Translations under genes and position numbers: made by a program
The notes under the pieces: model-generated
Seen by the model: only the letters and a program-made list of their open reading frames with translations
Database searches by the model: none
Told to the model about the DNA's origin: nothing
In this document: piece after piece, positions 1-64,000 of the stretch
Numbering within the stretch: the first letter of the stretch is position 1
Layout of the letters: each line of letters opens with the position of its first letter
Assembly (NCBI RefSeq): GCF_030704685.1
Contig: NZ_JAUZDX010000004.1
Location: 124,001-188,000, forward strand
DNA length: 64,000 bases
DNA from: Acidovorax sp. A1169
GTDB taxonomy: Bacteria > Pseudomonadota > Gammaproteobacteria > Burkholderiales > Burkholderiaceae_C
Direction of reading: 5' to 3'

Positions 1-16
1 TCTTCATTTTGGGCAT
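1..16 (-). CDS. rpmI: 50S ribosomal protein L35, 5' end only
   Basis: Only the first five codons lie in the window, reading MPKMK on the minus strand from an ATG at 16-14. This is the usual L35 N-terminus, and the position directly downstream of infC matches the conserved infC-rpmI-rplT order. The rest of the gene is beyond the left edge. The call rests on five residues plus synteny. Confidence 0.8.
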
Positions 17-93
17 GTGAATGCTCCTTTTCGTTGTGCTCGTGAGGCGTTTGCAAAGGGATCTGCAAACTTGTTGGCCCCGAGCCACTTTTT

Positions 94-113
94 CAGCCGG
101 TTTGCACCGGCTG
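94..113 (-). other. hairpin in the infC-rpmI spacer
   Basis: A perfect 7-bp inverted repeat (CAGCCGG / CCGGCTG, loop of 6) sits in the roughly 190-base spacer between infC and rpmI. No U-run follows on the minus strand, so it is not a standard terminator. In other bacteria the mRNA near rpmI is the target of L20 autoregulation or of RNA processing. Either role here is inference. Confidence 0.4.
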
Positions 114-205
114 TGCGGCAGCGTGTGACCGCTGCCTATCACCCGACGAGCCCCTTGCGGGACCCGCCTGGCAAATTCTGTCTCTTCCTTGAGGACTGCC
201 AGCCG

Positions 206-808
206 TCAGGCTGCGCTGCCGGAAGGCGTGCTCTCGGCACTGGCCTGCTTGGCAGCGGCGGGCTTTTTCTTGCCCGGCGCAATCATCATGATCATCTGGC
301 GGCCTTCCAGCTTGGGAAACTGCTCGATCAGGATGGTGTCGGCCAGCTCGTCGCGGATGCGGTTGAGCAGCGCCAGGCCCAGTTCCTGGTGGGTGATTTC
401 ACGGCCCCGAAAACGCAGCGTGATCTTGCACTTGTCACCCTCGGCCAGGAAGCGGCGGATGTTGCGCATCTTGATGTTGTAGTCGCCATCGTCCGTGCCC
501 GGACGGAATTTGACTTCCTTGATCTCGATCACCGTCTGCTTGGCCTTCGCCTCGGCAGCGCGCTTTTGCTCCTGGTACTTGAACTTGCCGTAGTCCATCA
601 GGCGGCACACCGGCGGATTCGCTGTTGCAGCGATTTCCACCAGATCCACATCCAGCTCACCTGCCATGCGCAGGGCTTCCATGAGGCTGACCACGCCCAA
701 AGGCTCATTTTCCGGCCCGGAGAGACGGACTTCCGGGGCCATGATTTCACGGTTCAGGCGGTGCTTGCGCTCTTCACGGTGGCGACGATCACGAAATTCA
801 GTAGCGAT
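206..808 (-). CDS. infC: translation initiation factor IF-3 with non-AUG start
   Basis: IF-3 binds the 30S subunit and checks start-codon/initiator-tRNA pairing. The 200-residue product has the N-domain ([16 protein letters not shown]), the basic linker and the C-domain ([31 protein letters not shown]). The first ATG (742) lies inside the conserved [11 protein letters not shown] segment and would remove about 22 N-domain residues. The reading frame continues upstream without a stop to ATC at 808-806, preceded by AGGAAG six bases away. An AUC start would fit the known IF-3 autoregulation, in which the factor discriminates against its own rare start codon (AUU in E. coli). The C-terminus has an Ala/Ser-rich tail of about 20 residues beyond the E. 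coli length. It lies 86 bases downstream of thrS in the same orientation. Confidence 0.93.
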
Positions 809-832
809 GGCTATCTTCCTTCAATCAAAATA

Positions 833-853
833 CTACAAAAATTGTAGCTACAA
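833..853. other. AT-rich overlapping palindromes in the thrS-infC spacer
   Basis: The 86-base spacer contains two overlapping inverted repeats: CTACAA/TTGTAG (833-847) and TTGTAGCTACAA (842-853). On the minus strand the first is followed by TATTTTG, so it could be a weak terminator after thrS or an element affecting infC translation. Function is not decidable from sequence. Confidence 0.35.
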
Positions 854-894
854 CCGTACAGCTGGCAAGCGACAAAGCAGGTTTTGAATCAAAC

Positions 895-2814
895 TCAGGC
901 TTTGGTGGCGATGTCATTGGCGATCAACTCAGCGAACGCTTCGATGGACATCACTCCGAGGTCACGATTGCCCCGGCCGCGTACTGCAACGGCGCCTGCG
1001 GCCTTCTCCTTGTCGCCCGCGACAAGGATATACGGCAGCTTTTGCAACGAATGCTCGCGTATTTTATACGTAATCTTCTCGTTGCGCAGATCCACCGCCA
1101 CCCTAAGGTCTTGATTCGGCAGTGCTTTTTGCAGCCGTTCAACAATTTCGCGACAGTAATCGGCCTGCGCGTCGGTGATATTGAGCACCGCAACCTGCAC
1201 CGGGGCCAGCCACAGGGGGAAGGCGCCGGCATAGTGCTCGATCAGCATGCCGATGAAACGCTCCATGCTGCCCACGGTGGCGCGGTGCAGCATCAGGGGG
1301 CGCTTGCGGCTGCCGTCCTCGGCCACGTACTCGGCGTCCAGGCGCTCGGGCAGGTTCGGGTCGATCTGCATCGTGCCGCATTGCCACTGGCGGCCCAGAG
1401 CGTCCTTGAGTGTGTACTCGATCTTGGGGCCGTAGAAGGCGCCCTCGCCTTCGGCGATCTCGAACTCGCAGCCCGAATGGCGCAGGCCATCCATCAGCGC
1501 CTTTTCGGCGCGGTCCCACGACTCATCGGTGCCGATGCGTGCCTCGGGGCGCGTGGCCACCTTGTAGATGATGTTGGTGAAGCCGAAGTCCTTGTAGACC
1601 TTCTGCACCAGCGCCGTGTAGTTGGCGCACTCCTCCAGCACCTGCTCCTCGGTGCAGAAGATGTGGCCGTCGTCCTGCGTAAAGCCACGCACGCGCATGA
1701 TGCCGTGCAGGCCGCCGGTGGGCTCGTTGCGGTGGCAGGCACCGAATTCGCCGTAGCGCAGTGGCAGGTCGCGGTAGCTCTTGATGCCCTGCTTGTAGAT
1801 AAGGATGTGGCCGGGGCAGTTCATCGGCTTGAGCGCGTACTCGCGCTTTTCCGACTCGGTGGTGAACATGTTCTCGTGGTACTTGTCCCAGTGGCCAGTC
1901 TTCTCCCACAGCTGCTTGTCCAGGATCTGCGGACCCTTGACCTCCTGGTAGCCGTTGTTGCGATAGACGCGGCGCATGTACTGCTCCACCTCCTGCCACA
2001 GGGCCCAGCCCTTGGGATGCCAGAACACGGTGCCGGGCGAGTGCTCGTCCATGTGGAACAGGTCGAGCTCGCGGCCAAGCTTGCGGTGGTCGCGCTTTTC
2101 CGCTTCTTCCAGCATCGTGAGGTACTGCTGCAGCTCGTCCTTGGTAGACCAGGCCGTGCCGTAGATGCGCTGCAGCATCTCGTTGCGGTGGTCGCCGCGC
2201 CAGTAGGCACCGGCCACCTTCATGAGCTTGAAGAACTTGAGCTTGCCGGTGCTGGGCACGTGGGGGCCGCGGCACAGGTCCTCGAAATTGCCTTCGCGGT
2301 ACAGGCTCACATCCTCGTTGCTGGGGATGCTGGCGATGATCTCGGCCTTGTAGTTCTCACCCAGGCCCTTGAAGTAGGCCACGGCCTCGTCACGCGGCAG
2401 CACGCGGCGCACCACGGGCTCGTCCTTGGCAGCCAGGTCGGCCATGCGCTTTTCAATAGCCACCAAGTCTTCGGGCGTGAAGGGGCGCTTGTACGCGAAG
2501 TCGTAGAAGAAGCCGTTCTCGATCACCGGGCCGATGGTCACCTGCGCTTCGGGGAACAGGTCCTTGACGGCATAGGCCAGCAAGTGGGCGGTGGAGTGAC
2601 GGATGACATCCAGGCCATCGGCATCCTTGGCCGTCACGATGGCCAGCGGGCTGTCGGCCGTGATCTGATAGCTGGTGTCCACCACCTTGTCGCCGATCTT
2701 GCCGGCCAGGGCCGCCTTGGCCAGGCCAGCGCCGATCGAGGCCGCCACTTCGGCGACCGTGACCGGGCCGGGAAACTCTCGCTGCGAACCGTCGGGGAGC
2801 GTGATGTGAATCAT
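895..2814 (-). CDS. thrS: threonyl-tRNA synthetase
   Basis: Charges tRNA-Thr; class II synthetase of 639 residues, close to the 642 of E. coli. Visible parts are the N-terminal TGS domain (from [16 protein letters not shown]), the editing-domain HxxxH (HSTAH near residue 78), the zinc-site MNCPGH, motif 2 ([18 protein letters not shown]) and motif 3 ([19 protein letters not shown]), followed by the anticodon-binding domain. The start at 2814 matches the family N-terminus and has AAGAG about eight bases upstream. The frame stays open further upstream, but that stretch runs through a terminator hairpin and leader region, so it was not used. It is followed by infC and rpmI in the canonical order. 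Expression is probably attenuated; see the leader peptide and terminator entries upstream. Confidence 0.97.
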
Positions 2815-2899
2815 GAGGGGTCTCTTGTCCGTGGATGTGGGTATGGGGTCGATCACGGGGCAGGTGCTGCGGCGCACGCCAGCCGGAATCGGAAAACAA

Positions 2900-2924
2900 A
2901 AAAGCGCGGAACCGGCCGCGCTTT
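2900..2924 (-). terminator. intrinsic terminator (attenuator) in the thrS leader
   Basis: On the minus strand a 10-bp perfect stem (AAAAGCGCGG / CCGCGCTTTT, loop CCGGTT) is followed by a run of T residues. It lies about 80 bases before the thrS start and about 45 bases after the stop of a Thr-rich leader ORF. Being inside the leader and upstream of the only gene it can control, it has the geometry of an attenuator rather than an end-of-gene terminator. Confidence 0.8.
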
Positions 2925-2959
2925 TGATTGGGGAGAGGTAAATCTCGTGCAGGCGCGAA

Positions 2960-2981
2960 CGGCCAGCCACTAGTGGCCGGT
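2960..2981 (-). promoter_or_regulatory. competing RNA segments of the thrS attenuator
   Basis: On the minus strand, segment X (ACCGGCC, 2981-2975, inside the last leader codons) and segment Y (CTGGCCG, 2966-2960) can form a hairpin around the leader stop codon: CCGGCC / GGCTGG with loop ACTAGT. Both can also pair with GGCCGGT or CGGCCGG in the 5' half and loop of the downstream terminator (2911-2918). This gives mutually exclusive folds of the classical attenuation type. Base pairing was worked out by eye, without energy calculation. Confidence 0.55.
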
Positions 2982-3011
2982 GGAGAACTCCGTTGTAGTT
3001 CGCGGTGTCAT
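2970..3011 (-). CDS. candidate threonine-rich leader peptide of thrS
   Basis: A 14-codon ORF on the minus strand reads [13 protein letters not shown] followed by TAG. Five of 13 residues are threonine, three of them consecutive, using ACA, ACT, ACG and ACC. AGAAAGG lies about ten bases upstream of the ATG. The stop codon falls in the loop of a hairpin, and a U-tailed terminator follows before thrS. Ribosome stalling at the Thr codons when charged tRNA-Thr is scarce would be expected to free an antiterminator and let transcription enter thrS. That is the mechanism of the thr, his and trp leaders; its use here is inferred from the layout. Confidence 0.75.
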
Positions 3012-3062
3012 AACCAGATTGCCTTTCTCGCCCTTGTGGGAAATCAAACAGTTGATGCCGCC

Positions 3063-3068
3063 ATTTTA
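3063..3068 (-). promoter_or_regulatory. candidate -10 element for the thrS transcript
   Basis: TAAAAT on the minus strand lies about 50 bases upstream of the leader-peptide ATG, a suitable place for the transcript to begin. No convincing -35 hexamer was seen at 16-18 bases, so this is tentative. Confidence 0.35.
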
Positions 3069-3165
3069 ACCATGTTCGCCGAAGGGCGCACGGCCCCAGC
3101 CACCCGACGGCCCCGCCAGTCGCGCCCCGACAACATGCGCAGCGCGAAAAAACCAGCAGCCCAAA

Positions 3166-3197
3166 GCAAGAAGCCACCCCGCGGGGTGGCTTCTTGC
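3166..3197 (-). terminator. strong hairpin terminator downstream of aceA
   Basis: A perfect 32-bp palindrome: GCAAGAAGCCACCCC then GC, then the complementary arm, followed on the minus strand by TTTGGG. It begins about 35 bases after the aceA stop codon, so it most likely ends the aceA transcript and insulates thrS. Confidence 0.8.
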
Positions 3198-3231
3198 AGT
3201 CTCCTCACCCCTCTTGCCGAGGGATTTCAGA

Positions 3232-4551
3232 TCAGTGGAACTGCTCTTCTTCGGTCGAGCCGGTCAGCGCGGTCACGCTGGACTTGCCGCCCTGGATCAC
3301 GGTGGTCACTTCGTCGAAGTAACCCGTGCCCACTTCCTGCTGGTGCGACACGAAGCTGTAGCCACGGTCGCGGGCTGCGAATTCGGGCTCCTGCACCTTT
3401 TCCACATAGGCCGACATGCCGCGGGCCACGTAGTCCTGGGCCAGATCGAACATGTTGTACCACATGGAGTGGATGCCAGCCAGCGTGATGAACTGGTACT
3501 TGTAGCCCATGGCGCCCAGCTCGCGCTGGAACTTGGCGATGGTGGCATCGTCCAGGTTCTTCTTCCAGTTGAACGAAGGCGAGCAGTTGTAGGCCAGCAT
3601 CTTGCCGGGGTGCTTGGCGTGCACGGCATCGGCGAACTTCTTGGCGAACTCCAGGTCCGGCGTGCCCGTTTCGCACCACACCAGGTCGGCGTACTCGGCA
3701 TAGGCCACGGCGCGCGAGATGGCCTGGTCCATGCCCTTCTTCGTCTTGTAGAAGCCTTCGGCGGTGCGCTCACCGGTCAGGAAGGGCTTGTCGTTCTCGT
3801 CGTAGTCGCTGGTCAAGAGGTCGGCGGCTTCGGCATCGGTACGGGCGATCACCAGGGTCGGCACGCCGTACACGTCGGCAGCCATGCGGGCGGCGATCAG
3901 CTTCTGGCAGGCTTCCACGGTGGGAACCAGCACCTTGCCGCCCATGTGGCCGCACTTCTTCACGGAAGCCAGCTGGTCTTCGAAGTGCACGCCACCGGCG
4001 CCGGCGCGGATCATGGCCTTCATCAGTTCGTAGGCGTTGAGCACGCCGCCGAAACCGGCTTCGGCATCGGCCACGATGGGTGCGTGGTAGTCGATATAGG
4101 CCTTGTCACCGGGGTTGATGCCCTTGGACCACTGGATTTCGTCCGCACGGGTGAAGGAGTTGTTGATGCGCTCCACGACCTTTGGCACCGAGTCGACGGG
4201 GTACAGCGACTGGTCGGGGTACATGGCCGAGTATTCGTTGTTGTCGGCAGCGACTTGCCAGCCCGACAGGTAGATGGCCTTGATGCCGGCCTTCACCTGC
4301 TGCATGGCCTGGCCACCGGTCAACGCGCCCAGGCAGTTCACGTAGGGCTCGTTGTTCACCAGGTCCCACAGCTTCTCGGCACCGCGGCGGGCCAGCGTGT
4401 ATTCGACCTGGAACGAGCCGCGCAGACGCACCACGTCAGCAGCGGAGTAGCCGCGCTTGATGCCCTTCCAGCGGGGGTTGGTGGCCCAGTCTTTTTCCAG
4501 GGCGGCAATCTGCTGTTCGCGGCTCAGTTGTTCGTTGAAGGATTGGGGCAT
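3232..4551 (-). CDS. aceA: isocitrate lyase
   Basis: Cleaves isocitrate to succinate and glyoxylate, the first step of the glyoxylate shunt needed for growth on acetate or fatty acids. The 439-residue protein has the signature [10 protein letters not shown] with catalytic Cys200, and the conserved [10 protein letters not shown] and [11 protein letters not shown] segments. Length is typical of the bacterial 430-440-residue type. The ATG at 4551 is preceded by AGGAGTAGACCCC. It is apparently monocistronic, with a terminator downstream and a promoter region carrying two palindromic sites upstream. No malate synthase gene is in the window. Confidence 0.97.
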
Positions 4552-4880
4552 GGGGTCTACTCCTGAGGTTGGTTGAAAACACCGGGCTGCGTCTGCGGCC
4601 CATGGAGAGAACTTTAAGTCTTCTATAAGAGTTGCACAAGCTCTTATGTCTTATATAAGAGATAAATTTTTCTCTTTTAAAACAACACCTTATGCTTCAG
4701 ATTCCTCAATATGAAAACCGTTTTCTCGTATTGAGAGAAATTGCCGCACCGCAACATTCTTGCATTCCATATCGCCAAAAGCAATTTTTGCAATGTGAAA
4801 TTGCATGGATTCCGTCGCGCAAAAGTCCCCGCAGTCAGGCGCAGCAGGCAGCGCTCCCAGCTACCGCCTTGCCTGCAGCC
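4552..4880 (-). promoter_or_regulatory. aceA promoter region with paired palindromic operators
   Basis: This 329-base gap contains a perfect 12-bp palindrome TCTTATATAAGA (4649-4660) and a related site TCTTCTATAAGA (4619-4630), offset by exactly 30 bases, roughly three helical turns. A further half-site CTCTTAT lies at 4641-4647. Such short AT-rich palindromes are typical of dimeric repressors such as the GntR family, and metabolite control of aceA is common. The regulator is not identifiable from the window. The stretch 4690-4880 is AT-rich with no gene-like frame and nothing else recognised. Confidence 0.6.
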
Positions 4881-5303
4881 TCATTTCCTTACAGGGCGTG
4901 ACAATTCAAGCATCCAGTCGCCGCCCTCGATGCGCGCCGCGGCGGTCACCCGGTCGGGATTGATCTCGTACACCAGGCAGTCGACCAGCAGGCCGGCCAC
5001 CGGCAGCGTGAGCTCGCGTTTGAAGTATTCGTCGTCAGGTCTTCCGTGGATTTCCTCGATCCCATCGAGACGCTGCTCCAGCGCAGGCTCGATGGCGTAG
5101 ACCTCCCCCACCACATCCACGGCACCGCCCAGCAGCAGCCCGGGATAGGCGCCCAGGTGGTACAGCGTGCCCGCAAGGCGCGCCATGCCGACAAAGCGCG
5201 GTGCGGGCAGCAAACGCGTGATGTCGTTGGAGCCGCCCTTGCGCAGGGTGCCGTACACGAACACGCAGCGCAGCGGGCCAGGGAGATGGGATGCGTCAGG
5301 CAT
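4881..5303 (-). CDS. gamma-glutamylcyclotransferase-like (GGCT/AIG2 fold) protein
   Basis: A 140-residue protein with the N-terminal CVFVYGTLRKGGSN motif that defines the GGCT-like fold, where YGxLR binds the gamma-glutamyl group, and an acidic residue region typical of the catalytic Glu (EEIHGRPDDEYFKRE). Members include gamma-glutamylcyclotransferases and gamma-glutamylamine cyclotransferases; the substrate cannot be told here. Start chosen at ATG 5303 with AAAGGA eight bases upstream, rather than the TTG 24 bases earlier. It follows an oxidoreductase gene by 27 bases, so they are probably co-transcribed. Confidence 0.8.
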   Translation of the reverse strand: MPDASHLPGPLRCVFVYGTLRKGGSNDITRLLPAPRFVGMARLAGTLYHLGAYPGLLLGGAVDVVGEVYAIEPALEQRLDGIEEIHGRPDDEYFKRELTLPVAGLLVDCLVYEINPDRVTAAARIEGGDWMLELSRPVRK

Positions 5304-5330
5304 CGTGCAGATCCTTTTTTGGGACAACCG

Positions 5331-6308
5331 TCATGCGGTGAGCGTGATCTTTCCGGCGCGGCCCGGCACGTCGCTGGCGGCAGCCGCCCTGGCCGCATCA
5401 GCGATGTCGAAGGATGCTTCCACGGGCAGGCGCAGTTCGCCGCTGGCGGCCAGGCGGATCAATTCGCCGATCAGCCGCGCCATCTCGGCCGGTGGCGTGG
5501 CCTCGGAGCGCTTGGCACCCCAGAAGCCCTTGACCGTGGCCTGCTTGAAGATCAGGTTGTTGGCGCTCAGCACCAGCGGCTGGCCCGACATGGCACCAAA
5601 CGACACCAGCGTGGCGCCCGCCGCCACGACGTTCATGATCTGGTTGGCGGCGTCGCCGCCGATGGAGTCCACCGCACGCACGATGGGCTCACCGCCGGTA
5701 ATGGCCTGCACGCGCTCTTCCCAGCCGGCCTGCTCGGTCGAGACGCCGTTGGCGATGCCCAGGGCATCGAGTTCGGCCACGCCCGCATCGCGGCGCACCA
5801 GGTTCACCACCTTCACGCCGCGCGCCTGGGCGAGCATGGCCACGGTCTTGCCCACGGCGCCGTTGGCGGTGTTCTGCACCATCCACTGGCCCGGCTGCAG
5901 TTGCAGGTCTTGCAGCAGCATGGCGGCCGACAGCGGCATCGCAATCAGCTGGCAGGCCAGGCCGTCGGACACCGCATCGGGCACAGGGATCAGCTTGGCG
6001 CCCTGGGCCAGGAAAAACTCGGCCCAGGTGGCGCTGGCGCCGGCCAGCATCACGCGCTGGCCGGTCTTGAGGTGCGTGACGCCCTCGCCGAGCGCGTCGA
6101 CCACCCCCACCGCCTCCGTGCCCGGCACCGCCGGCAGCGGCGGCTTGTAGCCATATTTGCCGCGGATGATGGCCAGGTCATGGTTGTGGATGGGCGACAT
6201 CGCCATGCGCACGCGCACCTGGCCGGCCGCGGGCTCGGGCTCTGGGCGGTCGGCCAGAACCAGCACTTCGGAAGGCTCGCCAAAGGATTCGAAAACGACA
6301 CTGCGCAT
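5331..6308 (-). CDS. zinc-type alcohol dehydrogenase-like oxidoreductase (MDR family, enoyl-reductase/quinone oxidoreductase type)
   Basis: A 325-residue medium-chain dehydrogenase/reductase. The N-terminal GroES-like part has HNHDLAIIRGKYGYKPPLPAV followed by PGTEAVGVVDALGEGV. The Rossmann part has a nucleotide-binding segment ANGAVGKTVAMLAQARGVK near residues 150-170. Structural zinc cysteines are absent, which fits the quinone oxidoreductase/2-enoyl thioester reductase branch that uses NADPH. Start at ATG 6308 with GAGGAA upstream. The substrate is unknown. Confidence 0.85.
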   Translation of the reverse strand: MRSVVFESFGEPSEVLVLADRPEPEPAAGQVRVRMAMSPIHNHDLAIIRGKYGYKPPLPAVPGTEAVGVVDALGEGVTHLKTGQRVMLAGASATWAEFFLAQGAKLIPVPDAVSDGLACQLIAMPLSAAMLLQDLQLQPGQWMVQNTANGAVGKTVAMLAQARGVKVVNLVRRDAGVAELDALGIANGVSTEQAGWEERVQAITGGEPIVRAVDSIGGDAANQIMNVVAAGATLVSFGAMSGQPLVLSANNLIFKQATVKGFWGAKRSEATPPAEMARLIGELIRLAASGELRLPVEASFDIADAARAAAASDVPGRAGKITLTA

Positions 6309-6484
6309 GGGGTATTCCTCGGAACAATGGTTTGAAAAAAGAGCGGCGCCAGATCTGCGCCATGAACCCAAGGGAGCTTAGCGCCTGTGCAATCATCGCG
6401 GGGTCGCTCTGCCGACACCTCCATCCCGCTCGCGACCCCGGCGCTCCGTACCGGAACGCGGGTGCGAAAGCCGCCCTGAGCCCA

Positions 6485-7441
6485 ATGACCGCCCCCAGCC
6501 GCACCGTTGCCTACCTTTGCCTGGCCCTCAGCATGTCGCTGGTGGGCAGCTATGTCGCCCTATCCAAGCCGCTGGCCGCCGTTCTGCCGGTGTTCCTGCT
6601 CGCGTGGATGCGCTTTGGCATCGGCGGCCTGGCCATGCTGCACTGGCTGAAAAAGCCGGCCGACGAACCACCGATGACGGCGCAGACCCGGCGCCTGCTG
6701 TTCCTCGAATCCTTCCTGGGCAACTTCCTGTTCACCGCCTGCATGATCTACGGCGTGAGCCTGACGAATGCGGTATCGGCCGGCGTCACCATGGCCAGCA
6801 TGCCGGCGGCTGTGGCGGTGATGAGCTGGGCCTTTTTGCGCGAGAAGGTGGCACCCCGCACCTGGGTGGCCGTGGGTTGCGCCGTGGTGGGCATCGCCCT
6901 GTTTGCCCTGGCAAGCCCCAGCGCCGGCCATGCAGGCCCGGCAGGTGCCGATGCGCCTGCAGGCAAGGCCGACCTGGCCTGGCTGGGGCAGTTGCTGCTG
7001 CTGGGCGCCGTGGTGTGCGAGGCGGCGTACTCCGTGATCGGCAAGAAGCTCACGGGCGCGCTGGGGCCCAAGCGCATCACCTCCATCATCAACCTGTGGG
7101 GCTTCACGCTGTCGATGCCCCTGGGCCTGTATGCGGCGTGGCACTTCGACTTTGCCGCCGTGGGCTGGGGCACCTGGCTGCTGCTGGTGTTCTACGCCCT
7201 GGCCGCCAGCATCTGGACGGTGTGGCTGTGGATGACCGGCCTGCGCGTGGTGCCCGCCGCACAGGGCGGCGTGTTCACCGTGCTGCTGCCGGTGAGCGCG
7301 GCCCTGGTGGGCGTGCTGGTGCTTGGCGAATCGCTCAGCGGCCTGCAGTTGCTGGCCTTCGGCATCGCGCTGGCCAGCGTGCTGCTGGCCACCCTGCCCT
7401 CGCGCCTGGCCTGGCGCGTGGGCACTGGCTCACGCCGTTAG
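6485..7441 (+). CDS. EamA/DMT-family inner-membrane transporter
   Basis: A 318-residue protein made almost entirely of hydrophobic helices, arranged as two homologous halves of about five helices each. That is the ten-TM EamA fold of drug/metabolite exporters such as RhaT and YdcZ relatives. Start at ATG 6485 (MTAPSRTVAYLCLALSM), because the open frame upstream is polar and non-membrane. The transported compound cannot be inferred. The 3' end overlaps the convergent rraA-like gene by 12 bases. Confidence 0.88.
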   Translation: MTAPSRTVAYLCLALSMSLVGSYVALSKPLAAVLPVFLLAWMRFGIGGLAMLHWLKKPADEPPMTAQTRRLLFLESFLGNFLFTACMIYGVSLTNAVSAGVTMASMPAAVAVMSWAFLREKVAPRTWVAVGCAVVGIALFALASPSAGHAGPAGADAPAGKADLAWLGQLLLLGAVVCEAAYSVIGKKLTGALGPKRITSIINLWGFTLSMPLGLYAAWHFDFAAVGWGTWLLLVFYALAASIWTVWLWMTGLRVVPAAQGGVFTVLLPVSAALVGVLVLGESLSGLQLLAFGIALASVLLATLPSRLAWRVGTGSRR

Positions 7442-7942
7442 CGCCGCCGCGCTGACCACGATGCCATCGGCATCGGCGTAGAGCCAGTCGCCGGGGCGCA
7501 CCCAGACGCCCTGGATCTGCACGGCCACGTCGCGCTGGCCCTCGTTGCGCTTCTCGGTGGGCAAAGGCATCAGGGCCAGGGCACGGATGCCGACGGCCGC
7601 CGCACGCAGCTCGACGATGTCGCGCACGCAGCCATCCACCACCACGCCGGCCCAGCCATTGCGCACGGCCGCAGCGGCCAGGTTGCCGCCCACCAGCGCG
7701 CGGCGCAGCGAGCCACCGCCATCCACCACCAGCACGCGGCCGTTGCCAGGGGAATCGACGGCGGCCTTGACCAGGGTGTTGTCCTCGAAGCATTTGACGG
7801 TGCTCACCGGCCCGCTGAAGGCGGCCACACCGCCCAGGTCCTGGAACACCGGGGGCAGCACGCGAAAGGCACCGCTGTCGTCGCCCTTGTGCGCGTCGCA
7901 GAAATCACAGGTGCTGAAGGCTGCAGAGGAGGGGGCTGTCAT
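7430..7942 (-). CDS. rraA: RraA-family protein (HMG/CHA aldolase or RNase E regulator fold)
   Basis: A 170-residue protein carrying VDGGGSLRRALVGGNLA and GWAGVVVDGCVRDI, the substrate- and metal-site signature of the RraA fold. The family covers the RNase E inhibitor RraA and 4-hydroxy-4-methyl-2-oxoglutarate/4-carboxy-4-hydroxy-2-oxoadipate aldolases. The GxxxR-D aldolase motif is present, so aldolase activity is possible. The size and N-terminus (STCDFCDAHKGD) match the ~160-residue proteins annotated RraA. No aromatic-degradation genes are nearby to decide. Start at ATG 7942. Confidence 0.88.
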   Translation of the reverse strand: MTAPSSAAFSTCDFCDAHKGDDSGAFRVLPPVFQDLGGVAAFSGPVSTVKCFEDNTLVKAAVDSPGNGRVLVVDGGGSLRRALVGGNLAAAAVRNGWAGVVVDGCVRDIVELRAAAVGIRALALMPLPTEKRNEGQRDVAVQIQGVWVRPGDWLYADADGIVVSAAALTA

Positions 7943-8257
7943 GTTGCAAAGACCTTTCGTGCAAAGAAGACCAGAAGAAAAAGGGGGTGCTGCGCGGACT
8001 CTCAGCGCCTTTCATTGTCATGCACTGTGGTCGGGTGGCGCCCGCACCCGCATAAATCGCCAGGAGCCACTTCCCCCCTAGGGAAAGCACCAAAACGGTG
8101 AGCTTTACCTTCCCTGGGGCACCCAAGCAACAAATCGAGGCAAAAAAAGCGTTTTCTCCCTTGGAAACGCGTTTTTTTCCCAGTAGCATCGGCCTGCCAG
8201 CAGAGAGGCTAGGCTTTCACTGGTCAGACAATCTACTTCCAACAAGGAAAATCCAAC
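7943..8257. other. divergent intergenic region with nested hairpins
   Basis: This 315-base gap separates divergent rraA-like and SWIB genes. It holds a nested inverted repeat at 8080-8115 (outer AGGGAA/TTCCCT, inner CACC/GGTG) and an AT-rich imperfect inverted repeat at 8142-8178 (A-run plus GCGTTT versus AAACGC plus T-run) that resembles a bidirectional terminator. These could belong to a small RNA or to a 5' leader. No coding frame is convincing. Confidence 0.35.
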
Positions 8258-8590
8258 ATGGCAACTGCAAAAAAGGCTCCGGCAAAAACAGCACCCGCAG
8301 CCAAGACGCCCGCCACCAAGGCGGCGGCTCCTGCCAAGAAGCGCACGCCCAACGCTGCGTTCATGAAGGCCCTCACCCCCAGCCCCGCTCTCGCGGCTGT
8401 GGTCGGCTCGGCACCGCTGCCACGCACGGAGATCATCAGCAAGCTGTGGGTCTACATCAAGGCCAACAACCTGCAAGATGCGGCGAACAAGCGCAACATC
8501 AATGCAGATGCCAAGCTCAAGGAGCTCTTCGGCAAGCCCCAGGTGTCGATGTTTGAACTGGCTGGCCTGATCGGCAAGCACGTCAAGTAA
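8258..8590 (+). CDS. SWIB/MDM2-domain protein with histone-H1-like tail
   Basis: A 110-residue protein in two parts. Residues 1-30 are a Lys/Ala/Pro-rich tail (TAKKAPAKTAPAAK) like histone H1 or bacterial HC1. Residues 35-110 form a SWIB domain, with LPRTEIISKLWVYIKANNLQD and LFGKPQVSMFELAGLIGKHV as landmarks. SWIB proteins occur in chlamydiae and many proteobacteria, and the basic tail suggests nucleoid association. Exact function is unknown. ACAAGGAAAATCCAAC precedes the ATG. It is monocistronic with its own terminator. Confidence 0.9.
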   Translation: MATAKKAPAKTAPAAKTPATKAAAPAKKRTPNAAFMKALTPSPALAAVVGSAPLPRTEIISKLWVYIKANNLQDAANKRNINADAKLKELFGKPQVSMFELAGLIGKHVK

Positions 8591-8626
8591 GCGCACAAGC
8601 GCACAGAGCGCACCCCGCACTCTCTG

Positions 8627-8653
8627 AAAAGCCGGCCTCGCGCCGGCTTTTTT
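8627..8653 (+). terminator. terminator after the SWIB gene
   Basis: AAAAGCCGGC and GCCGGCTTTT form a 10-bp stem with a 5-base loop and a T-run, 36 bases after the stop codon. Confidence 0.9.
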
Positions 8654-8699
8654 GCGTCCTTTTTCGTGAAAGCCATTCAGGATCGTTGCAAACCAGCAA

Positions 8700-8740
8700 C
8701 ATTGTGAATATGAATAATACGCAATAAGATTAATATTCCG
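8700..8740 (+). promoter_or_regulatory. possible Fur-type operator upstream of the TonB receptor
   Basis: An AT-rich stretch of repeated NATAAT-like hexamers (AATATGAATAATACGC followed by AATAAGATTAATATT) lies about 160 bases before the receptor start. It looks like a loose Fur binding array but does not match the 19-bp consensus closely. Confidence 0.35.
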
Positions 8741-8895
8741 ACGCCTTGAAGCACAGCCACGCACGCGATCTGCCGTTGCCAGCCACTGCACCCTTTGCAG
8801 ATCTCCTGCCGTGCACGCCGCCTGCCAGCCAGTGCTTCTGAACACCCCCGCCGCGGACCCCGCAGCGACCCTTTTGTTCCGTTGGAGAAGCCACC

Positions 8896-11136
8896 TTGGC
8901 CAAGAAAAACATCCGCCGTGCAGGACAGCCCGCTGCGCGCGCCGCCGCCGCTGCCCCCATCGCTGCAGCCCCCACCTCCTTCACTTCCGACAAGGGCCTG
9001 CTGCCCCTGGGCGCCCTCATGCTGGCCGCATCGGTGAGCAGCTGGGCGCAGACCGCCGCGCCCACCCTGGGCACGGTGACTGTCAAGGAAGCTGCAGAAG
9101 TGCAAGGCAAGGACACCCTGCTGCTCAAGAAGACCACGGTTGGCAAGGGCAACCAGGACATCAAGGACATTCCCCAGTCCGTGACCGTGTTCACAGAAAA
9201 GCTCATGAACGACCGCAACCAGGACGACTTCCGCGAGGTGCTTCGCACCACCGCGGGCGTAACCTTCCTGTCCGGCGAAACAGGCGAAGAAGATGTGCGC
9301 CTGCGCGGCTTCTCCCTTGGTCAGGCCGGCGACATTTATGTGGACGGCATGAAGGACGCCCCGCTGATCGAGCGCGACACGTTCAACAACGACCGCATCG
9401 AAGTGCTCAAGGGCTCTGCCTCGATGCTGTTCGGCAAGGGCTCGACCGGCGGCGTGGTCAACCAGGTGAACAAGTACCCGCTGCTGATTGACCAGCACGA
9501 GGCCGCCTACACCTTCGGCACCGGCCAATACCACCGCGCCACGGGCGACTTCAACTTCAAGACCGGCGAAAACGCGGCCCTGCGCCTGAACGCGATGGTG
9601 CAGGAATATGACAACTACGGCGCCAAGCAGGACAAGCGCGGCATTGCGCCTACCTTCGCCTGGGGCATCGGCACGCGCGACGAGTTCTCGATCGGGCTGT
9701 ATTACCTCGAATCCAAGGGCCGCCCGCTGTACAACCACCCCTGGCGCGTGGTCGACGGCAAGATCAACACGCACCTGGAGGCGCGCAACTACTACGGCCT
9801 GGCCAGCGACCACAACAACAGCTCTTCGCAGTACGTCACGCTGGGGCACATCCACCGTTTTGACGACAACGGCGAGGTGAACACGCGCCTGCGCTACGGC
9901 AAGTACGAGCGCGACCTGCTGGCCAGCACCATCGGTTTCCAGAACGGCGCCCTCACGCTGGACCAGATCAACGGCGACACCGTGCTGACCCGTGGCTCCA
10001 AGGGCCGCCTGGGCGAAAGCGAAGTGCTGCAGCTGCAAAGCGACTACAACAACACCTTCAACTGGGGTGGCCGCAAGCATGCGGTACTGGCGGGCGTGGA
10101 CTACTACGACGACGATGCCAAGCGCAACCAGAACTACGCCAACACCACGCCACGCCCTAACACCACCGTGGGTTCGCCCAACGATGGCGCCTGGGTGGCC
10201 GACGGCCGCGCACCGGTGCAGTGGAACACCTTCACTTCGCGCAACCTGGGCCTGTACCTGCAGGACACGGTTTCGCTCAACGACACGCTCAAGCTGGTGG
10301 CCGGCCTGCGCTATGACGACTTCAAGGCGTCTTACAAAAACGCCACCGGCGCCCTGAGCAACTCCCGCTCCGACAGCCTGCTCAGCCCCCGCGTGGGCCT
10401 GGTGTTCCAGCCCAACGAGCTGGCCTCGTACTACGCATCGTTCGGCACTTCGTACAACACCTCGGGCGACACCTACCAGTTCGGCAACCCCGGCAACGGC
10501 ACCGCCCGCACGGCCAACACCCCGCCAGAGAAGAGCCGCAACTTCGAGATCGGCAGCAAGTTCGAGATGTTCGAGCGCCGCGCACTGCTGGGTGTGGCCG
10601 CGTTCTACAGCCAGAAGTACAACGAGCGCAACACCGACCCCGACACCGCAGCCCAGCAGGAGCTGCTGTCCGGCAAGCGCCACGCCAGCGGCATGGAGTT
10701 CAACCTGGCAGGCCGCCTGACGCCCCAGTGGGAGCTGTTCGCCAACCACACCTGGATTCCTTCGGCCAAGATCGACGACAGCAACGTGGTGCTGCCAGCC
10801 AATGGCGGCGGCGCGCAGGTGCAGGGCGACCGCCCCGGCCTTACGCCAAAGCACAGCGGCAGCGTGTGGACGACCTATGCGGTCACCTCCAAGGTGCGCC
10901 TGGGTGCAGGCCTGACCTACCGTAGCAAGCAGAACCCCGAAGGTTCGCGCGCGGTGTACGCCAGCGGCTTTGCGGTAATGGATGCCATGGTCGAATACGC
11001 CTTCGACGACAAGACATCGCTGAAGCTGAACGTGAACAACCTGTTTGACCGCACCTATGCGGACGGCCTGTACCGCGGCTTCTACACGCCAGGCGTGCCA
11101 CGCTCCGTGCAGATGACGCTGAAGACGCGCTTCTGA
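8896..11136 (+). CDS. TonB-dependent siderophore receptor (Fiu/PiuA type)
   Basis: An outer-membrane beta-barrel receptor of 746 residues for ferric siderophores, probably catecholates. The signal region is long: about 30 basic/Ala-rich residues, then LLPLGALMLAASVSSWAQ with likely cleavage near residue 53. The plug domain has IPQSVTVFTEKL, the DVRLRGF segment and SASMLFGKGSTGGVVN; the barrel ends in TLKTRF with C-terminal Phe. Start is TTG at 8896 with GGAG eight bases upstream; no in-frame ATG gives a better site. The next gene encodes a PiuC/YbiX-type hydroxylase, the same pairing as fiu-ybiX and piuA-piuC. Iron regulation by Fur is expected. Confidence 0.92.
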   Translation: MAKKNIRRAGQPAARAAAAAPIAAAPTSFTSDKGLLPLGALMLAASVSSWAQTAAPTLGTVTVKEAAEVQGKDTLLLKKTTVGKGNQDIKDIPQSVTVFTEKLMNDRNQDDFREVLRTTAGVTFLSGETGEEDVRLRGFSLGQAGDIYVDGMKDAPLIERDTFNNDRIEVLKGSASMLFGKGSTGGVVNQVNKYPLLIDQHEAAYTFGTGQYHRATGDFNFKTGENAALRLNAMVQEYDNYGAKQDKRGIAPTFAWGIGTRDEFSIGLYYLESKGRPLYNHPWRVVDGKINTHLEARNYYGLASDHNNSSSQYVTLGHIHRFDDNGEVNTRLRYGKYERDLLASTIGFQNGALTLDQINGDTVLTRGSKGRLGESEVLQLQSDYNNTFNWGGRKHAVLAGVDYYDDDAKRNQNYANTTPRPNTTVGSPNDGAWVADGRAPVQWNTFTSRNLGLYLQDTVSLNDTLKLVAGLRYDDFKASYKNATGALSNSRSDSLLSPRVGLVFQPNELASYYASFGTSYNTSGDTYQFGNPGNGTARTANTPPEKSRNFEIGSKFEMFERRALLGVAAFYSQKYNERNTDPDTAAQQELLSGKRHASGMEFNLAGRLTPQWELFANHTWIPSAKIDDSNVVLPANGGGAQVQGDRPGLTPKHSGSVWTTYAVTSKVRLGAGLTYRSKQNPEGSRAVYASGFAVMDAMVEYAFDDKTSLKLNVNNLFDRTYADGLYRGFYTPGVPRSVQMTLKTRF

Positions 11137-11191
11137 TGCTGTGACGAGATGACTGCGCCCCTTCACCGGGGCGCAGTCACAATCAGGCCCC

Positions 11192-11884
11192 ATGTTCCTG
11201 CACATCAAGAATGTACTGACGGCCGAAGAGATCGCGCACTTTCGGCAAAAGCTCTGGGCACCCGACACCCCGTGGGTGGACGGATCTCGCAGCGCGGGAA
11301 GCCAGGCGGTGCACCAGAAGAACAATCTGCAGCTTTCGCAGGGCAGCGAGCTCTCGGGCCAGCTGCAGGGCCTGGTCAAGGCGGCGCTCGCCCGCAACGC
11401 ATTGTTCTTTTCAGCCGCCCTGCCTCGGCGCATTTACAACCCGCTGTTCAACCACTACGCAGACGGCGCCAACTTCTATGGCGACCACGTGGACAGCGCC
11501 GTCATGCACTCCAGGGCCGACAATGCGTGGATGCGCAGCGACCTGTCGTGCACGCTGTTCCTGACCCCGCCGGACGAGTACGAAGGCGGCGAACTCGTGG
11601 CCACCGAGGCCTGGGGTGAAAAACGCATCAAGCTGCCGGCTGGCGACATGGTCATGTACCCCGGCAGCACCGTGCACCAGGTGTTGCCCGTCACCCGCGG
11701 CCATCGCATCAGCAGTTTCTTCTGGGTGGAAAGCATGGTGCGCGGCCTGGAGCAGCGGCAATTGCTGTTCGACATGGACATGGCGCTGCTGCGGCTCAGA
11801 CAGAGCGTGGGCGAAACACACCCTTCGGTGATCACGCTGTCGGGCACCTACCACAATCTGCTGCGCATGTGGTCCGATGTGTGA
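11192..11884 (+). CDS. piuC: Fe(II)/2-oxoglutarate-dependent PKHD-type hydroxylase (PiuC/YbiX family)
   Basis: A 230-residue double-stranded beta-helix dioxygenase. The iron facial triad is visible as GDHVDSAV (HxD) and the distal His in PGSTVHQVLPVTRGHR, whose following Arg binds 2-oxoglutarate; C-terminal ELxLLxxxxxLYxNL-like features are present in degenerate form. The family is linked genetically to catecholate receptors and iron limitation, but its substrate is not established. It starts 55 bases after the TonB receptor stop, which supports an iron-regulated operon. Confidence 0.92.
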   Translation: MFLHIKNVLTAEEIAHFRQKLWAPDTPWVDGSRSAGSQAVHQKNNLQLSQGSELSGQLQGLVKAALARNALFFSAALPRRIYNPLFNHYADGANFYGDHVDSAVMHSRADNAWMRSDLSCTLFLTPPDEYEGGELVATEAWGEKRIKLPAGDMVMYPGSTVHQVLPVTRGHRISSFFWVESMVRGLEQRQLLFDMDMALLRLRQSVGETHPSVITLSGTYHNLLRMWSDV

Positions 11885-11911
11885 CCTGACGCCAGGTTCT
11901 TCTGTCATTTC

Positions 11912-13060
11912 ATGACCTACGTTCCATCACGCCAGCAGCTTCCCCCTGGCATCGCCAGCTTGGCGGATCACGAGCAGCACGCCAGGCTGCACCTGGACGA
12001 CAACGCCTGGGCCTACTTTGCCGGTGGCGCGGCCGACGAAATCACCCTGCGCGCCAACCGCAGCGCGTGGGACGCACTGACCCTGTGGCCGCGCGTGCTG
12101 CGCCCCCTGGCAGGCGGCCACACGCGCATTGAGCTGCTCGGCCGCACGCTGGCCCACCCCGTGCTGCTGGCGCCCGTGGCCTTTCAGCGCATGGCCCATG
12201 GCGATGGCGAGCTGGCCACGGCCTACGCGGCTGCGGCGATGGGCGCCGGGCTGGTGCTGAGCACCCAGGCCACGCTGCCGCTGGAAACCATTGCCCAGGC
12301 CGTGCTGAACGACGCCGGGCGCGGGCCCCTGTGGTTCCAGCTGTACCTGCAGCACGACCGGGGATTCACCCGCGCCCTGGTGGAGCGTGCCGAAGCCGCC
12401 GGCTACGAGGCCCTGGTGCTCACCGTGGATGCACCTTCCAGCGGCGCGCGCGACCGCGAGCGCCGGGCGGGCTTTCGCCTGCCGCCCGGCATCGGCGCCG
12501 TGAACCTGGCCCAGATGCCCCCGGCACCGACCGTGGCGCTGCAGCCCGGCCAGAGCGCCCTGTTCGATGCCCTGCTGCACCAGGCGCCCACCTGGGACGA
12601 CGTGGCCTGGCTGCAGTCCATCACCCGCCTGCCGGTGCTGCTCAAGGGCGTGCTGCACCCGGCAGATGCCCACCAGGCTGCCAGCCTCCAGGTGGCGGGC
12701 CTGGTGGTGTCCAACCATGGCGGGCGCACGCTCGACACCGCCCCCGCTACGGCCACCGCGCTGCCGCGCATCGTGCAGGCGGTGCATGGGGCCCTGCCCG
12801 TGCTGGTGGACGGCGGCATCCGCCGGGGCACCGATGTGCTCAAGGCCATGGCACTGGGCGCATCTGCGGTGCTGGTGGGCCGCCCCGTGGTGTGGGGCCT
12901 GGCCAATGCGGGTGCTGCCGGGGTGGCGCATGTGCTGCGCCTGCTGCGCGACGAGCTGGAAATCGCCATGGCGCTCACCGGCTGCGCCACGCTGGCCGAT
13001 GCCTCGCCGGCCTTGCTGGGAGCCGATCTGGAAGCGGACTACCGGGTTTTCCCCTCCTGA
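11912..13060 (+). CDS. FMN-dependent alpha-hydroxy-acid oxidase/dehydrogenase (LldD/glycolate oxidase family)
   Basis: A 382-residue TIM-barrel flavoprotein oxidising L-lactate-like 2-hydroxy acids. Key elements are YFAGGAADEITLRAN near the N-terminus, the TVDAPSSGARDRERR segment (usually VDTPxxGxRExDxR), LLKGVLHPADA with the FMN-contacting Lys, the catalytic-base motif VSNHGGR and DGGIRRGTDVLKAMALGA for FMN phosphate. It starts 27 bases after the hydroxylase gene and may share the iron-regulated transcript, which is an unusual context for a lactate enzyme. Exact substrate is undetermined. Confidence 0.9.
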   Translation: MTYVPSRQQLPPGIASLADHEQHARLHLDDNAWAYFAGGAADEITLRANRSAWDALTLWPRVLRPLAGGHTRIELLGRTLAHPVLLAPVAFQRMAHGDGELATAYAAAAMGAGLVLSTQATLPLETIAQAVLNDAGRGPLWFQLYLQHDRGFTRALVERAEAAGYEALVLTVDAPSSGARDRERRAGFRLPPGIGAVNLAQMPPAPTVALQPGQSALFDALLHQAPTWDDVAWLQSITRLPVLLKGVLHPADAHQAASLQVAGLVVSNHGGRTLDTAPATATALPRIVQAVHGALPVLVDGGIRRGTDVLKAMALGASAVLVGRPVVWGLANAGAAGVAHVLRLLRDELEIAMALTGCATLADASPALLGADLEADYRVFPS

Positions 13061-13073
13061 CAGAATTGATTTA

Positions 13074-13103
13074 TTGCAAATGCGAAAAATTCGCATTTAT
13101 AAT
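13074..13103 (+). promoter_or_regulatory. promoter with embedded palindromic operator for bfd-tonB-exbBD
   Basis: A -35-like TTGCAA (13074-13079) and a perfect -10 TATAAT (13098-13103) are 18 bases apart. Between them lies an exact inverted repeat, AAATGCGAA - AAA - TTCGCATTT (13078-13098). A repressor bound there would block RNA polymerase. The downstream bfd and tonB genes make Fur the natural candidate, although the 9-3-9 spacing is not the textbook 9-1-9 Fur box. Confidence 0.72.
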
Positions 13104-13142
13104 CACGCATCTTCTACCAGCCAGCCACCACTGCCTGCCGCC

Positions 13143-13415
13143 ATGATCGTCTGTGTTTGCCGCCGGATTTCTGACCGCGAGATCGCCCGCCATGCCCGGG
13201 CAGGCATGAGCTTTGATGAAATCCAGTTCGAACTGGGCGTCGCCACCCAATGCGGATGCTGCGAAAGCTGCGCCCGCGACGTGGTCGCCCAGTGCAGCGC
13301 ATCGAGTCCGGTCGCCGCCCTGCACAACGAGGCAGCGCCCCAGACGATCCAGCTTGCCAGCTCCATCATGGAAAGCAGGGCATGGAACTCCTCTCGACAC
13401 TCGCCGGCAGCCTGA
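13143..13415 (+). CDS. bfd: bacterioferritin-associated ferredoxin-like [2Fe-2S] protein
   Basis: A 90-residue protein beginning MIVCVCRRISDREI with a second cysteine group QCGCCESC near residues 37-44. This is the C-x-C ... C-x2-C arrangement of the BFD-like [2Fe-2S] domain; extra cysteines flank it. Bfd releases iron from bacterioferritin when iron is low. It is the first gene after an operator-controlled promoter and is followed by tonB-exbB-exbD. The C-terminal third after the cluster is low-complexity and overlaps a small downstream ORF. Confidence 0.88.
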   Translation: MIVCVCRRISDREIARHARAGMSFDEIQFELGVATQCGCCESCARDVVAQCSASSPVAALHNEAAPQTIQLASSIMESRAWNSSRHSPAA

Positions 13416-13456
13416 TCCTCGTCGCAGGCTCGGCCTGGTGGATCTTCCGTAAATAA
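13382..13456 (+). CDS. candidate 24-residue single-pass membrane microprotein
   Basis: An out-of-frame ORF overlapping the last 34 bases of bfd reads MELLSTLAGSLILVAGSAWW then IFRK. It is a single hydrophobic helix with a basic C-terminal end, a composition expected for a membrane microprotein. AGCAGGG lies just upstream of the ATG. It sits between bfd and tonB in an iron operon, so a role at the TonB-ExbB-ExbD complex is imaginable but unsupported. Chance occurrence cannot be excluded for so short a frame. Confidence 0.45.
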   Translation: MELLSTLAGSLILVAGSAWWIFRK

Positions 13457-13516
13457 TCAAGGTCTCACAGGCCTGTGCCGCTTGCCGTGCAAGCGGCGGC
13501 AGCTGCCATCACACTT

Positions 13517-14212
13517 ATGTCTCACCCTGATCGTTTTGCCCCTCCCGGGGGCGTCAGCCGCAACACCGTGATCGTAGGTTCCGTCGTGCTGCTGCACGTG
13601 GCCGGCATCTGGGCACTGCAGTCGGGCCTGCTGCGCCGCGCGGCAGAAGTCATCGTGCCGGCAGAGCTGCTCAGCGAATTCATCGCACCGCCTGCCCCCA
13701 AGATAGAGCCGCCGACGCCCAAGCCACCGGTGCCGCCGCCACCCAGGCCCGCCCCCCAGGTGAAGGCCCCGCGCCCGGCCCCCATGCCCGTGGCCATTGC
13801 CGACCCGACGCCCGCGCCCAATGCCCCCACGGGCGTGACCACGCCGCAGCCGCCTGCCCCGCCCATCGAGGCGCCCGTGGCCGTGCAGGCGCCGCCCCCG
13901 GCACCGCCCGCCCCTCCCGCCCCCCCCAAGATCGAGCTGCCGTCGAGCGACGCAGCCCACCTCAACAACCCATCCCCCGGCTACCCGGCCATCAGCAAGC
14001 GCATGGGCGAGCAGGGCAAGGTCATCCTGCGCGTGCTGATCGGCACCGACGGCGTGCCGCAGAAGGTCGAAATCAACAAGTCCAGCGGCTATGACCGGCT
14101 GGACCGCCAGGCCCAGGAAGCGGTCACGCGCTGGCGCTTTGTGCCAGGCAAACGCAATGGAGTGCCTGAAGCCATGTGGTACATGCAACCCGTCAATTTT
14201 GTTCTCGAATAA
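13517..14212 (+). CDS. tonB: TonB energy transducer
   Basis: A periplasm-spanning protein that transmits the proton-motive force from ExbBD to outer-membrane receptors. The 231-residue product has one N-terminal membrane helix (NTVIVGSVVLLHVAGIWALQ, residues 15-34), a long Pro-rich spacer (about 60-145) and a C-terminal domain with the conserved YPAISKRMGEQGKVILRVLI and SGYDRLDRQAQEAVTRWRF. Start at ATG 13517 (MSHPDRF); a GTG 42 bases earlier would add an implausible hydrophobic extension. It forms an operon with exbB and exbD. Confidence 0.95.
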   Translation: MSHPDRFAPPGGVSRNTVIVGSVVLLHVAGIWALQSGLLRRAAEVIVPAELLSEFIAPPAPKIEPPTPKPPVPPPPRPAPQVKAPRPAPMPVAIADPTPAPNAPTGVTTPQPPAPPIEAPVAVQAPPPAPPAPPAPPKIELPSSDAAHLNNPSPGYPAISKRMGEQGKVILRVLIGTDGVPQKVEINKSSGYDRLDRQAQEAVTRWRFVPGKRNGVPEAMWYMQPVNFVLE

Positions 14213-14227
14213 TCATCAGGAGTTCTC

Positions 14228-14950
14228 ATGGAATCGCAATTCGGCATCGCCAACGTCTGGATCCAGGGTGACTTTGTCACCCGCGCTGTGGCCGTGCTGC
14301 TGCTGGGCATGTCCCTCGCCTCGTGGATCGTCATCATCATCAAGGCCCTGGACATCATCAAGTTCAAGAAGCACACGCGCTCAGCCCAGGACTTCTGGCA
14401 CAGCGAGGACTTTGCTGCCGGCCTGACCAAGCTGGGCCAGGACAACACCAACCCGTTTCGCCACCTGGCGCTGGAAGGGCGCGAAGCCACGGCCCATCAC
14501 CGCAACACCAAGGCCCACCTGCACGACAGCCTGGACGTGAGCGACTGGGTCACGCGCTGCCTGCGCAACTGCATCGACGAGTTCACCGCACGCCTGCAAT
14601 CGGGCCTGGCCATCCTGGCCTCGGTCGGCTCCACCGCCCCCTTCATCGGCCTGTTCGGCACCGTCTGGGGCATCTACCACGCCCTGCTGGCCATCGGCAC
14701 CTCGGGCCAGTCCACCATCGACAAGGTGGCCGGCCCCATCGGTGAAGCGCTGATCATGACCGCCCTGGGCCTGGCCGTGGCCATCCCCGCCGTGCTGGGC
14801 TACAACGCCCTGGTGCGCGGTAACAAGTCCATCCTGGGCGGCCTCAACAGCTTTGCGCATGATCTGCACGCCTATTTCGTCACCGGCGCCCGCGTGTCCG
14901 CTGGCGGCGGCGAGCAGGGCAAGGTGCTGCCCATGAAGAAAGGCGGCTAA
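14228..14950 (+). CDS. exbB: ExbB/TolQ-family proton channel subunit
   Basis: A 240-residue MotA/TolQ/ExbB protein with three membrane helices: residues ~15-40, ~120-150 (ILASVGSTAPFIGLFGTVWG) and ~170-195. The conserved GSTAPFIGLFGTVWGI motif lines the channel. It starts 15 bases after tonB with AGGAG, and its stop is three bases before exbD. It energises TonB for siderophore and haem uptake. Confidence 0.95.
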   Translation: MESQFGIANVWIQGDFVTRAVAVLLLGMSLASWIVIIIKALDIIKFKKHTRSAQDFWHSEDFAAGLTKLGQDNTNPFRHLALEGREATAHHRNTKAHLHDSLDVSDWVTRCLRNCIDEFTARLQSGLAILASVGSTAPFIGLFGTVWGIYHALLAIGTSGQSTIDKVAGPIGEALIMTALGLAVAIPAVLGYNALVRGNKSILGGLNSFAHDLHAYFVTGARVSAGGGEQGKVLPMKKGG

Positions 14951-14953
14951 GCC

Positions 14954-15361
<408 letters not shown>

Positions 15362-15400
15362 TGCCCTGCACCCGCAAGGCGCAGTCCTCTGCCACGCAAC

Positions 15401-15426
15401 AACAGGCCTTCGGGCCTGTTTTGCTT
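15401..15426 (+). terminator. terminator after exbD
   Basis: AACAGGCC and GGCCTGTT form an 8-bp stem closed by a TTCG tetraloop and followed by TTGCTT, 40 bases after the exbD stop. Confidence 0.88.
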
Positions 15427-15509
15427 GGTGCCTGTGGCGCACAAGCCGCAGTGGTTCACCTCGATCCGGGCCCCAACCAGGATTCATACCGTTCAATGTG
15501 CGAAATCAC

Positions 15510-15541
15510 TTGACCAGTAATTGCGAATCACTATCATTAGC
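15510..15541 (+). promoter_or_regulatory. Fur-like box overlapping the hemP promoter
   Basis: A promoter TTGACC-N16-TATCAT (15510-15515, 15532-15537) precedes hemP. GCGAATCACTATCATTAGC (15523-15541) covers the -10 and matches the classical 19-bp Fur consensus at 13 positions by hand count. Fur control of hemP is known in related bacteria. Confidence 0.75.
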
Positions 15542-15577
15542 AAACCGTACACCATTCAACGTACCAGGAACCCTTCC

Positions 15578-15802
15578 ATGCAAGCCACCCTTACTGCCGC
15601 CACGCTCGTGCGCCCCGCCTCTGCAGACTCCCTGCAGCCGCAGCAGGCCGCCGCATTGCGCAGCGCTGCCGCAGTGGATGGAGCAGCCGCCGTGGACAGC
15701 AGCGATCTGCTGCAGGGCCAGAAGGCCGTGGCCATCAGCCACAACGGCTCGATGTACCGCCTGCAGGCCACCAAGCTTGGAAAGCTGATCCTCACCAAAT
15801 AA
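15578..15802 (+). CDS. hemP: hemin uptake protein HemP
   Basis: A 74-residue protein ending in the HemP signature AISHNGSMYRLQATKLGKLI, with an Ala-rich N-terminal half. HemP is a small protein encoded with haem-uptake genes; in Burkholderia it acts as a regulator needed for haem receptor expression. Start at ATG 15578 with CCAGGAA upstream. No haem receptor follows directly, so here hemP is a single-gene unit behind a Fur-like site next to tonB-exbBD. Confidence 0.9.
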   Translation: MQATLTAATLVRPASADSLQPQQAAALRSAAAVDGAAAVDSSDLLQGQKAVAISHNGSMYRLQATKLGKLILTK

Positions 15803-16185
15803 CAGGTTTCATCGTGGGGCGACTCCCGGGCTTACAGTCCGCAAGGGTCGTTTTTGCCAGCCAACGGGCCAGATTGTCCCGCGTAGCCAGGCCTTTTTTT
15901 CCACGAGAGCTTCTTCATACATAGCCAGCCGTCGCCACGGCCCTCGCCCATCCAACGGCCCTTCGGGGCCGTTTTCTTTTGGGGCACAGCGCATCGTTGC
16001 CGGCAAATGCCCGAAATGGGCGGATTTCACCCTGCTGTTCCGGCGCGGAATCCGGGGTCCTGTGTGAAACACTTCTTGACGTTTCTCCCCTTTGCGCGCA
16101 TTGCCACAGAGATCCCATCTGGCGGCCACCCACACGCCACCGGCGTGACGCACAAGGGGCCATCCGCCCACCCAGTGCACAGCCC
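15803..16185. other. intergenic region hemP to desaturase
   Basis: A 383-base gap with one clear element, the terminator at 15954-15980. The remainder, including 15990-16185 upstream of the desaturase, shows an open frame but no family similarity and no Shine-Dalgarno, so it is treated as non-coding. Confidence 0.5.
15954..15980 (+). terminator. terminator downstream of hemP
   Basis: AACGGCCC and GGGCCGTT form a perfect 8-bp stem with a TTCG tetraloop, followed by TTCTTTT. It lies about 150 bases beyond the hemP stop and before the desaturase gene. Confidence 0.85.
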
Positions 16186-17385
16186 ATGACCCAGCCCACC
16201 GCCGCCCGGCCCGAGATTTCCAAAGCCCAGTTGCTCCAGGAGCTCTCGGCCTTCGCCAATCCCAGCGACCGCAAGGGCGTGACCCTGGTGCTGCGCGACC
16301 ATGTGCTGTACTGGGCCTTCATCGCCACCGTGCTGCTGGCCGAGCCGATGTGGCTCAAGGTGGTGGCCGCGCTGATGGCGGGCGTGCGCCTGTCCTCGTT
16401 CTACACCCTGGCGCACGATGCCGCGCACGGCACGCTGGCGCGCTCCAAACGGCTGAACTGGGTGCTGGCGCTGGTGGCCGGAGTGCCCGCCACGCACAAC
16501 TACCGCATGTGGTCGCACGACCACAACAAGGTGCACCACCCCTACACCAACGGCGACCACTTCGACTACTACACGCCCTACTCCAAGGCCGGCTACGACG
16601 CGCTGCCCTGGCACAGGAAGGTGCTGGAGCACATCTACCGCGCGCCCCTGGGTATCGGCCTGTGGCTGTACTTCGCTATCCACTGGTTTCCGACCCGCGT
16701 GTACCCCAACGTGCGCACGCCCAAAGACCAGGTGCCCGAGTCGCGCAAGTACTCCGCCCTGCTGCTGGCCTACCACGGCAGCTATGTGGCCTTGCTGCTG
16801 TGCTCGCCCGCCTTCGCCCCCATCACGGCCCTGCAGGCGGTGTTGCTGGGCTGGGTGCTACCCCTGTTCACGCTGATGTTCCTGAGCAGCACCTCGCTGT
16901 ACATCATGCACACCCACCCCAACATCCCCTGGTTCAAGAGCGACGACCTGCGCCACAACCGCCACAGCCCCGAGGTCTGCTCGGTGGTCTGGGTGCTGCC
17001 CGACTGGATCTCCAAGGTGGTCAACAACGTCTACAACCACGCCGCGCACCACGCGCATGCCGGCATCCCCTCGTACCACCTGCTGGCCGCGCAAAAGCGC
17101 ATGAACGAGCTGGTGGGCCACAAGCTGGTGATCGAGCAAGCCTCGGTACGCACCCTGCTGCGCACCATGCGCACCTGCAAGCTCTACGACTACGAGAACC
17201 ACCAGTGGCTCGATTTCAAGGGCCAGCCGAGCGCACCGCGCATCGACCTGGAGCAAAAGGGCCTAGTCGCACTGCGCCACCCGCTGCGCCGCCCCGCAGC
17301 CCCGAGCCAAGCCCCCATCGCCTCGCCCATGCCAGCACCCGGCGCCAGCGGCACAGGCCACCCCGTGCCGGACGCGCTGGCCTGA
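16186..17385 (+). CDS. membrane fatty acid desaturase
   Basis: A 399-residue integral-membrane di-iron desaturase. The three histidine boxes are present: HDAAHG near residue 80, HDHNKVHH near 110 and HAAHHAHAG near 285, plus an HNRH element. Several hydrophobic helices surround them. Such enzymes introduce double bonds into acyl chains or hydroxylate related lipids. The C-terminal 40 residues are Pro/Ala-rich and not part of the domain. Start at ATG 16186; upstream frame residues look non-coding. It is monocistronic with a shared bidirectional terminator. Confidence 0.9.
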   Translation: MTQPTAARPEISKAQLLQELSAFANPSDRKGVTLVLRDHVLYWAFIATVLLAEPMWLKVVAALMAGVRLSSFYTLAHDAAHGTLARSKRLNWVLALVAGVPATHNYRMWSHDHNKVHHPYTNGDHFDYYTPYSKAGYDALPWHRKVLEHIYRAPLGIGLWLYFAIHWFPTRVYPNVRTPKDQVPESRKYSALLLAYHGSYVALLLCSPAFAPITALQAVLLGWVLPLFTLMFLSSTSLYIMHTHPNIPWFKSDDLRHNRHSPEVCSVVWVLPDWISKVVNNVYNHAAHHAHAGIPSYHLLAAQKRMNELVGHKLVIEQASVRTLLRTMRTCKLYDYENHQWLDFKGQPSAPRIDLEQKGLVALRHPLRRPAAPSQAPIASPMPAPGASGTGHPVPDALA

Positions 17386-17404
17386 GAAGCACCGGCCCGC
17401 AAAG

Positions 17405-17430
17405 AAAAAACCGGCCTCGGCCGGTTTTTT
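17405..17430. terminator. bidirectional terminator between convergent genes
   Basis: A 12-bp perfect stem (AAAAAACCGGCC and its complement) with a TC loop lies 20 bases after the desaturase stop and 32 bases from the stop of the convergent GlcG-like gene. A-run and T-run flank it symmetrically, so it can stop transcription from both sides. Confidence 0.92.
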
Positions 17431-17461
17431 CATGGGCGCATGCCGCAGGGCATGCTGCCGA

Positions 17462-17869
17462 TCACAGGCCGATGGCGGCGATGCCGGCGCGCGCGACCTG
17501 CGCATCTTCGGTCGACTTCACGCCGCTCACGCCCACGGCGCCCAGGCACTGGCCGTCCTTGAGGATGGCCACGCCGCCTTCGAGCAGGCCATCGATGGTC
17601 GGGGCGCTCAGGAACGCGGTGCGCCCGCCATTCACGATGTCCTCATAGACCTTGCTGTCCCGGCGGCCCAGGGCCGCCGTGCGGGCCTTGGAGGGGGCGA
17701 TGTGCGAGGACACGGCGGCTGCGCCGTCCAGGCGTTGCAGCCACAGCAGGTGACCGCCATCGTCCACGATGGCGATGGTCACGGCCCAGTTGTTCTTGAG
17801 CGCTTCGGCTTCGGCAGCGGCGGCAATGGCCTTGACGTCGGCCAGTTCGAGTTCGTGCTTGGTTTTCAT
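17462..17869 (-). CDS. GlcG/HbpS-family (DUF336) protein
   Basis: A 135-residue protein with AIVDDGGHLLWLQRLDGA and the C-terminal GAVGVSGVKSTEDAQVARAGI, the hallmarks of the GlcG/HbpS family. Members bind haem or act in glycolate/cobalamin-linked pathways; HbpS is a redox-sensing haem-binding protein. Function here is unknown. Start at ATG 17869 (MKTKHELEL). It is monocistronic. Confidence 0.88.
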   Translation of the reverse strand: MKTKHELELADVKAIAAAAEAEALKNNWAVTIAIVDDGGHLLWLQRLDGAAAVSSHIAPSKARTAALGRRDSKVYEDIVNGGRTAFLSAPTIDGLLEGGVAILKDGQCLGAVGVSGVKSTEDAQVARAGIAAIGL

Positions 17870-18117
17870 GGGTGCAATGCCAGGGTTGGAGGGGGTGCGC
17901 GGGGCAGCCCCGGATGGAAACCGGCAAGCATAGCGGCTCCCGATGCGGCCACAAGCACTGCCTGGAGCGAAAGAATATTGACCCAGCCGGTGCAATGCCC
18001 CACCCTTTGAAAAGATCGCAAGCCCGTTGGCCGGTGCGGGTATTGCCATTTGCAGGAACGCCACCACCTAGAATTTGTCAAGTCTGCGACGTGCAGGCCA
18101 CAAAGGAGAGACACAAG

Positions 18118-18816
18118 ATGATGAATGACCAAGTCACCACCCTGGGGAGCTCTGCGGGCTATGGCATCTCGCAGGAAGAGCGCCACAAGGTGCTTCGCAA
18201 CACTTACTGGCTGCTCGCACTGAGCATGATCCCCACCGTGCTGGGCGCCTGGATCGGCGTTGCCACGGGCATCACCCGTTCGCTGAGCGGCGGCGTGGGC
18301 CTGATCGTGTTCCTGGGCGGCGCGTTCGCCTTCATGTACGCGATCGAAAAGACCAAGCGCTCCGCCGCCGGCGTGCCGGTGCTGCTGGCCTTCACCTTCT
18401 TCATGGGCCTGATGCTATCGCGCATGATCGGCATGGTGCTGGGCTTCAAGAACGGTACCGACCTCGTGATGACCGCGTTTGCCGGCACCGCAGGGGTGTT
18501 TTTCGTGATGGCCACCCTGGCCAGCGTGATCAAGCGCGACCTCTCGGGCATGGGCAAGTGGCTCATGGTCGGCGCGCTGGTGTTGATGGCCGGTGCCATC
18601 ATCAACGTGTTCGTCGGCTCCTCGGTCGGCATGATGGCCATCTCGGTGGCGGCCATCGGCATCTTCAGCGCCTACATGCTGTATGACTTGAAGCAGATTC
18701 TGGACGGCGGCGAGACCAACTACATCAGCGCCACGCTGGCCCTGTACCTGGACATCTTCAACGTGTTCCAGAGCCTGCTGGCGCTGCTGGGCATCATGGG
18801 CGGCGAAAAGGACTGA
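18118..18816 (+). CDS. Bax inhibitor-1/YccA-family membrane protein
   Basis: A 232-residue protein with seven hydrophobic helices. The C-terminal signature SAYMLYDLKQILDGGETNYI with the paired Asp residues, and the ending ALYLDIFNVFQSLLALLGIMGG, identify the BI-1/YccA family. YccA modulates FtsH proteolysis in E. coli and other members are pH-sensitive calcium leak channels. AAAGGAGAGACACAAG precedes the ATG at 18118; a second ATG follows immediately. Confidence 0.93.
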   Translation: MMNDQVTTLGSSAGYGISQEERHKVLRNTYWLLALSMIPTVLGAWIGVATGITRSLSGGVGLIVFLGGAFAFMYAIEKTKRSAAGVPVLLAFTFFMGLMLSRMIGMVLGFKNGTDLVMTAFAGTAGVFFVMATLASVIKRDLSGMGKWLMVGALVLMAGAIINVFVGSSVGMMAISVAAIGIFSAYMLYDLKQILDGGETNYISATLALYLDIFNVFQSLLALLGIMGGEKD

Positions 18817-18837
18817 GCTCCTTTGGCACCGTTCCCC

Positions 18838-18862
18838 AAAAGGCTCCTTCGGGAGCCTTTTT
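18838..18862 (+). terminator. terminator after the BI-1 gene
   Basis: AAAGGCTCC and GGGAGCCTTTTT form a stem with a TTC loop and T-run, just over 20 bases after the stop codon. Confidence 0.88.
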
Positions 18863-18923
18863 GTTGACCACGCGCAATGGTCAACCCTCAATACCGCTGG
18901 CCAGCTGCCGATAATGAGACTAC

Positions 18924-19283
18924 ATGCGCTCTACTGCCCCCTTTGTCCCCCTCCCCATCCTGCGCCTCATGGTCGCGTCCGTAGCCGCGTTGCTACTGGC
19001 CGGGTGCGACAAGATCCCGGGCCTCGGACCGGATGTGGGCGCCATCCAGCGGGAAGCCGACGCCAAGGCCATCGGCGGCGCCTGCCGGCATGCGCTGCGC
19101 GGGGTGGAAGACTGCTATACCCTCAACCCCAAGGCCACCAAGGCGGCGGTTTTCGACGGGTGGAAGGAGATGGACCAGTACATGCGCGAGAACAAGATCG
19201 ACGGCAGCCCCTCGGTGATCACCAAGGCTGCGCCGCCGGAGGCGTCCGCGCGCGCCGCATCGAGGGCCGCCAGGGAAAACTGA
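18924..19283 (+). CDS. small lipoprotein of unknown function
   Basis: A 119-residue protein with a hydrophobic segment LRLMVASVAALLLAGC; LLAGC is a lipobox, so Cys28 would be lipidated after signal-peptidase II cleavage. The mature part has two further cysteines (ACRHALRGVEDCY) that could form a disulfide, and an Ala/Arg-rich tail. An alternative start at ATG 18969 gives a normal-length signal peptide. No family recognised. It has its own terminator. Confidence 0.75.
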   Translation: MRSTAPFVPLPILRLMVASVAALLLAGCDKIPGLGPDVGAIQREADAKAIGGACRHALRGVEDCYTLNPKATKAAVFDGWKEMDQYMRENKIDGSPSVITKAAPPEASARAASRAAREN

Positions 19284-19296
19284 GCTGACCAAAACG

Positions 19297-19321
19297 AAAG
19301 GAGCCCGCAGGCTCCTTTTTT
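19297..19321 (+). terminator. terminator after the lipoprotein gene
   Basis: AAAGGAGCC and GGCTCCTTT form a 9-bp stem with a CGCA loop and T-run, ending about 25 bases before the stop of the convergent rlmD gene. Confidence 0.88.
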
Positions 19322-19346
19322 ATATCCAGCCTCCTGGCGGCGCAGG

Positions 19347-20810
19347 TCAATACCGCTCGAACACCGCCATGCTCTCCACGTGCGCCGTGTGCGGGAACAT
19401 GTTGACCATGCCCGCCGCCGTGCAGCGGTAGCCACCCAGGTGCACCAGCAGGCCCGCATCGCGCGCCAGAGTGGCGGGGTTGCAGCTCACATAGACGATG
19501 CGCTTGGGCGGCGTCCAGTGCTCGGCCCCGGGGGGCAGCGGCGCAGCGCCCTCAGCACCGATGCGCGATTGCTCGATGTCGGCCAGCGCCCTGGCCAGCG
19601 CGAAGGCCCCTTCGCGCGGTGGATCCACCAGCCATTTGTCGGCCGAGCCATCGGCGATCAGCATCTCGGGCGTCATGTCGAACAGGTTGCGGGCCACGAA
19701 ATCGGTGGGCGCCAGCGCCTTGCCGCCTTCGGCCACCAGTCGCTGGTTGAGCCGGTAGTTCTCGCGCGAGCGCGCCACCAGCGCCTCGCTGCCTTCGATG
19801 CCCAGCACCTCGCGGCCCTGGGTGGCCAGGGGCAGCGTGAAATTGCCCAGGCCGCAGAACCAGTCGATCACGCGCTCGTGATTTTGCACGTCCAGCAGGC
19901 GCAGCGCGCGCGTGACCAGCACGCGGTTGATGTGCGGGTTCACCTGCGTGAAATCGGTGGGCTTGAAAGGCATGGTGATGCCGAAGTCCGGCAGCGCATA
20001 GGACAGCTGCTCACCGCCCTCGTCCATCAGCTTCACGGTCTCGGGGCCCTTGGGCTGCAGCCACCATTGCACTTGGTGGGCGGTGGCGAAATCGCGCAGC
20101 CGGGTGAGGTCGTCCGCGCTCAGCGGCTCCAGGTGGCGCAGCACCAGCGCGGTCACGCTGTCACCGCAGGCCAGCTCGATCTGCGGGCAGGTGTCGCGTG
20201 CGTCCATGGAGGCGATCAGCGCGCGCAGGGGCATCAGCATGGCGTCCACATGCGGGGGCAGCACAGGGCAGGTCTGCATGTCGGCCACGTAGCGGCTCTT
20301 GCGCTCGTGAAAGCCCACCAGCACCGTGCCCTTCTTGATCACGTGGCGCACCGACAGGCGCGCGCGGTAGCGGTAGCCCCAGGCGGGGCCCTCGATGGGG
20401 CGCAGCACCATCTCGGCCCGTACCTTGCCCAGGTGCCAGAGGTTGTCTTCGAGCACGCGCTGCTTGACCGCCACCTGCCCGCCCACGTGCAGGTGCTGCA
20501 TCTTGCAGCCGCCGCAGGCACCGGCGTGCAGGCCGAAGTGCGGGCAGCCCGGGCGCACGCGCTGGGACGACTCGCGGTGGATCGCCGTCAGGCTGGCCTG
20601 CTCCCAGTTGTTCTTCTTGCGGTGGGTGTTGGCGGTGACGTACTCGAACGGCAGGGCGCCGTCGATGAAGACCACCTTGCCATTGGGACGGCGGGCCACG
20701 CCCTGGGCTTCGAGGTCCAGGGACTGCACGGACAGCCAGCCTTCCGGCAGTTCTCCCGCTTCCTGCTCGGCGGGTTCATACGAGGGGGACAATTCTTTGG
20801 GTTCACTCAT
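19347..20810 (-). CDS. rlmD: 23S rRNA (uracil-1939-C5)-methyltransferase
   Basis: A 487-residue SAM-dependent RNA methyltransferase of the RumA/TrmA group. The N-terminal TRAM domain is followed by the [4Fe-4S] cysteines [19 protein letters not shown] near residues 95-113. The Rossmann part has [15 protein letters not shown], and the catalytic nucleophile motif is [11 protein letters not shown] near residue 445. All are intact. The start at ATG 20810 leaves a 30-residue acidic N-terminal extension before the TRAM domain, common in Comamonadaceae homologues. Confidence 0.93.
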
Positions 20811-20878
20811 CCTCCGATTGTCTCAGAGGCTGCGAACCGTCCTGCGCACCCGTCCACGGGGTGTGCGGATGCAATGGC

Positions 20879-21181
20879 TCAGCCGCGGTCGGCGCGCGGC
20901 GCGCGGCGCCCGCCAGGGCCGGTCATGCGGGCAGGTGCGAAGCGCGGCAGTTCGTTGATGCGCAGGTCGCAGCCATAGTTGTCCAGCGTGAACACCAGCG
21001 TGCTGCCAGGTGCCACGCGGGGCAGGACTTCGTGGACCTGGAACGACATGTCCACCGGCGGCTCGGGCGCACGGTAAATGATTTCCTTGGCCGGGCTGTA
21101 GACCACGTAGCAGGCGGCGGAGGCGGTCTGGCTGAAACAGGCGGCCACCAGGGCCGCTGCGGCGAATTTGAATGCGGACAT
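20879..21181 (-). CDS. small exported protein, unknown
   Basis: A 100-residue protein with a clear Sec signal peptide (KFAAAALVAACFSQTASA, cleavage near residue 22). The mature part starts ACYVVYSPAKEIIYRAPEPP and contains two cysteines (ACY, YGCDLRI) suitable for a disulfide. The C-terminal 20 residues are Arg/Gly/Pro-rich. No family recognised. It lies between rlmD and the Lrp regulator, in the same orientation as both. Confidence 0.75.
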   Translation of the reverse strand: MSAFKFAAAALVAACFSQTASAACYVVYSPAKEIIYRAPEPPVDMSFQVHEVLPRVAPGSTLVFTLDNYGCDLRINELPRFAPARMTGPGGRRAPRADRG

Positions 21182-21265
21182 GAGAACTCCTCCTGCGACT
21201 TTCGAGTATTGCGCCCATTATGCGGGCTTGCAGGGCGCTCGCCAATGCAGGCGTTGCGCACATGC

Positions 21266-21739
21266 CTACCGCAGCACCAGGTGGTTGGTGTGCTTGACCT
21301 CTTCCATGACGGCATAGGTGCGTGTCTCGCGCACGCCCGGCAGCTGCCAGAGCACCGCCCCGGCGAACACCCGGTAGGCATTCATGTCGGCCGAGCGGGT
21401 CTTGAGCAGGTAGTCGAAGCCACCCGCCACCATGTGGCATTCCATGATCTCGGGGTGCACCTGCACGGCCGCTTTGAACTGGTCGAACACATTGGGCGTG
21501 GTGCGGTCCAGCAGCACCTCCACGAAGACCAGCATGCCGGCACCCAGCTTGAGCGGGTTCAGCCGCGCCTCGTAGCCCAGGATGAAGCCGTCGCGCGTGA
21601 GCCGCTGCACGCGCGCAAGCACCGCCGTGGGCGACAGGGCCACGGCCTCGGCCAGCTTGAGGTTGGCAATGCGCCCGTCTTCCTGCAGGATCGACAGGAT
21701 CCGGCGGTCGATACGGTCCAGATCGGCATCATTGGTCAT
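21266..21739 (-). CDS. Lrp/AsnC-family regulator, probable activator of putA
   Basis: A 157-residue protein with the N-terminal winged HTH (DLDRIDRRILSILQEDGRIA ... LAEAVALSPTAVLARVQRL) and a C-terminal RAM ligand-binding domain (VFVEVLLDRT, MVAGGFDYLLKTRS). It is divergent from putA, with 125 bases between start codons. PutR/BkdR-type Lrp regulators activate proline catabolism genes in many bacteria, and the adjacent PutA lacks its own DNA-binding domain. A role in proline-responsive putA control is therefore likely but inferred. Confidence 0.9.
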   Translation of the reverse strand: MTNDADLDRIDRRILSILQEDGRIANLKLAEAVALSPTAVLARVQRLTRDGFILGYEARLNPLKLGAGMLVFVEVLLDRTTPNVFDQFKAAVQVHPEIMECHMVAGGFDYLLKTRSADMNAYRVFAGAVLWQLPGVRETRTYAVMEEVKHTNHLVLR

Positions 21740-21864
21740 TGACTCTAGTGATTCATTCGTTCGATCAGCCGATTTTCGAACATTTATTCACCGCAAGTCC
21801 AGAGATGATCCATTTCGTGGGGCCCGCAGCCGTCGGGCCCGAATTTCTCACCAGAGATACCGCC
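21740..21864. promoter_or_regulatory. divergent putA / Lrp-regulator control region
   Basis: The 125-base spacer has an AT-rich core with related sequences ATTCGTTCGATC and ATTTTCGAACAT, partially symmetrical, as expected for Lrp-type sites. No operator can be assigned exactly. Confidence 0.4.
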
Positions 21865-24800
21865 ATGACCCATTCCGCCGCTTTTGCAGACTTCGCCCCA
21901 CGCCCCGCACTGACCAGCCCGCTGCGCGCCGCCATCACCGCGGCCTGCCGCCGGCCAGAGCCCGAGGCCCTGGCCCCGCTGCTGGCACAGGCCCGGGTGC
22001 CGCAGGACATGGCCGCCGCTTCAGAGCAACTGGCGCTGCGCATCGCGGGTGCCCTGCGCCAGCGCAAGGCCGCCAGCGGCCGCGCCGGCATCGTGCAGGG
22101 GCTACTGCAGGAGTTCTCGCTGTCGTCCCAGGAAGGCGTGGCCCTGATGTGCCTGGCCGAGGCGCTGCTGCGCATCCCCGATGCGGCGACGCGCGATGCG
22201 CTGATCCGCGACAAGATCAGCAACGGCCAGTGGGAGCCGCACCTGGGCAAGAGCCCGTCGCTGTTCGTCAACGCCGCCACCTGGGGCCTCTTAATCACCG
22301 GCAAGCTGGTGGCCACGCACAGCGAAGGCAGCCTGGGCGCATCGCTGGGGCGGCTCATCGGCCGGGGCGGCGAGCCCTTGATCCGCAAGGGCGTGGACAT
22401 GGCCATGCGCATGATGGGCGAGCAGTTCGTCACCGGCGAGACCATCGCCGAGGCGCTGTCCAACGCCCGCCGCATGGAGGCCGAGGGCTTTCGCTACTCC
22501 TACGACATGCTGGGCGAGGCGGCGCTGACCACCGCCGACGCCGAGCGCTACTACGCCTCGTACGAGCAGGCCATCCACGCCATCGGCAAGGCGTCTGCCG
22601 GGCGAGGCATCTACGACGGGCCAGGCATCTCGATCAAGCTGTCGGCCCTGCACCCGCGCTACAGCCGTGCGCAGTTCGCGCGCGTGATGGACGAGCTCTA
22701 CCCCCTGGTGCTGCGCCTGACCGAGCTGGCCAAGCGCTATGACATCGGCATCAACATCGACGCCGAAGAGGCCGACCGCCTGGAGATCTCGCTCGACCTG
22801 CTCGAGCGCCTGTGCCATGAGCCCAGCCTTGCGGGCTGGAACGGCATCGGCTTCGTGATCCAGGCCTACCAAAAGCGCTGCCCGTATGTGATCAACTTCG
22901 TGATCGACCTGGCCCGGCGCACCCGCCGCCGCCTCATGGTGCGCCTGGTCAAGGGCGCCTACTGGGACAGCGAGATCAAGCGCGCGCAGATCGACGGCTT
23001 GGCCGACTACCCGGTCTATACGCGCAAGGTGCACACCGACATCTCCTACGTCGCCTGCGCGCGCAAGCTGCTGGCCGCGCCCGAGGCGGTGTACCCGCAG
23101 TTCGCCACGCACAATGCCGAGACGCTGGCCACCATCTACCACCTGGCGGGCAGCAACTACTACGCGGGCCAGTACGAGTTCCAGTGCCTGCACGGCATGG
23201 GCGAGCCGCTGTACGAGCAGGTGGTGGGCGCCATCAGCGCCGGCAAGCTGGGCCGGCCCTGCCGCATCTACGCCCCGGTGGGCACGCACGAGACGCTGCT
23301 GGCCTACCTGGTGCGCCGCCTGCTCGAGAACGGTGCGAACACCTCCTTCGTGAACCGCATCGCCGACGAGACCATCGCCCTGGCCGAGCTGGTGCGCAGC
23401 CCCGTGCAGGTGGTGGACGAAACCGCCGCCCGCGAAGGCACGGCCGCCCTGCCCCACCCGCGCATCCCGCTGCCGGGGGCGCTGTATGGCCACGGCCGCG
23501 CCAACTCGCAAGGGCTCGATATCGCCAGCGACGCCACGCTGGCGCAGCTCGCCGCAACGCTGCAGGCCAGCGCGCTGCACGAGTGGAAGGCCGGACCGCT
23601 GCTCGCCGCCGACGCGCCCCCCGGCCCGACCATCCCCGTGTGCAACCCCGCCGATCTGCGCGACGTGGTCGGCCAGGTGCAGGAGGCCACGGCAGACGAT
23701 GTCGATCAGGCGCTGGCGAACGCTCAGGCTTCAGCTCCCGCCTGGGCCGCCATCGCCCCCGCCGAACGCGCCGCCGTCCTGCAGCGCACCGCCGACCTGC
23801 TCGAAGAGCGCCTGCAGCCGCTGATCGGCCTGTTGATGCGCGAAGCCGGCAAGAGCGCCAGCAACGCCATCGCCGAGGTGCGCGAGGCCGTGGACTTTTT
23901 GCGCTACTACGCGGCCCAGGTCGAGAGCACTTTCGACAACGCCACGCACATCCCCCTGGGCCCGGTGGCCTGCATCAGCCCGTGGAATTTTCCGCTGGCC
24001 ATCTTCATGGGCCAGGTGGCTGCGGCGCTGGCCGCCGGCAACCCGGTGCTGGCCAAGCCGGCCGAGCAGACGCCGCTGGTCGCCGCCGAGGCCGTGCGCC
24101 TGCTGTGGCGCGCAGGCGTGCCTCGCGGCGCGGTGCAGTTGCTGCCCGGCCAGGGTGAAACCGTGGGCGCGCGCCTGATCGGCGATGCCCGCGTGATGGG
24201 CGTCATGTTCACCGGCTCCACCGAGGTGGCGCGCATCCTGCAGCGCACCATCGCCGGCCGGCTCGATGCCGCTGGCCGCCCCATTCCGCTGATCGCCGAG
24301 ACCGGCGGGCAGAACGCGATGATCGTGGACTCCTCGGCCCTGGTCGAGCAGGTGGTGGCCGATGCCGTGTCCTCCGCCTTCGACAGCGCCGGCCAGCGCT
24401 GCTCGGCCCTGCGCGTGCTGTGCGTGCAGGAGGATGCCGCCGACCGCGTGGTGGAAATGCTCAAGGGCGCCATGGGCGAGCTGCGCATGGGCAACCCCGC
24501 AGCCCTGGCGGTGGACGTGGGCCCGGTGATCGACGCCGAGGCCCAGGGCGGCATCAACAAGCACATCGAGGCCTTCAAGAGCCGTGGCCAGCGCGTTTTT
24601 CAGCACTGCCGCAGCGATGCTGCCGAGGCGGCCCAGGGCACCTTCGTGCCGCCCACACTGATCGAGCTTAACGCCATCAGCGAGCTGCAGCGCGAGGTCT
24701 TCGGCCCGGTGCTGCACCTGGTGCGCTACGCGCGCAACGACCTCGACAAATTGCTCGACCAGATCAATGCCACCGGCTATGGCCTGACCCAGGGCGTGCA

Positions 24801-25608
24801 CACCCGCATCGACGAGACCATCGCCCGCGTGGTGGACTGCGCGCACGCCGGCAATGTCTACGTCAACCGCAACATGGTGGGCGCCGTGGTGGGCGTGCAG
24901 CCCTTTGGCGGCGAAGGCCTGTCGGGCACCGGCCCCAAGGCCGGCGGCCCGCTGTACCTGCTGCGCCTGCTGGCCGCGCGCCCGGCCAACGCACTGGCGC
25001 ACACGTTTGCCGCCGCCGACCGCGCCGTGCCCGCCGACATGGCCGCACGCGACCACCTGCTCATGCCCCTGCGTGCCCTGGAGCGCTGGGCCCAGATGGA
25101 GGGCCATGCCCCCCTGGCCGCCACCTGCCGCCGCTTTGCCGCCGAAAGCCAGAGCGGCACCGCACGCACCCTGCCCGGCCCCACGGGCGAGCGCAACGTC
25201 TACAGCCTGCTGCCGCGTGCCACGGTGCTGTGCATCGCCACCACGCAGGACGAACTGCTGACCCAGCTGGCCGCCGTGCTCGCCAGCGGCGGCAAGGCCG
25301 TGTGGAGCGATGCGCACACTGCCCTGCGCACCACGCTCCCGGCCGAGGTGCAGGCGCGCATAAGCACCACCGGCAATGCCCTGGCCGACGGCGGCATCGA
25401 ACTGGCTGCCGTGCTGCACCACGGCAGCCCCGACGCACTGCGCAGCGTGTGCGAACAGCTCGCCCGCCGCCCAGGCCCCATCGTGGCCGCCACGGCCCTG
25501 CCCCCCGGCAGCACCGAGGTGCCGCTGGAGCGCCTGGTGATCGAGCGCGCGCTGAGCGTGAACACCGCAGCGGCCGGAGGTAATGCGAGCCTGATGACGA
25601 TTGGCTGA
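21865..25608 (+). CDS. putA: bifunctional proline dehydrogenase / L-glutamate gamma-semialdehyde dehydrogenase
   Basis: Oxidises proline to glutamate in two steps (FAD then NAD+). The product has 1247 residues. The PRODH barrel spans about 130-500 (GPGISIKLSALHPRYS, RLVKGAYWDSEIK, THNAETLA). The aldehyde dehydrogenase domain spans about 560-1050, with ETGGQNAMIV and catalytic Cys near residue 844 in GQRCSALRVL. A C-terminal ALDH-like domain follows. The N-terminal ribbon-helix-helix repressor domain of E. coli PutA is absent. The start at ATG 21865 (MTHSAAF) was chosen; an earlier in-frame ATG at 21739 overlaps the divergent regulator's start. The divergent Lrp protein probably controls it. 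Confidence 0.95.
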   Translation: MTHSAAFADFAPRPALTSPLRAAITAACRRPEPEALAPLLAQARVPQDMAAASEQLALRIAGALRQRKAASGRAGIVQGLLQEFSLSSQEGVALMCLAEALLRIPDAATRDALIRDKISNGQWEPHLGKSPSLFVNAATWGLLITGKLVATHSEGSLGASLGRLIGRGGEPLIRKGVDMAMRMMGEQFVTGETIAEALSNARRMEAEGFRYSYDMLGEAALTTADAERYYASYEQAIHAIGKASAGRGIYDGPGISIKLSALHPRYSRAQFARVMDELYPLVLRLTELAKRYDIGINIDAEEADRLEISLDLLERLCHEPSLAGWNGIGFVIQAYQKRCPYVINFVIDLARRTRRRLMVRLVKGAYWDSEIKRAQIDGLADYPVYTRKVHTDISYVACARKLLAAPEAVYPQFATHNAETLATIYHLAGSNYYAGQYEFQCLHGMGEPLYEQVVGAISAGKLGRPCRIYAPVGTHETLLAYLVRRLLENGANTSFVNRIADETIALAELVRSPVQVVDETAAREGTAALPHPRIPLPGALYGHGRANSQGLDIASDATLAQLAATLQASALHEWKAGPLLAADAPPGPTIPVCNPADLRDVVGQVQEATADDVDQALANAQASAPAWAAIAPAERAAVLQRTADLLEERLQPLIGLLMREAGKSASNAIAEVREAVDFLRYYAAQVESTFDNATHIPLGPVACISPWNFPLAIFMGQVAAALAAGNPVLAKPAEQTPLVAAEAVRLLWRAGVPRGAVQLLPGQGETVGARLIGDARVMGVMFTGSTEVARILQRTIAGRLDAAGRPIPLIAETGGQNAMIVDSSALVEQVVADAVSSAFDSAGQRCSALRVLCVQEDAADRVVEMLKGAMGELRMGNPAALAVDVGPVIDAEAQGGINKHIEAFKSRGQRVFQHCRSDAAEAAQGTFVPPTLIELNAISELQREVFGPVLHLVRYARNDLDKLLDQINATGYGLTQGVHTRIDETIARVVDCAHAGNVYVNRNMVGAVVGVQPFGGEGLSGTGPKAGGPLYLLRLLAARPANALAHTFAAADRAVPADMAARDHLLMPLRALERWAQMEGHAPLAATCRRFAAESQSGTARTLPGPTGERNVYSLLPRATVLCIATTQDELLTQLAAVLASGGKAVWSDAHTALRTTLPAEVQARISTTGNALADGGIELAAVLHHGSPDALRSVCEQLARRPGPIVAATALPPGSTEVPLERLVIERALSVNTAAAGGNASLMTIG

Positions 25609-25623
25609 AGCGCAGGCGCCGGG

Positions 25624-26256
25624 CTACCTGGCCTTGCCCGCCGGCTTGGCCGCCGCAAACCCCAGCTTTTCCATGGCCTCGTGCGTCTCCAGCAGCATGG
25701 CAGATACCTCGGCCACCGTCACGCGCAGGCCGGTGGCGCGCTCACGCATGTGCTCGTAGGCCTGGGCCTCGGTCATGCGCTGGTAATCGACCAGCACGCG
25801 GATGGCCTTTTCGATCTGGCGGCGCGACTTGATGGTGGACTCCAGCTTCTCGATCTTGCCCTGCTGGCGCTGCTGGAAGCCCTGCGAGGCCCGCGCCAGC
25901 ACTAGGGTGCTGAGGATGCCGGAGGAGCGGAACGGCTTGGTGATGACGCCATGCGCCTTGGTGTCGAGCAACAGCTTGAGCGTGGTCGGGCTTTCATAGT
26001 CCGACAGGGCCACGAAGGCGGCGTCCACGGCGCTGGCGTTCCAGGCGCTGCTGCCTTCCAGGTCTTGCGAGACCTGGAAAAAGATCACGTCCACCCCCGT
26101 GGGCGGCTCGGCCGGGAACGGCCACACCACCTTCAGGCGGCAGCCGATGCGCTGCAGCTGCTGCACCACCACGTCGCGGTCCTCCCCCGGCGGATAGACC
26201 ACGGTGACGCTGATGCTGCGCAGGTCTTCGTACAGACGGCGTAGGCTTGAACTCAT
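25624..26256 (-). CDS. amiR: AmiR/NasT-type ANTAR-domain transcription antiterminator
   Basis: A 210-residue protein. Residues 10-125 form a pseudo-receiver without the usual phosphoacceptor Asp (VTVVYPPGED, ALSDYESPTTLKLLLDTKAH). A coiled coil follows (FQQRQQGKIEKLESTIKSRR), then an ANTAR domain (QIEKAIRVLVDYQRMTEAQA and ERATGLRVTVAEVSAMLLE). ANTAR domains bind two-hairpin leader RNAs and prevent terminator formation. Directly upstream, 8 bases away, is an amiC-like gene, the partner that sequesters AmiR in Pseudomonas. The probable targets are the two similar terminator leaders at about 32.1 and 37.5 kb. Confidence 0.9.
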   Translation of the reverse strand: MSSSLRRLYEDLRSISVTVVYPPGEDRDVVVQQLQRIGCRLKVVWPFPAEPPTGVDVIFFQVSQDLEGSSAWNASAVDAAFVALSDYESPTTLKLLLDTKAHGVITKPFRSSGILSTLVLARASQGFQQRQQGKIEKLESTIKSRRQIEKAIRVLVDYQRMTEAQAYEHMRERATGLRVTVAEVSAMLLETHEAMEKLGFAAAKPAGKAR

Positions 26257-26263
26257 GGTTTCC

Positions 26264-27415
26264 TCACCTCAGCCAGAACTCGGAAAAACCGAAGGTGGAC
26301 AGGTACGGATCGGGCCGTACCGGCTCGGACGCTTCCCAGGCAATGTCGAACTGCCCATCCGCTCGGCAGATGCCGATGCGCGGTGTGAGCGCGCAGTGGT
26401 TGTTCTCGGCATCCACCGTGACGCGCCCCTCGGGCGAGTCGAAGGACACGGCGCGCGCCGCCTCCACCAGCTTGCGCCGGTCCATGCTGCCTGCACGCTG
26501 AAGGGCGCGGGCGAACAGGTGCACCTGGGTATAGGCCATCTCGGACCAGGTGCTGGTGGGTCGGTCGCCAAAACGCTTGCGCCACAGCGCCACGAAGCGC
26601 TGATTGCTCTCGTTCTGCACCGAGCCGAAGTAGGTGGCCGAGGTGATGTGCCCCTCGCACAGCGCCGGGCCAATGAGGCGGATCTCCTCCTCGGCCATGG
26701 ACAGGCTGGCGATCGGCATGGTCTTGGGGTCCAGACCGAAATCGCGGTACAGCTGGTAGAACAAGCGGGCCGACTGGCCCACCAGCGTGGAGAACACCAC
26801 GTCGGGCTGCTGGGCCTTTATGTCCGCGAGCACTTCCTTGAGTTCGGAGGGGCCGGCCTCGATGGGCAGGTAGACCTCTTCGAGAATCTCGCCGCCATGC
26901 TGTTCGACCATGTCGCGCATGATGCGGTTCGATTCGCGCGGGTAGATGTAGTCCGCGCCGACGAGGAAGAAGCGGGTGCCCCGGTTCTGCATCAGGTAGG
27001 CAGCCAGTTGCACGCTGTTCTGGTTGGGCACGGCACCGGTGTAGATCACGTTGGGTGAATACTCGAAGCCTTCGTAGAACGAGCAGTACCACAGCAGTGC
27101 GTTGTTGCGCTCGATCACCGGCAGCACGGCCTTGCGGCTCGATGAGCGCGAGCAGCCGAAGACCACATTGACCTCATCTTCCAGCAGCAGCCGCGTGGCG
27201 AGCTTGCGGTACTCGGCAATATCGCCCTTGGGGTCGTAGACCACGGGGATCAGCGGCCGGTCGAGCACACCGCCGAGCTGGTTGATCTCCTCGATGGCCA
27301 GGGCCGTGCCGAAGAAGTGCTCCGACTCGGTGACGCCCGTGGGCCCCGAGCGGGAAAACAGCACGCCAACGCGCCAGCCGTCATCGGGCTGCTGCATGGA
27401 GGGATCATCGGACAT
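26264..27415 (-). CDS. amiC: AmiC-like cytoplasmic amide sensor (periplasmic-binding-protein fold)
   Basis: A 383-residue type I periplasmic-binding fold protein: VGVLFSRSGPTGVTE, LAIEEINQLGGVLDRPL, YCSFYEGFEYSPNVIYTGAV and FLVGADYIYPRESNRIMRD. It has no signal peptide, unlike the two exported paralogues in the locus, so it should stay in the cytoplasm. That matches AmiC, which binds small amides and releases AmiR. It lies between an asparaginase gene (10 bases) and the ANTAR gene (8 bases). The ligand is probably a small amide or related nitrogen compound, inferred from family and neighbours. Confidence 0.88.
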   Translation of the reverse strand: MSDDPSMQQPDDGWRVGVLFSRSGPTGVTESEHFFGTALAIEEINQLGGVLDRPLIPVVYDPKGDIAEYRKLATRLLLEDEVNVVFGCSRSSSRKAVLPVIERNNALLWYCSFYEGFEYSPNVIYTGAVPNQNSVQLAAYLMQNRGTRFFLVGADYIYPRESNRIMRDMVEQHGGEILEEVYLPIEAGPSELKEVLADIKAQQPDVVFSTLVGQSARLFYQLYRDFGLDPKTMPIASLSMAEEEIRLIGPALCEGHITSATYFGSVQNESNQRFVALWRKRFGDRPTSTWSEMAYTQVHLFARALQRAGSMDRRKLVEAARAVSFDSPEGRVTVDAENNHCALTPRIGICRADGQFDIAWEASEPVRPDPYLSTFGFSEFWLR

Positions 27416-27424
27416 GGCATTCCT

Positions 27425-28453
27425 TCATTGGTCGAACATGCTTTGCAGCTGGTGCGGCGTTCGTGCGCCCTGCAGCAACAGCATCAGCAAGATGCGCGCC
27501 TTGTGCGGGCTCAGATTGTCGGCGAACACGGCGCCCGCGGCCTGCAGCGTGTGCCCACCGCCGTCGAATCCGTAGGCCGGCTGCACGCGCCCGTTGGGCA
27601 CGCGGGTCGAGATGACCACGGCCACCCCACGCGCGATGGCTTCGCGGATGGCCTCGAACATGCCGGTATTCACGTTGCCGAAGCCCAGCGCCTGCACCAC
27701 GATGCCGCGCGCACCCAGCGCCACTGCGGCGCGCACCAGATCGCCACTGGCGCCCGCGAACATGGGCACGATTTCGACGCGCGGCAGATCCACCGCGTGC
27801 AGCGGCACATGCTGGCGGCGCGTGGGCTGGCGCGAGAAGACCACGCGGTCCTCGTCGACCACGCCCAGCAGGCCGAAGTCGCCGGACTTGAAGGCCTCCA
27901 CATCCGCCGTGTGGGTCTTGGTGGCCTCGCGGGCAGCGTTGATCTGGTTGTTCATCGCCACCAGCACGCCCTGGCAGCGCGCCTGGCTGGCTACGCAGAT
28001 GCGCGCCGCATTGAGCAGGTTGCGTGGCCCGTCGAAGTCGGGCACCGAGGCATTGCGCTGCGCACCCACCAGCACCACAGGCTTGTCGCTGGCCAGGGTC
28101 AGGTCCAGGAACCAGGCCGTCTCCTCCAGCGTGTCGGTACCGTGGGAGATGACGACGCCGGTGATCTCGGGGCGCGCCAGCGCCTCGCGCACCGCGTGCC
28201 ACAGCGCCACCCAGCGCCCGGGTTCCATGTGATCGGAGGGGATGTTGAACAGCTCGCGCACCTCCAGCCGCGCCACGCGCGACATGGAGGGTACTGCCGC
28301 CAGCAGGTCCTCCCCCGACAGAGCGGGCACGGCCCCACCCCGCTCGGGGTCGAGCTTCATGGCGATGGTGCCGCCGGTGGCGATGAGCTGGCACAGCGGC
28401 AGGGCCAGCGGCAGGGGCGTTGGTGCCGACAGGGGGCAGTCCTGGGCGTGCAT
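27425..28453 (-). CDS. L-asparaginase family amidohydrolase
   Basis: A 342-residue N-terminal-nucleophile-Thr type asparaginase. The first catalytic motif is LIATGGTIAMK (residues ~23-33) and the second is GVVISHGTDTLEETAWFL near residue 100. The ALGFGNVN segment and the C-terminal helical domain are present. There is no signal peptide, so it should be cytoplasmic. It hydrolyses asparagine or a related amide to release ammonia. It is one base from livF and ten from amiC, inside the second transcription unit of the locus, which suggests it degrades the imported substrate. Confidence 0.9.
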   Translation of the reverse strand: MHAQDCPLSAPTPLPLALPLCQLIATGGTIAMKLDPERGGAVPALSGEDLLAAVPSMSRVARLEVRELFNIPSDHMEPGRWVALWHAVREALARPEITGVVISHGTDTLEETAWFLDLTLASDKPVVLVGAQRNASVPDFDGPRNLLNAARICVASQARCQGVLVAMNNQINAAREATKTHTADVEAFKSGDFGLLGVVDEDRVVFSRQPTRRQHVPLHAVDLPRVEIVPMFAGASGDLVRAAVALGARGIVVQALGFGNVNTGMFEAIREAIARGVAVVISTRVPNGRVQPAYGFDGGGHTLQAAGAVFADNLSPHKARILLMLLLQGARTPHQLQSMFDQ

Positions 28454-28454
28454 G

Positions 28455-29174
28455 TCAGACCCTCAGGTGGCTGAAAACCGCCTCGACAGCCCCATCGGCC
28501 TTGGCCAGGCCCTCGTCGACCAGCTCGCCCTGCTTGAGGACCACGTAGCGGTCGGCCACCTTGAGCGCAAAGGGCACGTTCTGCTCCACGATCAGCAAGG
28601 TGGTGCCGTGCTGCTCGCGCTCCTGCAGCAGGGCATTGGCCAGCCGGTCGATCACGGAGGGCTGCAGCCCTTCGGTGATCTCGTCGAGCAGGATGACCGA
28701 GGGCCGCACCATCAGCGCCCGCGCCAGCAGCAGCATCTTCTGCTCGCCGCCCGACAGCGTGCCCGCGTACTGCGCGAGGCGGCTGCCGAACACCGGGAAC
28801 AGCGGCTCCAAGACGGCAAAGCGCTCTTCGAACAGAGACTCCTGCGCCAGGCCCAAGCGCAGGTTGTCGCGGATGCTCAGGTCGGCGAACAGCGGCTGCT
28901 CCTGCGCGGCATAGGCAATGCCCTGGCGCGCGATGCGGTGCGGCGGCAGGCGGGTGATGTTCTCGCCATGCAGGTGGATGGCGCCGGCCTTCTTGGCCAG
29001 ATAGCCCATCACCGTCTTGAGCAGGGTGCTCTTGCCCATGCCGTTCTTGCCCAGCAGGGCCACAGCCTCGCCCTTGCGGATGTCCAGGCTCAGGCCACGC
29101 AGCACCACGGAGGCGCGGTAGCCGCTGGTGATGCCATCGAGCACCAGGGCCGACGGGGATGCAATGGCGTTCAT
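28455..29174 (-). CDS. livF: branched-chain amino acid/amide ABC transporter ATPase (LivF type)
   Basis: A 239-residue ABC ATPase: Walker A LGKNGMGKS near residue 43, signature LSGGEQKMLLLARAL near 140, Walker B VILLDEITEGLQP and the switch His region (TTLLIVEQNVPFAL). The start at ATG 29174 (MNAIASPSALVLDG) overlaps the end of the preceding permease-ATPase gene by four bases. An open frame extends far upstream, but it is the out-of-frame shadow of that gene. It energises the LivH/LivM permeases of this operon. Confidence 0.93.
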   Translation of the reverse strand: MNAIASPSALVLDGITSGYRASVVLRGLSLDIRKGEAVALLGKNGMGKSTLLKTVMGYLAKKAGAIHLHGENITRLPPHRIARQGIAYAAQEQPLFADLSIRDNLRLGLAQESLFEERFAVLEPLFPVFGSRLAQYAGTLSGGEQKMLLLARALMVRPSVILLDEITEGLQPSVIDRLANALLQEREQHGTTLLIVEQNVPFALKVADRYVVLKQGELVDEGLAKADGAVEAVFSHLRV

Positions 29175-31012
29175 GCGCCCTCCTTCACGGCATGCGTGCT
29201 GCCCGAGTAAATGGTCTTGACCAGAGGCGAGTTGACCACCTCCTGGAAGCTGCCCTGCATGGCGATGGCACCCTGGTGCAGCACCACGATGCGGGTGGAG
29301 ATGAGTTCCACGAAATCGAGGTCGTGCTCCACCAGCAGGCAGCACAGGCCGTAGCGGTGCGCCAGCGACGACAGCACCTCGCCGATCTGCGTGCGCTCCG
29401 TCTTGGTCAGCCCGGCCGTGGGTTCGTCGAGCAGCACCACGCGTGGCTCCAGCGCCAGCACCATGGCCAGCTCCAGCGACTGCTGCTCGCCGTGCGACAG
29501 GTCGCGCGCCACGGTGGCCAGCTTGCCCTCCAGCGCCGTGGCCCGCACCACATGCAGCGCATAGGGCGGCAGGCGCAGCACCGGATCCTGGTGCAGCAGC
29601 GAGGGGCGCTCCAGCCGCGTACCGGCGATGCGCAGGCATTCGGCCACGGTCAGCGACTCGAAGATGTTGGCGTTCTGGAACTTGCGGCCCAGGCCCAGGC
29701 GCACACAGGCCTCGGGCGGTAGCTGGCGGATGTCGCTGCCGCACAGCTCCACGATGCCGCCGCTGCGCTCGGCGCCGTCGCTCATGCAGCGCATCAGCGT
29801 GGTCTTGCCCGCGCCGTTGGGCCCGATCAGCCCCACCAGCTCGCCGGGGCGTGCCTCGAAGTCGATGCCCTGCAGCACCTTGAGTGAGCCAAAATGCTTG
29901 GTCACGCCCTGCAGGCGGATGGCCACCGCATCCGTCGCCTGGCCATCGGTGCTGCCCGGCCGCTCCTGCAGCTGCGGCATGCGCCTGGCACCCTGCAGCA
30001 CGCCGAAAGGCTTGAGCAGCAGCGGAATCAGCCCCTGCGGAAACAGCACGATGACCACCACGAATGCCCCGCCCAGGATCAGCTGCCAGGCAAAGGGCAT
30101 GCTGCTGCTCAGGTAGGCCGTGGCCACGTTGATCAGCACGCCACCGGCCAGCGGCCCCCACAGCGTGCCGCGCCCGCCCAGGGCCACCCAGATGATGAGC
30201 TCGGTACCCAGCGCAAAGCCCGTGAGCTCCGGCGCCACCACGCCGCTAAACGCGCCGTAGCCAAAGCCTGCGATGCCGGCCATCACACCCATGGCCGTGA
30301 GCAGCGCGATCTTCACCCGCGAGGTATCGATGCCCAGGTAGGTGCAGCGCACCTCGTTGTCGCGGATGGCCGCCAGCACGCGGCCCGCATCGCTGCGCAC
30401 AAGCACCCAGCCGATGGCGCCGGCCACGGCCAGCATGGCGCCAGCCACCCAGTACCAGGCCTCGAGCGACCAGTCGAAACTCGGGTAGCCCGTGAGCCCC
30501 GAGCTCGACCCCGTGAAGCTGCCGCCCGACAGCAGCAACTGCGTGAGCACGATGGGCAGCACCAGCGAGATAACCGTGGCGAAGAATGGCGAAGCCCCGC
30601 GGTAGAACGAGAGCCAGCCCACCAGGCCGGCCACCGCCGCGCTGGCCAGCACCGTGGCGCCGACGGCCAGCAACACGGTGAAGGTGCTGAACCCGACGTG
30701 GGTGAACACCAGCCCGGCGGCATAGGCGCCGATGCCGAAGAAGGCCGACTGGCCGAAGGTGAGGTAGCCGGTGTAGCCCCAGAGGATGTCCACCGTGATC
30801 GCCGCGATGGCGAAGAAGAAGGCCTTGATCAGGATGTTCAGCAAATAGGTGTCGAACACCCAGGGCCCTGCCACGAGCAGCGCCACACCGATGGCGCCGA
30901 GCACCAGGAGGCTGTTGAAGGGACGCGCCCGTAACACCGGGTCAGCGGGTTCGGCGGGCATGGCGGGCGGCAATGCCGCATTGGAATGGGTGTTGGTATC
31001 AGCCACGGGCAA
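29171..31012 (-). CDS. livMG: fused LivM permease - LivG ATPase
   Basis: A 613-residue fusion. Residues 35-330 are a LivM-type permease (YTGYLTFGQSAFFGIGAYAA, GRVLAAIRDNEVRCTYLGID, WVALGGRGTLWGPLAGG). Residues 360-610 are a LivG-type ATPase with Walker A LIGPNGAGKTTL, signature LSHGEQQSLELAMVLA and Walker B RVVLLDEPTAGL. The frame is continuous through the linker (LKPFGVLQGARRMPQLQER), so the fusion is genuine in this sequence. It overlaps livH by 14 bases and livF by four, indicating tight translational coupling. Confidence 0.92.
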   Translation of the reverse strand: MPVADTNTHSNAALPPAMPAEPADPVLRARPFNSLLVLGAIGVALLVAGPWVFDTYLLNILIKAFFFAIAAITVDILWGYTGYLTFGQSAFFGIGAYAAGLVFTHVGFSTFTVLLAVGATVLASAAVAGLVGWLSFYRGASPFFATVISLVLPIVLTQLLLSGGSFTGSSSGLTGYPSFDWSLEAWYWVAGAMLAVAGAIGWVLVRSDAGRVLAAIRDNEVRCTYLGIDTSRVKIALLTAMGVMAGIAGFGYGAFSGVVAPELTGFALGTELIIWVALGGRGTLWGPLAGGVLINVATAYLSSSMPFAWQLILGGAFVVVIVLFPQGLIPLLLKPFGVLQGARRMPQLQERPGSTDGQATDAVAIRLQGVTKHFGSLKVLQGIDFEARPGELVGLIGPNGAGKTTLMRCMSDGAERSGGIVELCGSDIRQLPPEACVRLGLGRKFQNANIFESLTVAECLRIAGTRLERPSLLHQDPVLRLPPYALHVVRATALEGKLATVARDLSHGEQQSLELAMVLALEPRVVLLDEPTAGLTKTERTQIGEVLSSLAHRYGLCCLLVEHDLDFVELISTRIVVLHQGAIAMQGSFQEVVNSPLVKTIYSGSTHAVKEGA

Positions 31013-31832
31013 ACCCCTTGGGACGGATGCGCAGCGTGACTGCGGCGAGGACGGCGATGGTCAGCCCGCCGAGGACGGGGCTGGCGTAGGTGCTGACCAG
31101 CACCTGGGCCGCGCCGAACACGACGCAGGTCAGCAGCAGGCTGGCCATGGAATGGCCCGACACCATGACCAGCATGAAGGCGCTGACCAGCCAGGGCAGG
31201 CCCATGTTGGGGTCGACGCTGGACAGCGGCGTGATCATGGCGCCGGCCAGCGTGCCCAGGCCCGCGCCCAGGCTGAAGGTGATGAAGCGCACGCGGCCCG
31301 AATGGATGCCCAGGCTGCTGGCCAGGTCATCGTTCATGATCACGGCGCGGGTGCGCACGCCAAAGCGCGTGCCGTTGAGCAGCCCCGTGAGCGCCAGGCA
31401 CAGCACGATGGCCACGGGCACCAACACCAGGCGGTAGGCCGAATAGTCGACCCCCGCGACCTGCCAGGTGCCCGACAGCGGGGCACTGACGAATTGCACC
31501 TCGCGCCCGAAGCCCATCACGATGAGCTGGCCGATGACGATACCGAGCCCCCAGGTGGCCAGGATGGCGTCGAGCGGCCGCTTGTACAGCGGGCGCACGA
31601 TGAGCCCTTCCACCAGCATGCCCACGGCCACGCCGACCACGACGGCCAGCGGCCAGGCCAGCCACGGGTCCATCTGCAGCCGGGTGACCACGTAGCTCGC
31701 ATAGCCGCCCAGCGTGAGCAGGGCGCCATGAGCAAAATTGACGATTTTCATCACCCCGAAGACCATCATCAGCCCCGCCGTGACGACGAACAGCATCGCC
31801 GCAGTGGTGAGCAGATCCAGCAAGAGAACCAT
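30999..31832 (-). CDS. livH: branched-chain amino acid/amide ABC transporter permease (LivH type)
   Basis: A 277-residue membrane protein with about eight hydrophobic helices and the LivH landmarks FGVMKIVNFAHGALLTLGGY near residue 25, RTRAVIMNDDLASSLGIHSG and FSLGAGLGTLAGAMITPLSS. It starts at ATG 31832 with AGGAG, which overlaps the stop codon of a short upstream ORF. First transporter gene of the second unit. With livMG, livF and the two exported binding proteins it makes a complete importer, probably for amides, urea-like compounds or amino acids. Confidence 0.93.
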   Translation of the reverse strand: MVLLLDLLTTAAMLFVVTAGLMMVFGVMKIVNFAHGALLTLGGYASYVVTRLQMDPWLAWPLAVVVGVAVGMLVEGLIVRPLYKRPLDAILATWGLGIVIGQLIVMGFGREVQFVSAPLSGTWQVAGVDYSAYRLVLVPVAIVLCLALTGLLNGTRFGVRTRAVIMNDDLASSLGIHSGRVRFITFSLGAGLGTLAGAMITPLSSVDPNMGLPWLVSAFMLVMVSGHSMASLLLTCVVFGAAQVLVSTYASPVLGGLTIAVLAAVTLRIRPKGFARG

Positions 31833-31841
31833 GGTGCGCTC

Positions 31842-32048
31842 CTACGAATGGAAAGGAATCGGGCCGCGCAGTGACAACGCGGTGGTGACGGCGGTACGGG
31901 TCATGGGGTGTCTCCTGGGTCTTGTAGGTAGCTCAAGCAGTGCATGCATTGCCTGCACAGGCAATGCACAGGCCATGCCTGCCAGGCGGGCCTGGCGCAC
32001 GGAATCGGTCAGTGAACGGAACAGCGGGAAGGGACCCACAGAGAACAT
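31842..32048 (-). CDS. short ORF between the leader terminator and livH, doubtful
   Basis: A 68-codon frame (MFSVGPFPLFRSLTDSVRQA onward) begins just after the leader terminator, using the same GGAGTTTGA sequence that serves the nitrilase gene at the other leader copy. Its last 20 codons (MTRTAVTTALSLRGPIPFHS) have their own CCAGGAGACACCCC site, and the stop TAG overlaps the livH ribosome site. Composition is unremarkable and no family is recognised. It may be translated for coupling or be a remnant of a deleted gene. Confidence 0.3.
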   Translation of the reverse strand: MFSVGPFPLFRSLTDSVRQARLAGMACALPVQAMHALLELPTRPRRHPMTRTAVTTALSLRGPIPFHS

Positions 32049-32064
32049 GTTTTCAAACTCCAGA

Positions 32065-32142
32065 AAGCAAAAAGCCCCTGACCGCGCGGTGTGCGCATTC
32101 AGGGGCTTTCATAGCCGGTATGTGGTCAGCAATGCTGCTGAG
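32065..32142 (-). promoter_or_regulatory. ANTAR-type leader with terminator, copy A (upstream of livH)
   Basis: On the minus strand a small hairpin CAGC-AGCATT-GCTG (32141-32128) is followed by CACATACCGGCTATGAAAGC and a terminator: AAAGCCCCTGA / TCAGGGGCTTT (32109-32071) with T-run TTTTTGCTTT. The sequence from the first hairpin into the terminator is nearly identical to copy B at 37.5 kb. GGCT and AGCC flanking ATGAA (32117-32105) could form an antiterminator that consumes the terminator's 5' arm. The layout fits an ANTAR target; the loops do not clearly show the usual A1/G4 hexaloop pattern. Confidence 0.7.
32071..32109 (-). terminator. intrinsic terminator of leader copy A
   Basis: An 11-bp stem AAAGCCCCTGA / TCAGGGGCTTT with a GC-rich inner loop and a T-rich tail on the minus strand. 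It lies between the livH promoter and livH, so transcription must read through it for the transporter to be made. Confidence 0.88.
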
Positions 32143-32176
32143 GGACTGCAGTGGCTTGGCCAGTGCGGTCATTTCA

Positions 32177-32205
32177 ATTATGACAGCCGGTCACACCAGC
32201 GTCAA
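32177..32205 (-). promoter_or_regulatory. sigma70-like promoter for leader copy A
   Basis: On the minus strand TTGACG (32205-32200) and CATAAT (32182-32177) are separated by exactly 17 bases and lie about 40 bases upstream of the first leader hairpin. The arrangement matches the promoter at leader copy B, including the CATAAT element. Confidence 0.75.
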
Positions 32206-32281
32206 TCAACTGCGAAGCTGCTTTCTTCGCGATTTGTCCTCCCTGCAGGCGCCCTCAGGCGGGTCATTCAAGCGGCCCAGC

Positions 32282-33472
32282 TCACTCCATCTGCGGGCAC
32301 TGCGCGCCCGGGTCCACGCTCGCGTAGGTCTCCAGGATGCGGATGCTGCCGTCTGAGCGCACCTGCCCCAGGCGCATGGCCAGCGGCGTGTGCCGGCCCT
32401 TGCCCATGCGCAGCGTGCCGCGCGGGCCGGTCACCGTGACCTCACCCAGCGCCTTGATGACCTTGGCGGCATCGGTGCTGCCGGCCGCCTCCACGGCCGC
32501 CTTGTACTGGAAAAAGGCCTCGTACTGGGGCACCGAGAGTTCGTTGGGCGCCTTGAGCTCGGCGCCGAAACGCACCAGCATGCGCATGCGGAACGAGCGG
32601 TTGTGCGCCGTGTCGATAGAGGGGAAATACGACGCCGCCAAGAGCATGCCCGTGGCCGCGCTGCCCATCTCCCGCGCAGTGCTTTCGTCGATGGACAGGT
32701 TGCCAAGCGGTATGCGCACGTCGGCGGCCTTGAGCTGCCGGGCCAGCGACACGTTGGGTGCGCCGCCCGCGGTGGCACTGATGATCGCGTCGGGCCTGGC
32801 CGTGCGGATTTTGGCGATCACCGCCGTCCAGTCGCTGCCGTCCACGGGCAGGTATTCCTCGCCCACCACCTGCCCACCGCCCTTTCTGATGGTCTGGCGC
32901 GCAAACTCGAGCATGCCGCGGCCGAAGGCGTAGTCGCTGCCCACGAGAAAGAAACTGCGCGCATTCCGGTTGCGCGCGAGGTACTCGACCACGGGCGCAA
33001 CCTGCTGCTCGGGCACCCAGGCGTTGACGTACATCCAGGGGCTGCACGAGCGGCCCTCGTAGAACGAGGTATAGATGTAGGGCAGTTGGCCGCGCGCGAC
33101 GATGGGCAGCGCCGCATTGCGCGCCGCGCTGGTCTGCATGGCGATGAGGGCGTGCACCTTCTTGCCGAACACCAGGACCTGCACGGCCTTCTGCGCACCT
33201 TCGGCGCCAGAGGCATCGTCCACTATTTCAAGCTGCACTGGCCGCCCCAGGATGCCGCCGTTGGCATTGATCTCCTCGACCGCCAGTCGCGAGGACTGCA
33301 CCACGGCGGGCGCCACCACGCTGTTGGCGCCCGAGAGGCCCACGGCCACGCCGATGCGGATGGGCTCGGCCGCACGCGGCTGCGCCGAGACAGTGGTGGC
33401 CATGGCAAGCAGCACCGCCGTGGCGAACAGGGCCAGCACGGCCATCTGCAGTGTGTTCAGAAGCATCTTCAT
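32282..33472 (-). CDS. exported amide/branched-chain amino acid binding protein, paralogue 1
   Basis: A 396-residue type I periplasmic binding protein with signal peptide (LLNTLQMAVLALFATAVLLA ... VSAQ, cleavage near residue 30). Mature landmarks are IRIGVAVGLSGANSVVAPAV, ARNAALPIVARGQLPYIYTS, FYEGRSCSPWMYVNAW and FLVGSDYAFGRGMLEFARQT. It is strongly similar throughout to paralogue 2 (ends DPGAQCPQME versus DPGAQCPDLK), so they arose by duplication. Start at ATG 33472 with GGAG upstream. Last gene of the first transcription unit; it probably delivers ligand to the Liv importer and possibly to the chemoreceptor encoded just upstream. Confidence 0.92.
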   Translation of the reverse strand: MKMLLNTLQMAVLALFATAVLLAMATTVSAQPRAAEPIRIGVAVGLSGANSVVAPAVVQSSRLAVEEINANGGILGRPVQLEIVDDASGAEGAQKAVQVLVFGKKVHALIAMQTSAARNAALPIVARGQLPYIYTSFYEGRSCSPWMYVNAWVPEQQVAPVVEYLARNRNARSFFLVGSDYAFGRGMLEFARQTIRKGGGQVVGEEYLPVDGSDWTAVIAKIRTARPDAIISATAGGAPNVSLARQLKAADVRIPLGNLSIDESTAREMGSAATGMLLAASYFPSIDTAHNRSFRMRMLVRFGAELKAPNELSVPQYEAFFQYKAAVEAAGSTDAAKVIKALGEVTVTGPRGTLRMGKGRHTPLAMRLGQVRSDGSIRILETYASVDPGAQCPQME

Positions 33473-33492
33473 CGCAGCATCTCCCGCCGTGG

Positions 33493-35154
33493 TCAGCGCG
33501 CAGCGGCAAGGGGCAGCCACTGCGGCGCGCCCCCGCGCGAGGCTGCTGCAGGCACGGCCCTGGCAGTGCCTGCCGGTGGCGCGCTGTCGACGGGCTCGGC
33601 CCCCAGGTGAAAGGTGGACACCAGCGCGAGCAGGCGGCGCGACTGGTCCTGCAGGCTGGCGGCTGCGGCTGCACCCTCCTCCACCAGCGCGGCGTTCTGC
33701 TGCGTGGCATGGTCCAGCGCAGCGATGGCATGGTTGATGCCGTGGATGCGCCCGCTTTGCGCGGTGGATGCTCCGGCTACCTCGCCGATGATGGCGGAGA
33801 CCCGCTCCACGCTGGCCACGATGTCGGTCATGGTGGTGCCGGCGCCTTGCACCAGGCGTGCGCCCGCCGCCACATGCGAGAGGCTGTCGTCGATGAGGCC
33901 CTTGATCTCCCTGGCCGCCGACGCACTGCGCTGGGCGAGCGCCCGCACCTCGCCCGCTACCACGGCAAAGCCACGCCCGGCATTGCCCGCGCGTGCCGCC
34001 TCCACCGCAGCATTGAGCGCGAGGATATTCGTTTGGAAAGCGATGCCATCGATGACGCCGATGATGTCGGCGATGTGCCGGGACGAATGGGTGATCTGGC
34101 CCATGGTGTCCACCACCTGGCCCACGGCTGCGCCGCCGCGCTGGGCCACCGCCGCCGCATGGCCCGCCAGGCCATTGGCCTCGCCTGCCGCCTCGGCGCT
34201 GTGGCGCAGGTTGCCTGCAAGCTGGTCCAGGGAATGGGCCGTCTCCTGCAGGCGCGTGGCGGCCTGCTCGGTGCGCTGGCTCAGGTCCAGGTTGCCGGCC
34301 GCCACCTCGGAGCTGGCGGTATCGATGCTCACGGCGGCATCACGGATGTCGGCCACCAGGCCGCGCAGGCGCCGCTGCATGGTGGCGATGGCGTCGAGCA
34401 GGCGGCCTACTTCGCCCTGCCCCGCGCCTTCGATGGCATTGTCCAGCGCGCCCTCGGCAATGCGCTCGGCGATGCGCACCGCGCGCTCCACCGGTCGCTG
34501 GATGCCACGCGCGATGCGCCAGGCCACGAGCACACCGAGGGCCACCGCGGCCAGTGCCAGCAGCGCGCCGATGGCGGTGGAGCGCTGGATCTGCGTGCCC
34601 ACCGCCGTGGCCAGCACGGCATTGCGCTGGGTCTGCAGGGCAATGAGTGCATTCACCCTGGCGCGCCACTGCGCCTCCACCGGCCGCAACTCCTGCGTGA
34701 GCGTGGTGGTGGCGTCGATGTTGGCACCGGCCAGGCCGTGCCTGGCGGCCTGCTGCACCAGCGCCATTCCGCGCGCGCCCAGCGTGGCGATGTCTGCTGC
34801 CAGCTGTCGCTCGTCGGCCTGGGCATCGGCCATGGCTGCGGCCAGCGCCTTCTCGGCGCGCACGTACTCGCCGCGCGCTGTCTCCAGGGTAGCGCCCTCG
34901 GCCTTGAGCTCGGCCATGTCGGTGAGCAGCACGATGGAGCGCACCTGCACGGCCATCAGGTTGATATTGTCCAGCAGTTCGCGGGCGAAGGCGGCGCGCT
35001 GGTTGTTGACCTCCACGATCTGGCGCACCTGGCTGCCCACCTGGTGCGAGGACCAGGCATTCATGCCGGCCACGCTCATGATCAACGCCAGCAGGCAGCC
35101 AAAGCCGAGCGCCAGGCGGCTGGCGATGGAGTGGGTGAATCGGTGCAAGGTCAT
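33493..35154 (-). CDS. methyl-accepting chemotaxis protein inside the transporter locus
   Basis: A 553-residue MCP: TM1 near residues 13-33, a roughly 160-residue periplasmic four-helix bundle (4HB type), TM2 near 190-212 ([20 protein letters not shown]), HAMP, then the signalling domain with hairpin tip [20 protein letters not shown]. It is flanked by two paralogous exported binding-protein genes, 20 bases from the downstream one. MCPs that sense ligand-loaded binding proteins are known (Tar with maltose-binding protein), so this receptor may report the imported nitrogen compound. No CheR-binding pentapeptide is seen at the C-terminus. Confidence 0.93.
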
Positions 35155-35250
35155 GGAAAACTCCTCGAGTCGGGCATGGCTGCTCCCAGGGGTGGCGCGG
35201 GTGGCGCCGCCCCTCGTGCAGCGGGTCGTGGTGGTGTGCGGGAGGAAACC

Positions 35251-35269
35251 CCCGGCCCTTGCGGCCGGG
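35251..35269 (-). other. GC-rich intercistronic hairpin
   Basis: CCCGGCC / GGCCGGG with a 5-base loop in the 168-base gap between binding protein 2 and the MCP gene, without a T-run. It may stabilise the upstream mRNA or mark processing, which would lower MCP relative to binding-protein expression. Confidence 0.4.
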
Positions 35270-35322
35270 CGGGGCCAGCGGCCGGCACCGCAGCAGGGTA
35301 CCGGCAGCCTTTGCTGGCAGGC

Positions 35323-36489
35323 TTACTTCAGGTCAGGGCACTGCGCGCCGGGGTCCACGCCCTTGAAGGTCTGCAAAATCTTGATGGCGCCGCCGGCCTG
35401 GATCTGGCCCAGGCGCATCGCCAGTGGCGCATGGCGGCTCTTGTTCATGCTCACCTCGCCGCGCGGGCCGGTGTAGGACACCTCGCCCAGCGCTTTGATG
35501 ATCTTGTCCTTGTCCACCGCGCCCACCTTCTCGACGGCGGCCTTGTACAGGTAGAAGGCCTCGTACTGCGGTTCGGACAGCTCATTGGGCGTCTTCAGGT
35601 CGGCGCCGAACTTCTTCGTCATCGCAGCGATGAACTTCTGGTTCTCGGGCGTTTCGATGGTGGTCAGGTACGAGGCCGACATGTACATGCCCGTCGCCAC
35701 GTCGCCCATGTTCTTCGCGGTGGCTTCATCAATGGCCAGGTTGCCGTAGGGCAGGTTCAGGCCCGAGCCCTGCAGCTGCTTGGCCAGCGAGACGTTGGGC
35801 GCGCCGCCGGCGGTGGCGCTGATCAGCGCATCGGCCTTGGCCGCGCGGATCTTGCTGAGCACCGGAGTCCAGTCGGAGCCGTCGATGGGCAGGTACTCCT
35901 CGCCCACCACCTTGCCGCCATTCTTCTCGATGTACTTCTTGGTGAAGTCCAGCATGCCGCGGCCGAAGGCGTAGTCATTGCCCACCAGGAAGAAGTTGCG
36001 CGCCTTCAGGTTGGACCAGAAGTAGTTGACGATGGGCGCCACCTGCTGCTCGGGCACCCAGGCGTTGACGTACATCCAGGGATTGCACGAGCGGCCTTCG
36101 TAGAACGAGGTGTAGATGTAGGGCACCTTGCCGCGCGAGATGATGGGCAGGGCCGCATTGCGCGCGGCACTGGTCTCCATGGCGATGACGGCATCGACCT
36201 TCTTCTGGAACACCAGGGTGTCGAAGGCCTTCTGCGCGCCCACGGCGCCCGAAGCGTCGTCCACGATCTCGAGCTCGACCTTGCGACCGAGGATGCCGCC
36301 TGCGGCATTGATCTCTTCGACCGCCAGTTGCGAGGACTGCACCACGGCCGGTGCCACCACGCTGTTGGCGCCCGAGAGGCCCACGGCCACGCCGATGCGG
36401 ATGGGGTCGGCGGCCTGTGCCTGCAGGGCCAGCGCAGCCGCCAGGGCGATTGCGCCGTAGCGCAGGAGGGAAGCAAAGGGGGACATCAT
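35323..36489 (-). CDS. exported amide/branched-chain amino acid binding protein, paralogue 2
   Basis: A 388-residue periplasmic binding protein with signal peptide (ASLLRYGAIALAAALALQAQA, cleavage near 27). Landmarks parallel paralogue 1: IRIGVAVGLSGANSVVAPAV, ARNAALPIISRGKVPYIYTS, FYEGRSCNPWMYVNAW, FLVGNDYAFGRGMLDFTKKY. Its lysine-rich, more regular sequence suggests the abundant, canonical transporter component. Two adjacent ATG codons (36489 and 36486) follow AAGGAG. It is the second gene of the nitrilase unit. Substrate class is inferred from the AmiC-like homologues. Confidence 0.93.
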   Translation of the reverse strand: MMSPFASLLRYGAIALAAALALQAQAADPIRIGVAVGLSGANSVVAPAVVQSSQLAVEEINAAGGILGRKVELEIVDDASGAVGAQKAFDTLVFQKKVDAVIAMETSAARNAALPIISRGKVPYIYTSFYEGRSCNPWMYVNAWVPEQQVAPIVNYFWSNLKARNFFLVGNDYAFGRGMLDFTKKYIEKNGGKVVGEEYLPIDGSDWTPVLSKIRAAKADALISATAGGAPNVSLAKQLQGSGLNLPYGNLAIDEATAKNMGDVATGMYMSASYLTTIETPENQKFIAAMTKKFGADLKTPNELSEPQYEAFYLYKAAVEKVGAVDKDKIIKALGEVSYTGPRGEVSMNKSRHAPLAMRLGQIQAGGAIKILQTFKGVDPGAQCPDLK

Positions 36490-36556
36490 CAGAAGGCTCC
36501 TTGGGTTGGGGTTGAACGAAAAAGAAACACGGGGCGGGAAAATTCGGAGGTAGGCA

Positions 36557-37468
36557 TCAGTGCCGCGGCAGCGGCCAGCCGGTGCCCAGCATGGGGTCGT
36601 AGACGTCGTCGCGGCGGTCACGCAGCACGTGGTTGAAGGCGTTGAGCTGGCGCGCCTGGCGTGTGGCCTTGAGGTCCAGCTGCGCCGTGAGCACCAGGTC
36701 ATCACCGCCCACGGCAGCGGGGCCCGCCAGCGGCCAGCCCTGGGCATCGACGATCAGGCTCTGGCCGATGAAGGGCTGACCACGCTCGGTGCCGGTGCGG
36801 TTGGCGCAGACGATGTTCAGCGCATTGCTGTGGGCGCTGGCCATGGCCAGCGTGTTGGCCATGGCCGGGCTGCCCGGGGGCTGGCCCGGCATGGGCACCC
36901 AGTTGGTGGGCATGGCCACCACGTCGGCGCCCTGCATGGCCAGCAGGCGGTAAACCTCGGGGAACCAGCCGTCGTAGCAGATCACCACACCCAGGCGCCC
37001 CCACGGCGTGTGGAACAGCGGCAGCCCCTTGTCGCCCGCCTCGAAGAACAGGTGCTCGTCACCCCACAGGTGCAGCTTGCGGTAGGTGCCCAGCCAGCCC
37101 CCGGGGCCTATGACCACGGCCGCGTTGTACAGGCGCTCGCCATCGCGCTCGGCAATGCCGGCCACGATGAGCGTGTTGCAGCGGCGGGCCACCTCGATCC
37201 AGGCCTGCGTGCTCGGGCCATTCGGCACGGGCTCGGCCAGTGCGAAGGCCTCGGCGCGGCTCTCGAACATGTAGCCGGTGTTGGCCAGTTCGGGCAGCAC
37301 CACCAGGGCAGCGCCGCCCGCGGCCGCACGCTCGGCCAGGGCCACCGAGCGCGCCAGGTTCTCGTCCTTGCGGCCGATGCGTGGCTCCATCTGGATGCTC
37401 GCCACGGTGATGAGGTGCCCCGCAGTGCTTGGCGCGGGGAGGTTTCCCGAATCGGACGACAACGACAT
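36557..37468 (-). CDS. carbon-nitrogen hydrolase (nitrilase/amidase superfamily)
   Basis: A 303-residue enzyme with the Glu-Lys-Cys triad: LPELANTGYMFE (Glu near residue 60), YRKLHLWGDEHLFF (Lys near 130) and VVICYDGWFPEVYR (Cys near 163). The family hydrolyses nitriles, amides or N-carbamyl compounds; the sequence does not fix the substrate. Start at ATG 37468 with GGAG five bases upstream; that ribosome site directly follows the terminator of leader copy B, so expression requires antitermination. It is the first gene of the unit that also encodes two binding proteins and a chemoreceptor. Confidence 0.92.
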   Translation of the reverse strand: MSLSSDSGNLPAPSTAGHLITVASIQMEPRIGRKDENLARSVALAERAAAGGAALVVLPELANTGYMFESRAEAFALAEPVPNGPSTQAWIEVARRCNTLIVAGIAERDGERLYNAAVVIGPGGWLGTYRKLHLWGDEHLFFEAGDKGLPLFHTPWGRLGVVICYDGWFPEVYRLLAMQGADVVAMPTNWVPMPGQPPGSPAMANTLAMASAHSNALNIVCANRTGTERGQPFIGQSLIVDAQGWPLAGPAAVGGDDLVLTAQLDLKATRQARQLNAFNHVLRDRRDDVYDPMLGTGWPLPRH

Positions 37469-37477
37469 TCAAACTCC

Positions 37478-37559
37478 AAAAAGCAAAAAGCCCCTGACCG
37501 CGCTGTACGCGCATGTCAGGGGCTTTCATAGCCGGTATGTGATCAGCAATGTTGCTGAG
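37478..37559 (-). promoter_or_regulatory. ANTAR-type leader with terminator, copy B (upstream of the nitrilase)
   Basis: The same elements as copy A in the same order: hairpin CAGC-AACATT-GCTG, CACATACCGGCTATGAAAGC, then the terminator. The two copies differ by only single bases outside the terminator loop. Conservation extends through TTTTTGCTTT and GGAGTTTGAA. Both leaders are in the same orientation and lie about 5.4 kb apart, each at the head of a unit belonging to one pathway. Confidence 0.72.
37487..37526 (-). terminator. intrinsic terminator of leader copy B
   Basis: AAAGCCCCTGA / TCAGGGGCTTT (11 bp) with inner GCGC pairing and a T-rich tail. The nitrilase start codon is about 20 bases beyond it. 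Confidence 0.88.
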
Positions 37560-37594
37560 GTGCTGGTGCAGCGAAAACCGAACCAGTGCCGCGA

Positions 37595-37623
37595 ATTATG
37601 GACGTGGAAAAAATCGGAGTCAA
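37595..37623 (-). promoter_or_regulatory. sigma70-like promoter for leader copy B
   Basis: On the minus strand TTGACT (37623-37618) and CATAAT (37600-37595) are 17 bases apart and about 40 bases upstream of the leader hairpins. The rest of the gap (37624-37778) shows no gene. Confidence 0.75.
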
Positions 37624-37778
37624 CAACTTGTCACAGTGTCGTTGTTGCGCCCTGTAGTCGATCGGGCATGCGGGCGAACAAAAAATAGCAATAGCGAGCA
37701 GCGTGAATTTTCCGGAGCGCAATAGGCGCCCCTGCTTCGCCTCGCCAACTCGCACTTTCGCGGTCACGCACGCAAGAC

Positions 37779-37792
37779 TTGATGCACGTCAA
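37779..37792 (+). promoter_or_regulatory. FNR-type site upstream of the PAS-GGDEF gene
   Basis: TTGATGCACGTCAA matches the FNR/Anr consensus TTGAT-N4-ATCAA at nine of ten defined positions. It lies about 100 bases before the diguanylate cyclase start. The window encodes an FNR with the matching recognition helix at 57 kb. Activation of the cyclase under low oxygen is inferred. Confidence 0.65.
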
Positions 37793-37890
37793 GCCGGTGA
37801 ACCTGCACTTGGCCGACCATGGGAAGGTACCCGGCCCCACAACGGTTCCGGTGCACCGCCCAGCAGGGCTACCCACGGATTCCGCGCCCC

Positions 37891-38805
37891 ATGAACCTTT
37901 CCGAGCTCATCGTCACACAGGCGCCCGACGGCATCCTGTTCGTATCGGACGCCGGCACCATCGTGCTTGCCAACGAGGCGCTGTGCACGCTGTCAGGCTA
38001 CCAGCCCCATGAACTGCTTGGGCAATCCGTCGAACTCTTCTTGCCGGCCGACCTGCGCCGATTGCATGTCGAAAACAGGCAGCGCTATGCGAGCGAACCC
38101 CAACGCAGACCCATGGGGACCATGGGAGATCTGACCCTGCTGCGCAAGGACGGAACCAAGGTACCGATAGACATCGCACTGAGCCGCGTGGATGGCGGGG
38201 GCCATGTTGGCACCATCGCCTTTGTTCGAGACACCAGTGAGGCAAAGCAGTCCGAACGGCAACTGCAGCACCAGGCAACGCACGACGCGCTGACGGGCCT
38301 GACCAATCGCTGGCTGTTCAGTGAGTACCTGCGTCACGCCGTCGCGCATGCACAGCGCGCTGGCCGGCGGGTCGCGCTGTTGCTGCTGGACCTTGATGGC
38401 TTCAAGTCCGTCAACGACACCTTCGGCCATGCCCTTGGAGACAAGCTGCTGATCGATGTGGCCGGGAGCCTGACAGCCCAAGTGCGTGCCAGCGACGTCG
38501 TTGCGCGCATTGGCGGGGACGAGTTTGTCGTTTTGCTGCGCGAGGTCGACGCGCTCTCGGACGCAGTCATGGTGGCCACCAAGCTCATCGCCGCGCTCTC
38601 AAGCCCTCGCAACCTCGATGGCTTCCCGGTTCAGACTGGCTGCAGCGTGGGCATCGCCATGTACCCCATGGATGCGCAGGAGCCCGATGCCTTGATGCAC
38701 TGCGCCGACCTCGCCATGTACTACGCCAAGGCACAGGGCCGGGGGCGCAGCATCGTGTTCACGCCCGAAATGTCAGATCTGACAGCGGCCGCCGGACGAC
38801 TTTGA
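37891..38805 (+). CDS. PAS-GGDEF diguanylate cyclase
   Basis: A 304-residue soluble protein with a PAS domain (residues 5-120: GILFVSDAGTIVLANEALCT, GYQPHELLGQ) and a GGDEF domain (130-295). The active site GGDEF (208-212) is intact, as are the metal-binding LDLDGFKSVND and an inhibitory I-site RASD (199-202) five residues before it. It should therefore make cyclic di-GMP with product feedback. There is no membrane segment. Start at ATG 37891; an FNR-like site upstream suggests oxygen control. It is convergent with the REC-Hpt gene, 40 bases apart. Confidence 0.93.
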   Translation: MNLSELIVTQAPDGILFVSDAGTIVLANEALCTLSGYQPHELLGQSVELFLPADLRRLHVENRQRYASEPQRRPMGTMGDLTLLRKDGTKVPIDIALSRVDGGGHVGTIAFVRDTSEAKQSERQLQHQATHDALTGLTNRWLFSEYLRHAVAHAQRAGRRVALLLLDLDGFKSVNDTFGHALGDKLLIDVAGSLTAQVRASDVVARIGGDEFVVLLREVDALSDAVMVATKLIAALSSPRNLDGFPVQTGCSVGIAMYPMDAQEPDALMHCADLAMYYAKAQGRGRSIVFTPEMSDLTAAAGRL

Positions 38806-38845
38806 GCAACGTCTGCAACCCGCAGTCAGCACGTCAGGCCGTGTC

Positions 38846-39592
38846 TCAGCCAAGCAGCCGAGGGCGCAATCGGGCCCAGGCGGTGGCTGAAGCCTGCGCA
38901 TCTCCCTCAGCGGCAAACACCTCCAGTTGCTTGGCCACCTTGCCGTCCTCTGCCCAGCCCAACGTGCGAAACACGGTGGCAAGGCTGTGTGACAGGCGCT
39001 GCAGCGCCGCGAGATCGATGGAGCTCAAGGCGGCATCACCCGCCACCAGATCGTGTTCAAACTGCACAAGGCACTTGGCACGGTATGCACGGAACAGGCT
39101 TACGTCGCCGCCAAAATAGGCAAGGACCGCGTCGCTTTCCACCCTGCTGGAAGCGGCAGGCTCCAGCGGTACAACTGCAAGGGTTGCCGGCGCAACTTCA
39201 TGCTCCACAAAGGCATCCAGCACACACGCCTGCAGTTGGGCAACCGACGCCGGTTTGCGCAGGATGCGCCATATGCCACGGCCTTCAAGCCGCGCCTGCT
39301 TGTCCAGGTTCACGCCCGCGCTGAAAATGACCACCTTGGCGCCAGCGAGCAGCGCGGGCTCGGAATGCAACCGATCCACGAGATCGTAGCCCGACAAGCC
39401 GGGCAGCATCAGATCCGTGATGACCAGCCCCACAGGACGCTCTTGCAGCGCGGCCAAGGCACTTTCCACATCGCCGCACACGGTCAGATCCACCCCCTGG
39501 TCTTCCAGCGCCATGTCGATGAAGCGTGCAATCGAGGCATCGTCTTCCACCAGCAACACGCGCCGAACCGGCGCATCAGACGCGCTGGTCAT
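38846..39592 (-). CDS. response regulator with C-terminal Hpt-like domain
   Basis: A 248-residue protein from ATG 39592. Residues 10-130 are a receiver (RRVLLVEDDAS, phosphoacceptor in VITDLMLPGLSG, Lys in RILRKPAS). Residues 155-248 look like an Hpt domain, with LSHSLATVFRTLGW carrying the candidate phospho-His and a helical ending. REC and Hpt in one chain suggests an intermediate in a phosphorelay. Its stop is convergent to the cyclase gene and its start is 16 bases after the HTH-REC gene, so those two are an operon. Confidence 0.82.
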   Translation of the reverse strand: MTSASDAPVRRVLLVEDDASIARFIDMALEDQGVDLTVCGDVESALAALQERPVGLVITDLMLPGLSGYDLVDRLHSEPALLAGAKVVIFSAGVNLDKQARLEGRGIWRILRKPASVAQLQACVLDAFVEHEVAPATLAVVPLEPAASSRVESDAVLAYFGGDVSLFRAYRAKCLVQFEHDLVAGDAALSSIDLAALQRLSHSLATVFRTLGWAEDGKVAKQLEVFAAEGDAQASATAWARLRPRLLG

Positions 39593-39608
39593 AGAACGCG
39601 CCCTGTGC

Positions 39609-40310
39609 TCAAGAGGCAGCCCTGAGTTCCGCGCTCTGGGCAAGAAGCGCTGGCAATTCAGCCACCAGCCGGGGCTTGTGGATGAGGTTCACCCCCTGCA
39701 ACGCAAACGCATAGGGGGCACGCTGGGATTCGTCCAGCGAGGTCACGACGATGAGACTGCTTCTGGCGAACTGGGGGTGCGAGCGCAGCGTAGTGATGAG
39801 GGCCGCTCCATCGATTCCGGGCAGCAGGATATCCACGATCAGGATATCGGGCTGGATCTGGCCGTACATCGCCAGCCCGGTGATGCCGTCATTGGCAATG
39901 TGCAGCTGCCAGGCCGGAAAGTGCTGCTCCACCAGCAAAGACACCAGATTCTGGAAATGGATGGAATCCTCGATCAGCAGCACCTTCATATCGCCGGGCG
40001 CCTGCACTCGGCCATCTGCAAGCTCCGGGATCGGCCTGGCTGGCTGCCTGAAAGGTTCACGCACTGGGGCAGCCGGCAACTGCGCCTCAGCCGCTGGCAC
40101 CGATCCACCAGAGCGCGAGCGCAACCACTGCTCCACCGAGCGGCGCGAAATACGCCGGTGCCCTCCCGGCGTCTTCCATGCCTGGAGTTCGTTGCGATCG
40201 ACCATCAGTTGCACGGAGCGCACCGCCATCCCCAGCATGCGCGCCGCCTCAAAGGTGGTGAGTTGGTCGGCCGCAGGGGAAGCGTCGGAAGATGATGTTT
40301 CAATTTTCAT
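39609..40310 (-). CDS. excisionase-type HTH fused to a receiver domain
   Basis: A 233-residue protein with an unusual order. Residues 15-65 are an excisionase/MerR-like winged HTH (LTTFEAARMLGMAVRSVQLM, TPGGHRRISRRSVEQWL). A Pro/Ala linker follows, then a receiver (110-225; VLLIEDSIHFQN, phosphoacceptor in LIVDILLPGIDG, Lys in HKPRL). Most DNA-binding response regulators carry the HTH at the C-terminus. It is divergent from the REC gene, with repeated motifs in the spacer that may be its operator. It probably acts with the phosphorelay proteins around it. Confidence 0.85.
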   Translation of the reverse strand: MKIETSSSDASPAADQLTTFEAARMLGMAVRSVQLMVDRNELQAWKTPGGHRRISRRSVEQWLRSRSGGSVPAAEAQLPAAPVREPFRQPARPIPELADGRVQAPGDMKVLLIEDSIHFQNLVSLLVEQHFPAWQLHIANDGITGLAMYGQIQPDILIVDILLPGIDGAALITTLRSHPQFARSSLIVVTSLDESQRAPYAFALQGVNLIHKPRLVAELPALLAQSAELRAAS

Positions 40311-40324
40311 GGCTGCACTATTTT

Positions 40325-40365
40325 ACTTGCAAATCATTTTTATTGAAGGCGCTTGCAAGTGATTT
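40325..40365. promoter_or_regulatory. direct repeats in the divergent HTH-REC / REC promoter
   Basis: ACTTGCAAATCATTT (40325-40339) and GCTTGCAAGTGATTT (40351-40365) are repeated head to tail with a 26-base period, about 2.5 helical turns. They lie in the AT-rich spacer next to the HTH-REC start codon. The 13-mer AAATCATTTTTAT (40331-40343) recurs at 45233-45245 upstream of cheW. Binding by the HTH-REC protein is a guess from position. Confidence 0.5.
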
Positions 40366-40442
40366 AAATGATTGATATGATCAATCAACGACAAAATTTG
40401 GCGGATTTACCAAATATGCCAACAACTGCAAACAGGCGCCCC

Positions 40443-40826
40443 ATGAAAAAAGTACTCATCGTCGAAGACCACGCCGACATCCGCAAGCTACTGCACATGA
40501 CCATGGAATTCGAGGATTTCGAGATCTATGAAGCCGCCAACGGCGATGTTGGACTGGAGATGGCCTGCACCCACTCACCCGACGTAGTGCTGATGGACAT
40601 CATGATGCCCGGCACCCTGTCGGGCCTGGACGTCTGTCGCTGCATCAAGGCAAACCCCGCACTGAAGCACACCAAAGTCATCATGCTCACGGCACGCGGC
40701 CAGGCAGAAGACCGCCGCGACGGCATGAAGGCGGGCGCAGACGAATACCTCACCAAGCCGTTCAGCACCATCCAGGTATTGGAATCAATTTACCGGCTGG
40801 AAGCCGCCCATGACAGAAGCCATTGA
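40443..40826 (+). CDS. single-domain response regulator
   Basis: A 127-residue receiver (MKKVLIVEDHADIRKLLHMT; phosphoacceptor in VVLMDIMMPGTLSG; Thr/Ala in MLTARGQ; Lys in YLTKPFS). There is no output domain. In-frame ATGs at 40368 and 40416 would add up to 25 unconserved residues; none has a strong ribosome site. The stop overlaps the HD-GYP start by 17 bases, so signal transfer to that phosphodiesterase as a separate-chain receiver is plausible. Confidence 0.88.
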   Translation: MKKVLIVEDHADIRKLLHMTMEFEDFEIYEAANGDVGLEMACTHSPDVVLMDIMMPGTLSGLDVCRCIKANPALKHTKVIMLTARGQAEDRRDGMKAGADEYLTKPFSTIQVLESIYRLEAAHDRSH

Positions 40827-41583
40827 GCAGATTGCCTCCCGCCCTGCAGGCGAGACTACCCGCTTCGACGCAGCAGCAGCTGAACAGATGCTGCGTTTCG
40901 TGGAAGACTTTGGGCACATGTACCGTGAGCGAAACAAGGCGCTGGAAGAAATCGCGCGGGCGCACAATGAAGCATTGCTGCGGTTGTGCATGGCCGCCGA
41001 AGCCCGCGACGACGACACCTCCGTTCACATCGTGCGGATAGGCTTTCTTGCCGAGGCGTTGGTGCTGCTCGTAGGATCGACACCGGGCTTTGCCCGCATG
41101 CTTCGGCGCGCTGCACCCATGCACGATATCGGCAAGATCGGCACCCCGGACCATGTGCTCAAAAAAGCCGGTCCCCTGACCGAAGAGGAGCGTGAAATCA
41201 TCAAGCGCCATCCGCGCATTGGCGCCGAGATCATTGGCAACTCTCGGGTGCCCGTGTTTCGCTTGGCGGCTGAAGTGGCGCTGACCCACCATGAGCGCTT
41301 CGACGGCATGGGTTATCCCAGCAGGCTGGCAGGCCACGACATACCTTTGTCGGGCCGTATCACTGCCATCGTCGATTTTTACGACGCATTGACCATGGAC
41401 CGGGTCTATCGTCCAGCCTTGACCCCGCTCAAAGCGCGTGGAATGCTCGTGGAGCAGCGCGGCAAGGCGTTCGATCCCCAGATCGTGGACACTTTCGTTC
41501 ATCACTTCGAGCAAATAGACGCCCTGCGACGCAAAATTACAGAGCTACGCCCCACATTTGCCGACTTGATCGACGCCCCCTGA
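40810..41583 (+). CDS. HD-GYP cyclic di-GMP phosphodiesterase
   Basis: A 257-residue protein with a short N-terminal helical region (coiled coil around RERNKALEEIARAHNEA) and an HD-GYP domain. The HD pair is in MHDIGKIGTPDHVLKKAG, with HxxxH/HH metal ligands in KRHPRIGAE and LTHHERFDGMGYP, where GMGYP is the GYP motif. All appear intact. It is coupled to the upstream receiver by overlap. In many homologues REC and HD-GYP form one chain; here they are split. Confidence 0.92.
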   Translation: MTEAIEQIASRPAGETTRFDAAAAEQMLRFVEDFGHMYRERNKALEEIARAHNEALLRLCMAAEARDDDTSVHIVRIGFLAEALVLLVGSTPGFARMLRRAAPMHDIGKIGTPDHVLKKAGPLTEEEREIIKRHPRIGAEIIGNSRVPVFRLAAEVALTHHERFDGMGYPSRLAGHDIPLSGRITAIVDFYDALTMDRVYRPALTPLKARGMLVEQRGKAFDPQIVDTFVHHFEQIDALRRKITELRPTFADLIDAP

Positions 41584-41611
41584 TTTCAGGCCTACCCTCA
41601 TGGAGACCGCC

Positions 41612-42406
41612 ATGCAGCCCATCATTCGAATCGCCTGCGGCAGCGCCCTTGCCAGCCTGCTCATCTGCGGGGCCGCGTCAGCAGGCCCTGTGCACGACAG
41701 GGTAATGACGAGGCACGTTGTGCGTGTCTGCATTTGGCCCGAATACTATGGCGTCACTTTCCGAAATCCACGCAACCAACAATTGGTTGGTATCGACATC
41801 GACCTGTCCGCCGAATTGGGCAAGGATCTCAAGGCGAAGGTGGACTATGTCGACTCGTCTTTTGCCACCATCGTGGAAGACCTGCGGGCGGACCGTTGCG
41901 ATGTGGGCATGTTCGCCATCGGCATTTTGACCCACCGCATGGCCCACCTCAAATTCACCCAGCCCTACCTGAGCAGTGATGTCTACGGTATCACCACCAA
42001 GAGCAATGCGGTCATCAAGCAATGGGCCGATATCGACCAGCCTGGCGTTCTGGTGGCCGTGCAGGCCGGAACCTCCATGGAGTTGGTGATGGGCGAGCGC
42101 CTAAAGCACGCCAAACTAGTCAGTGTGAGCCCTCCGTCCAAGCGCGAGCTAGAGCTGGAAAGTGGCCGCGTAGACGTGTTCTTGACCGACTACCCCTACA
42201 GCCGCAGGTTGCTCGACAATGCAGACTGGGCACGCATAGTTTCTCCGCCCCAGCCTGTGCACGTTCTGCCCTATGCCTACGCTGTCAAAACCGGAGACGA
42301 CGCCTGGCACAAGACGTTGGATGACTTTGTCACGCGCATCAAGCGCGATGGCAGACTGAATGCGGCCGCCAGCAAAAACGGCCTTGCGGAAATCGTAGTT
42401 CGTTGA
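41612..42406 (+). CDS. family 3 extracellular solute-binding protein, probable sensor input
   Basis: A 264-residue protein with signal peptide (RIACGSALASLLICGAASAG) and a family 3 binding fold: VVRVCIWPEYYGVTFRNPRN, VGIDIDLSAELGKDL, DVGMFAIGILTHRMAHLKFT, VDVFLTDYPYSRRLL. Start at ATG 41612, where GGAG is correctly placed; an ATG 12 bases earlier lacks one. It ends one base before the sensor-kinase frame and no permease genes are present. A role delivering ligand to the sensor kinase rather than to a transporter is therefore likely. Confidence 0.85.
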   Translation: MQPIIRIACGSALASLLICGAASAGPVHDRVMTRHVVRVCIWPEYYGVTFRNPRNQQLVGIDIDLSAELGKDLKAKVDYVDSSFATIVEDLRADRCDVGMFAIGILTHRMAHLKFTQPYLSSDVYGITTKSNAVIKQWADIDQPGVLVAVQAGTSMELVMGERLKHAKLVSVSPPSKRELELESGRVDVFLTDYPYSRRLLDNADWARIVSPPQPVHVLPYAYAVKTGDDAWHKTLDDFVTRIKRDGRLNAAASKNGLAEIVVR

Positions 42407-42407
42407 C

Positions 42408-44953
42408 ATGCCGGTAGCGCCTGGCCCCATGACGTTGCGCAGCAATCTGCGGACGGCAGCCGTGAGCTTGGGCCGCAATTTAAGCACCATCGCGCTGATA
42501 GCCGGTTTGCTGCTGACCGCCAGTGTTCTGGGTGCAACCCTGTGGGTAGCCGCCAGCGACAAGGCTGGCACCGTACGCTCGGCGCAGGCAAAAGCGGAAC
42601 TGCTGGCGCGCATGCTGGAGGACCAGACAACTCGCACCGTCGAGACCGGATTCTTCGCAATGGACACCCTCGTCGAATTTGCCTCGTTGCACGCTTCAGC
42701 CGGGGGCAGGGAACGTACCGAGGCATTTTTGAAACAATCATTGGCAGGCTTGCCCTTCATGCGCAGTCTTGCGCTGGTGGACAGCGAGGGTACGTTGTTG
42801 CCAGCAGCGCACCGGGTGATGCGGGACTGGTTGTTGACCTGCTGAAGCTGGGCTACCGTCCCCCAAGAGGCGTGCATGCGCTGGGCCCCCTTATTCCAGG
42901 TCGCAGCATTGCAAGTTTGAGCACCGACAAACTCCAACGCGCAACGCCAGCGGGCTTAGGGTTCATCCCTCTTTTGCGGCCGTTCGTGGCGCAGAATGGC
43001 CAGCCGCTGGTGCTCGTTGGCCTGCTCAACCCCGATTCACTCGCGAATCAGCAGCAGATGGCCGTGGGGCAAGTCGGCTTCAGTTCCATGATCGCTTCGT
43101 ACGACGGTAAGGTTCTTGCAACCTCCGGTGCGCTTGCGGTGCGAGGTGCCGACGTTGGGCACTTGCCGGTATTTCGCACCCACCTGCCCGCACACCAGCA
43201 CGGCGTTTTTACGGGACAAGGTTTCGGCGGCCAAGAGCAGATCGTTGCATATCGACTCTCCAGGACCCAGCCCTTGGTCATACTGGTAGAGGAGTCCATG
43301 GCCAGCGCCATGGATCGGTGGCGGCAAGACGCCTTGGGGTATGTCTCTGTAGGTTTTGCGGCCAGTGCACTGATGCTTCTGCTTTCTCTGGTGGTGTGGC
43401 GCAGCCTGCGCTCACGCGAAGCAGCACAGCGCCTTACTGAGAAAACACAGATCCTCATTGCCAAGAGCGAACGCGAACTGGCAGTGCTGATGCGCAGTGT
43501 GCAGGAGGTCATCTTCCGCACGAATACTGCTGGTCGTATCACTTTCGTCAACGCGCGGCTACCGTTGCTCACCGGTGGCAGCGAATCAGCGGCCATTGGC
43601 CGCCCACTGCAGGAGTTGGTGGACCCCAGCTACAGGTCCGAGGTAGACAAGCTCTTTGCCCGTGGAGAGGCAGGCGGTGTCCGCACCTGCCAGGCCATGT
43701 TCCGCCTCGACGGCGGTCGCCAGTTGCTGTTCGACGTGGCCATAGTGCCCCTGCTGGAAGACCAAAAACTGGCGGGATACGCCGGCAGTGCCGTTGACGT
43801 GACGGACCGCTGGGTGGCCCAGAAAGCGCTTCAAAATGAGCTGGAGTTCCGCGGGCTGATGCTGGAGATGAATCCCCTGCCAATCTCCATGACCGACATG
43901 CAAGGACGTCTTCTGCTCGTCAATCGCGCATGGGAGGAATACAAAGGCCGCTTTCGCGCACAGGTTATCGGCCTGCGCCTGTCGGACTTCCTGCCCGCTG
44001 AGGAAGCTGAAGTCCACGAAGCCGCAGACCGGCAACTTCGGCGCCGGGGTGGCCAGGTGATGTTCGAGACAAGGATGCTCCACGGAGGCCAGACCTGGCG
44101 AGACACGCGGGTAACGAAAGCTGTGGTGAACGATGCCCGCGGGCAGGCCACCGGCATTCTGTCCACGTTGATGGATGTCAGCGACTTCCGCGAGGCCGAG
44201 CGGCTGACCCGCGAGGCCCACGAGGCCGCAGAGGAGGCATCCCGCTCCAAATCCGAGTTTGTGGCCAACATGAGCCATGAGCTGCGCACACCGCTGCAGT
44301 CCATCATGGGCTTTTCGGAGCTGGGCATGCTGCGCGGCAAGGCCGACGCCCGGCTGGCGGGCATGTTCGAGGACATCCACCGCTCTGGCGAACGCATGCT
44401 CTCGCTGGTCAACGACCTGCTGGACGTGGCCAAGCTGGAAAGTACCGTGGGCACCTTCCACCTGGAGCGGGTGGATCTGCGCGGCATCATCCACCCCGTG
44501 CTGCGCGAGCTGGAGCCGCTGCTGGCCCAACGCAAGCTGCACCTGGAGGTGGCGCTGGGCGACCTGCCGCTCACGGCCAAGGTCGATCCCGTGCGGTTCC
44601 AACAGGTCATACGCAACGTGGTGGCCAACGCCATCAAGTTCTCTCCCGAAGCATCGTCCATCACCCTGCTGGGCAGGGTCGACCGCCGGGGCCAGATACG
44701 GCTGGCCGTGCGCGACCACGGCCCGGGCATCCCGCACGAAGAGCTCGGCGCCATCTTCGAGGCCTTCAAGCAGTCCAGCAAGACCAAGGACGGCTCAGGG
44801 GGCACAGGCCTGGGCCTGGCCATCTGCAAGAAGATCGTGGAGGCCCTTGGCGGGCAGATCTACGCCGAGAACGTGCGGCAAGGCGGCTCGGTGTTCCACA
44901 TCATCCTGCCCGCACGCGGCGCCAGCGAGACCATGCCGGCAGAGCTGGAATAG
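42408..44953 (+). pseudogene. dCACHE-PAS-PAS sensor histidine kinase interrupted by a frameshift
   Basis: Two overlapping frames together encode one kinase of about 845 residues. Frame one (42408-42845) holds TM1 (NLSTIALIAGLLLTASVLGA) and the start of a periplasmic Cache-like region, ending soon after LALVDSEGTLLP. The other frame (readable from before 42800 to 44953) continues with VVASSAPGDAGLVVDLLKLG, TM2 (VGFAASALMLLLSLVVW), two PAS domains, HisKA (SHELRTPLQSIMGFSE) and a HATPase domain (DHGPGIPHEE, GTGLGLAICKKIVEALGG). The switch lies near 42791-42800 and is explained by one missing base. It could be a real mutation, a sequencing error or programmed frameshifting. All kinase motifs are intact and there is no C-terminal receiver. 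Confidence 0.85.
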
Positions 44954-45288
44954 CCCGGCCTCCAAAAGCCGCACAGCCGGCAAGAAGGTGGCAGGTGGGT
45001 GGCTTGTGCATGCCGACGGCCTGCTGGGCGCAGCTGCGTCGTATCGCGCGCACGACAACCCTCAGGCACCGCGCACTTTGGTGAGTGCTTTCCAAGGATC
45101 ACGGTGGTGCGCAGGCCGCCAGCGGCGGCCCCGCGCTGGGCCATCTCCCTACCCCAACGGCGCCGCCTGCGGAATCCCCCAAAGGTAGCAAATATGAATT
45201 TATCGCCAAAGCACCACGTAAATCTCTTGCTTAAATCATTTTTATCATTAAAATTACGGAAAACCCGCAAGACACCACTTTTTTTATC
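44954..45288. other. intergenic region before cheW
   Basis: This 335-base gap has a GC-rich first part with nothing recognised and an AT-rich last 110 bases. The latter contains CTTGC then AAATCATTTTTAT (45233-45245), shared with the HTH-REC promoter at 40.3 kb, and presumably holds the cheW promoter. No good Shine-Dalgarno precedes the cheW ATG. Confidence 0.45.
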
Positions 45289-45807
45289 ATGAACACCACA
45301 ATTTCCACCACCCCCAAAAACTCAGGCATCGCTCTGGACTCCGCCGCACCGGGTGAGTACCTGGCCTTTCGCCTGGGCGCCGAGCAGTACGCCATCGACA
45401 TCCTGCGCGTGCAGGAGATCCGCTCGTACGAGCAGCCGACCCGCCTGGCACACGCGCCGGACTTCATCAAGGGGGTTATCGACCTGCGCGGGCGCATCGT
45501 CCCCATCCTGGACCTGCGCATCAAACTGCAGTGCGCCGAGGTCGCCTACAACGACTTCACCGTGGTCATCATCCTGGACATCGGCACCTCGGTGATTGGC
45601 GCGGTCGTGGATTCGGTGGCCGACGTGGTGTCTCTCGCGCCCGAACTCATCAAGCCGGCTCCTCAGTTCGAAACCCAGGGCGACGTGGACCCTTCGTTCG
45701 TGCAGGGCATCGCCAATGTGGACGGCCGCATGCTGATCCTGATGGACATCAACGCCCTGCTCAGCCACGAGGAAATCGGGCTGGTCGAGTCCACGGCGAC
45801 CGCCTGA
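45289..45807 (+). CDS. cheW: CheW chemotaxis coupling protein
   Basis: A 172-residue CheW domain: [53 protein letters not shown] and [18 protein letters not shown]. It links receptors to CheA. The first 20 residues are a flexible extension. It heads a same-strand set of cheW, MCP, PAS-MCP, triple-CheW and HD-GYP genes; no cheA is in the window. Confidence 0.95.
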
Positions 45808-45892
45808 TCCAACGCACTGCAATCAACAACCTCCCAAAGAACGCCCACTATTGCCGAGTTGGGCACGGATCCACCTTCCTAGAAGCATTCCC

Positions 45893-47644
45893 ATGAACAA
45901 CCTGAAAATCTCTACCCGCCTGGCCGGCACGTTCGCGGTACTGGTCGCCGTTTTGCTGGCCGTCGTCATCGCCGCCTGGTCGCAATTGGCTGCCATGGGC
46001 GCCCAGACCCGCGAGATCACCGGCAATTGGCTCCCCAGTGTGGAACTGGTGAACCAGCTCGACACCGCCATTGCCAAGGCCCGACTCTTTGAACTGCGCC
46101 ATGTGATGGCCGCCGATGCAGCCGCCACCGCCACCCACGAGAAATCCATGGGCGAGTTGCAGGCAGAGCTGGACAAACTGAAAAAATCCTACGAAGCCCT
46201 CATCAGTTCGCCAGAAGAGCGAAAGATGTACGACGATTTCATCGCCGACAGCAAGAAGTACTTGGAACTCACAGCGAAAATATTCGAGTTCTCGCGCAAG
46301 AGCGACAAGGACCAGGCGGCAGCCTTGCTGGGTGGCGAATCCCTGCAGTTGTTCAACAAGACGTCTGCCACCCTCGGTAAGCTGGTGGAGCTCAACAGCA
46401 AGGGAGCACGGCAAGAAGCTGAAAATGCCAAACAGACTGAGGCAACCGCACGGGTGGTGCTGATAGCGGCGGCAGCCCTGGCCGTGGCCTTTGCAACGCT
46501 GGCAGCCTTGTGGTTGATCCGCTCCATCACCCGCCCCCTGGAACAGGCCGTCGAAACGGCCGATCGCATCGCCCAGGGCGACCTGAGCGGCCAGATCGTG
46601 GTCCAGAGCCAGGACGAAACGGGTCACTTGCTCAGTTCCCTGCAGCGCATGCAGCAAAGCCTGGTGACCACCGTGGGCGCCGTGCGCCAGAACGCCGAAG
46701 GCGTAGCCTCGGCCAGTGCAGAGATTGCATCGGGCAACAACGACCTCTCCAGCCGCACCGAACAGCAGGCCAGTGCGCTGGAAGAGACTGCAGCGTCCAT
46801 GGAGGAGCTGTCCAGCACCGTCAAGCAAAACGCGGACAGCGCCCGCCAAGCCAGCCAATTAGCCATCAGCGCCTCCACGGTGGCAGTGCAGGGCGGCGAT
46901 GTGGTGTCCGAAGTCGTGGAGACGATGAAGGAAATCAACGCCAGCAGCAGCAAGATCGCCGACATCATCTCGGTCATCGACGGCATCGCCTTCCAGACCA
47001 ACATCCTGGCGCTGAATGCCGCCGTGGAAGCCGCCCGGGCGGGCGAACAGGGCCGGGGCTTTGCCGTGGTGGCCAGCGAAGTGCGCAGCCTGGCCGGGCG
47101 CAGCGCTGAGGCGGCCAAGGAAATCAAGAGCCTGATCACCGCCAGCGTGGAACGGGTGGAACAAGGCACCCTGCTGGTGGACAAGGCCGGCACCACCATG
47201 ACCGAGGTGGTCGCCTCCATCCGTCGCGTCACGGACATCATGGGTGAGATCAGTGCTGCCAGCAGCGAGCAGGCTGCAGGCGTCGCGCAGGTAGGAGAAG
47301 CGGTCACGCAGATGGACCAGGCCACCCAGCAGAACGCAGCGCTGGTGGAAGAAATGGCGGCAGCAGCCAGCAGCCTGAACGGCCAGGCAGGCGAGCTGGT
47401 CAACGCGGTGGCGGTGTTCAAGCTCGATGCCAGCGCCCGCAGCGCGCCGGCCCCAGCGCCCCGCCCGGCCACCGCCGCGCCGCGCCCCACCACGTTACAG
47501 CGCAAGGCGCTGCCCAAGGGCAATGGCGGCTTCACGCAGGCCAAGGCCAAACCACTGACGGGCCCGGCATCGTTGCGGACCAGCCCCGCCCTGGCCACCG
47601 GCAAGCCCGCGCAAGGCAACAACGACGAATGGGAAAACTTCTGA
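45893..47644 (+). CDS. methyl-accepting chemotaxis protein, 4HB type, with CheR-tether tail
   Basis: A 583-residue MCP: TM1 near 8-30, a periplasmic four-helix-bundle domain (about 32-190), TM2 near 190-212, HAMP, methylation helices and the tip [20 protein letters not shown]. After a Pro/Ala-rich linker it ends in EWENF, close to the NWETF pentapeptide that recruits CheR/CheB. That makes it a probable high-abundance receptor. Start at ATG 45893. It follows cheW by 85 bases. Confidence 0.94.
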
Positions 47645-47795
47645 CCGGCTGCTGCATGGTTTCCGTCTCGCCCCGGTGGTGCAGTAGCCGCAGCAGGGGC
47701 AGCGCCACCTACAAAGCAAGTCTTGGTCATTTGACTTTTGCCCGGCTCCACACCGAGCGATTCGCCTGACCAATCCATCTCCCGAGAGCTTCTCC

Positions 47796-49157
47796 ATGAA
47801 CTCCACATCCATCGCCGCATCAGATTTACTGCTGGCAGAACAGGGCCCGCGCACGCAGGCGCTGTACGCAGCCATCAACCGCGTGCAGGCGGTCATCGAG
47901 TTTTCGCTTGATGGCCGGGTCCTGCACGCGAATGACAATTTTCTGCAGACCTTTGGCTACTCGCTGCAGGAGGTGCAGGGGCAGCACCACCGCATGTTCT
48001 GCGCGCCGGAGTTTGCCAAGTCCCGCGAGTACGCCCTCTTCTGGGACCGACTGGGAAGGGGCGATTTCGATGCGGGGGAATACAGGCGCATGGACAAGCA
48101 GGGTAAAGAGATCTGGATACAGGCGTCCTACAACCCGGTACTGAACGCCGACGGGCGGCCTGAAAGCGTGGTCAAGTTCGCCACAGACATCACGGCCGAA
48201 AAGCTGCGCAGCAGTGAATTCGAGGGAAAGCTCGATGCCCTGTCGCGCTCACAGGCGGTCATCGAGTTCGACATGCAGGGCAACGTCATCGACGCCAACC
48301 CCAACTTCCTGCGCGCCCTGGGCTATACGCTGCCAGAAATAAAGGGCCAGCACCACAGCATGTTCTGCACGCCAGAGCTGGTGAAGTCTGCCGAGTACCG
48401 CAACTTCTGGGCCGATCTGTCGCTGGGCCAGTTCCAGAGCGGACGCTACATGCGCATGGGCAAGCATGGGGCAGAGGTCTGGATCCAGGCCACCTACAAC
48501 GCCATCCTGGATGCAAATGGCAATCCCTACAAGGTCGTCAAGTTCGCGATTGACGTGACCGAACAGGTCCACAGGGAACAAACGATTCGCGAAAAAGTCC
48601 CCGAGATATCTGCGGTACTGGAACAACTGTCGGACTCTACCGATGGCATCACCAGCAGCTCGCAGCAGTCGCTTGCGCTCGCTCTCTCGGCCCAGGAGGA
48701 GGCATCCGGCGGCACGGCGCTGCTGGAGCGCTCACGCGAAGCGACGCGGCAGATACAGAATGCATCGCGCAGCGTCAACGACATTGTGGACACCATCCGC
48801 GACATTGCCAGCCAGACCAACCTGCTGGCGTTCAATGCCGCCATTGAAGCCGCCCGTGCCGCCGACCACGGCCTGGGCTTTTCGGTCGTGGCCGACGAGG
48901 TTCGCAAGCTGGCAGAGAAATCCTCCGCCGCGACCAAAGGCATCAGCCAGTTGATGACCGAGACCCTGCTGCGCATCGAAGAGGGAAGCAGGCTCTCGGA
49001 GCAGGTCGAGGACGTGTTTTCGCGCATCACGCGCGCGGTGGGCAACTCCTGCTCCGCCATGACGGATATCCACAAGGCATCGGCGCAGCAGGCCCAGGCG
49101 ACGCACAGCGCTGCGCGCCTGCTGTCCGAGTTGCATGGCTCGGCGAACGGAGGCTGA
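47796..49157 (+). CDS. soluble PAS-PAS chemoreceptor (BdlA/Aer-like)
   Basis: A 453-residue protein without membrane helices. Two similar PAS domains (about 25-145 and 147-267) share [16 protein letters not shown] or [17 protein letters not shown] and VVKFA-DIT. A short MCP signalling domain follows, with tip [20 protein letters not shown]. The paired Cys in MFCAPE/MFCTPE at equal positions is notable. BdlA of Pseudomonas, with the same architecture, links aerotaxis-type sensing to biofilm dispersal and c-di-GMP. Its 3' end overlaps the triple-CheW gene by 23 bases. Confidence 0.92.
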
Positions 49158-50784
49158 AGCAGTGTCGACTTCGTCCTCTCTCCCCCCACCCAGGGCCAAC
49201 CGCTATGCCATGGTCCGAACAGCAGGCATCACCCTGGCCTTACCGGTCAACGAAGTGGGCCAGGCATTGCCGCTCAACGGACCGGCCGCCCATCTGCCGC
49301 GCAGCGAACGTGCTTTGGTGGGCGTATTCCAGCACCGGGGACAGGTGGTGCCCATCGTGGACCTGGCCTGCTGGGGCAGCCTGCTGCATGCGGATGAAAC
49401 CGCCACGCCTGCGCAGGTCATGATCCTGCAAAAATCGGGGCGGATGACCGGCATCGCCATTGAACGCACGGTGGGCATCGTGCTGGTTGAGCCTGGCGCC
49501 GTGCACCAGATACACCATGACAGCGCTGCGCAAGAGCTGTTCCACAGTGTCCTTCACGTCAAGGGGTTCGAGCACCCGGTTCCCCTGCTGGATACCGAGC
49601 ATCTTCTGCAGCTAACCCAGGTCTGGGTGCAGGAACAGTTGGCCATGCGCCAGGCGCTGGAAACGTCTTCAGCATCCGACAGCCCGCCCGCCCAGCAAGG
49701 CAGCATCGACGATGCGCGCCCTGCCCCCACGGAGGCCCACGTCGTGGTCGGGCTGGGAGGGTTGCGCTTTGCGGTGCCAGTTCAGTCGGTGGGCACCTTG
49801 ATGCCGACCCCGCCCCTGCAAAAGCTGCCGAGCCTGGTCAAGGGTTTGCAAGGCGTGTTTGCCTGGGGCCAGCGCAAGGTACCAGTGGTTGGGATCCACC
49901 ACGAACTGGGTCTGCAACTCCCCTCTCCCGACACCCCGCTTCAACCGTGGCTGCTGGTGCTCCGCACGCCAATCGAAGCCCTGGGGATACTCGTCGACGA
50001 GTTCGTGGCGGTACAACGGTTTGAGTCAAACCGGCTTCAGCCCGCGGTCACCCCGCTGGGCTCCAGCGTGGTCTCAGACCCCGGCGACCCCGCCGGGCGC
50101 CCCATACAGCTGCTGTCGGTCACAGCACTGTTCAGCGCCTTGCCCATGGGTGCCATCGGCTCCGAAGAGATGCAGACGCTCGGCCAATCCGGCTCCAGCC
50201 TGGGCAAGGGTCTCGATGGCCGGTCTGGAGATGAGGCCAATGTCTCACCAGAAGCACACCTGGTCTTTCAGGCAGGTCGTGCCATGGCGACCCCTTTGAA
50301 GGGCATACAGGAGATCGTGAAGGCAGAAGCAGACGAGGGAGAGGCCGCACTGCCCTTGGCAACCCACTACCAATGGCGGGGGACACTGGTGCCGCTGCTG
50401 GACCTGCGCCTTGCCACAGACGGGGTGCATTGCATCACCGGGCCGGAACGACGCCTGCTCATCGTGAAAGAAGCGAACCGGCTGACCGCGCTGGTGGTGG
50501 AGGCTGTCATCGATCTGGTACCCGCGTTTGTGGGCAGCATTGTCTCGCTGCACCTGAACAAGGGCCGCAGCCTCAACGTGCTCACCACCGAAGTAGCCGG
50601 CAAGCAAGGCAGCTATGAAATTGTGGACATCGGGCGCCAGGCCGAGGCATTCCAGGACCATGGCCTGCATGCACAGGATTCGACGCCCTCCCCGCCAAAC
50701 AGTGGCTCCGGCGCCACCTCAGCCACGACGCCTTCCAGCCGGAGCAAGCCCTGCCTGGCTGACAATGACGTTCTTCCATCTTGA
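49135..50784 (+). CDS. protein with three tandem CheW-like domains
   Basis: A 549-residue protein in which three divergent CheW domains can be traced: about 25-165 ([30 protein letters not shown]), 200-335 ([31 protein letters not shown]) and 365-515 ([37 protein letters not shown]). There is no kinase or receiver domain. Such multi-CheW scaffolds could cross-link receptor arrays. Start is either ATG 49135, overlapping the preceding gene, or GTG 49162. It is followed by HD-GYP after 44 bases. Confidence 0.85.
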
Positions 50785-50828
50785 AATCTTGATTGCTGCC
50801 GAAGCGCAGCCAAAACGGGAAATTCTTC

Positions 50829-52118
50829 ATGCTCAAGCGCATCAGCATTCAGCACCTTACCTTGGGCATGTATGTGCACGATTTCTGCGGTTCGTGGATG
50901 GATCACCCGTTCTGGCGGGCCAAGTTCGTCTTGAAGGAGCCCAAGGACCTGGCGCGCATCAAGGCCGCGTCCATCGAAGAGGTCTGGATCGATACGTCCA
51001 AGGGGTTGGACGTGGCGGCCGGTGTGCGCTCCGTCTCGCGCGAGGAGGCGGATTTTCAGGTGGAGACCGATTTCGGCATGCTCGACACCATGCCGCCCCT
51101 GGTGGTGGATCCGCCTCCCCCGCCCTCGCCGCCGCCCCGCCGTGCGCGGGGCCGGGCACCTGCCAGCATGCACAGCGAGCTGCAGGCGGCCGCCTCCATC
51201 TGCGGGGAGGCCAGGCAGGCCATGGTCTCGATGTTCAGCGAGGCGCGCATGGGCAAGGCGGTGAATTCCGAAAATGCGCGCAGCCTGGTGGAAGAAATCT
51301 CCGACTCCGTCACGCGCAACCCGAGCGCGTTGATCAGCCTGGCCCGCCTCAAGACAGCAGACGATTACACCTACATGCATTCGGTGGCCGTGTGTGCGCT
51401 TATGGTGGCTCTGGCCAAGCAGATCAACCTCAACGAAGAGCACACCCGCAGCGCCGGCATGGCCGGGCTGCTGCATGACCTGGGCAAGGCGGCCATTCCG
51501 CTAGCGGTGCTCAACAAGCCGGGCAAGCTCACGGATGAGGAGTTCACCGTGATCCAGAGCCACCCGGTCCAGGGCTACCTGATGCTCAAGGAGGGCGGCA
51601 GCGTGGAGGACTCGGTGATGGACGCCTGCCGCCACCACCACGAGAAGATGGACGGCTCAGGCTACCCCGACAAGCTCAAAGGCGAGGAGATCAGCCTGAT
51701 CGCGCGCATGACGGCCATCTGCGATGTGTACGACGCCATCACCTCCGACCGCCCTTACAAGCGCGGCTGGGACCCGGCGGAGTCGCTGCGCCGCATGGCC
51801 GAGTGGACCAAGGGGCACTTCGATCCCCGGCTGTTCCAGGCGTTTGTGAAGAGCATCGGTATCTACCCCGTGGGCTCGCTGGTGCGGCTGACCTCCGGGC
51901 GCATCGGCGTGGTGACCGAGCAGGGCCAGCAGTCCCTGACCTCGCCCAGGGTGAAGGTGTTCTTCTCCACCAAGTCAGACATGCGCATTCCGCCCGCCAC
52001 CATCGATCTGGCCGAGCCGGGCTGCACCGAGAAGATCGTGGCCCGCGAGGACCCTGACCAATGGAAGTTTCCGGACCTCAACGAGCTGTGGTCGGGCCTG
52101 CCTTCAGCCTCTCGCTGA
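50829..52118 (+). CDS. HD-GYP phosphodiesterase with DUF3391 N-terminus
   Basis: A 429-residue protein. Residues 1-75 match the DUF3391 module (LKRISIQHLTLGMYVHDFCG, WIDTSKGLDV). A Pro-rich linker follows, then HD-GYP (about 165-350): HSVAVCALMVALAK, GLLHDLGKAAIPLAVLNKPG, CRHHHEKMDGSGYPDKLKG. Motifs are intact, so c-di-GMP hydrolysis is expected. Start at ATG 50829. Being the last gene of the cheW-MCP set, it links that chemosensory group to c-di-GMP turnover. Confidence 0.93.
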   Translation: MLKRISIQHLTLGMYVHDFCGSWMDHPFWRAKFVLKEPKDLARIKAASIEEVWIDTSKGLDVAAGVRSVSREEADFQVETDFGMLDTMPPLVVDPPPPPSPPPRRARGRAPASMHSELQAAASICGEARQAMVSMFSEARMGKAVNSENARSLVEEISDSVTRNPSALISLARLKTADDYTYMHSVAVCALMVALAKQINLNEEHTRSAGMAGLLHDLGKAAIPLAVLNKPGKLTDEEFTVIQSHPVQGYLMLKEGGSVEDSVMDACRHHHEKMDGSGYPDKLKGEEISLIARMTAICDVYDAITSDRPYKRGWDPAESLRRMAEWTKGHFDPRLFQAFVKSIGIYPVGSLVRLTSGRIGVVTEQGQQSLTSPRVKVFFSTKSDMRIPPATIDLAEPGCTEKIVAREDPDQWKFPDLNELWSGLPSASR

Positions 52119-52183
52119 AAGCAGGAGGCGCCCCGCGCGACACACCAAACCACCAGTTAGGCGGACCTCACCACGGCTCCTTC

Positions 52184-52573
52184 TCAGGCATCCTGAAGCA
52201 GACGATCCAGGATTGCCTCCATGTCCGACCAGGGATGCCCTTGCGACAGATCGCCGGTGGCTGCTGGGCTCCCGGAGTGCAGCTCTGCACTGAACAACCC
52301 CATCTTCGCCCTGGGCGCTGAGCGGCGGGCATGGTGCTGGAGCACCCCGAGCATATCGCCCGCGAGCCCCGTATCCACCACCACCACATCGACGGGCTCG
52401 CTCAAGAGCACCAGCACCGCATCCGTCACGCTGGGTACGTCGGTGACGACGCAGCCGGGATCGCGCACCCGGCAAACCGCCTGAACCGCCTGCCTGTGCC
52501 AGCGGGTCGGCAACACGGTCAGAACCCTGCAGGGTGCAGTGTTCTGCCCGACGGCGTTCAGCCTGTCTGGCAC
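52184..52573 (-). CDS. small receiver-like (pseudo-receiver) protein
   Basis: A 129-residue protein reading CRVLTVLPTRWHRQAVQAVC, then VDVVVVDTGLAGDMLGVLQH, reminiscent of a receiver fold in which the phosphoacceptor region keeps VVVVDTGLAG but the N-terminal acidic pair is missing. The Lys motif is also unclear. It overlaps the 3' end of the GGDEF-EAL gene by 16 bases, so the two are translated together. It could be a regulatory partner of that enzyme, or a non-phosphorylatable scaffold. Family assignment is tentative. Confidence 0.55.
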   Translation of the reverse strand: MPDRLNAVGQNTAPCRVLTVLPTRWHRQAVQAVCRVRDPGCVVTDVPSVTDAVLVLLSEPVDVVVVDTGLAGDMLGVLQHHARRSAPRAKMGLFSAELHSGSPAATGDLSQGHPWSDMEAILDRLLQDA

Positions 52574-54525
52574 ATGCCACTCCTCAAGAGCCCAGGGCCC
52601 TGCGCTGCTTCACGAGGGCACAGAAAGGCGGCGCCCGAGATGTCGGCTACGGCTCGCATGTCTTGGAAAGGCCCTTCAGGAAATGGAACATTGGCAACGT
52701 CGCCATTGCAACGTGCAGTGGGTGATTGTGGTTTGCAGCCCCCGTTGGCGCCTTGATCCATGTCAACCCGCACCGATTCCACAGGCCCCGATTCGAAAAG
52801 CGCTGCCCAGGGCACACGGCCGGCGAGCACCGCCTGCATGGCGCCGGTGTCCAGCGGGCGCGCCAGCAGAAAGCCCTGCCCCTCGTCGCAGCCCATGGAT
52901 TGGAGCAACTTCAGTTGGGCCTCGGTTTCGATGCCTTCGGCGATGCAGCGCAGGTTCAGCCGGTGCGCCATGTCCACGATGAGGCGCACGATCTCGCAGG
53001 CACTGGCGTCGTCCCCCATGGCGGACACAAACTGCCGGTCAATCTTCAGGTACTGCACCGGAAAGCGGCGCAGGTAGGCCAAGGAGGAATAGCCCGTGCC
53101 GAAGTCGTCGATGCTCAGCGCAACCCCCAGGTTGCGAAAGGACTGCAGCGACTGCATCACGGCATCGATATCGCCAAACAGCAGCGACTCGGTCAATTCG
53201 ATTTCGAGCAGCCGGGCAGGAATGCCGTGGCGGTCCAGCGCAAGCGCAACGTGCTGCACGTAGTTTTGCCGCTGGAACTGCAGCGCAGAGAAATTGACCG
53301 CTACCACGGGCGCTGCCAGCCCCATCGTCTGCCAGGCCGCGAGCTGCGCCAGCGCCTGCTCCATCACGCTGTCGCCAATCAATCCGATCAGGCCACGGCG
53401 CTCCGCCAGTGGAATGAACTCAGCAGGGGAGATACTGCTGCCATCGGGCAGCACCCAGCGGGCCAATGCCTCGACTCCCGACAATTGCCCGGAAGCCAGA
53501 TTCACCTTGGGTTGATAGGCTACGGTGATCTGCTCCAGGCGCACCGCATCGCGCAGCGCGAGCGCCATGCGGCGCTGTCCATCCTGAGCCTCATAGCACT
53601 GCAACATGGGCAACCCCGGCACGGCTTCCTGGCGGGCCGCCGACGCATGGAGCAGTGCTTCGGCAGCGCTTGCACACCCCTGCGCCAACGATGACAAGCC
53701 CACACTGACCGAGATCTGGATGTGCTTTCCCTCGCCGAGGTCAAAGGGCAATGCCGTCTTCGCATACAGGCGCGAGGCGAACGACTGAACCGCATCACCG
53801 CCCCCCGCATGGGGGTCTGCCAGCGCGATGGCGAACTCATCGGGCCCGACGCGGGCCACCGCCGCCGGCCGGCCGTCGGCAGCGGCGACCTCCGTGCAGC
53901 GCAGCGCCATCTGGCGCAGCACGGCGTCGCCCGACACCAGCCCGTGCAGTTCATTGAGTTCCGTGAAGCCATCGATGTCCAGCGCGAGCACATGCACCAG
54001 GGGGGACTTCTCGCTCAGGAGATCGGCGGCCTCGGTGAACGCCTTGCGGCTGAGCAAGCCGGTGGTTGCATCCGTGGCGGCATCGCGGCTCGCACGCCCG
54101 CTGCCCAGCTGTTGCGAGGCTTGCCCGGCATAGGTGCCCAGATGGTATGCGGCCACGCCATCCGATCCACGCAGGGTGACGATGGTCAGGTACTCCTGCG
54201 ACAGCTGGCCGTCTTTGCGGCGGTTCCAGATTTCTCCTTGCCAGCGCCCCTGGCTGCCCAGCGACGCCCACATGGTGCTGTAGAAACTGCGCCCCTGCAG
54301 CCCCGAACGCAGCATGCCCGGGCTGCGCCCGACCAATTCGTCCATGGCGTAGCCGGTCGCGCATTCAAACGCCTCGTTCACCTTGAGGATGCATCCGTCC
54401 GGTTCGGTGAGCACCATCGGTGCAGGTGATTCCCGCATGGCCTGCAGCAGCATGCCGACCACCTCACTGCCAAATGCGGGGTGGGCGCTGTGTGCGTCGA
54501 TGGAGATTGTGGATTGATCGGCCAT
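52558..54525 (-). CDS. PAS-GGDEF-EAL protein, probable c-di-GMP phosphodiesterase
   Basis: A 655-residue soluble protein. A PAS domain (about 25-135) is followed by a GGDEF domain (150-310) whose active site reads GPDEF, so cyclase activity is doubtful. The EAL domain (330-580) is complete: GVEALARW, NFSALQFQRQN, ELTESLLF, DDFGTGYSSLAYLRRFPV, KIDRQFV and EGIETEAQ. It should hydrolyse c-di-GMP, perhaps with the degenerate GGDEF sensing GTP. The C-terminal 75 residues are unrelated and low-complexity. It overlaps the receiver-like gene downstream. Confidence 0.93.
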   Translation of the reverse strand: MADQSTISIDAHSAHPAFGSEVVGMLLQAMRESPAPMVLTEPDGCILKVNEAFECATGYAMDELVGRSPGMLRSGLQGRSFYSTMWASLGSQGRWQGEIWNRRKDGQLSQEYLTIVTLRGSDGVAAYHLGTYAGQASQQLGSGRASRDAATDATTGLLSRKAFTEAADLLSEKSPLVHVLALDIDGFTELNELHGLVSGDAVLRQMALRCTEVAAADGRPAAVARVGPDEFAIALADPHAGGGDAVQSFASRLYAKTALPFDLGEGKHIQISVSVGLSSLAQGCASAAEALLHASAARQEAVPGLPMLQCYEAQDGQRRMALALRDAVRLEQITVAYQPKVNLASGQLSGVEALARWVLPDGSSISPAEFIPLAERRGLIGLIGDSVMEQALAQLAAWQTMGLAAPVVAVNFSALQFQRQNYVQHVALALDRHGIPARLLEIELTESLLFGDIDAVMQSLQSFRNLGVALSIDDFGTGYSSLAYLRRFPVQYLKIDRQFVSAMGDDASACEIVRLIVDMAHRLNLRCIAEGIETEAQLKLLQSMGCDEGQGFLLARPLDTGAMQAVLAGRVPWAALFESGPVESVRVDMDQGANGGCKPQSPTARCNGDVANVPFPEGPFQDMRAVADISGAAFLCPREAAQGPGLLRSGMCQTG

Positions 54526-54744
54526 ATGTTTCCTTGAAGAGGAACCGGGAGCGGGCGTGTCGCGCTCCTGATGGCCCAGTGTAGGAACTGCCGGCAGCCC
54601 GGTCTGTGGGGAAGTCTCGATGGCCTGGGTGGGGGGGAGCTCGACAGGAAACGGGTCGACACAGGCGCAAGAGCCCGCCGCGGGCCTCCCCTGCCCTCGG
54701 CATCGGGTAGCCGCAGCAGCACTGCGCCGGCCCCCGGGTGCAGG

Positions 54745-55386
54745 CTATTGAGGGTCCGCCCCCAGCAATTGGTGGCGCATTGCCAGACGAACCAGTGCGG
54801 TCACATTGGGCGTACCCAGCTTGCTCATGAGACGGCTGCGGTAGGTGTCCACGGTCTTGGGAGACAGGTGCAGCTCGCGGCCGATGGCGGCACTGGACAG
54901 GCCTGTGACCACCATGACGACAATCTGCCGCTCGCGCGGTGACAGCGCCCCGAAGGGGTCGACGTCTGCATCCGCCGTGAGGGCCTGCACCGCCAGGTCC
55001 GCCACCTCCTGGCCAAGGTAGCGGCGGCCCTGCAACACCACCTCGATCGCGCGCAGCACCTCGCTCGATGGCGCACCCTTCAGCACATAGCCCACTGCGC
55101 CCATGCGCAACGATTCGGCCACATGCTGGGGTTGTGCCGACATGGTGAGCATGACGGTGCGCACGCTCAGCGAGCGGCGCTGCAAGTCGGCGAGCACTTC
55201 GAATCCAGACCTTCCGCCCAGGCTCAGGTCCAGGAGAAGTACGTCCGGCATCAGCCGCAGAATGTCTGCTACGGCCACGGTGGGGTCGGCGGTCTCGCCC
55301 ACAACCTCATGGCCGGCGATCTGCAGCACCGCCCGCAGCCCCTCGCGGACCATCAGGTGGTCGTCCACCAGGTAGAGCCTGCTCAT
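54745..55386 (-). CDS. NarL/FixJ-family response regulator
   Basis: A 213-residue regulator with a receiver (LYLVDDHLMVREGLRAVL; phosphoacceptor in VLLLDLSLGGRSG; Thr in MLTMSAQ; Lys in YVLKGAP) and a LuxR-type HTH (LSPRERQIVVMVVTGLSSAA, LHLSPKTVDTYRSRLMSKLG). It overlaps the sensor-kinase gene upstream by four bases, the normal arrangement for a cognate pair. Confidence 0.94.
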   Translation of the reverse strand: MSRLYLVDDHLMVREGLRAVLQIAGHEVVGETADPTVAVADILRLMPDVLLLDLSLGGRSGFEVLADLQRRSLSVRTVMLTMSAQPQHVAESLRMGAVGYVLKGAPSSEVLRAIEVVLQGRRYLGQEVADLAVQALTADADVDPFGALSPRERQIVVMVVTGLSSAAIGRELHLSPKTVDTYRSRLMSKLGTPNVTALVRLAMRHQLLGADPQ

Positions 55387-56957
55387 CGGTGCGCACCCCA
55401 GTCCAGCCGCACGATGGTGCCCCCGCCAGGGTTCGGCGCAATGCTGAAGCGGGCACCCGTGGCAAGGGCCCGTTCGCGCATGCCCACCACGCCCAGGTGC
55501 CCGGGGCGAGCGATCTGCGTATCCAGGGGCCAGCCCTGCCCATCGTCAATCACCTCGATCCGAAACTGGCTTTCATCGCCTGCCAGTACAACCCTCACAA
55601 GGGTGGCTTTCGCGTGCTGTACTGCGTTGGAGGTGGCCTCTCGCGCAACCATGAAGGCTGCGTACTCTGCATCGGCTGGCCAGCGCGTGCGCGAGACCTC
55701 GGGCTCGACTTCAAGCAACAGGTCAATGCCCGGAAGGGTGAGGTCGCGCGACCTCAATTCGTTGTCCAGGGCTGCTGCAAGCCCGTCATCGTCCAGCAAT
55801 GGCGGGCGCAGATCCACCAGAACCTGACGCACTTGCTTGATTGCCTGGTCAATCAGGCCGCCCAGTTGCTGTCTGGCCTTCCCGCTGGCCTGCACATCCT
55901 GAGCGTTCGCCGCGCTTGCGTCGAAGGTGAGCCGGATCGCGGTGAGCGTCTGACCGAGCTGGTCGTGCAGTGCCTGGGCCAGGCGTTGCGTCGTCTCTTT
56001 TTCCTGGTGCATGAGCTGCTGCGCCAGATCCGACAGCTCGCTCTGGTAGCGCAGCAGTGCTTCTTCTGCCCGCGCCCTTTGTGTGACATCGCGCAGGATC
56101 GCCGTCAGGGTCAGCTTGCCATTGACCACCGCACGCGAGATGGACGCTTCCAGCTCCAGAACCTCTCCGTCGGCGCGCACGCCTTTGACGCGGCCTGCGC
56201 CCATGGCGCGCCGCGTGACCTTGGATTCCACAAACCCATGCAGGTCGGCGCCATGCCCGCTGCGATAGCGCTCGGGCATCAGGGAGTCCAGCGGTTGATT
56301 GAGCATGCTGGCTGCGGTGCGCCCAAAAATGCGTTCGGCCGCCGGGTTGAACAGCACGATGCGCCCATCCTCGTCGCAGCTGATCACCGCGTCGCTGGCC
56401 GCATCGATCACCGCGGCCAGGGTCTCCTGCTGCTCGCGCAGACGCAGCTCATTCTGGACCCGCTCGGTGACGTCGCGCAGGATGACGGTAAAGAGCTTCT
56501 GCCCGGCAATCTCCACCTGCGAGATGGATGCCTCGATGGGGAACTCCTCCCCGTCTGCCCTGAGGCCGCTGATGGCCCCGATGGAGCCCATGCGGCGGGT
56601 GGTGATGCCTGTGGTGCCGAACGCTTCGACGTGCGCCGCATGCTGCCCACGAAATCGCTGGGGCATGAAGCGGGTGATCGGGTGGCCCAGCGCTTGCGCA
56701 GCCTCGCAGCGGAACATGCGCTCCGCCGCCTTGTTGAAGAGCACGATGCGCTGCGTTGCATCGATCGTGACGATGCCATCCATGGCCGATTCGAACAACG
56801 CCCGCAGCCGGGCTTCGCTGTCGGAAAGCCCGGTCTGTGCCTCGGTCGGCAGTGGCGGCATGTCAGTCAAATGGAGGTACGCCTCTTGTTGGAACCAGGC
56901 GGCAGGCAGCGCATGCACCGATGCACCACCCATGCCGCTCCACCCTCTTTCGGTCAT
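55383..56957 (-). CDS. PAS-PAS sensor histidine kinase (HisKA_3, NarX/DegS type)
   Basis: A 524-residue cytoplasmic kinase. Two PAS domains (about 48-165 and 175-300) share DGIVTIDATQRIVLFNKAAE or DAVISCDEDGRIVLFNPAAE and end in ILRDVTERV or ILRDVTQRA. The HisKA_3 phospho-His is in LAQALHDQLGQTLTAIRL, and the HATPase has REATSNAVQHAKAT and GHLGVVGMRERAL. No membrane helices, so it senses an internal cue, perhaps redox through PAS. It is divergent from the fnr gene, separated by 129 bases. The exact start is uncertain; later in-frame ATGs exist. Confidence 0.92.
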   Translation of the reverse strand: MTERGWSGMGGASVHALPAAWFQQEAYLHLTDMPPLPTEAQTGLSDSEARLRALFESAMDGIVTIDATQRIVLFNKAAERMFRCEAAQALGHPITRFMPQRFRGQHAAHVEAFGTTGITTRRMGSIGAISGLRADGEEFPIEASISQVEIAGQKLFTVILRDVTERVQNELRLREQQETLAAVIDAASDAVISCDEDGRIVLFNPAAERIFGRTAASMLNQPLDSLMPERYRSGHGADLHGFVESKVTRRAMGAGRVKGVRADGEVLELEASISRAVVNGKLTLTAILRDVTQRARAEEALLRYQSELSDLAQQLMHQEKETTQRLAQALHDQLGQTLTAIRLTFDASAANAQDVQASGKARQQLGGLIDQAIKQVRQVLVDLRPPLLDDDGLAAALDNELRSRDLTLPGIDLLLEVEPEVSRTRWPADAEYAAFMVAREATSNAVQHAKATLVRVVLAGDESQFRIEVIDDGQGWPLDTQIARPGHLGVVGMRERALATGARFSIAPNPGGGTIVRLDWGAHR

Positions 56958-57086
56958 TGTAGGTTCGCTTTGTCAGGGCGGCCAAGGAAACATGACCGAA
57001 GCTCCCGTCAGGCGCAGTGGAGAACTCCCCACAGCCAGATCCCGGCCGGCTGCCTACAGTCGTGACACCAACCGGGGACCTGCACC

Positions 57087-57806
57087 ATGACCAACGCTTC
57101 TACCACCGCCACCTGCTCCCAGTGCACACAACGCGATGTGTGCTTTCCCGTGGACCTGGAGCCATCGCAACGGGTGCGTCTGGACCAGTTGTCGATTCGG
57201 CGCATCCGGATCAAGCGGGGCGAGCACCTGTTTCGCGACGGCGATGCGTTCAAGGCCCTCTTCACCGTGCGCAGCGGCTTTTTCAAGACAGGCCTGGCCA
57301 CCGAGACAGGGCACGAGCAGGTGACTGGATTCCAGATGGCCGGCGAGATGATTGGCCTGGACGGGATCGTCACGGAGCGCCACATGGGCAGCGCGGTGGC
57401 CCTCGAGGATTCGGAGGTATGCGCCATTCCCTACACCCGGCTGGCCGAGCTTTCGCGTGAATTGCCCGCCATGCAGCAGCACCTGCACAAGGCGATGAGC
57501 CGGGAGATCGTTCGCGAGCACCAGATGATGCTGCTGCTGGGCAGCATGCGGGCGCAGGAGCGGCTCGCGACATTCCTGCTGAACCTGGTCAAGCGCCTTC
57601 ATGCGCGCGGATTCTCGGAGTCGGAGCTGGTGCTGCGCATGACGCGGGCAGAAATCGGCTCCTACCTCGGGATGAAGCTCGAAACCGTCAGCCGGCTGTT
57701 CTCCAGGCTGACCCAGGAAGGAATCCTGACGGTTCACCAGCGGCACGTTTGCATCGCCGACGCAGGAAGGCTGCTGGGCAACGAGTCGCAAGCAGCCATT
57801 CACTAG
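57087..57806 (+). CDS. fnr: FNR-type oxygen-sensing transcription factor
   Basis: A 239-residue Crp/Fnr regulator. Cys10, Cys13 and Cys19 (CSQCTQRDVC) plus Cys112 (DSEVCAIP) reproduce the four [4Fe-4S] ligands of FNR, including the C-x2-C-x5-C spacing. The recognition helix ETVSR (199-203) has the Glu, Ser and Arg that read TTGAT half-sites. It should activate or repress under low oxygen. It is divergent from a PAS kinase and 48 bases upstream of an Aer-like receptor. A near-consensus site lies in front of the cyclase at 37.9 kb. Confidence 0.95.
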   Translation: MTNASTTATCSQCTQRDVCFPVDLEPSQRVRLDQLSIRRIRIKRGEHLFRDGDAFKALFTVRSGFFKTGLATETGHEQVTGFQMAGEMIGLDGIVTERHMGSAVALEDSEVCAIPYTRLAELSRELPAMQQHLHKAMSREIVREHQMMLLLGSMRAQERLATFLLNLVKRLHARGFSESELVLRMTRAEIGSYLGMKLETVSRLFSRLTQEGILTVHQRHVCIADAGRLLGNESQAAIH

Positions 57807-57854
57807 CAGGGCTTGGCCCCACTGCCACCCACCCATTCCTAAGAAGGATTCCCC

Positions 57855-59570
57855 ATGCAGATCAACCTTCCCGTCACCCACCGTGAGCACGACTATCCCG
57901 ATACCGACTCCCTGGTGTCGATGACCGATCGGCAGGGGGTCATCACGCACTGCAACCACGCCTTCGTCGACGTGTCCGGTTATGCGTACGAAGAACTCAT
58001 TGGCCAGCCGCACCACATGATCCGGCACCCCGACATGCCCGCGCAAGCATTCAAGGACATGTGGCGGACCATAGGCGGTGGCGAGCCCTGGACCGGCCTG
58101 GTCATGAACCGCCGCAAAGACGGCGACCACTACTGGGTGGTGGCGAACGTCACGCCCATCATGGAAGGGGGCAAGCCAAGCGGCTACATGTCCGTTCGCA
58201 CCAAGCCGACACGGGAGCAGATCGACGCAGCACAGTCGCTGTACCTGCGGCTGGCACAGCAGGAGAAGAACGGCAAGGAGGACTTTTATATTGCAGCCGG
58301 CCAGGTTCGCAGACGGGGTGTGCGAGGCCTGGCTGCCTCGGCGATCCAGTCATCGCTGACATCGCGCATGGGCTTCGCACTGGCACTGGTGGCCACCCTG
58401 TCGATGCTTCCCGACGCCATGGACTGGCAAGGCGCGTTGGCGACCATCGCGCGAACCAGCATCCTCGCTACCGGCCTCGGCATCGTATTTGCCTGGTTCA
58501 CCTGGCGCCTGAATGCGGCGCTGCACGAAGCCTTGCGATTTGCGGGCGAACTGTCGGCGTGCAATCTGACGGGCCTCCCACGCCTTGACTTTCCCGAGCC
58601 CATGGGTGCCTTGATGCGCCGGCTCAACCAGGTCCAGATCAACCTTCGTGCGGTGGTCGGCGATGTTCGCAAGGAGATCACCGGATTCAACGCCTCCGCC
58701 AGGGAAATCGCGCAGGGCAGTTTCGATCTGGCGGGCCGCACGGAAACGCAGGCCGCCAGCCTGGAGGAAACCGCAGCGGCCATGGAGGAACTGGCAAGCA
58801 CAGTGCGCCAGACCGCAGAAACAGCCTCAGTGATGGCGACACGCAGCGATGACAGCGGCCTCATTGCAGGCCGCGGAGAACAAGCGGTGCAGGATGCCCG
58901 TGTGGCGATGGACGCCATAGAGCAAACCTCCCGCAAGATCGGCAGCATCACGGCGGTCATCGAAGGCATCGCATTCCAGACCAACCTTCTCGCCCTCAAT
59001 GCAGCGGTGGAGGCCGCTCGCGCCGGGGAAAGCGGCCGGGGATTTGCCGTGGTCGCGACGGAAGTGCGTGCGCTGGCCCAACGCAGCGCCACTGCCGCCA
59101 AGGAAATTCAGCAGTTGACTGCGGAAGCCGCCCAGCGCATCGCCGAAGGCTCTGAACGCATCCATGGCGCAGGCAAGACACTGGTGGAGGTCACAACCTC
59201 CGTGCGCGAGGTGGGCGACATGGTGAGACAGATCACCGGTGCGACCAGGGAACAGTCGCAGGGCATCTCACAGGTTAATGAGGCGGTGCTGCAGCTGGAC
59301 ACCGTCACCCAGCAAAACGCCGCACTCGTGGAAGAGTCCGCCGCGTCCGCTGGAACCCTGAGCCAAAGCGCCGAGACAGTGCAGCGCGCCATTTCGGTAT
59401 TTCAGATCCATGTTCATGGCAATGAGAGCCGCCCTCGCCCACTTCAACAGAAGACGCCAGCGCAGCACAAGGCCAAAGGAAGGGAGCTGGCGTATGCAGG
59501 AAAAAAGCCCCAAGCGGCACGTATAGCCCCGGGGTTGCCCGCAATGGGCCGCGCCCTCCAACTGCCTTAG
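57855..59570 (+). CDS. Aer-like PAS-containing chemoreceptor
   Basis: A 571-residue receptor with an N-terminal PAS domain (about 15-120; [49 protein letters not shown]), as in the aerotaxis receptor Aer. A hydrophobic pair follows around 175-215 that anchors it without a real periplasmic domain, then HAMP-like helices and the MCP tip [20 protein letters not shown]. The basic C-terminal tail has no CheR pentapeptide. Encoded directly after fnr, which suggests joint transcription and a redox or oxygen taxis role. Confidence 0.93.
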
Positions 59571-59643
59571 GGCTGGGCAGCTTTGGATTCAGAAAAGCAC
59601 AAAAACAAAATAATTCACTCATTTGATTGAAATGATAAAAAAT

Positions 59644-59662
59644 CGCAATGTGAATCATTATC
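59644..59662 (+). promoter_or_regulatory. Fur-like box upstream of a chemoreceptor gene
   Basis: AATGTGAATCATTATC (59647-59662) matches the right 16 positions of the 19-bp Fur consensus at 14 positions by hand count; the three left-most bases do not match. It lies about 115 bases before the MCP start in an AT-rich promoter region. Confidence 0.55.
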
Positions 59663-59776
59663 ACCACTATCTAGGTGAGGCTTTCGGTCCACCACCCTGA
59701 TTGGAGCGCGCTCAGGGGCAGGCCAGCGTTGACTCTTTATTCCGAACCATCAACACATCCCAACCTGAACCCTCCC

Positions 59777-61411
59777 ATGAACTTCCAGCACACCAAAATA
59801 TCCACCCGCCTCTCCCTGCTCCTTGTAGCAATGTGCACTTTGATGGCTGTCATTGGCTCAGCAGGCCTGATGGGCATGCAACGCTCCAACGCAGGCCTGA
59901 ACACCGTCTACCAAGACCGGGTGGTACCACTCAAGCAGATCAAACTGGTATCCGACGCGTATGCGGTCAACATCGTTGATACGGCGCACAAGGTGCGCGA
60001 CGGTGCGTTGACAGCCCAGCAAGGCCTGGACTCCATCAGCAAGGCCAAGAAGGAGATCGGCGACAACTGGAATGCCTACCTGGCAACCACTCTGGTGCCT
60101 GAAGAAGTGCGCCTGGTGGAGCAGTTCAAAAAGCTGCTGCCCGCCGCCGACGGCTCGGTAAAAATCCTGGAGGGACACCTTCAGAAAGGCGACCTGGCCG
60201 CATTGACCCAATTTGCCGCCAAGGACATGTACCCTGCACTCGACCCCTTGCAGGACGTGCTAGGGGGCTTGGTGCAGGTGCAGCTGGATACTGCGCGCGC
60301 CGAATACGAACATGCAGTCGCGTCCTACCAGAACACGCAGCTCTTCGTCGCCCTGGCCATCGGCATGGGCCTTCTGTTTGCGCTGGGTTTCGGCTACCTG
60401 GTGGCCCGCAGCATCATCCGCCAGCTGGGCACGGAGCCTGGCACTGCTGCCCATCTGGCAACGAGCGTGGCGCAGGGCGACCTCACTGTGGCCATCGCGC
60501 TGAAGGATGGAGACACCACCAGCCTGATGGCACAACTCAAGCGCATGCAGGACAGCCTGGTGGCCATGGTTTCCTCGGTGCATCAGAGCTCCGAAAACGT
60601 GGCCAGCGCCTCGGAGCAGATTGCCCAGGGAAATACCGACCTGTCCTCGCGCACAGAAGAGCAGGCCAGCGCCCTGGAGGAAACCGCGGCCTCGATGGAG
60701 CAGCTGAACTCTGCGGTAAAGCAGAACGCTGAAAGTGCCCGCAGGGCCAATGAACTCGCGTTGAGCGCTTCGACGGTAGCGCTGCAGGGCGGTGCCGTGG
60801 TGGCCGAAGTGGTCCACACCATGAAGAGTATCAACGAGAGTTCCGTGCAGATCGCGGACATCGTCGGCGTGATTGACTCCATTGCCTTCCAGACCAACAT
60901 CCTGGCCTTGAACGCGGCCGTAGAGGCGGCCCGCGCAGGCGAACAGGGCCGGGGCTTTGCCGTCGTGGCCACCGAAGTGCGCAACCTTGCAGGCCGCGCC
61001 GCTTCGGCGGCCCGCGAAATCAAGGGACTGATCGGTGCCAGCGTGGAACGCGTGGAAGCCGGCACCGCCCTGGTGGACCGTGCAGGCCAGACCATGGGCG
61101 AGGTGGTCGATTCCATCCGGCGCGTTACCGACATCATGGGCGAAATCAGCGCCGCCAGCGGCGAGCAGAGCATGGGGGTGGACCAGATCAACGAGGCGGT
61201 GACGCAGATGGACCAGACCACCCAGCAAAACGCCGCCCTGGTCGAAGAGATGGCTGCTGCTGCGTCGAGTCTGAGCCACCAGGCGCACGGGCTTGTGGAG
61301 ACCGTTGCCCAGTTCAAGTTACCCAATGCTCTCACCCGCGCATTGCCTCTGGCCAGAGGCGTGCCTCGCCTCTCCCTCATTGGCCATGCGCGCGCTCCTG
61401 GCGCCGCTTGA
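59777..61411 (+). CDS. methyl-accepting chemotaxis protein, 4HB type
   Basis: A 544-residue MCP with TM1 near 10-32, a four-helix-bundle ligand domain (about 35-190; VVPLKQIKLVSDAYAVNIVD), TM2 near 193-215 (LFVALAIGMGLLFALGFGYL), HAMP and the tip [20 protein letters not shown]. The C-terminus lacks the CheR pentapeptide. Start at ATG 59777. It stands alone behind a Fur-like site, unlike the other receptors in the window. Downstream lies a scar with gene remnants. Confidence 0.94.
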   Translation: MNFQHTKISTRLSLLLVAMCTLMAVIGSAGLMGMQRSNAGLNTVYQDRVVPLKQIKLVSDAYAVNIVDTAHKVRDGALTAQQGLDSISKAKKEIGDNWNAYLATTLVPEEVRLVEQFKKLLPAADGSVKILEGHLQKGDLAALTQFAAKDMYPALDPLQDVLGGLVQVQLDTARAEYEHAVASYQNTQLFVALAIGMGLLFALGFGYLVARSIIRQLGTEPGTAAHLATSVAQGDLTVAIALKDGDTTSLMAQLKRMQDSLVAMVSSVHQSSENVASASEQIAQGNTDLSSRTEEQASALEETAASMEQLNSAVKQNAESARRANELALSASTVALQGGAVVAEVVHTMKSINESSVQIADIVGVIDSIAFQTNILALNAAVEAARAGEQGRGFAVVATEVRNLAGRAASAAREIKGLIGASVERVEAGTALVDRAGQTMGEVVDSIRRVTDIMGEISAASGEQSMGVDQINEAVTQMDQTTQQNAALVEEMAAAASSLSHQAHGLVETVAQFKLPNALTRALPLARGVPRLSLIGHARAPGAA

Positions 61412-61429
61412 ACCCATCCGCGTCCGGGT

Positions 61430-61620
61430 CTAGTGAAACCGGTGGTGGTCCCACCGCCATCGCCCCAGCGCCCGGTGGGGGCCGCCCGAGCCCAGCCGGT
61501 TGTAGAGCAGCTGGAACTCGCGCACCGTCCAGCTCAGCGGCTCCACGGGGTGCTCCGGCACGTCGCGGGGGCTGTAGTACAGGGTCATGTGGGGCGCGCT
61601 TGTCCAGTGCGCGGCGGGAA
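61430..61620 (-). pseudogene. 3' remnant of a 2'-5' RNA ligase-like gene
   Basis: One minus-strand frame ending in TAG at 61432-61430 reads TSAPHMTLYYSPRDVPEHPV, then LSWTVREFQLLYNRLG and ALGRWRWDHH. This is the C-terminal half of a LigT/2'-5' RNA ligase-fold protein, with the second HxT motif (HMT). The N-terminal half with the first HxT motif is missing; the similarity stops where the AraC remnant begins on the other strand. No start or ribosome site is visible, so it is treated as a fragment. Confidence 0.5.
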
Positions 61621-61623
61621 CAA

Positions 61624-61944
61624 ATGCCCAAGGATGTGCGCCTGCAGCGCATTGCGCGTGCGCTCATCGCCGACCCGGCGGACGGGCGCGACCTGGAGGC
61701 CTGGGCCCGGTGGGCGGCCCTGAGCTCGCGCACGCTGAGCCGGCGCTTCGTGGAGGAAACCGGCTTCAACTTCACCGCCTGGCGGCAGCGCGCGCGCCTC
61801 ATGCGCTCACTGGAGATGCTGGCTGCCAACGTGCCCGTGAACAGCATCGCGCTGGACCTGGGCTATGCCACGGCCAGCGCCTTCATCACCTTGTTCAAGC
61901 GCAGCTTCGGCGAGACCCCTGCGGCCTACCGGCAGCGGCTGTGA
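61624..61944 (+). pseudogene. truncated AraC-family regulator (HTH domain only)
   Basis: A 106-residue frame covering only the C-terminal AraC DNA-binding domain: RLQRIARALIADPADGRDLE, LSSRTLSRRFVEETGFNFTA and LDLGYATASAFITLFKRSFG with both HTH units. The N-terminal ligand domain (normally about 150 residues) is absent and the upstream sequence belongs to another gene fragment. An ATG at 61624 with GGCGGGAAC upstream could still allow a stand-alone HTH protein. Confidence 0.65.
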
Positions 61945-61950
61945 GGAGCT

Positions 61951-62907
61951 TCAGACCTGCACCGTGAGGTACACCCCCTCGCGCCCCACCACCGGATCGC
62001 GGGTGGGCATGAAAATGGTGCAGCCGTCGCAGGGCGAGCGGATTTCCTTGTCGGCGTCCACCGCGATCAGTTCGCCCTTGGCAAAGGTTTCGAAGCCGAT
62101 GACCGGCCGCGTGAAGGCAAATTGCGGTGTCTGCACCAAGTGCACCTCCAGCAGCCGAAAGCGCCGCGCGGGCGCGCTGTCGGCGGGTGCAGGCAGGGCG
62201 TCGATGAGCCCATGGTGCGCCAGAAAGCGCAGCGTGACGTCGGTGGCCAGGTCGGCAGATGACCGGGCGAAATGCTGCCCGCACTCCACCACCACCGCGC
62301 CCAGGCTGTCGCTGGCCGGGTCGCCGTGGCGGGCATAGGACATCACCCCTGTGCCTGGTGCCGAGCCCGGTGGCATCACCAGGTGCACCAGCGGGTTGCC
62401 CACGGCCAGCGCCAGGCCGGCATTGCGCTCGAACTCCGGGTAGACCCAGAAGGGCTGCACCGGCGCGCGCGTGGAGTGGATGTCGAGAATGCTGTCGGCC
62501 GCAGCCAGCACCGGGCGCAGTTCGCGCGCACGGCGCAGCTCGGGGCTCTGCTCGGTGCCGTCCAGCATCTCGGGCGACCAGATGCGGTTGAGGTTGTGTA
62601 CCAGTTGGCGGTTCTCGTACGGCCGGTCGATGTCGAAGGCCTCGTAGGCCTCGACATTCGCAAAGCCCACCGTGAGCGTGCCGATCTTCGGGCGCACGCC
62701 GGTGTCGAGCAGGTGCGTGGCGGCCACCATGCCGCAGATCTCGTTGCCATGCGTGAGCGCATTGATCAGCACGTGCGGACCGGTCCGGCCCGACTCGAAG
62801 CGGTGCACATAGGCGATGCCGGTGTTGCCCTGGCGGTAGGCCGACAGGTCGCGCGGCAGCACCTCCAGGGGCGAATTGTCGGGGGCGAAGGCGGCTTGCG
62901 TCGACAT
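61951..62907 (-). CDS. succinylglutamate desuccinylase/aspartoacylase-family zinc hydrolase
   Basis: A 318-residue M14-type metallohydrolase. Zinc ligands appear as ALTHGNEICGM (HxxE) near residue 57 and the third His in DSILDIHSTRAP; the catalytic Glu is probably in VVVECGQH. The family deacylates N-acyl amino acids or related compounds. Start at ATG 62907, four bases after the stop of the Bug receptor gene, so they form an operon: the receptor may bind the enzyme's substrate or a related acid. Confidence 0.88.
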   Translation of the reverse strand: MSTQAAFAPDNSPLEVLPRDLSAYRQGNTGIAYVHRFESGRTGPHVLINALTHGNEICGMVAATHLLDTGVRPKIGTLTVGFANVEAYEAFDIDRPYENRQLVHNLNRIWSPEMLDGTEQSPELRRARELRPVLAAADSILDIHSTRAPVQPFWVYPEFERNAGLALAVGNPLVHLVMPPGSAPGTGVMSYARHGDPASDSLGAVVVECGQHFARSSADLATDVTLRFLAHHGLIDALPAPADSAPARRFRLLEVHLVQTPQFAFTRPVIGFETFAKGELIAVDADKEIRSPCDGCTIFMPTRDPVVGREGVYLTVQV

Positions 62908-62911
62908 CGGC

Positions 62912-63916
62912 TTACTCACCCCGGATGCCCAGGCGCTTGACCAGGTCGCCATACACCGCCAGGCGCTCACCCATCATCGCGGTGAACTGCGCGGACGACA
63001 GGGCCTCGGGCACCAGCGCGCCGCGTGTTTGCAGCGCTTCGATCATCGCGGGCTGCTCGGCCACCGAGCGCACGGCCTTGTACAGCGCGGCCAGCACCTC
63101 GGGCGGCGTCTTGGCGGGCGCGGCCAGGCCGATCCACGAGGTGGAGTTGCTCAGGGGGTAGGCCAGTTCTTCGAAGGTGGGCACATCGGGCAGCACCGAC
63201 AGGCGCGTGGGCGCAGCCACGGCCAGCGCACGCAGCTTGCCGGCCTGGATCTGGGGCAGGAAGGGCGCGAGGTTGTCGAGCCCGAACTGCACCTCGTTGG
63301 CCATCAGCGCCGTGACCAGCGGGCCACCGCCCCGGTAGGGCACGTGCACCGCATCGAGCTGCGCGGCGTTCTTGAACAGCTCTGCATTGAGCTGGCCCAT
63401 GCTGCCCGGCCCGGCGCTGCAGAAGTTGAGCTTGCCGGGGTTGGCCTTCACGTGCGCGATGAACTCCTTGAGGTTCTTCGCCGGCACGGCCGGGTTGACC
63501 ACGAGCACATTGGGCGTGCGCGCCAGCTGCGCGATGGAGGCAAAGTCCTTGATCGGGTCGTAGCCCACGTTGGACTGGGTGAGCGGGTTGGCCAGGTGCG
63601 AGCTTTGCGAGGACACGACCAGCGTGTAGCCATCGGCCTTGGCGCGCGCCACCTGGGCGCTGGCGATGGAGCCGCCGGCACCGGCCCGGTTGTCGACCAC
63701 CACCGAGGTGCCCAGCGCCTTGGCCAGCGGCTCGGCATACAGCCGCGCGATCAGGTCCACCGAGCCGCCCGCAGGGAACGGCACCACCAGTGTCACCGGC
63801 CGGGATGGAAAGGCCTGCGCATGGGCCGCAAAAGGCAATGCGGCAGCGGCGGCAGCAAGGCCGGCACCCAGGAGCTCGCGGCGGCGCAGGGTGGAGGCAG
63901 GGGATGTGGAGTTCAT
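62912..63916 (-). CDS. Bug-family tripartite tricarboxylate transporter substrate-binding protein
   Basis: A 334-residue exported protein. The N-terminus LRRRELLGAGLAAAAAALPF resembles a Tat-type signal with cleavage after AHA near residue 34. Mature motifs are FPSRPVTLVVPFPAGGSVDL, VVVDNRAGAGGSIASAQVAR and LNFCSAGPGSMGQLNAELFK, typical of Bug proteins that bind carboxylates. No TctA/TctB membrane genes are adjacent, as is common for these highly duplicated genes in Burkholderiales. The last 84 bases of the window are its AT-rich upstream region. Confidence 0.92.
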   Translation of the reverse strand: MNSTSPASTLRRRELLGAGLAAAAAALPFAAHAQAFPSRPVTLVVPFPAGGSVDLIARLYAEPLAKALGTSVVVDNRAGAGGSIASAQVARAKADGYTLVVSSQSSHLANPLTQSNVGYDPIKDFASIAQLARTPNVLVVNPAVPAKNLKEFIAHVKANPGKLNFCSAGPGSMGQLNAELFKNAAQLDAVHVPYRGGGPLVTALMANEVQFGLDNLAPFLPQIQAGKLRALAVAAPTRLSVLPDVPTFEELAYPLSNSTSWIGLAAPAKTPPEVLAALYKAVRSVAEQPAMIEALQTRGALVPEALSSAQFTAMMGERLAVYGDLVKRLGIRGE

Positions 63917-64000
63917 TGGCGTCCTGGGGTGGTAGAGCAGTGGGATGGAAAAATTTGAAGATATTCTTGCAGTTTGATTTCAAATTTGCAACAACACGCG

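Follow-up and report, generated by a model that had tools for sequence, protein, structure and literature searches.

What controls thrS, the gene for threonyl-tRNA synthetase (ThrRS), in Acidovorax sp. A1169? The question is raised by a short reading frame, rich in Thr codons, which precedes the gene in the 64,000-nucleotide stretch of DNA analyzed here (the window). The original prediction took this reading frame for the leader of a classical amino-acid attenuator. Ribosome-mediated attenuators of this type are known from the trp, his, thr, ilv and phe leaders of enterobacteria.

All elements of the locus are on the minus strand. The thrS gene (895-2814) encodes a protein of 639 aa with the Pfam domains TGS, tRNA_SAD, tRNA-synt_2b and HGTP_anticodon; the protein is 96% identical to ThrRS from Acidovorax facilis DSM 649, and the genome has a size of 6.8 Mb. 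The next gene in the same direction is infC (206-742), which encodes IF3. Beyond infC and outside the window follow rpmI, rplT (identified by eye), pheS, pheT and an ihfA-like gene; thrS, infC and these downstream genes probably form one transcript. The upstream neighbor on the minus strand is a gene of the isocitrate lyase family (3232-4551).

The leader ORF extends from an ATG at 3011 to a TAG at 2970. As had been claimed, it has 13 codons, five of which encode Thr, and three of these are consecutive: codons 5-7 (ACT ACA ACG, 2991-2999) are the proposed stall site. The sequence AAAGG (3022-3026), 10 nt before the ATG, is a putative Shine-Dalgarno element, and the ORF is probably translated. 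A -10-like box, TAAAAT (3063-3068), is located 57 nt before the ATG and would place the start of transcription at ~3056. The predicted U-tailed terminator between leader and thrS is also present. It covers positions 2925-2900 with a stem of 10 pairs and a loop of 6 nt, which are followed by TTGTTTT; the U tract runs on to ~2893. Its 5' half (arm 3, AAAAGCGCGG, 2916-2925) contains GCGCGG and its 3' half is arm 4 (CCGCGCTTTT, 2900-2909). Two more arms are located upstream. Arm 1 (CCGCGAAC, 2998-3005) lies in codons 3-5 of the leader. Arm 2 (GTTCGCGC, 2953-2960) is 3' of the leader stop codon; it can pair with arm 1 or, as an antiterminator, with arm 3.

These elements suggest the following mechanism. 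With ample threonine the ribosome would reach the leader stop codon, where it would cover arm 2, unless arm 2 were already bound to arm 1. Arm 3 would then pair with arm 4 and RNA polymerase would terminate before thrS. When charged Thr-tRNA is scarce, the ribosome would stall on the tandem Thr codons and cover arm 1. The freed arm 2 would pair with arm 3, the terminator could not form, and thrS would be transcribed together with the downstream genes infC-rpmI-rplT-pheST-ihfA.

The whole leader of the window folds with a z score of -2.23, and 4 of 200 shuffled sequences were equally good; since this is only moderately better than the shuffles, the folding energy alone is not the argument. The arm 1:arm 2 hairpin is present in the ribosome-free fold. 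A hairpin around the leader stop codon, as described in the original prediction, was found at ~2980-2963 (CCGGCCA-CUAG-UGGCUGG) in folds with a stalled ribosome, and the whole-leader fold contains a nearly coincident one. Neither this hairpin nor the pairing ACCGGCC/CTGGCCG, which was predicted and is present in the window, is conserved in every relative. The prediction of exclusive folds holds insofar as competing arms exist; the conserved arms CCGCGAAC, GTTCGCGC and GCGCGG differ slightly from those which had been named.

We analyzed the upstream regions of thrS in near relatives. The set was composed of the best 30 of 149 matching genomes from the family (the window included) and the best 80 of 587 titled genome contigs. 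Removal of a duplicate of the window and of two contigs that start inside thrS left 108 usable loci. Most are from Comamonadaceae; Ralstonia, Pandoraea, Noviherbaspirillum and other Burkholderiales contribute a few, and the two subsets have some species in common. A leader ORF, defined as an ATG with a CCGCGAAC-type core, is present in 81 of these 108 best-matching loci, and in 80 of the 81 a terminator is located between the ORF and thrS. Because the search pattern requires the core, codons 3-5 are in part conserved by construction.

The codons behind the core were examined in 74 distinct leaders. Codon 6 is a Thr codon in 58 of them (ACG 22, ACA 21, ACC 14) and codon 7 in 34. The excess of Thr codons is specific to the reading frame: from codon 7 onwards 109 of 600 codons encode Thr in frame, as compared with 4/522 and 16/522 in the two alternative frames (78 distinct ORFs, four of them with a shifted register). 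The same picture is obtained from codon 8 onwards after thinning to 52 leaders, with 42/359 in frame versus 4/307 and 10/307. A search for short ORFs in which one residue occupies at least four of five codons returned Thr in 15 of 107 loci; the runner-up residue reached 4. In an alignment of 54 leaders the sequence GAAAGGC, which includes the Shine-Dalgarno-like AAAGG, is nearly invariant.

The original prediction had named relatives without the Thr-rich ORF or the terminator as evidence against it. Such relatives exist: the ORF is absent in 27 of the 108 loci, whereas 80 of 108 have both ORF and terminator. The switch is hence widespread among near relatives, though not universal. By eye, two of the leaders appear decayed, one of them (L051) with ATA in place of the ATG and the other (L017) with a frame that stops after three codons. 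There are also leaders which are poor in Thr codons, namely MTPRTCRSPATSR, MTPRTQEITLPAF and, found by eye, MTPRTFPSLI. Diverged leaders were observed in Ralstonia (MIQAPRTTTASERQ or MIRAPRTTTASERQ, L098-L100), in Pandoraea (MIARTFTVVKVRR, L106) and at one further locus (MTARTFTEVKARR, L109). In MIARTFTVVKVRR and MTARTFTEVKARR just two Thr codons are left near the stall site, so that sensing may differ there.

A covariance model of the leader finds a single strong site in the genome, which is the present locus (E = 5.8e-30; next 0.13). In 300 genomes of the order it matches 83 at E 0.001, of which the weaker ones may be due to chance. For a closer view of the order Burkholderiales, 286 of the 300 genomes gave a match, and 100 loci upstream of thrS were picked by hand across numbered families (f-numbers) from the ~150 best places. 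Short ORFs with one residue in at least four of five codons are formed by Thr in 19 of these 100 loci, as compared with 4 for the runner-up residue and none for Thr on the opposite strand. The looser threshold of at least three of five codons gives a noisy picture: V reaches 40, T 37 and A 28 on the sense strand, and T reaches 28 on the other strand, in part because a tRNA-Val gene is located upstream. After removal of frames with PTTT, 33 Thr ORFs remained; a terminator precedes thrS in 30 of the 33, and these are from 11 families. In many families the leader is Thr-rich as well but quite unlike that of the window. Examples are MFRTTTTTGK and MFRTRTTTHR (f5), MSFRTTTTGTLNQG (f22), MFKRTTTTRISR (f28), MNTNTTRTTTTRHT (f4), MPRTRTTTGVFSRRG (f39) and MTPRTIRGTTTPPC (f47). 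Among the loci read from f11, f17, f25, f26, f30, f36 and others we found no Thr-rich leader.

In many families of both the order and the class, a tRNA-Val (GAC) gene immediately precedes thrS or the thrS leader. It was confirmed in nine of nine loci, all of which had been chosen because the gene was visible (L128, L133, L170, L199, L216, L230, L241, L250 and L266).

The region around the leader start is conserved to an unusual degree. The sequence GTTATGACACCG (3003-3014) is found without a mismatch in 74 of the 108 near-relative loci. With at most one mismatch it occurs in 10 of the 100 loci of the order (f3, f10, f32, f39, f47) and in none of 60 outgroup loci, which are described below. This near-invariance exceeds the needs of the attenuator scheme and is only partly accounted for by the arms. 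A protein such as ThrRS or a ribosomal protein could bind the near-invariant block GGUUAUGACACCGCGAAC and control the terminator, in which case the Thr codons would be a by-product. The block includes bases which are used in no arm, and codons 2-5 are almost invariant at their third positions too, with the reservation that codons 3-5 are partly built into the search. Binding of ThrRS to an mRNA has a precedent in E. coli, where the enzyme binds its own message (PMC3858243). The distribution of the Thr codons makes this explanation improbable. Their excess continues past the block and in the leader frame alone; at codon 6 the third base varies while the residue remains Thr; and the leaders from f4, f5, f22 and f28 lack the block and yet have longer Thr runs.

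The same conservation could reflect the peptide rather than the RNA. A nascent peptide or start region with the conserved sequence MTPRT might arrest the ribosome in response to a signal other than threonine, and MTPRT is indeed conserved even where few Thr codons come after it. The peptide is very short for such a sensor, and other families replace MTP (MFRT, MSFRT, MFKRT, MPRT, MNTNTTRT), whereas Arg-Thr and the Thr runs persist. We consider an arrest sensor very unlikely.

An attenuator also requires RNA arms which exclude each other. RNAalifold was run on the alignment of 54 sequences and recovered the terminator together with a hairpin of 4 pairs (UGGU/ACCG) around the leader AUG. It did not recover the 1:2 helix in this alignment, and for this reason the 1:2 and 2:3 helices were tested by name. 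In the 54 leaders the only conserved part of the interval from ORF to terminator is GTYCGCG, which belongs to arm 2; the remainder is variable. Seven pairs of the 3:4 helix are formed in 100% of the alignment cells. The 1:2 helix, which varies little, is paired in 75.1% of the cells over ten columns; together the 1:2 and 3:4 helices are paired in 85.4% of the cells, compared with 25.7-51.4% when the partners are slid. For the 2:3 helix the value is 94.8% over six columns, versus 20.7-61.0% after sliding. When the columns were shuffled, 137 of 500 shuffles reached the observed percentage of the 2:3 helix, which is therefore no better than the shuffles. The arms hardly vary, and the 2:3 signal thus reflects constraint and not covariation.

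In single sequences the duplex energies are only slightly better than in shuffled ones, with a mean z of -1.04 for 1:2 and -1.44 for 2:3. A z below -1.5 was reached by the 1:2 duplex in 26 of 80 leaders and by the 2:3 duplex in 33 of 80, so that the individual values are weak. At least 4 nt of arm 2 are common to both pairings in 74 of 80 leaders, meaning that the pairings are mutually exclusive. In the 61 loci in which arm 2 was recognized it starts at a median of 7 nt after the leader stop (quartiles 2 and 8) and of 32 nt after codon 6. With this spacing arm 2 would remain accessible during a stall on codon 6 but would be partly occluded by a ribosome that has reached the stop codon.

The effect of the ribosome was modelled in 74 of the 81 leaders. 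As a readout we used the pairing probability of arm 3 at the point where arm 4 has yet to be transcribed; for the stalled state, codon 6 was placed in the ribosomal A site. The median probability (n = 74) is 0.45 for the ribosome-free leader, 0.74 for the stalled state and, depending on the footprint, 0.55-0.69 for a ribosome at the stop. The respective values for the window are 0.19, 0.66 and 0.57. In 46 of 74 leaders the probability is higher by more than 0.2 in the stalled than in the free state, and in one leader the order is reversed; with a shuffled middle segment the difference occurs in 15%. The same test on 30 leaders from 11 other families gave a difference of this size in 17 of 30, with none reversed, versus 7% in shuffles. 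In these models a stall on the Thr codons favors the antiterminator relative to the ribosome-free state. The stalled ribosome and the ribosome at the stop codon are only weakly separated. Across four footprints the difference between them is larger than 0.2 in 11, 14, 32 and 32 of 74 leaders. For the second footprint, at which alone shuffles were run, 14/74 compares with 14% in the shuffles, which is no clear excess. In the 30 leaders from 11 other families the stalled state was above the stop state in 14 of 30 versus 16% in shuffles.

Does thrS in these bacteria also have the type of control that is established in E. coli? The operator hairpin of E. coli thrS resembles an anticodon, and the operator raises ThrRS when the enzyme is short. 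ThrRS binds its own mRNA there and represses translation of thrS via hairpins (PMC3858243). Sixty loci (L249-L308) served as an outgroup; they come from 95 places listed for members of the class outside the order, and most of them are among the most similar. In 27 of these 60 outgroup loci we found a hairpin whose loop resembles an anticodon (CGTA- or GGT-like letters); the counts are 1 of 100 for the order and 1 of 108 for the near relatives, and the region upstream of thrS in the window has no such hairpin. A stricter pattern, which was tried first, gave 10/60, 1/100 and 0/108, respectively. On the opposite strand the hairpin occurs in 0/60 outgroup loci and 0/100 loci of the order. One example is TGGTC-TCTCGTATG-GATCA; other loops read CTCGTA and the like. 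Of the 27 outgroup hairpins, 26 begin at a distance of 35-51 nt upstream of the position where the alignment of thrS starts. By their place, their letters and analogy with the E. coli case they are probably ThrRS operators, possibly members of a wide family. Thr ORFs show the opposite distribution: ORFs with Thr in four of five codons occur in 0 of the 60 outgroup loci, and ORFs with three of five codons in three. Translational autorepression, in which ThrRS would act on a hairpin that mimics the anticodon and lies close to the start of thrS, is the known mechanism in E. coli; for the window it is extremely unlikely. The attenuator appears, from this distribution, to replace the ThrRS-binding operator of the E. 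coli type in Burkholderiales.

The loci without a leader raise the question of whether the terminator has a role of its own. A terminator-like hairpin is located within 130 nt of thrS in 20 of the 27 leader-less near relatives, which indicates that a terminator can be retained where the switch is absent. In several of these loci the hairpin is ~30 nt behind the -10 box, and in one or two it may belong to the upstream gene. Seven leader-less loci (L037, L038, L039, L052, L062, L070, L071) have kept the GCGCGG...CCGCGC-U terminator with no obvious switch; here it is ~30-35 nt behind the start of the -10-like box and ~15-20 nt before the ATG of thrS.

A scan of the region with the sigma-70 consensus returned no promoter; the -10-like box was instead found by comparison of the relatives. 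In 58 of 81 relatives, versus 3.3 expected from shuffles, there is a hexamer TAAAAT, TAGAAT or TACAAT upstream of the leader, and in 54 of these 58 it is 45-60 nt before the leader ATG. A transcription start downstream of 2900, which according to the original prediction would have spoken against an attenuator, finds no support in these data; the start is more likely to be upstream of the leader. In principle the terminator could act as a constitutive brake, or mark where a transcript from upstream ends, next to an incidental ORF, as the leader-less loci might suggest. This can hardly be right in view of the frame-specific Thr excess, of the -10-like box that is conserved in the interval from the upstream gene to the leader, and of the separate terminator-like hairpin with a T run which the isocitrate-lyase-family gene has of its own (~3196-3155).

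T-box riboswitches, which occur at synthetase genes of Firmicutes, sense the charging of a tRNA by direct binding of the tRNA to the RNA and act by transcription antitermination. This reading was set aside: a scan of 2700-3300 against Rfam on both strands (E up to 1) returned no T-box and no threonine operon leader. The scan gave just two sub-threshold matches, which are unlikely to be real, and no leader family of Rfam.

Taken together, the locus is very probably a ribosome-mediated transcription attenuator of thrS, which senses the charging of Thr-tRNA(Thr). The original reading as a classical attenuator gains support from the in-frame Thr excess, the terminator, the dual pairing of arm 2 and the promoter-like box. 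It is further supported by the position of the stop codon just before arm 2, by diverged versions of the arrangement in 11 further families of the order, and by the fact that the E. coli-type hairpin was not found.

The locus shares with the attenuators of enterobacteria a short ORF with tandem cognate codons, three competing arms, an intrinsic terminator upstream of the first structural gene and a stop codon beside arm 2. It differs from them in that it precedes not a biosynthetic operon but a synthetase gene and the genes for IF3, L35, L20 and PheRS. Classical attenuation of a synthetase gene is also the mode of the gammaproteobacterial pheST attenuator with its leader pheM. In E. coli pheM is placed further downstream in the corresponding string of genes, whereas the present attenuator concerns threonine and thrS and is located at the head of the string. 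With the E. coli thrS operator the locus shares the target gene; there the control is translational and made by protein and RNA (PMC3858243). The claim that no thrS leader peptide has been described in this group holds for the Betaproteobacteria in the literature searched; a comparison of attenuation in aminoacyl-tRNA operons by Lopatovskaya et al. (2010) may predict one. Outside the group such a peptide has been proposed. According to PMC8079986, thrL of Streptomyces lividans TK24 is a candidate for a Thr-dependent leader peptide before thrS (MKRVRPFLETTPGFVPAR); it has two Thr codons, is leaderless and has a hairpin without a U-rich stretch, in contrast to the five Thr codons and the U-tailed terminator of the window.

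We lean towards a wider proposal, in which the control of thrS-infC-rpmI-rplT-pheST in Burkholderiales has switched from autorepression by ThrRS to attenuation by a Thr leader. This would tie IF3, two ribosomal proteins and PheRS to the charging of Thr-tRNA; the conserved GTTATGACACCG in the family of the window would point to a further input. If the proposal is true, the leader would offer a simple readout for inhibitors of ThrRS. It would also mean that many Betaproteobacteria have a threonine sensor on a synthetase gene which heads a string of translation genes. One essential gene would then be under different control in sister lineages, by protein-RNA autorepression in one and by ribosome-mediated attenuation in the other.
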